This document shows positions 1 to 38,616 of a stretch of DNA of 38,616 bases, in pieces. The position numbers and the translations under genes were made by a program. Each line of letters begins with the position of its first letter. Positions within the stretch are counted from its first letter, which is position 1. The notes beneath the pieces were generated by a model. It ran no database searches. It saw only the letters and a program-made list of their open reading frames with translations, and was not told the DNA's origin. This DNA is from Syntrophobacterales bacterium (GTDB lineage: Bacteria > Desulfobacterota > Syntrophobacteria > Syntrophobacterales > Thermodesulforhabdaceae): assembly GCA_026992355.1 (NCBI GenBank), contig JALXAE010000278.1, positions 1 through 38,616 on the forward strand, given 5' to 3'.

Positions 1-415
1 CTTTTGTAATTCCAAATTCAGCCAAAATCTTCCCCGCAGGTGTGGTCGCTCCCTCATCAACAAAGGCAAGTAAAAGATGCTCAACCGATATATACTCGTC
101 CTTCAAACGCTTGGCTTCTTCTTCAGCGTTGACCAGCAGTTTGCTAAGCCTTTGAGTTATGTAAACCTTACCGGGCTCCACTCCTGGACCACTTACCCTA
201 GGCCGCTTTTCTAATTCTTCCTCGACACGCTTTTTTACCTCATCAATGGGAACTTCCATCCTTTGTAGTAAGCGAACAACGAGCCCATCGCTTTGTTCAA
301 GCAAAGCCAGCAATAAATGCTCGCCATCAACTTCTTGATGACCATATTTTATAGCTTTCGTTTGGGCCTGCTGTAATGCTTCCTGAGATTTTACTGTAAA
401 TTTATTTATATCCAT
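1..415 (-). CDS. clpB: ClpB disaggregase, N-terminal part (runs off the window)
   Basis: The first 138 codons of a ClpB-type AAA+ disaggregase, which works with DnaK/DnaJ to resolubilise aggregated protein. The product starts MDINKFTVKSQEAL and shows both repeats of the Clp_N domain, including HQEVDGEHLLLALLEQ and, in the second repeat, EYISVEHLLLAFVDEG. Between them lies the GKVYITQRLSKLL stretch typical of ClpB rather than ClpA or ClpC. The ATG at 415 has a GGAGGAAG ribosome site close upstream. The two ATPase modules lie beyond position 1. It is the last visible gene of the dnaK-cbpA-cbpM-clpB array, separated from cbpM by 163 bp in which I see no clear promoter. Confidence 0.93.
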   Translation of the reverse strand, partial: MDINKFTVKSQEALQQAQTKAIKYGHQEVDGEHLLLALLEQSDGLVVRLLQRMEVPIDEVKKRVEEELEKRPRVSGPGVEPGKVYITQRLSKLLVNAEEEAKRLKDEYISVEHLLLAFVDEGATTPAGKILAEFGITK

Positions 416-578
416 ATTTTCTTCCTCCTTTTATGTTCTCGCTTTTAATTAAAAACTTCAATAATCAGCCAAACTAGAAAACACTCTGAAAATCAGTAAC
501 ATCGCACCAACCAACCCCTCCATTCACGAAAGGTTGCCAATCAAAAAAGTTTTTAATGAGTATTATCAGCCTTTTATG

Positions 579-926
579 TTACTGAGAGCCTATCAAATTG
601 GAAATTTTGAATTCCAGAATTGATATTCTGCGTTCCAACTCTTCCAATCTGTCCAGAAGATCCAAAACCACTCCAATACCTGCGTAATTGATACCTAGAT
701 CATTTCTTAATCTAATTATTTTTTTGACAATTGGAACCACATCTACATCAAAAAGCCAGCCTTCATCCTTCTCATCCCTTGCTGCAGGATCAATAAGTCC
801 CAACCTCACAAAACGCTCTATGACTTCAGGATGGACCCCACTCATTGATGCCACTTGTTCTATTTTCAAATACGTTAATCTACCATTTTCATACCTTACT
901 GCGACAAGCCCTTTCTTCTCTTCCAT
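579..926 (-). CDS. cbpM: CbpM-like MerR-family chaperone modulator
   Basis: A 115-residue protein with a MerR-like helix-turn-helix (about residues 18-50, LKIEQVASMSGVHPEVIERF) followed by a C-terminal leucine-rich coiled coil (LDLLDRLEELERRISILE). This is the arrangement of CbpM proteins, which bind the J domain of CbpA and restrain it. Start ATG 926 follows GAGAGGG. It lies 12 bp downstream of the cbpA-type dnaJ, the usual pairing for this family. A DNA-binding HspR-like regulator is the alternative, but the position next to a zinc-finger-less DnaJ favours CbpM. Confidence 0.8.
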   Translation of the reverse strand: MEEKKGLVAVRYENGRLTYLKIEQVASMSGVHPEVIERFVRLGLIDPAARDEKDEGWLFDVDVVPIVKKIIRLRNDLGINYAGIGVVLDLLDRLEELERRISILEFKISNLIGSQ

Positions 927-938
927 ATTTCCCTCTCG

Positions 939-1901
939 CTAGGCCCTTGGATTAAAGTTCGACACCCTCTGAAGCTCTTCAAAAAGCCTCCTCTCGTCTG
1001 GTGTCAAATGTTTTGGAACCCTAATCTGGACTACAGCGTACAAATCCCCGGAAACACCTTTTGGGTTTGGCATTCCTTTACCTTTAAGTCTCAACTTTTG
1101 CCCACTTTGCGTTCCCGGCGGAATTTTAAGGGTAACAGGTCCATCCAATGTGTTCACAGAAACATTACCACCCAGAGCAGCTTCCCAGGGGGATACTGGC
1201 AAATCCATGTATAAATCTCTTCCCTCCAGTCTGTACACGGGATGAGGTTCTATTTCCACGCGTAGATAAAGATCACCGCTTCGTCCTCCCCCTGAACCCG
1301 GGCTCCCCTGGCCGGCCAATCGTATCTTTTGACCGGGAAGAATTCCTCTGGGTATTTTTACTTCATAGGTTTTATTATTTTGCGGCAAAGTAATTACCTT
1401 GGTTGCACCACGATACGCATCTTCAAGAGATATTCTTATAGTTGCTTCCTGATCAGCACCATCTCGAACCCAAGTAAAACCCCCGCCAGCACCAGACGAA
1501 TAAAACCTACCACCTCTCTGTTGTCCTCGACCTCTGCCAAAAAGCAATTCGAAAAAGTCGCTGAAACCAGATTCTCCACCGAAACCTCCAAAGAAAATAT
1601 CTTCTGCGCCCCCTCCTCCGGAACCAAAATCGAAATGAATATCCCATCCTGGCGGAGGACGAAACTCCTGTCCCGCCTTCCAGTGCGCACCTAGCTGATC
1701 ATATTTCTTCCGTTTCTCGGGGTCTTTTAATACCTCATAAGCTTCATTTATTTCTTTGAATTTTTCCTCAGCACCGGGCTCTTTATTCACGTCCGGATGG
1801 TATTTTCGTGCAAGTTTCCGGTAGGCCCGTTGAATCTCTTCTTGAGAGGCGTTTCTGGGCACACCAAGGATCTCGTAGTAATCTTTATATTGCACACTCA
1901 T
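939..1901 (-). CDS. cbpA: CbpA-type DnaJ co-chaperone (no zinc finger)
   Basis: A 320-residue J protein. It has an N-terminal J domain (about 7-70) with the HPD tripeptide in [10 protein letters not shown], then a Gly/Phe-rich linker (about 75-140) and two beta-sandwich substrate-binding domains. The CxxCxGxG zinc-binding repeats of canonical DnaJ are absent, which places it with CbpA. It stimulates the ATPase of DnaK, whose gene lies 139 bp upstream on the same strand. Start ATG 1901 is preceded by an AAGAGG-type ribosome site. A strong hairpin (1947-1969) lies just upstream in the dnaK-cbpA gap. Confidence 0.93.
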
Positions 1902-1946
1902 GGCCTCTTGTTACCTTCCGCCGCAACTTTTCGTGTTAGCAATTTT

Positions 1947-1969
1947 GAGGCACCCTCAACGGGTGCCTC
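1947..1969 (-). other. GC-rich hairpin between dnaK and cbpA
   Basis: A perfect 9-bp stem (GAGGCACCC / GGGTGCCTC) with a 5-nt loop lies in the 139-bp gap between the dnaK stop and the cbpA start. On the coding strand it is followed by AAAATT rather than a T run, so it is not a classical intrinsic terminator. It may be an mRNA processing or stability element that sets the dnaK:cbpA ratio. That role is inferred. Confidence 0.5.
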
Positions 1970-2040
1970 GTGCACGTAACGATATTTATTTGGTGATCAA
2001 AACAAATGTAATGTTATCAAGAAGTTACTACAAAACCTAT

Positions 2041-3966
2041 TTACTTCTCGGTAAATTCTGCATCTATTACATCATCCGAACCTGAAGCCCCCTGCGCTCC
2101 TCCTGTACTTCCTGAAGCCGCCCCTGCTTGGGCATCAGATGATTGCTGCTGTCCTCCAGCAGCTTGCTGATAAGCTGCAGCCGCAAGCATGTGAAGTGCC
2201 TGCTGCAAATCGCTACTAAGTTGTTTAAACCTTTCGGTAGTGGTGTTTTCATCATTTACTGCCGCTTTAGCGTCTTCTACCAGTTTCTCACATCGTGTCT
2301 TTTCATTAGCCGGCACCTTGTCTCCGAGTTCCTTCAAGGTTTTTTCGAGCTGGTAAGCCAGGCTATCAGTTTGATTTCTTGCTTCTACCTTCTCTTTTCG
2401 TTTTCTATCTTCCTCTGCGTATTGCTCGGCTTCTCGCACCATTCGTTCTATTTCACTCTTATCCAAATTGGTTGATTCGGTAATAGTTACTGTCTGTTCT
2501 TTTCCTGTTGCCATATCCCGAGCTGTAACTTTAAGAATTCCGTTAGCATCAATGTCGAAAGTCACTTTAATTTGTGGCACCCCTCTTGGTGCAGGTGGAA
2601 TACCCTCAAGACGGAACCTGCCGAGCACCCTGTTATCGCGAGCCATTTCACGTTCACCCTGAAGAACCACTATATCCACCGCTGTCTGATTGTCCTCCGC
2701 AGTTGTGAATATCTCTTCTCTACGGCAAGGTATAGTGGTATTACGTTCAATAAGCTTTGTCATAACACCGCCAAGGGTTTCGATTCCAAGAGATAGGGGT
2801 GTAACATCCAGGAGAACAACGTCTTTTACTTCACCTTTTATAATAGCTGCTTGAATCGCCGCACCCACAGCAACAACCTCATCAGGATTTACGCTCATAT
2901 TGGGTTCTTTACCACCAGTGAGTTTTTTAACCAACTCCTGAACCGCTGGAATACGAGTAGAACCACCAACCAAAATAACTTCATCTATATCATTTTCTGT
3001 AAGGCCCGCATCGGAAAGAGCCTGTTTTACAGGACCCATACATCTCTCAACTAAATCTGCCGTAAGAGCCTCAAACTTGGATCTGGTAAGCTTCATAACC
3101 AGGTGCTTTGGCCCTGTTGCATCCGCAGTTATAAAAGGCAGATTAATTTCTGTTTCCATTGTAGAAGAAAGCTCGCATTTGGCTTTCTCAGCTGCTTCAT
3201 AAAGTCTCTGAAGAGCTTGTCTATCATTTCTGAGGTCTATTCCTGTGTCCTTTTTAAATTCATCTGCAAGCCAATCTACAATTCTCTGGTCAAAATCATC
3301 CCCTCCTAGATGGGTATCACCAGCAGTAGCACGAACTTCACAGACACCATCACCAACATCTAAAATAGATACATCAAAAGTTCCACCTCCAAGGTCGAAA
3401 ACTAATACCGTTTCGTTTTTTTTCTTTTCCAAACCATAAGCCAGAGCTGCCGCAGTTGGCTCATTTATAATTCTCAACACTTTGAGACCTGCAATCTCAC
3501 CGGCATTCTTTGTGGCCTGTCTTTGAGCATCATTAAAATAAGCCGGCACTGTAATAACAGCTTCCGTGACCTTTTCTCCCAAGAACTTTGATGCATCATC
3601 AACAAGTTTCCTCAAAACTTGAGCAGATACTTCTTCAGGTGCTATCTGCTTTCCACGCACCTCAAATCTAACAGCATCATTTGGTCCCTTGACAACCTTG
3701 TAAGGAACCATCCCTATCTCAGTCTGAACTTCATCCCATCTCCGTCCAATAAAACGCTTTGCAGAATAAATTGTGGCTTCCGGATTCAGAACAGCCTGCC
3801 TCTTGGCTATCTGTCCTACCAATCTCTGCCCATCCTCAGTATAAGCCACAACGGACGGAGTAGTTCTCGATCCTTCCGCATTGGGAATAACTGTTGCTTT
3901 ACCATTTTCCCAAACTGCTATAACCGAGTTGGTCGTACCCAAATCAATTCCGACAGCTTTTGCCAT
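2041..3966 (-). CDS. dnaK: Molecular chaperone DnaK (Hsp70)
   Basis: A full-length 641-residue Hsp70. The N-terminal actin-like ATPase carries [39 protein letters not shown] and [15 protein letters not shown] substrate-binding beta domain and helical lid follow, with a Gly/Ala/Gln-rich tail ending [11 protein letters not shown], as is usual for bacterial DnaK. It binds exposed hydrophobic segments of unfolded protein in an ATP cycle driven by the J protein encoded next. The start ATG 3966 has an ideal AAAAGGAGG site. I found no CIRCE element (TTAGCACTC-N9-GAGTGCTAA) in the 278-bp gap upstream, so HrcA control is not supported. Confidence 0.98.
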
Positions 3967-4153
3967 AGTTATTCCAACCTCCTTTTCTTTTCTTTTCTAT
4001 TTTTGCAACCACATAAAACTTCACCAAAAAATTAATCACCCTTTAGGACTTTTCCAGAGGGAACAAAAAAATTTTTACGTCTTCTCTTTCTAAAAAAGCT
4101 AGGAAATACAAAGCGATAGATCTAATCTATTGAAATTATTACACTTTTATAGT

Positions 4154-4181
4154 TTGACCTTTTTATTTTTATTTTTAGAAT
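4154..4181 (+). promoter_or_regulatory. Sigma-70-like promoter for nrdJ
   Basis: TTGACC (4154-4159) and TAGAAT (4176-4181) are separated by 16 bp. Each box differs from the housekeeping consensus at one position. The expected transcript would start near 4188 and leave a leader of about 57 nt before the nrdJ ATG, too short for a cobalamin riboswitch. I see no clear NrdR box. Confidence 0.5.
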
Positions 4182-4244
4182 TTTATAGGTTTTGCAGGAT
4201 TGGTACATAGTTTTGTAAAGTACAGCTATGATAAGGGAGCAATT

Positions 4245-6482
4245 ATGAAGCTTGTTATAGAAAAAACGACTGAGGAGAAAAAAAGTCCAAAAAAAGTTCC
4301 GCACGCAGCTTTACCACCCTTGGACTTAACTCAAAATGCTTTAATAGTTCTTAAAAAGCGCTATCTGAAAAAGAACGAAAAGGGAGAACCCATAGAAACC
4401 CCTGAAGACCTTTTCTGGCGCGTAGCCAACCATATAGCCAAAGCAGACGCCTTGTATGGTGCAAGTGCGGAACAGGTGGAAGAAACAGCCAGAAAGTTTT
4501 ACTCCCTTATGGCTCTAAAGGATTTCATGCCAAATTCTCCCACACTTATGAACGCTGGGCGCAGATTAGGACAGCTATCAGCGTGTTTCGTGCTACCCGT
4601 CGAAGATTCCATAGATAGTATATTCGAAGCCATCAAACACGCTGCAATGATCCACAAAAGCGGGGGCGGTACCGGCTTTTCCTTTTCCCGTATCCGTCCA
4701 GAAAATGATCAAGTGTTGTCAACTCGAGGCGTGGCTAGTGGCCCTGTATCCTTTATGACTGTGTTTGATACAGCAACGGAAACAATAAAGCAAGGAGGCA
4801 CACGACGCGGAGCCAACATGGGCATTCTCCGTATTGACCATCCGGACATTGAAAAGTTTGTCACCTGTAAAGAAGATAACTCCAAGCTTACCAATTTTAA
4901 CATATCCGTAGCTGTAACAGATTCCTTTATGAAAGCTGTAGAAAATAAGGACACATTCCCTCTCATAAATCCTAGAACCGGCGACAAGGTCAAAGAAATT
5001 GATGCAGCAGAATTCTTCGATAAGATCGTATATTCTGCATGGAAAAATGGGGAACCGGGCATAATTTTTATCGACACAATTAACCGTCACAATCCCACGC
5101 CTCATGTGGGAGAAATCGAAAGCACCAACCCATGCGGCGAACAACCTCTTTTACCATTCGAATCATGTAACCTAGGGTCTATAAATCTGTCAAATATGGT
5201 GAAGGATGGGCAAATAGACTATTATCATTTGAAAGATGTAGTGTGGGAGGCCGTTCATTTTCTCGACAATGTGATAGACGTCAATAAATATCCCCTTCCA
5301 GAAATAGAAAAAAATACCCTAGCAAATCGAAAAATTGGCCTTGGAGTTATGGGTTTCGCAGACATGTTAGTGAAGCTGGGTGTTCCTTACAATTCTGAAG
5401 CAGGGGAAAGGATAGCCCGAGGGGTTATGTCCTTTATTCAGGAAGAATCTAAACAGGCTTCTGCTGCCCTTGCTAAAGAAAGAGGAAATTTTCCAAACTA
5501 CAAAGGTTCTAAATGGGACACGCCTGAAACGCCATATATGAGAAACGCTACCACTACTACCATAGCGCCAACGGGGACAATAAGCATTATAGCAGGCTGC
5601 TCTAGCGGGATCGAGCCTATATTTGCTCTTTGTTTCGTAAGACGGGTACTTGATGGGGAAGAACTTCTGGAGGTTCATCCTTATTTCGAAGAATATTCCA
5701 GAAAAAAAGGATTTTATTCGGATGAATTAACAAGAAAGATCGCTAAAAAGGGCTCAATACAGGATATTTCGGGTATTCCTGACGAGGCAAAAAAGATTTT
5801 TGTGGTAGCACATGACATCGACCCTGAATGGCATGTACGTATCCAGGCAGCCTTTCAAAAATACGTTGATAATGCGGTCAGTAAAACAATCAACTTTCCC
5901 AACAGTGCTACACCAGAAGATGTAAAACGCGCTTACTGGCTTGCTTATAAGCTGGGATGCAAGGGAATAACCGTATATAGAGATGGGAGCAGGGAACAGC
6001 AAGTACTTTCGGTTCCACAAGCCCAGAAGTATCCACAGGTTGAACCCAGACCCCGCCCTCAGGTTACCAAAGGTGTAACCCTTCGAATGAACACAGGCTG
6101 CGGAAAACTTTATGTTACAATAAACGAAGATGAATACGGAATATGCGAAGTTTTCGCTCAGATGGGCAAGGCAGGTGGATGTGCCTATTCCCAAATAGAA
6201 GCAACGGGACGACTTATTTCCTTGGCTTTAAGATCCGGCGTCAGGGTGGACTCCATCATTAAGCAACTAATGGGAATCAGGTGTCCATCTCCTATGTGGC
6301 AAAACGGAGATCAGATCGTATCCTGTTCGGATGCTATAGCAAAGGCGCTAAAAATCTATACAAACTCAAATGTAGAAACAAGGGGTTCGGAGATGGGTGC
6401 TTGTCCAGACTGCGGTGCATCAGTGGAATATGATGGCGGTTGCATAGTGTGCCGTTCTTGTGGATTCTCCAGGTGCGCATAA
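4245..6482 (+). CDS. nrdJ: Adenosylcobalamin-dependent (class II) ribonucleotide reductase
   Basis: A 745-residue class II ribonucleotide reductase, which reduces ribonucleotides with a radical generated from adenosylcobalamin and so needs no oxygen. Visible signatures are [13 protein letters not shown] (N-terminal redox cysteine), [20 protein letters not shown] (radical cysteine and catalytic Asn/Glu, near residue 297), and [20 protein letters not shown] (phosphate loop, near 440). A cysteine-rich zinc-ribbon-like tail (CPDCG ... CIVCRSCG) ends the protein. An in-frame TTG 45 bp upstream is possible, but ATG 4245 has an AAGGGAG site at the right spacing. No other RNR is in the window. The endonuclease V gene follows after 15 bp. 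Confidence 0.95.
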
Positions 6483-6497
6483 AAATCGGAGAAATAG

Positions 6498-7175
6498 TTG
6501 AAGATTCCTTCAAGTGTTAAAGAAGCCATTGAAATCCAAAAAAAACTCGCGGAGCAGATAATAATTTGTCCTCTGCCCGCGAGCTTTTCCTTTCTTGGCG
6601 CTGCTGACCTCGGCTATCTCAAAAGAACCAATTCCTATGTGGCTGCAGTAGGAGTTTTTTCATGGCCAGATTTAACTCTAGTTGATGAAGCCGTACATAT
6701 AGGACAATGCACATTTCCCTACGTTCCAGGTCTGTTGTCTTTTCGAGAGGTTCCTCCAATTCTTGAGGCCTGGAAGAAGCTTTCCGTAAAACCCGAGGTT
6801 TTTCTTTGCGATGGTCAGGGGATAGCTCATCCCCGCGGAATAGGGTTTGCCAGTCATCTTGGCTTACTGTTGAACATCCCATCTGTAGGATGTGCTAAAA
6901 CAAGATTATGTGGAGAACACGAACCGTTAGATATGGAAAAGGGAGCCAAAACACCTCTATTTCTCAACGGAAAAGAAGTGGGCATAGTTTATAGATCGCG
7001 CACAGGAGTTAAACCCATTTACATTTCTCCTGGTCACAAAGCAGATATAGAAAGTAGCGTATGGTTGGTTGAAAAATGCGTAGGTAAATATCGGATACCT
7101 GAACCACTTAGGTGGGCACACAAACGAGCAGCAGAAATAACTAGCTCTAGAAAATCTTATCCATCACATCTTTAA
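6498..7175 (+). CDS. nfi: Endonuclease V (deoxyinosine 3' endonuclease)
   Basis: A 225-residue endonuclease V, which nicks DNA one nucleotide 3' of deaminated purines such as hypoxanthine. It carries the family motifs: AADLGY with the metal-binding Asp at 37, FPYVPGLLSFRE with Glu84, and CDGQGIAHPRGIGFASH with Asp105. The start is a TTG at 6498 with GGAG 6 bp upstream, since no ATG lies between the nrdJ stop and the conserved region. The last 29 bp overlap the end of the convergent radA. Co-transcription with nrdJ (15-bp gap) links nucleotide supply and deamination repair. Confidence 0.94.
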   Translation: MKIPSSVKEAIEIQKKLAEQIIICPLPASFSFLGAADLGYLKRTNSYVAAVGVFSWPDLTLVDEAVHIGQCTFPYVPGLLSFREVPPILEAWKKLSVKPEVFLCDGQGIAHPRGIGFASHLGLLLNIPSVGCAKTRLCGEHEPLDMEKGAKTPLFLNGKEVGIVYRSRTGVKPIYISPGHKADIESSVWLVEKCVGKYRIPEPLRWAHKRAAEITSSRKSYPSHL

Positions 7176-8508
7176 CTGACCTGACACCAATTATGGCTAC
7201 ATTGCCTCCGATTCTTTCCTTTTCCCTAATTAGTGCTTCCGCCGTAGCATTGGGCACCAGAACCATGTTAAACCCAAGCCTGCTTGCCTCACGGAACCTG
7301 ATGCTACTGTGACTTACATTTCTTATTTCCCCAGTCAATCCCACTTCGCCCCATGCAACCAGATTTGGTGGAACCGGTTTTCCCAAATAGGAACTGATCA
7401 AAGCCAAACAAACCGCCATATCGGCTGCTGGTTCACGCAACCTTATACCTCCGGCAACGTTTATAAAAACATCCTCCTGAGCAAAAGATAGCCCCAGCCT
7501 TTTTTCAATAACTGCCAACAAAAGAGAAGCTCGCCCGGTATCAAAGCCGATAGCTGTTCGCCTTGGCAGATTGAGAGTGCTGTATGTTGTCAGAGCCTGA
7601 ACCTCCACAAGTATGGGGCGAGAACCCTCTACAGTGGCCATTACAACAGAGCCAGGAACATCGATCGGTCTTTCAGCAAGCAATACTTGAGATGGATTGT
7701 CAACTTCACGCAGGCCATTTTCCTGCATTTCAAAAACACCAATTTCATTAGTAGAACCATAACGATTTTTCACTGTCCTCAAAAGCCTGAATGAATGTGT
7801 CTTGTCACCTTCAAGATACAAAACTACATCAACAAGATGTTCCAAAGCCTTGGGTCCCGCTATAGCACCCTCTTTTGTTACATGCCCAACCACTACTGTG
7901 GTTATATTCTTAAGTTTTGAAACCTGCAAAAGCCTGTCAGTACAGTACCTTATCTGAGCAACCGTTCCTGCGGTTGCATCCAAGAAGGCAGAGCTTATAG
8001 TTTGAATGGAATCAATCGCTAAAATATCTACACCATACGTCTCAGCAAGCTCTAATATGGCTTCTAGTGAAGTCTCGGAAGCTATAAGGATTTCAGAATC
8101 AGCCACTACTAAACGCTCGGCTCTTAACTTAATTTGCCTGGGACTTTCCTCACCAGTGACATACAGAACCCTTTTGGCGGACGAAAAAATAGCAAGCACT
8201 TGTAACAGAAGGGTTGACTTACCTATACCAGGATCACCAGCAAGTAAAACCAGGGAACCGGGTACCAGTCCACCGCCAAGAACTCTGTCCCATTCCAGCA
8301 ATGGGGTTACAAGGCGCTTCTCTTTATCAAGGGAAATTTGGCTAAGTGGTATTGCTTCAGAAGTCTTCTTTGATAAAGAGAGCTTGCTAAAGGATTTAGC
8401 CTCCTCAAAGGTATTCCAACCTCCACATGATGGGCACTTCCCAAGCCATTTTCCGGATTCATAACCACAACTGGAACAGCGGAATAAAGGTCTATTTTTG
8501 CCTTTCAT
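7147..8508 (-). CDS. radA: DNA repair protein RadA (Sms)
   Basis: A 453-residue RecA-like branch-migration ATPase that processes recombination intermediates. It has an N-terminal C4 zinc finger (CSSCGYESGKWLGKCPSCGGW), a Walker A motif (GDPGIGKST), a Walker B strand (VDILAIDSIQ), the RadA-specific KNRYG motif (KNRYGSTNEIGVF) and a C-terminal Lon-protease-like domain. I place the start at ATG 8508, one base after the lhgO stop, with a GGTGG ribosome site inside the lhgO end. An upstream GTG at 8529 would add seven residues ahead of the conserved start. It is translationally linked to lhgO. Confidence 0.95.
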   Translation of the reverse strand: MKGKNRPLFRCSSCGYESGKWLGKCPSCGGWNTFEEAKSFSKLSLSKKTSEAIPLSQISLDKEKRLVTPLLEWDRVLGGGLVPGSLVLLAGDPGIGKSTLLLQVLAIFSSAKRVLYVTGEESPRQIKLRAERLVVADSEILIASETSLEAILELAETYGVDILAIDSIQTISSAFLDATAGTVAQIRYCTDRLLQVSKLKNITTVVVGHVTKEGAIAGPKALEHLVDVVLYLEGDKTHSFRLLRTVKNRYGSTNEIGVFEMQENGLREVDNPSQVLLAERPIDVPGSVVMATVEGSRPILVEVQALTTYSTLNLPRRTAIGFDTGRASLLLAVIEKRLGLSFAQEDVFINVAGGIRLREPAADMAVCLALISSYLGKPVPPNLVAWGEVGLTGEIRNVSHSSIRFREASRLGFNMVLVPNATAEALIREKERIGGNVAIIGVRSVKDVMDKIF

Positions 8509-8509
8509 T

Positions 8510-9706
8510 CTAGCCACCAATAAGATCACAAACCTTAATTGCCAAATCCATTGAAGCCGTAAAAGCAGGTGAAATTGGATTTAACACGTGAATTGAATTC
8601 GAATCTTGTTCTACAATAAAATCCATCTCCAGCGTCTTCTTTTTGGTATTTATAAGTTGAGGTCTTATCCCAGCCTTTGAAGAAAATTCCAGATGATTCA
8701 TTTCCAAACCCTTGACCAATTTACTTGCATCCCTAAAAAAACATGGTTTCCAATACTTTAAAGGTTCTTCAAGAGCAACGCTTCTAAATTGAGGCTGCGT
8801 CAGGAAGAGGTTCAAATCATCTAAAAAAATCCTTACGGCTTCTTTATCTATGCCTTTTACAATTCCGTAATGCTCTCGTCCAAAGGCGGGAATTGCTGTA
8901 GGACCAACATATACATCACCGAAACAATTTTTCGAAAAGTGCACCCCCAAAAAGGGATTCCTTAAATTTGGCACGGGATAAATATTTCCCTTTATTTTTT
9001 TGCTCAAAGGAGAATCTCCCTTCAATTTCCAATATATACCTTTAAAGGGCACTATTCTGTAATGTTTCGCCAATCCGAACTTATGAGCCACCCTGTCACA
9101 GTATGAGCCGGACGTGTTCACAAAATAGTTGAACCTGATACGTTCCTTATTCGTAGTCACTTCGTTAGAACCTACTATATCAAAAAAAGCACAATCAAAA
9201 AGCACCGTAACTTTTCCGTCTCTGGTTAAATCTTTCAAGAGCGAATTTAGGACCCTCAGAGGATCAATGGTTGCAGTGTTTTTTACCCATAACGCACATT
9301 TCACTGTGCGAGCACATGGTTCTATTTCCCTAGTTGCCTTTTCATCAACCAATTCTACATTGGCTCCATTGGAATGAGCTCGTTGAGCCAATTCATAAAG
9401 AATAGGTAGTTCATCTTCGCTTTTTGTCACAATCAACTTTCCCGATTCAATCAGAGGAAGCCCTTTCGTACGACAGTATTCTTTCATCAAAATATTTCCA
9501 CGCAAACAGGACCTGGCTTTTAAACTGTCCGGAGTATAATAAACCCCAGCATGAAGGATGCCGCTATTTCTACCGGAAGCGTGGAGTCCTACTTTGTGTT
9601 CTTTTTCTATAATCAATATTTTACTGCAACCACGGTTTACAAGTTCTCTTGCAATCGTCAAACCTATAATACCTGCACCAACAATCAAAACCTCTGTCTC
9701 CATCAT
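8510..9706 (-). CDS. lhgO: L-2-hydroxyglutarate dehydrogenase/oxidase family FAD enzyme
   Basis: A roughly 398-residue FAD-dependent oxidoreductase of the DAO/LhgO family. It starts with the dinucleotide-binding motif VLIVGAGIIGLTIARELV and carries the LhgO-type GLHASGRNSGILHAGVYY segment and SGKLIVTKSEDE. Family members oxidise L-2-hydroxyglutarate to 2-oxoglutarate and pass electrons to a quinone or other acceptor. Related glycerol-3-phosphate dehydrogenases are the main alternative. ATG 9706 (or 9703) follows AGGTGAG. An in-frame GTG at 9715 overlaps that ribosome site and is unlikely. It is the first gene of a two-gene unit with radA. Confidence 0.85.
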   Translation of the reverse strand: MMETEVLIVGAGIIGLTIARELVNRGCSKILIIEKEHKVGLHASGRNSGILHAGVYYTPDSLKARSCLRGNILMKEYCRTKGLPLIESGKLIVTKSEDELPILYELAQRAHSNGANVELVDEKATREIEPCARTVKCALWVKNTATIDPLRVLNSLLKDLTRDGKVTVLFDCAFFDIVGSNEVTTNKERIRFNYFVNTSGSYCDRVAHKFGLAKHYRIVPFKGIYWKLKGDSPLSKKIKGNIYPVPNLRNPFLGVHFSKNCFGDVYVGPTAIPAFGREHYGIVKGIDKEAVRIFLDDLNLFLTQPQFRSVALEEPLKYWKPCFFRDASKLVKGLEMNHLEFSSKAGIRPQLINTKKKTLEMDFIVEQDSNSIHVLNPISPAFTASMDLAIKVCDLIGG

Positions 9707-9769
9707 AAATCTCACCTTTCCCGATTTTCAGTAACAAATACATTTCATTTACAAACAAGGTTTTGTCTC

Positions 9770-9799
9770 TTGTCAATCCAAATAAAAGCCGGTTACACT
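9770..9799 (+). promoter_or_regulatory. Possible promoter for the DUF3786 gene
   Basis: TTGTCA (9770-9775) and TACACT (9794-9799) are separated by 18 bp, about 47 bp before the start codon at 9846. The match is moderate, and the assignment rests only on box similarity and position. Confidence 0.3.
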
Positions 9800-9845
9800 C
9801 AGCTTACACATCATTAAAACCAAAGGATTTAATGGAGAATTTGTT

Positions 9846-10676
9846 ATGATAATGCCAAAGGCTCTTTCCTCAAAAACTAACCTAGTGCCTCTTGAATTGT
9901 ACAAACTAACACCAAAAACCAACTGTGGAAATTGTGGTTATTCTTCATGCCTGGCTTTTGCTACTCACGTAATTAAAGGTGAATCCTCCGTGGACGCATG
10001 TATTCACATGGACGAAGCAGTACGTAAACAGGTAGCCCAAAGGGTGAATGCCCAACGAAAAGAAGGCTATGGGTTGAAAATGAGATCTTTTGATTTTGTT
10101 AAAGAAGATTTTCGAAAAACCGGATTACAAAACATAGCTGAACGCCACAATCTTCCAACAAAGATTTTGAGAGGCAGAATCTATATTTTGTTACCTTACC
10201 TAAACGATACAGCCCTTGTTGGTGAAGATGATATCATAACAGAGTCTGGAAGGAATCTAAGCGAACAGGAAAAGATGTTCATTTACAATTACCTAATTCA
10301 GGGAAAAGGAAATGTTCAAGGTCAGTGGGTCGGTATGGAAGGGTTGCCTGGAAGTATATCTAAAGTAAAAAGTTTGAAAGCTCATTGTGAAGACCCGCTT
10401 TTGAGAACCTTCCAGAATAAGCTTGATAAGGCTAAAAAAATTGGAGAAAAATTTGGCGCAAAAATTGTTAGGGAAGGGGGCGCTGATCTTGGTCTTTTCT
10501 TTCAGGTATTTCCACGTTTACCAATTTTAATCCTCTTCTGGGATAGTGATCCGGAGGATAACTTCCCCGGTAGAGTGAAATTCCTTTATGACAAAGGCGT
10601 TTTGAATGTACTTGATCTTGAGAGCCTCACCTTTGCAAGTGAACATCTGACCAACATGTTGCTTGCCAATACCTAA
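9846..10676 (+). CDS. Fe-S cluster-binding DUF3786 protein
   Basis: A 276-residue protein. The N-terminus has a four-cysteine motif (Cys27, Cys30, Cys35, Cys52, in CGNCGYSSCLAFAT) like the 4Fe-4S domain of the corrinoid protein large subunit of CO dehydrogenase/acetyl-CoA synthase. The rest fits DUF3786, including the FPRLPILILFWDSDPEDNFPG stretch. Such proteins are common in anaerobes and their function is not established. A role in corrinoid or electron-transfer reactions is only inferred from the cysteine motif. ATG 9846 has GGAG 8 bp upstream, and a second ATG lies at 9852. It stands alone, with 130 bp upstream and 183 bp downstream free of genes. Confidence 0.8.
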   Translation: MIMPKALSSKTNLVPLELYKLTPKTNCGNCGYSSCLAFATHVIKGESSVDACIHMDEAVRKQVAQRVNAQRKEGYGLKMRSFDFVKEDFRKTGLQNIAERHNLPTKILRGRIYILLPYLNDTALVGEDDIITESGRNLSEQEKMFIYNYLIQGKGNVQGQWVGMEGLPGSISKVKSLKAHCEDPLLRTFQNKLDKAKKIGEKFGAKIVREGGADLGLFFQVFPRLPILILFWDSDPEDNFPGRVKFLYDKGVLNVLDLESLTFASEHLTNMLLANT

Positions 10677-10859
10677 AAATCGTTTTTTACGTCTTTGCAT
10701 GTGACTGTGATTATTCACGCAAGCACATCGTCCTGTCCCTTTAAAATTGATTATGCTATTAACTTTTGTGAAAATATGAATAAAATTAAGTTGTCGTTTT
10801 TTGTGGATTGTCAATGCACTGTTAATTTTAAAGATTAATTAAAGAATGGAGGTGTAAAA

Positions 10860-11051
10860 ATGAATGAAAAAGAAAAGGAAAAAAGCAATGCCGGAACTCT
10901 TAGCATTGATGCAATGGACGCCCAAGATGTTTTAGAAGACGCAGAGCCATGGGAACCCATTGAAACAAAACTGGTATTGTGGTCATTTGCTGTAGCTATA
11001 ATTGCTCTCATAATCGGTCTGTGGCTCGTTCCAACCTCTATCCTCCATTAA
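10860..11051 (+). CDS. Small single-span membrane protein upstream of YeiH transporter
   Basis: A 63-residue protein with a charged N-terminal half (rich in Lys and Glu, then Asp and Glu) and one strongly hydrophobic segment near residues 39-60 (LWSFAVAIIALIIGLWLV). The start ATG has GGAGG 7 bp upstream. It precedes the next gene by 15 bp and the YeiH-family transporter by about 270 bp in the same direction. I do not recognise a family. The position suggests an accessory subunit of the transporter, which is inferred. Confidence 0.7.
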   Translation: MNEKEKEKSNAGTLSIDAMDAQDVLEDAEPWEPIETKLVLWSFAVAIIALIIGLWLVPTSILH

Positions 11052-11066
11052 CAAAGGAGGAATTTC

Positions 11067-11345
11067 ATGGATCTAACACTTTCTTATCGTGGAAACAAAT
11101 GGATTGCTCACAATGATAAAATGTCTTTTTCCGGGACTACTCTGGATGATCTGGACGATAAGATTAAAACCTTTGTCGTCAAATCTGGCCTGTTAAAAAA
11201 CAAAAACATGTACAAGGTAAAAATGTATTTCAACAACGCCGAAATTCCCGCTTGGATCCGTCAATATGCGCAACACTATTTTAACAGAGTATTGATAATA
11301 AAAGCACGACGGGAGGATGAAAATGACGGATTTATCAAACCGTAA
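11067..11345 (+). CDS. Small soluble protein coupled to YeiH transporter
   Basis: A 92-residue soluble protein with no recognised family, no signal peptide and no membrane span. Its start ATG follows AAAGGAGG. The last 23 bp overlap the transporter start, and the transporter ribosome site (GGGAGG) lies inside this gene, so the two are translationally coupled. The N-terminal half alternates beta-like strands (LTLSYRGNKWIAHND) with a Leu/Asp-rich helix (LDDLDDKIKTFV). A regulatory or cytosolic partner role is possible but unproven. Confidence 0.7.
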   Translation: MDLTLSYRGNKWIAHNDKMSFSGTTLDDLDDKIKTFVVKSGLLKNKNMYKVKMYFNNAEIPAWIRQYAQHYFNRVLIIKARREDENDGFIKP

Positions 11346-12918
11346 GTGGTATACTGGTATGCTTACGCAGGAAGACTGGTGGGCTGTATGGCTGGGACTT
11401 GGTTTTTTCTTCATCTCCCTGCTAAATATCTGGGGCATTGATCTAGTGGGTTGGGTTACTTACCCAACTAAATGGGTGTTCCATGTTCCTGAGGGAGGCA
11501 AAGGCGCAATAAGCCACGCCTTTTATGCACTTGGAAAGAAGTACAGCCTCACCGCAAAAGGTTTCTACAGTAAACTGGGTTGGTGGTCGGTTATCTGGAC
11601 TTATGTAATATTTGGAATTGCGACCACTATAGGCGCAATTTGCATGAAATGGGATATTAAAAGGTTCGTTGCCGGCTGGACCATAATTTATTTTCTGACC
11701 ATTGCCACCTGGTTTGTTGGTCATCATGCATTTTTTGCCGCAACAAAGGTCAACTGGCATAAGTATGGACTAAATTTTGCTCTATCCTTGGGCGGGGGAG
11801 CTTCATTCATTCTTGCACTTATCGTGGGCTTGATCATTGGCAACTTCTTCAAAGGATTTGCTAACTATCTCAGCGAAGCGGCTAAACCGGAATGGTATAT
11901 AAAAACAGCCATTGTTTATTTGGGAGCCAAACTCGGATATTTGCCTATCAAATTATCTGGATTCTCCCAAAAGTTAGGTAAGGTGGCCACAAAGCTAACT
12001 TTTGAGCTCTTCATCGCCGGAGCAGCCGCCACGGTGGTGGCCTATATGATTTTTTGGCCTGGTATTTACGTTATTGCCCGAAAAATTTTTAAACTCCCTA
12101 GAAAAACAGCGGCTGTTCTGGGATCTGGAATATCTATATGCGGGGTATCCGCCGCGGTTGCAACAGGAGGAGCAGTTAGAGCTCGGCCTGTGGTATCCAT
12201 TATGGTTTCCGCTCTTGTTGTTGTATGGGCTGTTATTGAGCTCATAATTTTGCCTGGTTTCTTCACTCATATATGGCCCGGCACGAAGGATCCCTTGGTA
12301 GCAGGAGCAGCAATGGGAATGTCTGTAAAAACAGATGGTGCCGACGCCGCAGCGGGAGAGCTTCTCGATATTTTCCTTCGAAACAAAGTCCAGGTAGAAA
12401 CAAACGGTCAGGTTGTCTGGCCTGAAGGTATTATTACCGCTAGTGCTGTCATGACCAAGATCTGGATTGACGTGTTTATCGGAATCTGGGCATTTATACT
12501 GGCAATGGTCTGGGTTTACAAAGTAGAAAGAAGACCTGGTGAATATGTGCCACCCTCAGAAGTATGGCACCGTTTTCCCAAGTTCGTCATAGGTTACTTC
12601 GTAGCATGGCTGGTGCTACTGGCTATATTCTTTGGTCCTGGACACAAAGGAGCGCCAGAAGGGATGGCTCTTCTAAAATCCGTAAAAGCTGGAGTGGTTC
12701 CCGTCGAAAAGGGTATGAGAAAACTCTTTTTCATGCTGACCTTTATGAGCCTAGGAATTATCACTGATTTTCGTAAACTCAAAGAATGTCAGTTTGGCAA
12801 GATGGTCTGGGTTTATTTTGTGGGATTGTTCCTGTTCATCATCCCAGTTGCAATCATAGTCGCCTACATTTTCCACCATGGAATGCAACTGCCGAACATT
12901 GCTCAATATGTACAGTAA
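11323..12918 (+). CDS. YeiH-family putative sulfate exporter, long form
   Basis: A roughly 531-residue polytopic membrane protein of the Cons_hypoth698/YeiH family, sometimes annotated as a putative sulfate exporter. The family core is visible in AAVLGSGISICGVSAAVATG and GAAMGMSVKTDGADAAAG. Known YeiH proteins have about 340 residues. This one has extra hydrophobic helices in the first 160 residues and a longer C-terminal part, about 12 spans in all. I chose ATG 11323 because GGGAGG at 11311-11316 fits it. The ATG at 11317 touches the ribosome site. The transported substrate is unknown. A sulfate or sulfite role suits a sulfate reducer but is inferred. A strong terminator follows at 12932. 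Confidence 0.82.
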   Translation: MTDLSNRKWYTGMLTQEDWWAVWLGLGFFFISLLNIWGIDLVGWVTYPTKWVFHVPEGGKGAISHAFYALGKKYSLTAKGFYSKLGWWSVIWTYVIFGIATTIGAICMKWDIKRFVAGWTIIYFLTIATWFVGHHAFFAATKVNWHKYGLNFALSLGGGASFILALIVGLIIGNFFKGFANYLSEAAKPEWYIKTAIVYLGAKLGYLPIKLSGFSQKLGKVATKLTFELFIAGAAATVVAYMIFWPGIYVIARKIFKLPRKTAAVLGSGISICGVSAAVATGGAVRARPVVSIMVSALVVVWAVIELIILPGFFTHIWPGTKDPLVAGAAMGMSVKTDGADAAAGELLDIFLRNKVQVETNGQVVWPEGIITASAVMTKIWIDVFIGIWAFILAMVWVYKVERRPGEYVPPSEVWHRFPKFVIGYFVAWLVLLAIFFGPGHKGAPEGMALLKSVKAGVVPVEKGMRKLFFMLTFMSLGIITDFRKLKECQFGKMVWVYFVGLFLFIIPVAIIVAYIFHHGMQLPNIAQYVQ

Positions 12919-12931
12919 ATAAGTAATCAAC

Positions 12932-12967
12932 AACGGAGGTCTTGCTGAAGACCTCCGTTTTAATTTT
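12932..12967 (+). terminator. Intrinsic terminator after YeiH transporter
   Basis: A perfect 12-bp stem (AACGGAGGTCTT / AAGACCTCCGTT) with a GCTG loop is followed by TTTTAATTTT. It ends the small-protein/transporter unit and separates it from the convergent mgtE gene. Confidence 0.9.
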
Positions 12968-12983
12968 AAAAAGCATGATTAGG

Positions 12984-14363
12984 TTAAATGCCTAATACAA
13001 TCTTACAAATGGAAAAGTAAACTAGCATACCCATTATATCCATCAAAGTGGACAAGGTGGGACCTGACACAATAGCTGGATCTAATTTTAACGCTGCAGC
13101 CAATAAAGGCAAAACTCCTCCCAAAAGAGAAGCCACTATTACTTGAGTCGCAAAGGCCAAACCAATTGCCAACCCAACCGTTGAAAGAGAAAAACCTGAT
13201 GGAACCTCAGCTCCAGAAGTAAAGTAAGTGATTTTAAACCATAACAGCAACCCTAGAACCAGGGCCAGTAAAAGGCTCACTTTAAATTCTTTAAATATAA
13301 CCTTTAAAAAATCCTTTAAAGAAATCTCCCTTAGCGCCAAAGCCCTGATAACCATAATTGCCGACTGACTGCCAGTATTTCCTCCTGTTGCGGTCATCAT
13401 TGGCATATAAAAGGCCAGAATAAGAAATTGATTTAAGACATCCTCAAAATGCCTGATTATCATTCCTGAAAACAACTCCAGACCAGCAAGTCCTATTACC
13501 CAGGGTGCACGTTTTCTAAAGTATTCCAGAGTGGACAACTTCATATAAACACCAGCTTCGTGAGGCCCACCTATTGCTGTAAACTTTTCTATGTCTTCCG
13601 TGTTCTCCTGGGTAATAACATCAACGGCATCATCATGAGTAATAATGCCCACCAGAACATTGTCACCATTTACAATGGGAAGTGCCAGAAGGTCATATTT
13701 CTGAATCATTCTAGCAACATCTTCCTGGTCATCTGTAACCCTGGCAAAAATGACATCTTTATGCATTACATCACGAACTAACTTGTGTGGCGGAGCAAGG
13801 ATTAAATCTTTCAAGGAAACCAATCCAATGAGGCGCCGTTTTTCGTCCACTACATAAGCGTAATAAATGGTCTCTTTATCTGGAGCTTCTAATCTTATAC
13901 GTTCGAGTGCTTCTCGAACTGTAATATCCGGAGGGAGCGCCACATAGTCGGAAGTCATCACCGCTCCAGCAGTCCCTTCCGGATAGGATGCCAGTTTCCG
14001 CAAGTCTTCTCTTTCAGCTTTAGCAAGAGCAGGCAAAATCAGGTCCTGTTTTTCTGGAGGAAATCTCTTGAACAGATCCACTCGATCATCTGGAGGCATG
14101 TCAGATATAAGCTGAGCTAATTCATCTCTTGAAAGAGTCTCCGCTATATCCAATTGCACGTCTTCGTCGAAATTACTGAAAATTTCTGCTCTTAACGAAG
14201 GTTCCAGGGATCTTAGAATACGCCATATTTCTTTTGGGCTAAGGGTTGCCAGAAAATCTGCTACCGCTTTAGGATGCATAAAACGGCAAAAGTCTTGAAT
14301 TGTAGTAACATCGTTCTTGGACAAGAGTTCTCGCAACTCAGGAGCAAGTAGAGGATTTCTCAT
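12984..14363 (-). CDS. mgtE: Magnesium transporter MgtE
   Basis: A 459-residue MgtE-type magnesium channel. It has a helical MgtE_N domain (about 20-125), two CBS domains (about 135-255) that sense cytosolic magnesium, and five C-terminal membrane helices containing the pore signature PMMTATGGNTGSQSA. It imports magnesium across the inner membrane. ATG 14363 has a perfect GGAGGTGA site 7 nt upstream. Longer in-frame starts (for example TTG 14429) would run through that site and lack a ribosome site. The leader upstream can form alternative RNA structures that hide or expose the ribosome site (14364-14620), so translation is probably regulated. Confidence 0.95.
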   Translation of the reverse strand: MRNPLLAPELRELLSKNDVTTIQDFCRFMHPKAVADFLATLSPKEIWRILRSLEPSLRAEIFSNFDEDVQLDIAETLSRDELAQLISDMPPDDRVDLFKRFPPEKQDLILPALAKAEREDLRKLASYPEGTAGAVMTSDYVALPPDITVREALERIRLEAPDKETIYYAYVVDEKRRLIGLVSLKDLILAPPHKLVRDVMHKDVIFARVTDDQEDVARMIQKYDLLALPIVNGDNVLVGIITHDDAVDVITQENTEDIEKFTAIGGPHEAGVYMKLSTLEYFRKRAPWVIGLAGLELFSGMIIRHFEDVLNQFLILAFYMPMMTATGGNTGSQSAIMVIRALALREISLKDFLKVIFKEFKVSLLLALVLGLLLWFKITYFTSGAEVPSGFSLSTVGLAIGLAFATQVIVASLLGGVLPLLAAALKLDPAIVSGPTLSTLMDIMGMLVYFSICKIVLGI

Positions 14364-14620
14364 GATAAGCTCACCTCCCAACTCCAGCCGCACTGCACAC
14401 GGAATGCGGCCGGAGGTGAGCTTAGACAAGGAGGGCTTCTAGAAAGCTCACAACGCCTGCCGCATTCCGTATAACATGCGGCCCGGAAAAAACTTCTCTT
14501 AGTTTTGAACAACCGAATGGTGCAGAGACATCCTGTAACCCTGCACCGAAAAGCTTGCTACTGTCAGAGTCATTCATATCCTTTTAGTTCCCCTAAAAAC
14601 TTAGGAACTAACAGGCACCC
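14364..14620 (-). promoter_or_regulatory. Structured mgtE leader, candidate riboswitch or attenuator
   Basis: The mgtE leader holds several exactly complementary segments. The segment at 14412-14423 (mRNA AAGCTCACCTCC) pairs over 12 bp with the ribosome site at 14367-14378 (mRNA GGAGGTGAGCTT). It also pairs over 8 bp with 14444-14451 (mRNA GTGAGCTT). Segment 14459-14470 pairs over 12 bp with 14399-14410, or over 7 bp with 14476-14482. The two folds exclude each other and would switch translation off or on. Two further hairpins lie upstream (14519-14547 and 14584-14611) and could belong to a sensing domain. The ligand is unknown. Magnesium is inferred from the gene, and I cannot match the sequence to the M-box consensus. 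Nothing recognisable lies in 14621-14778. Confidence 0.7.
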
Positions 14621-14778
14621 GATATCCAGAAATGAAACTGTTTTCTACAGATTCGGATACCTGACCAAAATATCACTCATAAAATTCAAACGTCTGAAAA
14701 ATATCCATGATTTTTCTCTAGTCAAGAAAATTTATGCAGATTTAAGCGCAAAAATTTGATTTTCGCCAGAATTAATCC

Positions 14779-16602
14779 TTAAACCAGGGAACCCAGCTTA
14801 TCCAAATAACACTTGGGAACTGCTCGAGCTAGCTGTTCTGTCCAAAATTCATAATAAATCCCATGTTTTTCCATCAGCTCCTCGTGGGTTCCCTTTTCAA
14901 TAATCTGTCCCTTTTTTAAAACCAAAATTAAATCCGAATTAGCTATAAGAGGCAAAAAATGAGAGACTATAATGATTGTTCTTCTTTCCATTAACCTGTC
15001 AAAGGCTTCCATTACTTTAGATTCTGAGCACGGATCCAGACCAGACGTAGGTTCATCCAAGAGAAGTATAGGGGCATCGCGCAACAGGGCTCTAGCTATG
15101 TGAAGTCGCTTTGCCTGACCGCCAGAAAGTTCGACACCTCCGGGACCAAGTAAGGTTTCATAACCGTAAGGTAGTCTTACGATAAACTCATGAGCATTAG
15201 CTTTTTTGGCCGCTTCTATTATCTCTTCCTTAGTAACATGTCTTTCAGGACACCCTAAGGCTATATTTTCGTAAACAGAAGCATGAAAAATTACCTGTTC
15301 TTGAGGTACCACAGCTATTTGTTTTCTTAAAGAAGAAATAGTATACCCTCTAATATCCACTCCATCCAAAAGGATTCTTCCCGACACAGGATCAAAAAAC
15401 CTGGGAATTAGACCCAGTATAGTGGATTTACCGGAGCCAGAATCTCCCACTATTGCGACCTTCTGCCCCTTTAAAACTCTGAAAGATATGTTCTTTAAAA
15501 CCATCTCCTTTCCATCATAACTAAAACTGACATTTTCAAAGCAAATTTCCTTTGAAAAAGGAGGAGCTGGAACGGCTGTGTCAGATTCACAAACACCAAG
15601 TTCACACGGGGTTACATTCAAAACCTCAATTATTCGATCATAACTTGCTGAGGCTTTTGACATCTTCCCAAGATATTTAGTTAATTCCCGAACAGGTTTA
15701 TACATACTACGTAGATAATTCATAAAAACAATTAATTCACCGGGGGTTATATGCCCCTCCTTGATTCTATACACGCCCACCAGCACCACAATGGCTGTTC
15801 CGGTAGCAAGCATAAAATTTATTACGGCGGTGTATTGTCCTTCGTAGGCTCCCGCTTTTTCACTCGCCAGGATGCTTTCATCACAAAATTTAGCAAATCT
15901 TTGCAGTTCCTGATCTTTCAAACCCAGAATTTTTAAACACCTAAGAGTCTTTGTGGCTGTTTCAACAACAGCCATAATTCTCGATTCGTGCTGTCTTTTT
16001 TGTTTTGAAAAAGTCTTAATTCTGTCAGTAAAAAAATAAGTTGCAAAGGCAAGCAAAGGAGACATAAAAGTCACAAGCAGAGCGAAGGGATAATCAAGAT
16101 ACAACATTATGACAAAAATCCCCAAAAATGTCGGCAAACTCCTAAAAAGAAGAACTGAACCTCCTTCTATCATTGCCTGAACATTGTCAGTATCTGACGT
16201 AATTCTCGAAAGGATTTCACCCGACCCAAGTTTTTGAAAATATCCAATTGGAAGCTCTAAAACATGCTCAAATACCTTTAACCTCAGGCCTTTTACAATC
16301 CTTTGTTTGAGGCGCACCAAAATAACATTATGAAAATAGAGCGCAATCCCCGCCAACAAAGCTATAATGACCATGGCGGGTACCATCACCCAAAGTAATC
16401 GATTTTTGCTTATGACTAAAATCAAATCATGGGGTATCGGTTTGTTAAGGATCACATAGTCAAAAATTGACTGAAGAGGCCAAGGCTCTAGTACCGACAA
16501 TCCAGCCTGAAGGATAAGACACGCAAAAAGCCCTACTAAGGACAGCCTCTGTTCCCAGAGCAAAGCCCCTAACAGATTATATTTATGTTTTTTTTGAACC
16601 AC
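14779..16602 (-). CDS. ABC exporter, fused membrane and ATPase domains (MsbA/LmrA type)
   Basis: A roughly 607-residue half-transporter expected to work as a homodimer. It has six N-terminal membrane helices (about 20-320) and a C-terminal ATPase with Walker A (VGDSGSGKST), signature LSGGQAKR and Walker B (ILLLDEPTSGLDP). The substrate cannot be deduced. Lipid, peptide or drug export are all compatible. No ATG lies near the N-terminus. GTG 16602 with CAGGGA upstream is my choice, and TTG 16629 is the alternative. It is encoded upstream of mgtE on the same strand, but 416 bp separate the genes. Its signature has Ala-Lys in place of the usual Arg-Gln, a minor variation. Confidence 0.88.
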   Translation of the reverse strand: MVQKKHKYNLLGALLWEQRLSLVGLFACLILQAGLSVLEPWPLQSIFDYVILNKPIPHDLILVISKNRLLWVMVPAMVIIALLAGIALYFHNVILVRLKQRIVKGLRLKVFEHVLELPIGYFQKLGSGEILSRITSDTDNVQAMIEGGSVLLFRSLPTFLGIFVIMLYLDYPFALLVTFMSPLLAFATYFFTDRIKTFSKQKRQHESRIMAVVETATKTLRCLKILGLKDQELQRFAKFCDESILASEKAGAYEGQYTAVINFMLATGTAIVVLVGVYRIKEGHITPGELIVFMNYLRSMYKPVRELTKYLGKMSKASASYDRIIEVLNVTPCELGVCESDTAVPAPPFSKEICFENVSFSYDGKEMVLKNISFRVLKGQKVAIVGDSGSGKSTILGLIPRFFDPVSGRILLDGVDIRGYTISSLRKQIAVVPQEQVIFHASVYENIALGCPERHVTKEEIIEAAKKANAHEFIVRLPYGYETLLGPGGVELSGGQAKRLHIARALLRDAPILLLDEPTSGLDPCSESKVMEAFDRLMERRTIIIVSHFLPLIANSDLILVLKKGQIIEKGTHEELMEKHGIYYEFWTEQLARAVPKCYLDKLGSLV

Positions 16603-16848
16603 TGATATTCCCTGCCCCAAATGCAACAATACTTATCGGCACCTTTATGTTAATCAGTTTCACAATAGCTTCAATCACATTACATCTTTATTTTTAACTA
16701 ACCTTTACAGAAAAGCTATAGTATTTCTTCTAAAAAGACCTCCACGTTTACTTAACCGAACAATAACCAACACCCCACCAATAGTATTATAGCTGAACAC
16801 ACCGCAGAAAACAGTTAACCTAGCCGTAATTTTATGCCATAGTCTAAA

Positions 16849-16879
16849 CAGTTTTTAAACTGCTTCCAATCTGTATTGG
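16849..16879 (+). promoter_or_regulatory. Two adjacent dyads before threonine aldolase
   Basis: CAGTTTTTAAACTG (16849-16862) and CCAATCTGTATTGG (16866-16879) are perfect inverted repeats, 6+2+6 and 5+4+5. They stand side by side, 20-51 bp before the start codon at 16900. They could be operators or leader hairpins. The rest of the 297-bp divergent gap shows only AT-rich sequence with no convincing promoter pair. Confidence 0.4.
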
Positions 16880-16899
16880 TGTAGTAGGAGAGGATAAAA

Positions 16900-17949
16900 A
16901 TGCTGATACCGCTTTATAGCGATACGGAAACCAAACCCTCAGAACCAATGCGCAAAGCTATGGCAAAAGCTGTAGTAGGAGACGAACAAAGAGGACTGGA
17001 TCCAACGGTAAACCGCCTGCTCGATATGGTATGCAACCTACTGGGAAAAGAATCTGCCCTATTTCTTCCGACGGGTACTATGTGTAATCTCGTTTCTGTA
17101 AAGACCCACACTCAACCTGGAGGAGCTTTAATAACCGATAATATGTCTCACATTCTACGGGCGGAAGCAGGAGGCTTTGCTTTGGTCTCTCAAGTTCACA
17201 TAGAAACCGTTTACACTAAAAGGGGAGTATTCACAGCGTCTGATATTGAAAATGCTTACAACAGAATAAAAACCATCCCATGGCCATATTCTCCAACACC
17301 AGTTTTAGTATCGGTGGAACAAACGCACAACTTTGGAGGAGGGACAGTATGGAAATTGGAAGAACTGCAAGAAACCACAAATAAAGCAAGGGAATTAGGG
17401 CTTGCTGTGCACATGGATGGCGCTCGATTATTTAATGCTGTCATCGCTTCAGGAACCCCTGCTAAAGAATTTGCCTCCTGTGTGGATTCCTTGTGGATCG
17501 ATTTTACCAAGGGTCTCGGGGCGCCCATGGGTGCTGTATTGGCCGGCTCAAAAGAATTTATAAACAAATCTAGGAAATATAAACACTTGTTTGGTGGCGC
17601 AATGAGGCAGGCGGGAATTATTGCGGCAGCATGCATCTATGCCCTTGAACACAACATCGAGCGCATTGCCGAAGATCACGAAAACGCCCAAAAACTGGCA
17701 CATGAACTGGCCAATATAGATGGAATTACAGTTTTAACTCCCGACCCTGAATCTAATATGGTTTTCTTCAAACTAACTGACCTGGCAATTAGCACAAAGG
17801 ACTTTTTAGAAGAACTTGAAAAGAATGGTATAGCCATGGGAGCAATAGGAGAAAGCATTAGAGCAGTTACACACTTAGACATATCACCGAAAGACGTGGA
17901 TAGGACTGCTTTGACAATAGCAAAGATCTGTAAAGCATATAAAAAATAA
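16900..17949 (+). CDS. ltaE: Low-specificity L-threonine aldolase
   Basis: A 349-residue PLP-dependent enzyme of the beta-eliminating lyase/threonine aldolase family, which cleaves L-threonine or L-allo-threonine to glycine and acetaldehyde. Visible motifs are the N-terminal LYSDTETKPSEPMRKAM, the substrate loop LFLPTGTMCNLVSV, HMDGARLFNA with the PLP-ring Asp, and DFTKGLGAPMG with the Schiff-base lysine at about 204. The length is typical. ATG 16900 is preceded by AGGAGAGG. It is convergent with the Sua5/YciO gene, with a GC-rich hairpin at 17966-17987 between them. Confidence 0.93.
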   Translation: MLIPLYSDTETKPSEPMRKAMAKAVVGDEQRGLDPTVNRLLDMVCNLLGKESALFLPTGTMCNLVSVKTHTQPGGALITDNMSHILRAEAGGFALVSQVHIETVYTKRGVFTASDIENAYNRIKTIPWPYSPTPVLVSVEQTHNFGGGTVWKLEELQETTNKARELGLAVHMDGARLFNAVIASGTPAKEFASCVDSLWIDFTKGLGAPMGAVLAGSKEFINKSRKYKHLFGGAMRQAGIIAAACIYALEHNIERIAEDHENAQKLAHELANIDGITVLTPDPESNMVFFKLTDLAISTKDFLEELEKNGIAMGAIGESIRAVTHLDISPKDVDRTALTIAKICKAYKK

Positions 17950-17965
17950 TCCGTTGATTTTTGAA

Positions 17966-17987
17966 GTCGGTGGCCCAAGCCACCGAC
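17966..17987. terminator. GC-rich hairpin between convergent genes
   Basis: A 9-bp stem (GTCGGTGGC / GCCACCGAC) with a CCAA loop lies 17 bp after the threonine aldolase stop and 22 bp from the stop of the opposing gene. Neither side has a clear T run, so it may only assist termination or protect mRNA ends. Confidence 0.5.
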
Positions 17988-18008
17988 CAAATCGTGCAAT
18001 TTCCAATT

Positions 18009-18623
18009 CTAAGAAACAAAAAAGCTTACATCTCCGCTGCCTTCCCTTATTATTTCAGGTTCATCGTTTATAAGAGACACAACACTGGATGGCTTGGCAG
18101 GTACGAACCCTCCATCAATTATGAGATCAACTGCATTCCCTAAAAGTTCTTTAATTTCTTTGGGACTTACAAGAGGTTCCCCTGTTTTCGGGTCAGCCGC
18201 TGTTGTATTTATAATTGGATGCCCTAATTCTCTTACGATAGCCAGAGCAACTTCATTGTCAGGAACTCGAATTCCTATAGTTTTTCGTTTGGTCAACATT
18301 ATTCGCGGAACCAGACGAGACGCCTCCAGAACAAAGGTATAAGGCCCAGGGAGACACCTTTTCATCGTTTTATAAGCAAAATTTGTAACCTGAGCATACT
18401 CGCTTATGTTTTTCAAATCGCTGCAAATAATGCTTAAAGGTTGATCGTGAGCTCGTCCTTTTATAGCGTATACTCGTTCTATCGCCTCCTTGTTGAATAG
18501 ATCACAACCTATTCCATAATAGGTATCAGTTGGATAAGCAATAATTCCACCATCAGCAAGAACCTCTACTACTTTCTTAATTTTCCTAGGTTCTGGATGT
18601 GTGGGATTAATTTCAAGAATCAT
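18009..18623 (-). CDS. Sua5/YciO/YrdC-family protein (threonylcarbamoyl-AMP synthase type)
   Basis: A roughly 204-residue YrdC-fold protein. The N-terminal motif GGIIAYPTDTYYGIGCDLFN and the KGRAHDQPLSII segment (KxR...SN-like nucleotide-binding site) are clear, as is LPGPYTFVLEA. Family members make threonylcarbamoyl-AMP for the t6A base of tRNA. YciO paralogues share the fold and may not. The length and the PLS/DLKNISEYA region fit YciO at least as well as TsaC, so I leave the symbol blank. ATG 18623 has a GGGGG-containing site upstream. Earlier in-frame starts up to 18737 precede the conserved domain. Confidence 0.88.
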   Translation of the reverse strand: MILEINPTHPEPRKIKKVVEVLADGGIIAYPTDTYYGIGCDLFNKEAIERVYAIKGRAHDQPLSIICSDLKNISEYAQVTNFAYKTMKRCLPGPYTFVLEASRLVPRIMLTKRKTIGIRVPDNEVALAIVRELGHPIINTTAADPKTGEPLVSPKEIKELLGNAVDLIIDGGFVPAKPSSVVSLINDEPEIIREGSGDVSFFVS

Positions 18624-18635
18624 GGGACCCCCTTT

Positions 18636-18663
18636 GTGTAAAAAGGTTAACACCTTTGCACAC
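18636..18663 (-). promoter_or_regulatory. Dyad in the leader of the Sua5/YciO gene
   Basis: AAAGGT-TAAC-ACCTTT (18642-18657) is extended outward by GTGT (18636-18639) and ACAC (18660-18663). It forms a bulged inverted repeat 13-40 bp before the start codon at 18623. It could act as an operator or as a leader hairpin. No regulator is identifiable. Confidence 0.35.
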
Positions 18664-18756
18664 GGCAAAATACCGCACCAATATTGAAACCGTAAGAATT
18701 CTAATGTAAGTAAATACCACAGGTAGGGTCCTGTCAATCAATAGGAAAGATTTCAC

Positions 18757-19737
18757 ATGGGACTAATTATGATGCATTTCGCGGGAATTGACGTGGGATC
18801 ACACACAACTAGATTGCTCATTGTTTCTGTAGAAAAAGATACAATTAGACCTGTATGTAATCTCAGGACAATAACGGGTATGGCAAAAGGGTTCGACAAA
18901 ACTAATCGACTTTCAGAAGAAGGAAAGGAAAAAACATACAAAACTTTGGAATATTACAAGAAAATAATGAACGACTACAAAGTCGAGCATTGCAAATGTG
19001 GAGCAACCGGAATTTTCAGAGTAGCAAGAGATAGCTCGGACTTTCTTTCAAAAGTGAGCAAGGCTATAGGTTTTGAATGTGAAATTCTTTCTGAAGAAAG
19101 GGAAGCCTTAATTTCATTCAGCGGAACAATTTCCTTTTTGAAGGATTATACAGAAGGAAAATTTGCGCTTCTCTTTGATTTAGGAGGCAGTACAACTGAG
19201 TTTATCTTTTCTAAAGGGGATCAACCAATTTCATGGAAAAGTGTTCCGATTGGTGCCACCACAATCACCGATCTCTTTTTCAAAAAAGCCCCAGCTGATA
19301 AAAAGGATATTGAGAAGGCTATATCCTTTGTAGACAAGAAGCTTAAAGAAAATTTAGTTGATATTAAGTTGCTTTCCGAAGCAAAAAATTCACCAGTTCT
19401 CATCGGATCAGCAGGTACAGTTTCCACTCTTGGTGCAATAAAAATGAAAATGACAAAATATGAACCGTACAAAATATGTGGTTTAACCTTAACTAAATCC
19501 TGGATAGCTGATACTCTTGATGAAATTTTAAAAAAATCCATTGCCGAACGCGCACAAATTCCCGGATTGGAAAAGGGACGAGAAGATATCATTGCAGGAG
19601 GTTCACTGGTTGTTGATAGAATTGTTAATTTCTTCGGGCAGAATGAACTTATTGTTTCTGATGCCGGGTTACTTGAAGGCCTGGCATTAAGCGCAGCAAC
19701 GGAAACCTTGCAGATAGGCTTGACATGGCAATTTTAA
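18757..19737 (+). CDS. Exopolyphosphatase / pppGpp phosphatase family protein
   Basis: A 326-residue ASKHA-fold phosphatase of the Ppx/GppA family. It has the N-terminal phosphate-1 loop GIDVGSHTTRLLIV, the catalytic region SEEREALISFSGT, the phosphate-2 motif LFDLGGSTTEFIF and GSAGTVSTLGA. It lacks the C-terminal HD domain of long E. coli-type Ppx, which suits the short form. Substrate choice between polyphosphate and pppGpp cannot be made from sequence. ATG 18757 follows AGGAAAG, and other in-frame ATGs lie at 18769 and 18772. It is the first gene of a same-strand run that continues into guaB after 56 bp. Confidence 0.88.
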   Translation: MGLIMMHFAGIDVGSHTTRLLIVSVEKDTIRPVCNLRTITGMAKGFDKTNRLSEEGKEKTYKTLEYYKKIMNDYKVEHCKCGATGIFRVARDSSDFLSKVSKAIGFECEILSEEREALISFSGTISFLKDYTEGKFALLFDLGGSTTEFIFSKGDQPISWKSVPIGATTITDLFFKKAPADKKDIEKAISFVDKKLKENLVDIKLLSEAKNSPVLIGSAGTVSTLGAIKMKMTKYEPYKICGLTLTKSWIADTLDEILKKSIAERAQIPGLEKGREDIIAGGSLVVDRIVNFFGQNELIVSDAGLLEGLALSAATETLQIGLTWQF

Positions 19738-19793
19738 GCATATAAAGGCCTGAACAACTTTTGATTTCTAAAATAAAAACAAAAGGAGTTGCA

Positions 19794-21263
19794 ATGGGGG
19801 GAAATACTATACCAGAAGCTTTAACTTTTGATGATATTTTGCTTATGCCTTCATTTTCCGATGTCTTGCCTAACGAAACCAATACAGAAACCTGGCTAAC
19901 AAACACGATCAAGCTTAACATCCCTCTACTTAGTGCCGCAATGGACACAGTTACTGAAGCAGATACAGCAATTAGCATGGCAAGGGAAGGTGGAATAGGA
20001 ATAATACACAGAAACATGTCAATTGAATCTCAGGCTATGGAGGTAAACAAGGTCAAAAAATCTGAAAGTGGTATGATTCTAGATCCTGTAACAGTGGAGC
20101 CAGACCAGAAAATTTCGGAAGTGCTTGAACTTATGGCGAGATATAAAATATCCGGGGTTCCTGTTGTGAAGAATGGCAAACTGGTAGGCATTGTTACAAA
20201 CAGAGATTTAAGGTTCGAAGAAAACCTGGATATAAAGGTCTCTGAGGTTATGACCACAGAAAATCTGGTTACGGCTCCGGTTGGAATTACTCTGGAGGAA
20301 TCCAAAAAATTGCTTCAAAAAAATCGAATTGAAAAGTTGCTGGTAGTCGATGACTCAGGAAATCTGAAGGGTTTAATCACCATAAAAGACATAATGAAAA
20401 TCATCAAATATCCCAATTCATGTAAGGACGAGTTTGGACGGCTTAGGGTAGGAGCTGCTGTAGGGGTCGGACCAGATATGTTGGATAGAGCATCTGCCCT
20501 TGTTGAAGCGAACGTGGACGTGCTCGTTGTTGACAGTGCCCATGGTCACTCAAAAAATGTTCTCGAAGCAGTAAAAACCCTAAAGAAGAAATTTCCAGAA
20601 CTTCCCATTATAGCCGGAAATGTTGCCACAGATGAAGGAACGGTCGCTCTTATAAGAGCTGGAGCTGACGCTGTCAAGGTTGGAGTTGGTCCAGGTTCAA
20701 TTTGTACCACTCGTATAGTTGCTGGCGTTGGAGTTCCCCAAGCAACGGCGATTATGGAATGTTCAAAAGCCGCCAGCGAATATAATATACCGATTATTGC
20801 AGATGGTGGTATAAAATACAGCGGAGATATTACAAAGGCTATAGCATGTGGAGCACATTGTGTAATGATCGGAAGCCTTTTCGCGGGCACAGATGAAAGC
20901 CCTGGAGAAACAATTTTGTATCAGGGCAGGAGCTATAAAGCATATAGAGGCATGGGTTCCCTCGGGGCGATGAAAGAAGGAAGTTGCGATAGATATTTTC
21001 AAGAAGGTGTTAGAGAAATGTCAAAACTTGTGCCCGAGGGTATAGAAGGTATGGTGCCATATAGAGGGCCACTATCTGCTATAGTTCATCAGTTGATAGG
21101 AGGACTAAAAGCCGGCATGGGATACCTGGGGTGTAAAACCATAGATGAACTCCGAACAAAAGCGAATATCATACGGATTACAGCGGCCGGTTTTAAAGAA
21201 AGCCATGTTCATGACGTTATCATAACTAAAGAAGCTCCAAATTATCAGGTAGATATAAGATAA
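19794..21263 (+). CDS. guaB: IMP dehydrogenase
   Basis: A 489-residue IMP dehydrogenase, which oxidises IMP to XMP with NAD, the committed step to GMP. The barrel is interrupted by two CBS domains (about 95-205, starting near [16 protein letters not shown]). The catalytic loop GPGSICTTR has its cysteine near residue 304, and the flap and C-terminal region are complete ([10 protein letters not shown]). I chose ATG 19794, which has AAAGGAG 5 bp upstream, over an in-frame TTG 33 bp earlier. guaA begins 10 bp after its stop, so GMP synthesis is one unit. Confidence 0.97.
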
Positions 21264-21273
21264 GGGATTTTGC

Positions 21274-22830
21274 ATGACAAAGAAAATTCAACCAGCCGAC
21301 AGAATCCTGGTACTGGACTTTGGTTCTCAGTACACTCAACTTATTGCGAGACGAATAAGGGAAAGTCATGTCTACTGCGAAATTCACCCCTATAACATGA
21401 AAATTGATGAAATAGAGGCTTTCAATCCCCAGGGCATCATTTTTTCTGGAGGCCCGGCAAGTGTTTACCAAGCAGAAGCACCTGTGGTTGATTTGAAAAT
21501 TTATGAACTGGGAGTGCCTATACTTGGCATTTGTTACGGAATGCAGCTAATGTGCTACCAATTAGGAGGTCATGTCTTAAGAGCTAAGGAAAGAGAATAT
21601 GGCCCCGCCTTGATTCAAATTGATGTTCCATGCGATATTTTTGCCGATATAGAGCCAAAAGACGTCAGGGTATGGATGAGTCACGGGGATCGCATAGAAA
21701 AGGTTCCTCAAGGTTTCACAGTGCTGGCTCATTCCGACAATTCCCCGATTGCAGCAATGGGAGATTTAAAAAGGCATTTTTACGGCGTTCAATTTCATCC
21801 AGAAGTAGCTCACACCCCCTGCGGAAGAACTATTCTTGACAATTTCGTATTCAAAATATGCAAATCTTCGCCATCATGGACAATGCAGTCTTTTGCAGAA
21901 ATGGTAATCAGGGAAGTGCGAAGTAATGTTAAGGACAACCACGTGATTTGTGCCCTCAGCGGTGGAGTGGACTCTTCTGTTGTTGCCGTCCTACTTCACA
22001 AAGCAATAGGAAAACAGCTCCACTGTATATTTGTGAATAACGGCCTTCTAAGAAAGGGTGAAGCAGAGAGCGTTAAAAAGATATTTAGAGACAATTTCGA
22101 TATAAATCTTGTTTATGTGGATGCATCAGAGCTTTTTCTTAACCGGTTGAAAGGCATTACTGACCCTGAACGAAAACGGAAGATTATTGGGAATCTATTC
22201 ATAGAAATTTTTGAGAAGGAGGCAAAAAAAATTCCCGGAGCTACTTATCTTGCACAGGGAACCCTCTATCCCGATGTTATTGAGTCGGTATCCTTTAAGG
22301 GTCCATCAGCCACAATTAAAACACACCATAATGTTGGCGGCCTGCCTGAACGAATGAATTTAAAATTGATTGAGCCGCTTCGGGAGTTGTTTAAAGATGA
22401 GGTGCGTTCACTTGGCCGGCAACTTGGAATTCCTGAGCGTATTATAAAAAGACACCCTTTTCCAGGGCCTGGCCTGGCCATAAGAATAATAGGGGAAGTA
22501 ACCCCTGAACGGTTGAGTATTCTCAGGGAAGCCGACGCTATTATCCTCGAAGAGATGGAAGCATCCGGGTGGTACGACAAAGTTTGGCAGGCCTTTGGAG
22601 TTTTGCTTCCCGTAAAATCAGTCGGGGTTATGGGAGATGAAAGAACTTATGAACAGGTAATAGCAGTTCGTGTTGTGGAAAGTGTTGATGCAATGACCGC
22701 TGATTGGTCTAGATTGCCTTATGATTTGCTCGCCCGCATTTCCAATCGAATAATAAACGAGGTACAGGGTATTAATCGAGTAGTTTACGATATATCGTCA
22801 AAACCCCCGAGCACAATAGAATGGGAATAG
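21274..22830 (+). CDS. guaA: GMP synthase (glutamine-hydrolysing)
   Basis: A 518-residue GMP synthase that converts XMP to GMP using glutamine and ATP. The N-terminal class I amidotransferase has GICYGMQL with the nucleophilic cysteine near 87, and the GVQFHPEV histidine motif. The ATP-pyrophosphatase domain has the P loop [10 protein letters not shown] near 228-236. The C-terminal dimerisation domain ends [10 protein letters not shown], typical of the family. The end overlaps the next gene by 10 bp, so the downstream genes are probably co-translated. Confidence 0.97.
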
Positions 22831-23561
22831 CTATAGGTGCAAAGCGATTTTACAGAAACTGGCACTCCAAAACTGAAGGAGTTACCTATGAAGTCAGATT
22901 TCGCCAGACTGATTTATGGATTAGATCAAAGAAAAATTATTCAAAACAGATTTTGAGTCTGGTTACGGAAATTCACAGAATTCTGCATCTGTACGCTTCC
23001 AAAAACCCAGCTTTTTTTTCATCTCTCAAACCTCTCCCATGGGATCCCCTGGCTCATCCCTTCATAAAAAGAATGTTAAAAGCATCTCAGGAAACCAATG
23101 TTGGTCCAATGGCCTGCGTTGCGGGGCTTATAGCAGAAATAGTTGGAACTAAACTTACCGAATTAGATACCAACAATGAAATCATAGTGGAAAATGGAGG
23201 CGATTGCTTTGTCTATTCTAGAAATGCAATTACTGTGGAAGTTTTTCCTGCTGGAGTAAAAACTGGTAAGACAATCCCGTTGAAGCTATCCATTGAACCA
23301 GATGAAATGCCGGTTTGTGTCTGTACATCTTCTTCACGGATAGGTCATTCCCTCAGCCTTGGAAAGGCTGATGTGGTAACAGTGATCTCTAAAGATGGCG
23401 CCTTTGCCGATGCTGCTGCTACATCGCTCTGCAATGAAATAAAGTCCGTCAAACACTTGAAACAAACAGTAGAAACCTGGAGTAGGAAAGAAAAAATCTT
23501 TGGTATAGTAGCCATGATAAATGGACACATTGCCATAAAAGGCAACATAAAAATTGTTTAA
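22821..23561 (+). CDS. UPF0280 (ApbE-like) protein
   Basis: A 246-residue protein of the UPF0280 family, distantly related to the flavin transferase ApbE. The conserved segments [48 protein letters not shown] and [14 protein letters not shown] are all present. Function is not established. Family members are frequent in anaerobes and methanogens. The DAAAT motif resembles the metal-binding region of ApbE, but flavinylation activity is only a hypothesis. It overlaps the end of guaA by 10 bp. Confidence 0.85.
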
Positions 23562-23571
23562 CGGTATACAA

Positions 23572-24051
23572 ATGAAAGTAATTGTAATGTCGGACACCCA
23601 TCTTCGCTACGTAACGCCTGAATTCGAAAAGATATGCAATAAATTTTGTTTAGATGCCGATATGGTAATACATCTAGGAGATTGGGTATCACCCCAAATT
23701 TTTGATTACATGATGCAGTTCGAACTTATTGGAATAAGCGGAAACTCTGACCATCCTGCAATTGTTGAACAATTACCCTTCAAAAGAACAATCAAGTTGG
23801 GAAATTTCCGCTTTGGCCTTATTCATGGATGGGGATGGTATGGAAATTTTCACGAGCCGCTAATTCGAGAATTCGAAAGAGTAGATGGTATTTTATTTGG
23901 ACATACCCATCAACCCGTCTATAAAGAAATTAATAGCAAAATTTTCATTAACCCGGGATCCGTTTTCGCTGGAAGAGGTTCTATTAAGAAAAGCATCGCT
24001 GTAATGAAGTTCTCCTTTGGCGATTTGAAGGTTGATATTGTCGAATTGTAG
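23572..24051 (+). CDS. YfcE/MJ0936-type metallophosphodiesterase
   Basis: A 159-residue calcineurin-like phosphoesterase with all five metal-site motifs: MSDTH (start), HLGDW, GISGNSDHP, LIHGWGW and GHTHQP, followed by INPGS. Such proteins hydrolyse phosphodiesters with Mn or Ni. The physiological substrate is usually unknown. ATG 23572 begins the conserved strand. The TTG 18 bp earlier overlaps the previous gene's end. The ribosome site is weak, consistent with translational coupling to the gene upstream. Confidence 0.88.
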   Translation: MKVIVMSDTHLRYVTPEFEKICNKFCLDADMVIHLGDWVSPQIFDYMMQFELIGISGNSDHPAIVEQLPFKRTIKLGNFRFGLIHGWGWYGNFHEPLIREFERVDGILFGHTHQPVYKEINSKIFINPGSVFAGRGSIKKSIAVMKFSFGDLKVDIVEL

Positions 24052-24068
24052 ATTTGTGGAGGATGAGA

Positions 24069-24560
24069 ATGAAAAACCTTTGGGCTCCCTGGCGGATTGA
24101 TTACATACTCGGAAAAAAAGAGCCTTATTGCATATTCTGCCCGGAAGGAAACGGTCATTCTGACGAAGAAAGACTTATTCTGTATCGAGGAAAGAAAATC
24201 ATGGTGGTAATGAACAAATATCCATACAATAATGGGCATCTTTTAGTTGCTCCATGGAAGCATGTATCGAACATTGTAGATTTAGACGAAGAAGAAATGC
24301 TGGACATAATGATATGTATACAACATTGCGTAAAAATTCTTAAAAAAACAATGCGTCCTGATGGTTTCAATGTAGGGTTAAATCTCGGAGCTGCTGCTGG
24401 AGCAGGAATTGAAGAACATCTGCATTTCCATGTGGTTCCAAGGTGGAACGGAGATACAAACTTTTTGGCAGCCATTGCGGACATAAGGTGTATACCCGAA
24501 CATTTAAGACAAACGTACAAAAAACTTAAGCCCTTTTTTCAGAAGGAGGTAGCTCTATGA
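24069..24560 (+). CDS. HIT-family nucleotide hydrolase/phosphorylase
   Basis: A 163-residue histidine-triad protein. The catalytic HLHFHVVPRW motif lies near residues 117-126. The MKNLWAPWRIDYI start and the CIFCPE cysteine pair match the Ap4A phosphorylase-like branch of bacterial HIT proteins. It probably cleaves dinucleoside polyphosphates or nucleotide conjugates. ATG 24069 has GGAGG at 24058-24062. Earlier in-frame codons (TTG 24054, ATG 24063) overlap that site. The stop overlaps the following LapA gene by 4 bp. Confidence 0.9.
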   Translation: MKNLWAPWRIDYILGKKEPYCIFCPEGNGHSDEERLILYRGKKIMVVMNKYPYNNGHLLVAPWKHVSNIVDLDEEEMLDIMICIQHCVKILKKTMRPDGFNVGLNLGAAAGAGIEEHLHFHVVPRWNGDTNFLAAIADIRCIPEHLRQTYKKLKPFFQKEVAL

Positions 24561-24901
24561 TACGAGGATTAAAATTTTTTTCTGGGTTGCTTCTATTGGC
24601 AATAATTGCCCTTTTCGTTAAACAAAACATTCCTACATTCTCCACGGAACTGCCTTTTTACTTAGATCTCCACATAAGAGAAAAACTGGTATGGTATTAC
24701 ACCATAGGAGGTTTAGTCTTAACCGGTTTCATTCTGGGCTTTTTAATTGGATTTTTTTTCGGCTTCAAAATGTATTGGCGAAAAAGAAAAGAATACAACA
24801 GATTAAAGCAGACAGCAGAGTCTGCATTGCAGCAGGATAAAATCATCCCGGAACAATCATCCGAAAAAAGTGCACCAGGAGGTAATGCTCGAGAAACATG
24901 A
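24557..24901 (+). CDS. LapA (DUF1049) domain membrane protein
   Basis: A 114-residue protein with two membrane spans (about 5-23 and 47-70, the second rich in Gly and Phe: GFILGFLIGFFFGF) and a basic, coiled-coil cytoplasmic segment (KMYWRKRKEYNRLKQ). This is the LapA/DUF1049 arrangement, seen in proteins linked to lipopolysaccharide assembly. It starts within the stop of the HIT gene (ATGA overlap), with AGAAGGAGG upstream. Confidence 0.8.
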   Translation: MIRGLKFFSGLLLLAIIALFVKQNIPTFSTELPFYLDLHIREKLVWYYTIGGLVLTGFILGFLIGFFFGFKMYWRKRKEYNRLKQTAESALQQDKIIPEQSSEKSAPGGNARET

Positions 24902-24926
24902 AAAAGAGTGGCAAGGAGGAGTGCGT

Positions 24927-25217
24927 ATGCAGACTTCTGCATTTTCTCTTATCTATTTCAAATTGTTTTTACAGTTAGGTGAAGAACGCCGATATTTGGG
25001 TCTGGTAAACCACGTAAGCATTCTGGACAATACCAAAAATCCTTCGGGCTTTCCCCATCTTGTAAGGTTTTGGGATGGTGAACATTACCGCTTCCTTGAA
25101 GGCACTGTCCTTCAGGAAAAAGACAGTAAAAATTTTGACCTGGATATGGGAGAAGGAAAGAAATATCTTTTCAGATATTACACAGGGGAAGAGGAACACC
25201 GGAGTAGAAAAGCGTAA
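24927..25217 (+). CDS. Conserved-looking 96-residue protein of unknown function
   Basis: I do not recognise this protein. ATG 24927 has GGAGGAG at 24915-24921. An in-frame ATG at 24870 would overlap the LapA gene by 32 bp without a ribosome site. It is soluble, with aromatic-rich beta-like stretches (RYLGLVNHVSIL, FPHLVRFWDGEHYRFLEG) and a charged tail. It is the last gene before a strong terminator, 25 bp after the LapA gene, and probably belongs to the guaBA transcript. Confidence 0.6.
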   Translation: MQTSAFSLIYFKLFLQLGEERRYLGLVNHVSILDNTKNPSGFPHLVRFWDGEHYRFLEGTVLQEKDSKNFDLDMGEGKKYLFRYYTGEEEHRSRKA

Positions 25218-25288
25218 ACGTGTGTGAAAATTAGAGTGCACGCTAACTTCGTTCAATAAACACTTTGCAGTCAAAAAAAACCCGTAAA

Positions 25289-25332
25289 CCCCAATGGTTG
25301 GCATGGTCATTTCCCAACCATTGGGGCTTTTT
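25289..25332 (+). terminator. Strong intrinsic terminator
   Basis: A perfect 13-bp stem (CCCCAATGGTTGG / CCAACCATTGGGG) with a 12-nt loop is followed by CTTTTT. It ends the long ppx/guaBA run. It finishes only 11 bp before the MFS start codon at 25344, which is unusually close. Confidence 0.9.
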
Positions 25333-25343
25333 GCGATAACCTT

Positions 25344-26522
25344 ATGAAAAATTTGTCCACAAAAACTTACATATTGATAATTCTTACCCGTATTAATTTA
25401 AACCTGAGCTACAGAATTTTATATCCTTTTTTACCGTCCATTTCCCGGGGCTTGGGAATTCCCTTTGAACAAGGAGCTTTGCTGGCATCAATTCGATCCA
25501 TTGCAGGTCTTTTAAGTCCTTTGTTCGGACGCTATTTTGATAAACACGGACATAAATTGGGAATGTTAGGTGGTATCGGCGTACTAATAATAGGCATTTT
25601 GATATTCTTTGGACATCCTACCTTCTGGATTGCATTCATATCTTTTGGTTGCTTCGGATTAGCTAAGGCAATTTACGACCCCTCCGTACAGGCCTATGTG
25701 AGTTCATCTGTTCCCTACAGCATCAGAGCTAGGGCTTTAGGTATAATTGAACTTTCATGGTCTGGTAGCTGGTTTATTGGCATCCCAATGTCCGCGATTT
25801 TAATGGATAAAATTAACTGGAAGGCACCATTCGCATTGATAGGTATTATAGCAGCCGTGGTATTTATATTAACTCTTCGTTTGCCAGAACCAGCAACCCT
25901 TCAGGATCAAAACAAACCAAATACAATTAAGATTAGAATGCCATTGAAAGTTTTTCTAATTTTGGCCATGTCATTTTTCATGATGCTTTCCAACGAAAAT
26001 ATTGTAGTTGTTTATGGAGCCTGGATGGAGAAGGCATTCAAAGTAAAACTTCTGTCTTTAGGCTTTATTTCTCTAGTAATAGGAATGGGAGAACTGGCTG
26101 GAGAACTCGTCGTAACTACAATGGGCGATCGTATAGGGAAGCGAAAACTCCTTTGTGTGGGCTTGATCGGTCTTGCCCTTTCCTATCTTCTACTCCCTTT
26201 CATAGCAAAAACCCGCATAACAGCTACAGCAGGACTTGCCGTGATGTTTTTCTTTTCAGAAGTATCAATAGTAACTTCATTTCCTTACGTATCAGAAATA
26301 TTGCCAAAAGCTAGAGCTCAAATCCTTTCAGCTAATTATGCATCTGCCATAGGCGGAAGGCTCGTTGGTTCTTTTACGGGCCCTTGGCTGTGGCATTTTT
26401 TTTCAAGTATGCACGTTGCATCGGCTGTTTCGTTTGTTTGTGTTGTACTCTCCATTTCATTTTTGTTATGTTATTGGCATCTTAGTTTGAAAAGAGAGAA
26501 AAGATTTAAGCTTAACAAATAA
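25344..26522 (+). CDS. Major facilitator superfamily transporter
   Basis: A 392-residue MFS permease with about 12 membrane helices in two halves. The loop 2-3 signature is present as GRYFDKHGHKLGMLGG, and the central cytoplasmic loop lies near 180-200 (PEPATLQDQNKPNTIKIR). The substrate is not deducible. The pattern resembles small-molecule efflux permeases. The start at ATG 25344 lacks a recognisable ribosome site and lies just after a terminator, so its transcription and initiation are unclear. Confidence 0.85.
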   Translation: MKNLSTKTYILIILTRINLNLSYRILYPFLPSISRGLGIPFEQGALLASIRSIAGLLSPLFGRYFDKHGHKLGMLGGIGVLIIGILIFFGHPTFWIAFISFGCFGLAKAIYDPSVQAYVSSSVPYSIRARALGIIELSWSGSWFIGIPMSAILMDKINWKAPFALIGIIAAVVFILTLRLPEPATLQDQNKPNTIKIRMPLKVFLILAMSFFMMLSNENIVVVYGAWMEKAFKVKLLSLGFISLVIGMGELAGELVVTTMGDRIGKRKLLCVGLIGLALSYLLLPFIAKTRITATAGLAVMFFFSEVSIVTSFPYVSEILPKARAQILSANYASAIGGRLVGSFTGPWLWHFFSSMHVASAVSFVCVVLSISFLLCYWHLSLKREKRFKLNK

Positions 26523-26548
26523 CCGAACAAAATCGGGGATTCTAAGCG

Positions 26549-27394
26549 ATGAAGGTATCATCTCTCTTAAAAAAAATTGTCATGCTGACAGGGGATTTGC
26601 CCACAATACCTCATACGGCCCAGCAGGTACTGCAGAGATTATCAGATCCTGAAGTAGAGCCAAAGGAACTGGAGAAAATCATTTTACAGGATCCGTCTCT
26701 CACAGCCAGAATTCTAAAACTTGCAAACTCCCCATTTTATGGCAGACCGAGAATGATAAAAACTGTAAGCGAAGCTACAGTGGTGATAGGACTCGAGACC
26801 CTCAAATCCATCGTTGTAGCCTCTGCTGTTAGGGAAATGCTTAAAAACTTCGGATTAACAGAAAAACTTCTGTGGGAACATGCCGTTGGAACCGCTTTCG
26901 TTGCCAGATTTATTGCCGAAAAAGTAAAATTCAAAAACACAGAAGAAGCCTTCATGTCTGGGCTTTTACATGATATTGGTAAAATTATCCTGCAAATAAA
27001 AGTTCCTGATAAGATGTACTTAGTAATGCAGGACATTTATCATGGAGACAATCCAAATTCCATTGAAGTGGAAACGGAAATCTTCGGTTTTACTCATGCT
27101 CATTTGGGCCAACTTGTGGCAAGAAAATGGCAATTTGCCGGGGAGATAGAAGAAGCTATTGGTTATCACCATTGGCCTGGGAGAGCGAAAATAAACCCTC
27201 AGCTTACCCATATTGTTCACCTAGCAAACACATTTACTCACAAAATGGAAATAGGCCCCATTCGAACACCGAATATAAATTTAAAGGATCAGATCAGCTC
27301 CAAATTCTTTGGTCTAGACGAAGAAACTCTCAATAGAATGTTCCAGGAGTGTTCTGAAAATATTGAGAAAGAGGGAGAAGGAATTTTCTCTTAG
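26549..27394 (+). CDS. HDOD-domain signalling protein
   Basis: A 281-residue protein with an HDOD domain over most of its length. It starts with the LPTIPHTAQQVLQRLSDPEV signature, followed by LKLANSPFYG and a retained LLHDIGK (HD near residue 139). HDOD proteins act in signalling linked to cyclic dinucleotides, motility or stress, usually without proven phosphohydrolase activity. It lies 26 bp after the MFS gene, and its stop overlaps the GTG start of the ABC ATPase by one base, an unusual genetic link between a signalling protein and a transporter. Confidence 0.9.
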   Translation: MKVSSLLKKIVMLTGDLPTIPHTAQQVLQRLSDPEVEPKELEKIILQDPSLTARILKLANSPFYGRPRMIKTVSEATVVIGLETLKSIVVASAVREMLKNFGLTEKLLWEHAVGTAFVARFIAEKVKFKNTEEAFMSGLLHDIGKIILQIKVPDKMYLVMQDIYHGDNPNSIEVETEIFGFTHAHLGQLVARKWQFAGEIEEAIGYHHWPGRAKINPQLTHIVHLANTFTHKMEIGPIRTPNINLKDQISSKFFGLDEETLNRMFQECSENIEKEGEGIFS

Positions 27395-28257
27395 TGAACG
27401 GAACCAATCACAAGCACGCAATCGAGCTCGTCAATCTCACCAAACGTTATAAAAAAGTAGAAGCTCTTAAAGGTATTAATCTTCATGTCAAAGAAGGGGA
27501 GCTTTTTGCTTATCTGGGGCCAAACGGCTCCGGCAAAACCACGACAATTAAAATTCTGGTTGGTCTAACTAAAGCAACATCTGGTCGCGCCTTCCTGAAT
27601 GGTTATGATGTTGACGCCGATCCCATACACGCAAAAAGACAATGTGGATATGTACCTCAAACGATAAATCTAGATCATGAGTTGACAGTTTTTCACAATC
27701 TGGACATTCATGGGCGTCTATTCCACATGGAACGCGGTAAAAGGCGAGACAGGATAATATTTTTGCTAAACTATATTGGACTTTTGGATAGAATAAAAAG
27801 TCCCGTTAAAGAGCTATCCGGCGGCATGAAACGAAGGGTAATGATAGCACGGGCTCTCCTGCATGAGCCCAAAATACTTTTTCTGGATGAGCCAACGGTT
27901 GGGCTTGATCCTGCCATAAGAAGAAAAATATGGGCTTTAATAAAAAAGATTCAAATGGATGGAACAACTATTTTCCTCACCACTCACTATATTGAAGAAG
28001 CGGAGTTTCTGGCTGACAGAGTAGCCTTTCTATCTGAAGGAACCTTAATCACGGTGGGCAAACCTAAAGAACTTATAAACAGTCTCGGACAGTGGGCTCT
28101 TGATACAGTCGAAAACGAACAAATGAAGACACTCTATTTTAGAACCCAAGAAGAGGCAAAAAAACACGCAGTACTTCATCCTGGACCCTTTTCCATAAGG
28201 CGAGCTAATCTTGAAGATATTTTTATTTCTCTAACTGGTCGCAAGGTTGCACCATGA
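27394..28257 (+). CDS. ABC-2 transporter ATPase (DrrA/NodI type)
   Basis: A 287-residue ABC ATPase of the drug-resistance/NodI family. Walker A is GPNGSGKTT, the signature ELSGGMKRRVMIARALLHEP, and Walker B ILFLDEPTVGLDP. The H loop follows in FLTTHYIEEAEFLADR. It powers the permease encoded next, with a 4-bp ATGA overlap. The start is GTG 27394, which shares one base with the previous stop and has GGGAGAAGG upstream. Export of a lipid-linked or small hydrophobic compound is likely, but the substrate is unknown. Confidence 0.92.
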   Translation: MNGTNHKHAIELVNLTKRYKKVEALKGINLHVKEGELFAYLGPNGSGKTTTIKILVGLTKATSGRAFLNGYDVDADPIHAKRQCGYVPQTINLDHELTVFHNLDIHGRLFHMERGKRRDRIIFLLNYIGLLDRIKSPVKELSGGMKRRVMIARALLHEPKILFLDEPTVGLDPAIRRKIWALIKKIQMDGTTIFLTTHYIEEAEFLADRVAFLSEGTLITVGKPKELINSLGQWALDTVENEQMKTLYFRTQEEAKKHAVLHPGPFSIRRANLEDIFISLTGRKVAP

Positions 28258-28988
28258 GAGGATGGACAGCCGTTTATTATCGAGAAATACTTATACTGAA
28301 GACAAAGATTTTTCGACAGCTTGCATCTATGTCTGTCATGCCTTTGCTTTATATTGTAGCCTTTGGATACGGCCTGGGAAATGATGTTACCGTTCATGGT
28401 GTTCCCTACCTTGCTTTCCTTATTCCCGGACTTGCCGCCATGAGTAGCATGATTCAGGGTTTTAACATTGCCAGTGAAATTAACATAGCTAGATTTTATT
28501 GGAGAGTCTTTGAAGAATTTCAGGTAGCGCCTATACACAGCATAGCTTACGTGACCGGTGAAGTCCTATTCGGCATTACAAAAGCTCTCATGGGTGTAAG
28601 CATAATCACTGGTATGGCATGGCTCTTCGGAACTCGCCTTTCTTACAACTTTTATTTCTGGACAGCAATGATTTTAAATGCCTTTCTATTTGCATCCCTT
28701 GCAGTTTCCCTTGCCATGCTGGTAAAATCTCATGCTGATCAAGCTCTTCTTGTGAACTTCGTCATTACCCCAATGGGATTTCTCGGGGGCACTTTCTTTC
28801 CCGTCGAAAAGATGCCCCACTGGGTTCAGATAATTCTCAAATACCTTCCCATAACACATGCAGCAAAGGCAATGCGGGCTGCTGCGCTTGGAAAGCAGCC
28901 GGATATGCAACCATATATTGTTTTGTCATCAATTGGTTTGGTTTTGTTTTTATGTGCCTTGTTTTGTGTTGGCAAAGCGAGGGATTAA
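28254..28988 (+). CDS. ABC-2 type transporter permease
   Basis: A 244-residue ABC-2 membrane protein with six predicted helices and the family segments VPYLAFLIPGLAAMSSM and VITPMGFLGGTFFPVEKMP, the latter typical of DrrB/NodJ-type permeases. It pairs with the preceding ATPase, whose stop it overlaps. A secreted PEBP-family protein follows after 24 bp. Confidence 0.92.
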   Translation: MRGWTAVYYREILILKTKIFRQLASMSVMPLLYIVAFGYGLGNDVTVHGVPYLAFLIPGLAAMSSMIQGFNIASEINIARFYWRVFEEFQVAPIHSIAYVTGEVLFGITKALMGVSIITGMAWLFGTRLSYNFYFWTAMILNAFLFASLAVSLAMLVKSHADQALLVNFVITPMGFLGGTFFPVEKMPHWVQIILKYLPITHAAKAMRAAALGKQPDMQPYIVLSSIGLVLFLCALFCVGKARD

Positions 28989-29012
28989 AAACAATTTGTA
29001 AAGGAGAAAACC

Positions 29013-29546
29013 ATGAAAAAAGTAGTTATGTTACTTCTTCTCTTTCTATGCTTTGCATTCAACACCTATGCTGAGAACTTTACTCTCTCAAGCCCCGATT
29101 TTCAAAACGGAGATTATCTACCCACGTGGTGTGCAACGCCCGTTGCTGGCGGAAAAAACGTATCACCAGAGCTTAAATGGCAAAATCCGCCGGCGGGAAC
29201 AAAATCTTTTGCTCTTGCTGTTATCGATGAACATCCTGTTGCGAATAGGTGGGTCCATTGGATTATTATCAATATTCCGAAAAATGTTAATCATCTTTCA
29301 AAGGGTGCATCTCGCAAAAACATACCTCAGGGGGCAAAGGAACTTTTTAATTCATACGGATTTCTGGGCTACGGTGGACCTCAACCTCCTCCCGGAACCG
29401 GAACTCACAAGTATGTCTTTACCTTATATGCCCTAAGTGTTTCACAAGTAAGCATGCCAAACAAAATAACGGCAGAGGAATTTGAACAAAAGATTGCTCC
29501 TTATGTTTTAAAGAAGACCACATTAATCGGTCTTTTTGAACGCTGA
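29013..29546 (+). CDS. Secreted YbhB/YbcL (PEBP) family protein
   Basis: A 177-residue phosphatidylethanolamine-binding-like protein with a clear signal peptide (residues 1-20, MKKVVMLLLLFLCFAFNTYA). The PEBP core is visible: FALAVIDEHPVANRWVHWII and the GYGGPQPPPGTGTHKYVFTLYAL loop. Bacterial members are periplasmic or cytosolic with poorly known roles. The final 24 bp overlap the convergent Nudix gene. ATG 29013 follows AAAGGAG. Confidence 0.9.
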   Translation: MKKVVMLLLLFLCFAFNTYAENFTLSSPDFQNGDYLPTWCATPVAGGKNVSPELKWQNPPAGTKSFALAVIDEHPVANRWVHWIIINIPKNVNHLSKGASRKNIPQGAKELFNSYGFLGYGGPQPPPGTGTHKYVFTLYALSVSQVSMPNKITAEEFEQKIAPYVLKKTTLIGLFER

Positions 29547-29936
29547 TACCAATTTACGAACCACAGGGATATCGGCCGGTGCAAAATCGTAGTTTAAAAG
29601 TTCCATAGGATGTGCCCATAGTATGCTGTCATGAGCTTTTAGGTGAGGAGCAGCATCATCAGTAAGAACAGCCCTGAAAATAATTAATCGAATGGTCTTG
29701 TCAGGATACGAATATAGACTCTCACAAAGGAATTCTTCAACTTTAATCTCCAAAGACAGCTCTTCTCTGATTTCACGCACAATGCACTCTTCAGGTTCTT
29801 CCCCTTCACGGACTTTCCCACCTGGAAATTCCCACTTACCCTCCAGTGCATCCCCCTTCTTCCGCCTGGCAATCAGAATCATTCCATTCTTTTCGATAAC
29901 TGCAGCCGCGACATCTATGGGCTTCTGTAAAACCAT
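29523..29936 (-). CDS. MutT-type Nudix hydrolase
   Basis: A 137-residue Nudix protein of the 8-oxo-dGTP diphosphatase type. It removes oxidised nucleotides before they enter DNA. The Nudix box starts at Gly40 with Glu46 and Arg54-Glu55...Glu58-Glu59 in place. The usual Gly near the box end is Ser61. WEFPGGKV matches MutT. ATG 29936 follows GGGAGAG. The gene is divergent from nfo with only 26 bp between start codons. Confidence 0.9.
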   Translation of the reverse strand: MVLQKPIDVAAAVIEKNGMILIARRKKGDALEGKWEFPGGKVREGEEPEECIVREIREELSLEIKVEEFLCESLYSYPDKTIRLIIFRAVLTDDAAPHLKAHDSILWAHPMELLNYDFAPADIPVVRKLVSAFKKTD

Positions 29937-29962
29937 GATAAACTCTCCCTGCCAGGTTTAAC

Positions 29963-30823
29963 ATGCGTTACATCGGCGCTCACATGTCAGTCGCAGGTGG
30001 TTTTTACAAGGCAATCGAGCGAGTAATTATGGTTGGCGGCAATGCCCTGCAAATATTTTGCAAAAATCAAAGGCAATGGAAAGCACCACCTTTGACAACA
30101 GAAGAAATTAATAAGTTTTCTTCAGTATGGCAAGAAAATGGCTTGATACCAATTGCGGTACATGCTGGCTACTTGATAAATCTAGCTTCTCCTGATAACT
30201 CTCTAACGATCAAGTCAATCAAAGCATTTACCGAGGAATTGGAGAGAACCGCACAATTGGGAATACATCTCATAATCCTTCATCCTGGAGCTCACAGAGG
30301 TCAGGGAGTAAAAAAAGGCATAAAAAGATTTGTCAAAAATCTGGATGAAGCTATTTCTTCTGCACGGCTGAGGCCCCTTCGGGTTCTTCTTGAAACCACT
30401 GCAGGGCAGGGAACTTCCCTAGGAAGTTCTTTTGATGAATTGGCAGAAGCAATTTCTTTATCCCGTTACTCCCGTATACTCGGAGTATGCCTCGATACTG
30501 CTCACATTTTCGCAGCAGGATATGATATTAGAACCGAAAAAGCTTACATTAAAACAATACAAAAATTCGACGAAACGATAGGTTTATCCAAATTGAAATT
30601 CATTCATCTTAATGATTCTCGCTCCGAACTGGGTTCAAAAATTGACAGACATGATCACATTGGGAAAGGCAAGATTGGTCTTAACGGTTTCAAGATCCTG
30701 TTAAATGATCCTCAACTCTCGCCCCTCCCAATGGTAATAGAAACCCCTAAAAACAAGGGATTGGAAATGGATAAACGAAACCTCTCCCTTTTAAAATCAT
30801 TGATCAAAAAAACAATGTGTTGA
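29963..30823 (+). CDS. nfo: Endonuclease IV (AP endonuclease)
   Basis: A 286-residue zinc-dependent AP endonuclease that cuts at abasic sites and trims damaged 3' ends. It shows GAHMSVAGG at the start, LQIFCKNQRQW, HAGYLINLASP, ILHPGAHRGQG, LETTAGQGTSLG, CLDTAHIFAAGYD, HLNDSRSELGSKIDRHDHIGKG and the C-terminal IETPK, so all zinc-ligand motifs are retained. ATG 29963 has a short CCAGG ribosome site in the 26-bp gap shared with mutT. Confidence 0.96.
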   Translation: MRYIGAHMSVAGGFYKAIERVIMVGGNALQIFCKNQRQWKAPPLTTEEINKFSSVWQENGLIPIAVHAGYLINLASPDNSLTIKSIKAFTEELERTAQLGIHLIILHPGAHRGQGVKKGIKRFVKNLDEAISSARLRPLRVLLETTAGQGTSLGSSFDELAEAISLSRYSRILGVCLDTAHIFAAGYDIRTEKAYIKTIQKFDETIGLSKLKFIHLNDSRSELGSKIDRHDHIGKGKIGLNGFKILLNDPQLSPLPMVIETPKNKGLEMDKRNLSLLKSLIKKTMC

Positions 30824-30866
30824 ACTACACTAAAAAATCAACACAAAACCTTTGCGCCTCTTAACG

Positions 30867-31670
30867 TTACTTTCCAAGTATTCTGTGATAGGTTTTTGCC
30901 GGAACAGCAACTAGCCCTGTAACTGCAATGCCTTGATTGTTTCTGAGATCACTTGCCATTATCACTATTTTGTAATCTCCGGGCTCTTTGGGCACAAAAC
31001 TAGCTTCAAAATGGCTAATTCTACTAGCCCATTTCAACGGAACTTCAGCAATCTTTTTACCCTTGAAAAACACAGCAGCTTTTGCATTCACTTTATTGGC
31101 ATCCCATAAAAAGTCTGGCCTTTCGGGGCAACCGCACATAGGAGTTATATGGGCACCAATAGTTACTTTAGTTCCAACAGGGAAAAATTCATGAGGTTTC
31201 GGGCTGTAGGCATGAACAATCAGACCGTAAAGATTGAACAAAATACCATCACCAGTAATGTCTTTTCCGGGAATAAGCCAAGTGGTCTTTACTTCTTTGT
31301 GAATGTTGTTTCCTGCTCCTAAAGGCCCTACCAATTCAATTTCAAGCTTTACCGGCTCCTCTATGTCAAAGACAAACTCAGCTTTGGCAGCTCCACCCTG
31401 AGACAGTACAGTATTTCTCATTATGGGGTCCTTCATGATGATTTTGGTATTTCCCGTTTTACCTTCTAATGTTTTTTCCGCGAGTGTTTTACCCGTTAGA
31501 GCATCACGAACAACCACCTTGAGACCCCCAACAGCAGTACCTATAAACTTCGCGTCATTTGCCTTTGCTCTTACAACAAGCTTTGTTGGAACAGCTCCAA
31601 CCACACACGGAACAAGCAAGAATAACAGACAAAAAACAAAGGTTACTTTGATAGGACAATTCCTTTGCAT
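30867..31670 (-). CDS. Exported protein of unknown function
   Basis: A roughly 267-residue protein with a signal peptide (about residues 1-26, KVTFVFCLLFLLVPCVVGA). The mature part looks beta-rich and Ig/fibronectin-like. It has two regions (LVVRAKANDAKFIGTAVGGL and HPEFF-like HEFFPVGTKVTIGAHITPMCGCPERP) and ends EPGDYKIVIMASDLRNNQGI. The MCGCP motif could bind metal. ATG 31670 has GGGAGGGGAG upstream, and the 54 bp of in-frame sequence before it are not needed. It stands alone with an inverted repeat in its promoter region. I do not recognise a family. Confidence 0.8.
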   Translation of the reverse strand: MQRNCPIKVTFVFCLLFLLVPCVVGAVPTKLVVRAKANDAKFIGTAVGGLKVVVRDALTGKTLAEKTLEGKTGNTKIIMKDPIMRNTVLSQGGAAKAEFVFDIEEPVKLEIELVGPLGAGNNIHKEVKTTWLIPGKDITGDGILFNLYGLIVHAYSPKPHEFFPVGTKVTIGAHITPMCGCPERPDFLWDANKVNAKAAVFFKGKKIAEVPLKWASRISHFEASFVPKEPGDYKIVIMASDLRNNQGIAVTGLVAVPAKTYHRILGK

Positions 31671-31699
31671 AGCTCCCCTCCCTTTTTGCATGAATTGAC

Positions 31700-31734
31700 A
31701 TATGTTAGTTAAGTTTATAACCAACCTAACATAT
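31700..31734 (-). promoter_or_regulatory. Inverted repeat in promoter region of exported protein
   Basis: ATATGTTAG (31700-31708) and CTAACATAT (31726-31734) are perfect 9-nt arms 17 nt apart, 30-64 bp upstream of the start at 31670. A TATAAA-like -10 on the minus strand lies between the arms (31714-31719), so a bound dimer could block polymerase. A TTGACA also occurs on the plus strand at 31695-31700, but its -10 spacing (15 bp) is short. The regulator is unknown. Confidence 0.45.
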
Positions 31735-31791
31735 AAAGTTTAATATTTTTTAACCAATCAAGCCCACACATCAAGAATCCCACTCATATAA

Positions 31792-31839
31792 GTCGCATTT
31801 TCGCAACCATAGACAGGCCAATAGTCGCACACTTGCAAC
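31792..31839 (+). promoter_or_regulatory. Tandem dyads, candidate enhancer-binding protein sites
   Basis: GTCGCATTTTCGCAAC (31792-31807) and GTCGCACACTTGCAAC (31824-31839) share the form GTCGC-N6-GCAAC, an imperfect dyad. Their centres are 32 bp apart, about three helical turns. They lie about 83-115 bp upstream of the -24 box of the sigma-54 promoter, the range used by sigma-54 activators. Binding by an NtrC-type activator is inferred, and no such gene is in the window. Confidence 0.65.
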
Positions 31840-31913
31840 ACCAAGATAAAGCCTACACGGAAGTAAGATGTATAACATATTAAAATTTATAAACTTTTCC
31901 CGTTAGAAAATCG

Positions 31914-31929
31914 TGGCACTCTATTTGCT
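31914..31929 (+). promoter_or_regulatory. Sigma-54 promoter of the NifX/MinD/Mrp cluster
   Basis: TGGCAC-TCTAT-TTGCT carries the invariant GG (31915-31916) and GC (31927-31928) with exactly 10 bp between, matching the -24/-12 consensus. The transcript would start near 31940, 43 bp before the first start codon. Phased dyads lie upstream at 31792-31839. Among the gene starts I compared, no other upstream region carries a match of this quality. Confidence 0.85.
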
Positions 31930-31982
31930 TAGTGTAAACGGCGGGAGGAACATGGAGCGGCAGGTAAAAGGGAGAACAAGTT

Positions 31983-32567
31983 ATGAAAGCAGCCTTCCCG
32001 GTGTGGAAAGGTAAAATTTCCCCAGTGTTCGACGTAGCAAGAGAGATAAGGATCGTGGAGAAGGAAGAGGATGCTAAAGAAAAGGAAGCTACCCACTTCA
32101 TAAAATCAGATGTTCCAATGGAAAGGGTTTCACTGATTATCAACGAAGGTGTAAATGAGCTTATCTGTGGAGCAATTTCAAGAACCCTGTACACAGTGCT
32201 AACTCACAATGACATAAGAGTTATCCCCTTCATCTCAGGCAACTATCAAGAAGTTCTGAGAGCCTGGCTCACGGGAAGGCTGCACCTGCCCTATTTCATT
32301 ATGCCTGGATGCAGACGAGCAAAAATGAGAAGCATGATTATGGAGGTAGAAACTATGAATGGCGAACAAAGTGGACAAAGCGGAGGAAGTGGCGGTGGTG
32401 GTGCCGGCAGAGGACCCGGACACCGTTGGAGAAGGCGAGGTGAAGGAGCAGGACCGGGAGGATTTTGTATTTGCACAGGCTGCGGACACAAAGAACCCCA
32501 CAAACGGGGTGTTCCCTGTTCACAGGAAGTATGTCCAAAATGTGGAGCTCCTATGTTTAGAGAATAA
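31983..32567 (+). CDS. NifX/NifB-like domain fused to zinc ribbon
   Basis: A 194-residue two-domain protein. Residues 1-124 form a NifX/dinitrogenase cofactor-biosynthesis-like domain (MKAAFPVWKGKISPVFDVAR start). A Gly-rich, Arg-rich linker follows. Residues 162-187 carry six cysteines (162, 164, 167, 179, 184, 187) in a rubredoxin-like zinc ribbon. Proteins of this domain carry or insert metal-sulfur clusters. A second ATG at 32355 with GGAGGT 7 bp upstream sits at the domain border and is in frame, so a free zinc-ribbon protein may also be made. It is the first gene behind the sigma-54 promoter, with AGGGAGA before ATG 31983. Confidence 0.85.
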   Translation: MKAAFPVWKGKISPVFDVAREIRIVEKEEDAKEKEATHFIKSDVPMERVSLIINEGVNELICGAISRTLYTVLTHNDIRVIPFISGNYQEVLRAWLTGRLHLPYFIMPGCRRAKMRSMIMEVETMNGEQSGQSGGSGGGGAGRGPGHRWRRRGEGAGPGGFCICTGCGHKEPHKRGVPCSQEVCPKCGAPMFRE

Positions 32568-32596
32568 ATAAAAAACATAAGCAAGGAGGTGTTACT

Positions 32597-32959
32597 ATGC
32601 CAAGAGGAGACCGAACAGGACCCTGGGGCATGGGCCCCATGACTGGACGAGGCGCCGGATTTTGCGCAGGCTACAATGTTCCCGGTTACATGAATCCCGG
32701 TATAGGCAGAGGCTGGGGCCGCGGTTGGGGATTTGGCTGGGGCCGCGGCTGGGGAGGTGGACGAGGCAGAAGATTTAGAGGCCGCTTTCGCTGGTGGGCA
32801 GGAGCAGGACCCTGGTTTTGGAGTGTACCTCCGCAACCTTATGATCCAGCCGTGGAAAGGGACTTTCTCAAAAGCGAAGCTGATGCCCTTCGTGAAGAAT
32901 TAGTTGCCATAGAAAAAAGACTGGCTGAGCTTGAACAAGAAACGAGTTCTGAAGCCTAA
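32597..32959 (+). CDS. DUF5320 Gly/Trp/Arg-rich protein
   Basis: A 120-residue protein that begins MPRGDRTGPWGMGPMTGRGAG, diagnostic of DUF5320. Residues about 35-70 are a low-complexity block of Gly, Arg, Trp and Phe with repeated GRGWG. The C-terminal 35 residues form a charged coiled coil (FLKSEADALREELVAIEKRL). Such genes commonly lie beside NifX-like and MinD-type genes. Function is unknown. AAGGAGG precedes the ATG at 32597. Confidence 0.88.
   Translation: MPRGDRTGPWGMGPMTGRGAGFCAGYNVPGYMNPGIGRGWGRGWGFGWGRGWGGGRGRRFRGRFRWWAGAGPWFWSVPPQPYDPAVERDFLKSEADALREELVAIEKRLAELEQETSSEA
32711..32755 (+). repeat. Internal 24-bp-period repeat in DUF5320 gene
   Basis: A 21-bp unit at 32711-32731 recurs at 32735-32755 with one mismatch, encoding tandem GWGRGWG-type units of eight residues. 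Slippage at this GC-rich repeat could vary the length of the Gly/Trp block. Confidence 0.75.
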
Positions 32960-33011
32960 CTGGTATCAAAGGGGGCGGATACACTTCCGCCCCTATGTAG
33001 AGGAGGAAAAA

Positions 33012-33374
33012 ATGAAAATAGCGGTAACCACTTCAGGAGAAAATTTAAGTTCTCCGTTGGATAGTAGATTTGGAAGGACGCCAAAGTTTCTCATTTATGA
33101 TACGGACAAAGAAGAATTTTACGTGATTGACAACACCCAGAATCTCAATGCTCCTCAAGGAGCAGGCATTCAGGCCGCTCAAAATGTAGCAAAGGAAGGT
33201 GTTTCGGCTGTCATTACTGGCCATTGCGGGCCTAAAGCATTTCATGTGTTAAAAACAGCAGGGATAAAAGTCTTTTACAGTAATGCCAAAACAGTCTCAG
33301 AAGCCCTAGAAGAATTCAAATCTGGAAGGCTCACGGAAGCTACAGGAGCTGATGTGGAGGGACACTGGGTATGA
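33012..33374 (+). CDS. NifX-family protein (orange-protein-like)
   Basis: A 120-residue single-domain NifX/NifB-C-type protein that starts MKIAVTTSGENLSSPLDSRFGRTPKF in the usual way, with the SRFGR motif. It continues with GAGIQAAQNVAKEGVSAVITG and GPKAFHVLKTAGIKVFYS. Homologues include the Mo-Cu cluster protein ORP and nitrogenase cofactor carriers. Its cluster cannot be inferred. ATG 33012 has GGAGG at 33002-33006. An upstream in-frame start at 32931 would overlap the DUF5320 gene. It overlaps the next gene's start by 4 bp. Confidence 0.9.
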   Translation: MKIAVTTSGENLSSPLDSRFGRTPKFLIYDTDKEEFYVIDNTQNLNAPQGAGIQAAQNVAKEGVSAVITGHCGPKAFHVLKTAGIKVFYSNAKTVSEALEEFKSGRLTEATGADVEGHWV

Positions 33375-34216
33375 TAATAGCTGTTTTGTCTGGAAAGGGA
33401 GGAACAGGTAAGACAACCGTTGCTCTGAATCTGGCAAGATCTTTTGGAACACCAGTTCAGTTGTTAGACTGTGATGTGGAGGAACCAAATGCTCACCTGT
33501 TTTTACCAGGGGAAGTCAGGTGCACAGAAAGTGTCTCTGTACCTGTTCCAAAAGTTGATGAAGCAAAATGTGATGCCTGCGGTAAATGCAGTGAAATTTG
33601 TCAATTTAACGCGATCATATCCTTAAAGACAAAACCTCTGGTTTTTAGTGAACTTTGCCACAGCTGTGGTGGTTGTGCACTCGTATGTCCCCAAAAAGCC
33701 ATCTCTGAAGTTCCCAAGTTTATAGGCCTCATTGAAACAATAAAATATCAGTCAATCTTCCTTATTCAAGGGCGCCTGAATGTTGGGGTTGCCATGTCTC
33801 CTCCCCTTATAAAAGAAGTAAAACTTCGTCTGCTTCCAAACATGCCGGTAATCCTGGATGCTCCACCTGGGACATCATGCCCTGTAATTACCACGGTAAA
33901 AGACGCTGATGTTGCGGTGCTAGTTACTGAACCCACTCCTTTTGGATTGCATGATCTGGAACTCGCCGTAGAAATGGTTAAAGAAATTGGACCCCCTTTC
34001 GGTGTTGTCGTAAACAGGGTTGGTATTGGTGACGACAGAGTTCATGAATATTGCGAAAAAAATCGCATTCCCATACTAGCCGAGATCCCTGACGACAGAC
34101 AAATTGCCGAAGCTTATTCTCGTGGAGAAATCATAGTGGACGTTCTTCCCAGATATAGAAAAGTCTTTGAAAATCTACTCATTTCAATAAAAAAGCTCGC
34201 AAAAAAAGAGGAGTAA
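33371..34216 (+). CDS. MinD-type ATPase with two 4Fe-4S motifs (first)
   Basis: A 281-residue P-loop ATPase of the MinD/ParA class. It has a deviant Walker A motif ([11 protein letters not shown], residues 6-16), then a ferredoxin-like insert with cysteines 67, 70, 73, 77 and 96, 99, 102, 106, followed by LDAPPGTSCPVI (switch region). Ferredoxin-containing members occur with NifX proteins in anaerobes, including the orp locus of Desulfovibrio, where they are thought to assist metal-cluster loading. The next gene follows after 3 bp. Confidence 0.93.
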   Translation: MIIAVLSGKGGTGKTTVALNLARSFGTPVQLLDCDVEEPNAHLFLPGEVRCTESVSVPVPKVDEAKCDACGKCSEICQFNAIISLKTKPLVFSELCHSCGGCALVCPQKAISEVPKFIGLIETIKYQSIFLIQGRLNVGVAMSPPLIKEVKLRLLPNMPVILDAPPGTSCPVITTVKDADVAVLVTEPTPFGLHDLELAVEMVKEIGPPFGVVVNRVGIGDDRVHEYCEKNRIPILAEIPDDRQIAEAYSRGEIIVDVLPRYRKVFENLLISIKKLAKKEE

Positions 34217-34219
34217 CAA

Positions 34220-34480
34220 ATGGTAACCTATGAATATGAATGTGTTGAGTGCGGTCATACCTTCGAAATGAAACAGTCCATAACTGAGCCACCATTGGAA
34301 AAATGCCCCAAATGTTCAGGAAATGTAAAGCGTCTAATATCCGGTGGAACCGGATTCATCATGAAAGGGGGTTTTTCTTCACCACAAAAAACATGTTCTT
34401 TCCAAGAAACAGGCACAACCTGTTGCGGACAAAAGGAACGATGCAAAACACCTCGATGTGGAGATAGGCCCAATGCGTAA
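34220..34480 (+). CDS. FmdB-type zinc-ribbon protein
   Basis: An 86-residue protein with an FmdB-like zinc ribbon ([16 protein letters not shown] ... CPKCSG) near residues 1-36, then a Gly-rich stretch and extra cysteines ([17 protein letters not shown]) in the tail. FmdB-family proteins have been suggested as regulators of amidase and formamidase genes. Here the job is unknown. It ends 7 bp inside the following gene. Confidence 0.85.
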
Positions 34481-35384
34481 CGGCGGTAATGAACCCTTTG
34501 AAATTGTGATCGTAAGTGGAAAAGGTGGTACAGGTAAAACAAGCATTACAGCCGCTTTTGCGCTGCTTGCTAAACATTCAATTATAGCAGACTGTGATGT
34601 AGATGCGGCAAATCTTCACTTAATTCTTGAACCTAAAGTACAAGAAAAACACGAGTTTTGGAGTGGACACTACGCTACCATAAGAAATTATGACTGCAAC
34701 AAGTGCGGCATTTGCTTAGAATACTGTAGATTCGACGCCGTAAAACACGAAAAAGATGAACTCTTCATCGATGAAACATCCTGTGAAGGGTGCGGTGTCT
34801 GTGTGTATTTCTGTCCTGAAGAAGCTATCGATTTCCCTCAAAGACTATGTGGGGAATGGATGGTCTCTGAGACTAGGGCAGGCATTATGGTTCACGCTCA
34901 ACTAGGCATTGCCGCGGAAAACTCAGGTAAGTTAGTAGCTACAGTAAGAAACAAAGCTAAGGAAATAGCTCTGAATAAAAGCATACCCCTGATTTTGATT
35001 GACGGACCACCAGGAATTGGATGTCCTGTAATATCATCAATTACGGGAACAAAATTGGTTGTAGTTGTAGTCGAACCCACTCTATCGGGTTTACACGACA
35101 TGGAACGTATCCTGGCTCTAGCACGGCATTTCAAAATCCCTTCGGTTTTATGCATAAATAAGTGGGATTTAAATCCTGATATAACCCAAAAAATCGAAGC
35201 AAAGGCAGAAGAACTGAATGTACCGTTAATAGGCAAGATACCCTACGACCCGAATATAACTTCTTTACAAATTCAGAAAAAAAGTATCGTCGAAGAAGAA
35301 TCGCAAACAAAGGACATAATAGCAGAAATGTGGAATACTCTAACAAAGCTGGGGGAACAATATGGTGGAGATTCAAGAAACTGA
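34473..35384 (+). CDS. MinD-type ATPase with two 4Fe-4S motifs (second)
   Basis: A roughly 303-residue paralogue of the first ferredoxin-ATPase. It has Walker [12 protein letters not shown] (about 14-24), cysteines 75, 78, 81, 85 and 104, 107, 110, 114, and switch [13 protein letters not shown]. Two such ATPases side by side are typical of the NifX/MinD clusters of anaerobes and may form a heterodimer. ATG 34473 follows GGAG at 34460. A GTG at 34458 is the alternative. It overlaps the FmdB gene by 8 bp and the next gene by 23 bp. Confidence 0.93.
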
Positions 35385-35769
35385 GGAATTTAATCTTTCT
35401 TCTAAAATTCTTCTTCTCGCTGAACAATGCGACAATGCAAGGCCTCCTGTGAAATTCAACGGCTATTACAAAGCCATAGGTCCCTGTGGTGACACAGTTG
35501 AAATATGGTTAAAAATTCAGAACGACACAGTTTTGGACGCATCGTGTAAGGTATCCGGCTGCATTCCATCCAAGGCTTGCGCAATGGCAGCCGTCACATT
35601 AGCAAAAGGTAAGAAGATTACCGATGCGTTGGCTATAAATGCACGAAATATTCTCGATTATATTCAAGAACTGCCCAACGAGTCTGAACACTGCGCTCAG
35701 CTTGCTGCAGAAACACTAGAACTGGCTATAAAGGAGTATCTTACATCTTTAGATTCAAAGGAGGAATAA
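35362..35769 (+). CDS. IscU/NifU-like iron-sulfur scaffold
   Basis: A 135-residue scaffold that assembles transient Fe-S clusters. The three conserved cysteine regions are present: GPCGD (Cys42), CKVSGCIPSKAC (Cys62, 67, 73) and EHCAQLA (Cys111). Only the N-terminal U-type domain is present. No cysteine desulfurase is in this window. It overlaps the previous ATPase by 23 bp, and the Mrp-like gene follows after 5 bp, so cluster assembly and delivery are co-expressed. Confidence 0.9.
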   Translation: MVEIQETEEFNLSSKILLLAEQCDNARPPVKFNGYYKAIGPCGDTVEIWLKIQNDTVLDASCKVSGCIPSKACAMAAVTLAKGKKITDALAINARNILDYIQELPNESEHCAQLAAETLELAIKEYLTSLDSKEE

Positions 35770-35774
35770 CAACT

Positions 35775-36692
35775 ATGAAAAGCGACAAAGGTTCAAAACA
35801 ATGCAGTACATGTAAAGACTCAAGTTGTTCTGCTTCAAAGCGGCGTCCAGGCGAAACAGATGAGGAATTTGAAGCCAGAAGAAAGCTGGCAAGCAAACTC
35901 TGCGGAATAAAACACAGGTTGGTTGTATTGTCCGGTAAAGGCGGAGTGGGAAAAAGTACTGTCGCGGTCAATTTAGCCATTGCCCTTTCCATGAAGAACC
36001 ACGAGGTTGGGCTTCTGGATGTGGATATACATGGACCTAGTATACCGACTCTTTTAGGTCTGGAAGGAGAACCAATTTATGGAGAAAAAGGGGAATTATT
36101 GCCGGTTAAATACAATGGATTGAAGGTAATTTCACCAGGCTTTTTGCTACACAGCCAAGATGATGCAGTGATATGGCGGGGTCCTATGAAAGCAGGTGTC
36201 ATAAAGCAGTTTATTGCCGATGTGGCATGGGGCGAACTAGATTACCTAGTAGTGGATTCTCCCCCGGGCACAGGGGATGAACCACTTTCTGTATGTCAGG
36301 TTCTCGAGCGAGTTGATGGTGCAGTTATTGTTACGACACCCCAGAAGGTAGCCGCTGTTGATGTACGAAAATGTATAACCTTCTGCCGTAAAGTAGGTGT
36401 TCCCATTGTAGGAGTTATTGAAAACATGAGTGGTTTTGTATGCCCCAAATGCGGTGAAGTCACCAACATCTTTAAGACAGGAGGAGGACAGCAAATTTCC
36501 GAAAGCATGGGGGTTCCCTTTCTTGGGGCTATTCCAATTGAACCAAATGTTGCATCAGCCTGTGACAACGGAAAGCCCTTTGTTAAGTATTTTCCACAAT
36601 CCAGAGCAACAGAAGTTATTTACAAAGTGGTTGAACAAATAGAAGAATCCTTCAAATCAAAGCAGAATGACCTGTCGTCAGCAGCAGGTTAA
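35775..36692 (+). CDS. Mrp/NBP35-type Fe-S cluster carrier ATPase
   Basis: A 305-residue P-loop ATPase of the Mrp/NBP35 family, which binds and hands on 4Fe-4S clusters. Walker A is VLSGKGGVGKST (about 51-62). The DVDIHGPSIPTLLG, VDSPPGTGDEPLS and VIENMSGFVCPKCGE motifs follow, the last with the CxxC cluster-bridging cysteines. An N-terminal cysteine group (Cys10, 13, 18) recalls NBP35. The start ATG has AAAGGAGG upstream. It is downstream of the U-type scaffold and before the third NifX protein. Confidence 0.95.
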   Translation: MKSDKGSKQCSTCKDSSCSASKRRPGETDEEFEARRKLASKLCGIKHRLVVLSGKGGVGKSTVAVNLAIALSMKNHEVGLLDVDIHGPSIPTLLGLEGEPIYGEKGELLPVKYNGLKVISPGFLLHSQDDAVIWRGPMKAGVIKQFIADVAWGELDYLVVDSPPGTGDEPLSVCQVLERVDGAVIVTTPQKVAAVDVRKCITFCRKVGVPIVGVIENMSGFVCPKCGEVTNIFKTGGGQQISESMGVPFLGAIPIEPNVASACDNGKPFVKYFPQSRATEVIYKVVEQIEESFKSKQNDLSSAAG

Positions 36693-36732
36693 GCTGACAA
36701 ACTAAGGGTAAATAGGAAGGGAGGAGCAATTT

Positions 36733-37071
36733 ATGAGAATAGCTGTACCAATGGCAAACGGAAAACTGTCAATGCATTTCGGACACTGTGAACAATTTGC
36801 TTTCATTGATGTCGACCCTCAAACAGGTAAAATCCTGACCAGGCGAGACGTGCCAGCGCCGCCTCATCAACCTGGCTTCTTGCCCCCCTGGATGGCTGAG
36901 CAGGGAGTAAACGTAATTATTGCCGGAGGAATGGGGCAACGAGCTTTAAATCTTTTTTCACAGCTAGGAATTAAAGTGGTAGTAGGCGCACCTGCTGATT
37001 TGCCAGAGAATCTCGTGCATGCTTATCTCAACGGAACCCTGCAGACGGGACCAAATGTGTGTGATCACTAA
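36733..37071 (+). CDS. NifX-family protein, CDH-tailed
   Basis: A 112-residue single-domain protein related to NifX and orange protein. It starts MRIAVPMANGKLSMHFGHCEQFAF, where HFGHCEQF is diagnostic of one subfamily. It has a conserved GGMGQRALNLF segment and a C-terminal CDH that can bind metal. It differs clearly from the SRFGR-type gene at 33012 and from the two-domain gene at 31983, so three subfamilies are encoded here. A strong terminator follows. Confidence 0.9.
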   Translation: MRIAVPMANGKLSMHFGHCEQFAFIDVDPQTGKILTRRDVPAPPHQPGFLPPWMAEQGVNVIIAGGMGQRALNLFSQLGIKVVVGAPADLPENLVHAYLNGTLQTGPNVCDH

Positions 37072-37097
37072 ATTGTCAACCCCGTCTCACATACCCG

Positions 37098-37121
37098 AAG
37101 GGCCCCATTGGGCCCTTTTTT
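37098..37121 (+). terminator. Intrinsic terminator after NifX/MinD/Mrp cluster
   Basis: An 8-bp stem (AAGGGCCC / GGGCCCTT) with a CATT loop is followed by a further TTT. It ends the sigma-54 transcript 26 bp after the last stop codon. Confidence 0.9.
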
Positions 37122-37160
37122 CCAAGGTACTTTTATAAAAATGATATAAAAAATCATCTG

Positions 37161-37868
37161 TCACAGGCTTAAGAGAAACTCTATTAGAGCCTCTTTTTCT
37201 GTATCAGACAGATTATCAAAAGACGGCATGTTGTCAAAAGGCTTTTCAAGCTGAAGCCTCAGATTTTCCGGCGTAACGGCTCTTCCACTAACTGGAAGTT
37301 TTTTTCTTGACGAAAGCCCTTTAAGTCCAGGACCAATCCTGGTTTTGGTCTTGTCTGTATAATGACAACCTGAGCAATTGGCCTCAAAAATCCTCTTTCC
37401 TTCAGTCTTTATACTCTCAGAAACAGTTGCTAAAGAAGTATGCTCCTTGTAGTTTGCATGAGAAAACAGATAGGTACCAGCGGATAAAGTTAACGTGGTC
37501 GTAAGAAAAATAAAAACCATAATCCCAATAATAGGAACATAAGAAAACAATTTTCGATAAGATCGCACAATTATAATCTTCACTGTCAAAAGGCCAAGGA
37601 GAATTACCGCGGTGAGAGCATGAACGGCACCTCGTGGTGTCATTGCTCCTCCCGAATGCCTCACAATAAGCAAGCATACGTAACCGATAATTAACATCAA
37701 TACAAAACCTACCCAACCCAGCGACCTGTGAATTAACCTCAGTTTTTTCACGTCAAACCGCTTTTCTGCGCGACCTAAAATCTCGAACATTGTAAAGAGA
37801 TTTAAAAAGGCTATCCCTATAAGGGGAACTGCCATCCATGACTTGACTTCAAGACTTACGCTTGTCAT
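37161..37868 (-). CDS. Four-helix membrane protein fused to cytochrome c
   Basis: A roughly 235-residue fusion. The N-terminal part has four membrane helices, with histidines in or next to them (IHRSLG, VRHSGG, AVHALT) that could bind b-type heme. The C-terminal periplasmic domain has one c-type heme site (CSGCH, about residues 165-169) and a likely axial methionine in NMPSF. I do not recognise an established complex. An electron-transfer role between quinone and periplasm is inferred. ATG 37868 has only a weak ribosome site, and TTG 37880 is the alternative. The terminator at 37884-37915 separates it from the P460-like gene upstream. Confidence 0.78.
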   Translation of the reverse strand: MTSVSLEVKSWMAVPLIGIAFLNLFTMFEILGRAEKRFDVKKLRLIHRSLGWVGFVLMLIIGYVCLLIVRHSGGAMTPRGAVHALTAVILLGLLTVKIIIVRSYRKLFSYVPIIGIMVFIFLTTTLTLSAGTYLFSHANYKEHTSLATVSESIKTEGKRIFEANCSGCHYTDKTKTRIGPGLKGLSSRKKLPVSGRAVTPENLRLQLEKPFDNMPSFDNLSDTEKEALIEFLLSL

Positions 37869-37883
37869 AGGTCTACTCAAGAA

Positions 37884-37915
37884 AAAAAGGCGACTGTTTT
37901 AGGCATCGCCTTTTT
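37884..37915 (-). terminator. Terminator between the two cytochrome genes
   Basis: AAAAAGGCGA and TCGCCTTTTT form a 10-bp stem with a 12-nt loop. On the minus strand it is followed by a T run and lies after the P460-like stop (37940). It may be bidirectional because the opposite strand also ends in T. Confidence 0.85.
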
Positions 37916-37939
37916 CAATCGTAAACTTAAATTCTCTAT

Positions 37940-38434
37940 TTACTTTTTTTCAAAATGCAAAAACCTCCAGTCTTTGTCCTTCTGAACGCTGTGGCATTTA
38001 ATACAGCCCTTTACTTTTCCCGCAGCCATAACCTTTCCACTTGGTCCATACTTAGCCCAGAACCAATCACCAGCCTCGGGGTTAAAACCTTCTACCTTAT
38101 ACATAGGCGTAATTGCCATAAGCGTTTTCTTATCTTTACCATAATTTTCCTTAACGATTATTGCCCCATAAGGCATAGGTTTATCCTCAGAAGCTGCTTT
38201 GTAGGCAATGTCATTAACGTAAACTTTAAGATAGGCCCCATGGGGACTTTTACCTTCATAAAGACACTCTTTACCTGGAAAGAAATGCCACTTGTGGTAT
38301 GGATTGTCCTTTGTAATGTACGTCCAAAAAACCGCTCCTTCCGGCTCAGGCATCTTACTTTGCCCGGCCATTAAAAACCCACTAACCGCAAATAGGCTTA
38401 CACAAACAACCACTCCCAAAATTTTTTTAAACAT
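37940..38434 (-). CDS. Cytochrome P460-like periplasmic c-type cytochrome
   Basis: A 164-residue exported protein with a signal peptide (about residues 1-23) and one heme c site, CIKCH (Cys144, Cys147, His148), near the C-terminus. The pattern GKSPHGAYLKVYVND, VKENYGKDKKTL and WFWAKYG is that of the cytochrome P460 family, whose characterised members oxidise hydroxylamine or act as c-prime-beta proteins binding NO. In an anaerobe a nitrogen-oxide or sulfur role is possible but untested. ATG 38434 has AGGAG 8 bp upstream. Confidence 0.85.
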   Translation of the reverse strand: MFKKILGVVVCVSLFAVSGFLMAGQSKMPEPEGAVFWTYITKDNPYHKWHFFPGKECLYEGKSPHGAYLKVYVNDIAYKAASEDKPMPYGAIIVKENYGKDKKTLMAITPMYKVEGFNPEAGDWFWAKYGPSGKVMAAGKVKGCIKCHSVQKDKDWRFLHFEKK

Positions 38435-38616
38435 AATAACCACTCCTTTTGACAGAAACTTTAAAAATGAACCAGTAACAGACTAATTAGGTCCTTCTTG
38501 TTTCATAATATGTAACATAGCAAACTGCAAAAGACAAATTTTCAAAGGCCAGCCTTATTGATGATGCTGCGAAAATGCAACCAGCGAAAATCACATAACA
38601 ATTCAAAGATTGATTT

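Follow-up and report, generated by a model that had tools for sequence, protein, structure and literature searches.

A candidate leader-peptide attenuator with an acidic start upstream of mgtE and mgtA in Desulfobacterota and other bacteria

The leader of mgtE in the stretch of DNA analysed here, 38,616 nucleotides from a Syntrophobacterales genome (hereafter the window), appears to be a translational attenuator that is run by a leader peptide and depends on Mg2+ through an early failure of translation on the acidic start of that peptide, a reading to which we assign a probability of about two in three. The presence of an RNA switch combined with an upstream open reading frame (uORF) is well supported by the sequence comparisons, which also argue for a selected peptide N-terminus, for two alternative folds and for a Mg2+ regulon comprising mgtE and mgtA. 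We infer, in addition, ribosome drop-off on the peptide, the response to Mg2+ and the direction of control. Few bacterial Mg2+ channels are as common as MgtE, and the well-known case of leader control over it is the M-box, a direct Mg2+ aptamer. A leader peptide acting on both mgtE and mgtA far beyond the enterobacteria would show that the use of ribosome stability to sense Mg2+ has widely arisen or spread.

The proposed device has four strands in the mRNA, namely F (strand 1), E with A (strand 2), B with D (strand 3) and D' with C, which holds the Shine-Dalgarno (SD) sequence of mgtE (strand 4), the first two being located inside the uORF. Were the whole uORF translated, the ribosome would clear F, E and A, the B:C and D:D' pairings would form and the mgtE ribosome site would be hidden (OFF). 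Should translation fail early, E and A (and F) would capture D and B (and D'), and the SD would stay accessible (ON). The proposed site of such failure is the acidic start MNDSDSS, on which a ribosome would become unstable at low Mg2+ by intrinsic ribosome destabilisation, a process demonstrated for MgtL of E. coli and MgtQ of Salmonella.

Table 1. Features of the mgtE leader and gene, with positions in the window
Feature	Position	Strand	Evidence or proposed role
Upstream ORF, leader peptide MNDSDSSKLFGAGLQDVSAPFGCSKLREVFSGPHVIRNAAGVVSFLEALLV (MNDSDSSKLF...), 51 codons	14422..14577	-	ATG 14577, stop TAA 14424-14422
Acidic N-terminal motif MNDSDSS, proposed Mg2+-sensitive translation-abort element	14557..14577	-	Synonymous/nonsynonymous test; acidic enrichment; sole copy of the pattern in the genome
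Strand F (GCCGCAT)	14476..14482	-	Pairs D' (ON) or E (OFF)
Strand E (ACGGAATGCGGC)	14459..14470	-	Pairs D (ON); relatives align at its GCGG core
Strand A (GTGAGCTT)	14444..14451	-	SD-region mimic; pairs B in the ON fold
Strand B (AAGCTCACCTCC)	14412..14423	-	Anti-SD; pairs A (ON) or C (OFF)
Strand D (GCCGCATTCCGT)	14399..14410	-	Pairs E (ON) or D' (OFF)
Strand D' (AGTGCGGC)	14387..14394	-	Pairs F (ON) or D (OFF)
Strand C (GGAGGTGAGCTT)	14367..14378	-	mgtE Shine-Dalgarno region; masked by B in the OFF fold
mgtE, Mg2+ channel/transporter, 459 aa, regulated gene	12984..14363	-	Pfam MgtE, MgtE_N and CBS; NCBIfam TIGR00400 equivalog

The mgtE leader in the window

The assignment of the regulated gene to MgtE, already made in a preliminary description of this DNA, is borne out by a score of 388.9 bits against the TIGR00400 equivalog, above its cut-off of 232.75. 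The same description had drawn six leader strands, F, E, D, A, B and C, whose coordinates and letters all proved exact, and the four pairings among them are perfect complements (7 bp for F:E, 12 bp for E:D, 8 bp for A:B and 12 bp for B:C). The 151-nt leader folds at -72.6 kcal/mol, compared with -48.8 +/- 4.4 for dinucleotide shuffles (z -5.4; none of 200 as good), and its structure of minimum free energy is a single long hairpin made of F:D', E:D and A:B. This structure is the ON fold described previously, lengthened by the pairing of F with 14394-14387. What had been overlooked is the uORF, of which F, E and A are coding sequence; its stop codon overlaps strand B and lies 58 nt before mgtE. 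Translation of this reading frame in the window is presumed here.

The leader had been taken for a complete translational switch. Mutually exclusive folds that would govern access to the ribosome site are upheld by covariation and by complementarity beyond that of shuffled sequences, but the idea of a self-contained RNA that binds a ligand does not hold up, as there is no Rfam match and no conserved aptamer and the 5' half consists of a translated-looking uORF. The Rfam search that had been advised, for the M-box and other riboswitches, gave zero matches to the window leader at the gathering threshold, and below it chance matches only, with no M-box (RF00380) among them; no conserved aptamer-like core was found among the leaders either. 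A stand-alone translational riboswitch, in which the RNA would bind Mg2+ or another ligand and flip between the folds with the ORF being incidental, would still account for two real, covarying folds and for the high stability of the ON fold in the window, and a different strong candidate associated with mgtE, SRC-65-1, has been described from Thioalkalivibrio (PMC11109978). Against it stand the lack of a Rfam match and the pattern of conservation, which, besides the switching strands, comprises the amino-acid sequence at the uORF start and the position of the stop instead of an aptamer-like core, while the stretch from the uORF start to F varies freely in length among the leaders. We regard such a riboswitch as improbable.

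The leader is single-copy in its own genome, and a repeat element was thus rejected. At the other end of the gene, between the convergent ends of mgtE and of a gene for a 533-aa membrane protein, lies a likely terminator (window 12932-12959), formed by a 12-bp hairpin and the T-rich tail after it.

Conservation of the upstream open reading frame

A total of 39 leaders were recovered, 33 of them before mgtE and six before mgtA, which encodes a Mg2+ P-type ATPase unrelated to MgtE. The 33 mgtE leaders come from the phylum of the window, where the relatives span many families, and from a genome labelled FCB, CSSED10-310 and an unassigned metagenome-assembled genome; viral contigs were also searched and contained no relatives of the leader. 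Common to the leaders are an acidic peptide start (M-x-D-S-D-G/S-S), a stop just ahead of the anti-SD strand and an SD that is hidden by a hairpin. The short ORF is present in each leader of the close MgtE relatives, and no comparable ORF was found at that position among the examined loci of distant MgtE proteins (39% identity or less) of the same phylum. The uORFs have 16-62 codons, and in nearly all 39 leaders the distance from the stop to the start of the importer, or to where the SD strand ends, is 41-75 nt, with the stop just 5' of strand B. Among 32 mgtE leaders this distance to mgtE is 43-75 nt in all except L034 (140 nt), with the stop often 5-9 nt before B. When an ATG uORF with a stop 40-76 nt upstream and at least two acidic residues at positions 2-6 was demanded, 24 of the 32 mgtE leaders passed, compared with one of 126 other genes at the same loci, and this sole background pass is itself a Clostridial mgtE (L017).

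The starts seen include MNDSDSS, MSDSDSS, MSDSDGS, MDDDDGP, MDPDGS, MDDSSS and MSEPGSS, among others, L007 being the clearest exception to the acidic character. Acidic residues make up 34% of residues 2-7 and 10% from residue 13 on, and at least two are found at positions 2-7 in 33 of the 39 leaders. Among codons 2-8 of 15 gap-free leaders, 175 of the single-base differences are synonymous and 87 nonsynonymous, where 45 and 217 would be expected. Past codon 8 no synonymous bias was found in the alignable pairs (for L021-L059, 3 and 13 changes, with 2.9 and 13.1 expected). Residues 2-8 are thus under purifying selection and the remaining ones not; the first residues are selected as a peptide, while the rest resembles a path for the ribosome over the RNA strands.

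Serine codons at residues 5-10 (14565-14548 in the window) are AGT in 52 of 60 cases, compared with 12 of 137 elsewhere in the uORFs of the 39 leaders. This preference is not explained by a purely charge-based sensor and goes beyond what the amino-acid motif requires, as would be expected if the same attenuator design answered to another cue, such as the charging of Ser-, Asp- or Gly-tRNA, slow decoding of AGU or a specific arrest peptide. The genes regulated are, however, Mg2+ importers and not amino-acid genes, the acidic residues are conserved as much as serine, and the motif is placed a long way 5' of F, which is not where amino-acid attenuators have their control codons. A cue of this kind accordingly has little probability.

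Covariation of the two folds

Both mutually exclusive folds covary across relatives, as the preliminary description had proposed checking. An SD-hiding hairpin after the uORF stop is possible in all 32 mgtE leaders, with energies from -17 to -39 kcal/mol. In an alignment of 17 leaders made from sequence only, B:C is 91.5% paired and has four double-changed pairs, compared with 0.7 in shuffles (1/500), and A:B is 91.2% paired (no shuffle of 500 as high), with covariation reached in 13/500. A second alignment of 15 leaders includes those of mgtA; divergent leaders were excluded from the alignments. Here 94.1% of the OFF fold (B:C with D:D') is paired, its double-changed pairs numbering 10 where shuffles give 3.4 (0/500), and the ON fold (A:B with F:D') is 88.9% paired (0/500), with covariation at 1/500. 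When the partners are slid by one to three columns, pairing falls to 24-49% for both folds. Furthermore, the end of the uORF pairs with the RNA between stop and SD better than codon-shuffled uORFs do, at p<0.05 in 13 of 32 leaders (combined p 3e-9). The covariation shuffles leave relatedness in, and these p-values overstate the case because the shuffles ignore it.

Association with mgtA

The peptide-start pattern ATGRVYGAYNNNGAYRGYAGY was searched on its own in 395 genomes of the phylum of the window and gave 34 matches, compared with eight for a reversed-pattern control; in the genome of the window it matches exactly once, at the uORF start. Twelve of the 34 are uORFs of the same design, and all of these precede mgtE (six already known) or mgtA (six: L077, L078, L086, L091, L092 and L093). 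Most of the remaining matches sit in longer frames, and four others in short ORFs were checked and attributed to chance. One further mgtE leader (L106) came, together with chance matches, from a second pattern of higher specificity. The ATPase assignment was made by a family scan of L091, L086, L092 and L094, a longer copy of the L077 locus, in which the full-length protein scores 1072 bits against TIGR01524, the magnesium-translocating P-type ATPase (cut-off 611), and the truncated copies also have it as their best match; for L078 and L093 it rests on the translations.

Structure was not used in finding the six mgtA leaders and L106, and yet the SD hairpin is present in all seven (p<=0.01 for each), with a pairing between the uORF and the downstream RNA that exceeds that of shuffled uORFs (combined p 2e-5). 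Both regulated genes are thus Mg2+ importers (TIGR00400 for mgtE and TIGR01524 for mgtA). The suggestion that Mg2+ is the signal, made earlier from mgtE, gains from this, since the leader is found before two Mg2+ importers of unrelated families and, within what was examined, before nothing else, which points to Mg2+ as the probable cue.

Ribosome masking and folding

In the unmasked window leader, the region after the stop is expected to form 36 pairs with the uORF and 0.0 with the SD. When a ribosome on F, E and A is imitated by masking these strands, the SD (C:B) acquires 10.7 expected pairs and the uORF keeps 0.2. Four relatives (L006, L020, L025 and L058) open cleanly in this comparison, like the window, and in most others the SD hairpin prevails at equilibrium for all uORF states. 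Translation of the uORF would set the fold, a prediction of the folding model that is clear in the window and partial elsewhere. Since the OFF hairpin wins at equilibrium in these other relatives, their ON state would have to be kinetic and fixed before the SD is transcribed; its greater stability in most relatives likewise makes a ribosome on the uORF the more likely driver, probably co-transcriptionally. Equilibrium accessibility of the SD was set aside as a general test of the switch, since in most relatives it tells little, given the dominance of the OFF hairpin and the other pairings open to the SD.

A ribosome could also act in the opposite sense, by translational coupling, in which ending at the uORF stop would cover or melt B and open the mgtE site, so that uORF translation would mean ON. 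In nearly all leaders B is overlapped by the stop or follows closely after it. With the stop region masked, C becomes free in L004 and to some extent in L021 and L033, and translation of Salmonella mgtB needs the mgtQ start codon (PMC8092293). Coupling nevertheless leaves strands F and A unexplained, though they covary with D' and B, and, combined with a uORF destabilised by lack of Mg2+, it would switch off the importer under Mg2+ scarcity. It seems unlikely, if a little less so than the two alternatives weighed above.

Comparison with known magnesium leaders

The attenuator proposed here has its closest parallels in the enterobacteria. Opening of the sequestered mgtB ribosome site via alternative stem-loops requires residues Asp2 and Glu5 of MgtQ in Salmonella (PMC8092293). 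As seen in or proposed for the window, a short ORF with acidic residues near its start precedes a Mg2+ importer, the importer SD is sequestered by alternative stem-loops, control is translational and uORF and importer are inversely related. MgtQ differs in being an 8-aa ORF between mgtC and mgtB of enterobacteria, with no evident sequence similarity, and in that a ribosome on strand 1 favours the 2:3 pairing, whereas the acidic start of the window leader lies well upstream of strand F.

MgtL of mgtA in E. coli and Salmonella (PMC11282234, PMC11552253) likewise has an acidic start, MEPDP, and its full translation represses the importer. As recounted in PMC11282234, citing Chadani 2017, ribosomes drop off at the EPDP start of E. 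coli MgtL at low Mg2+. By analogy, the acidic start of the present leaders is likely an abort element. Its motif has fewer prolines than EPDP and less dense acid, and di-acidic starts are not always ribosome-destabilising (PMC11282234); an MgtL-like start, MDPDGS, is found in L028, L029 and L049. Unlike the device proposed for the window, MgtL acts on Rho-dependent transcription termination and not through an SD hairpin, and RNA, phylum and peptide are all different. CorL of corA (PMC11552253) shares with the proposed device the inverse relation between uORF translation and importer expression and the alternative RNA folds, but is Rho-dependent and has fewer acidic residues.

Among leaders of MgtE-type importers, the M-box (ykoK) before Bacillus mgtE is comparable in exerting leader control and differs in that the window leader has no Rfam match. 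The mgtE motif SRC-65-1 (PMC11109978) is the nearest published mgtE leader, a structured leader that includes SD and start codon; it differs, in a comparison of descriptions, by being reported from Thioalkalivibrio only, by being a strong riboswitch candidate and by a description that names no uORF.

No report of the present leader was found in the literature searched, which covered few subscription journals, and its novelty is provisional. As judged from the comparisons, the device would follow the logic of MgtL and MgtQ with unrelated sequence, before mgtE and mgtA in other phyla, and by its design would control access to the SD. More tentatively, and at somewhat less than even odds, the leaders may form a widespread, unreported class of Mg2+-sensing leader peptides (M-x-D-S-D-G-S, with fixed AGU serines), unrelated to the enterobacterial ones, in which ribosome destabilisation is the sensor and which has moved as a module between mgtE and mgtA and across phyla. 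If this were true, ribosome drop-off would be a general bacterial Mg2+ sensor, and the roughly 39 natural variants offer material for testing which peptide starts drop ribosomes at low Mg2+.

Variant leaders

Where strand A is recognisable, it keeps the same codon frame in nearly every leader, and in some relatives, such as L024, L052 and L057, no clear strand A is seen. The exception in frame is L020, in which the acidic-start frame differs from the strand-A frame relative to the window and L004; this is either a frameshift of the uORF or an assembly error. In L060 (G525), a relative of mgtE has an in-frame TAA and is apparently a broken copy. The Clostridial locus L017 (2360-2505) holds a tandem pair of mgtE genes with an intergenic uORF, MEGCDGCSSINILK..., whose stop lies 60 nt before the second mgtE, and this is possibly the same device in Firmicutes.

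In four mgtA loci (L077, L078, L086 and L091), a short ORF is located between the SD hairpin and mgtA. The one in L091 (MKNPFIVPGFRSLIETWTPSDLRFFLE...) is similar to the N-terminus of MgtE (p=0.001 in a comparison with shuffles), which suggests that the leader moved from mgtE to mgtA along with the mgtE start. In L092 and L093 the hairpin and the SD-like strand C are intact and are followed by ATT or ACA in place of ATG, with the start of mgtA further downstream, and the element may act differently there.
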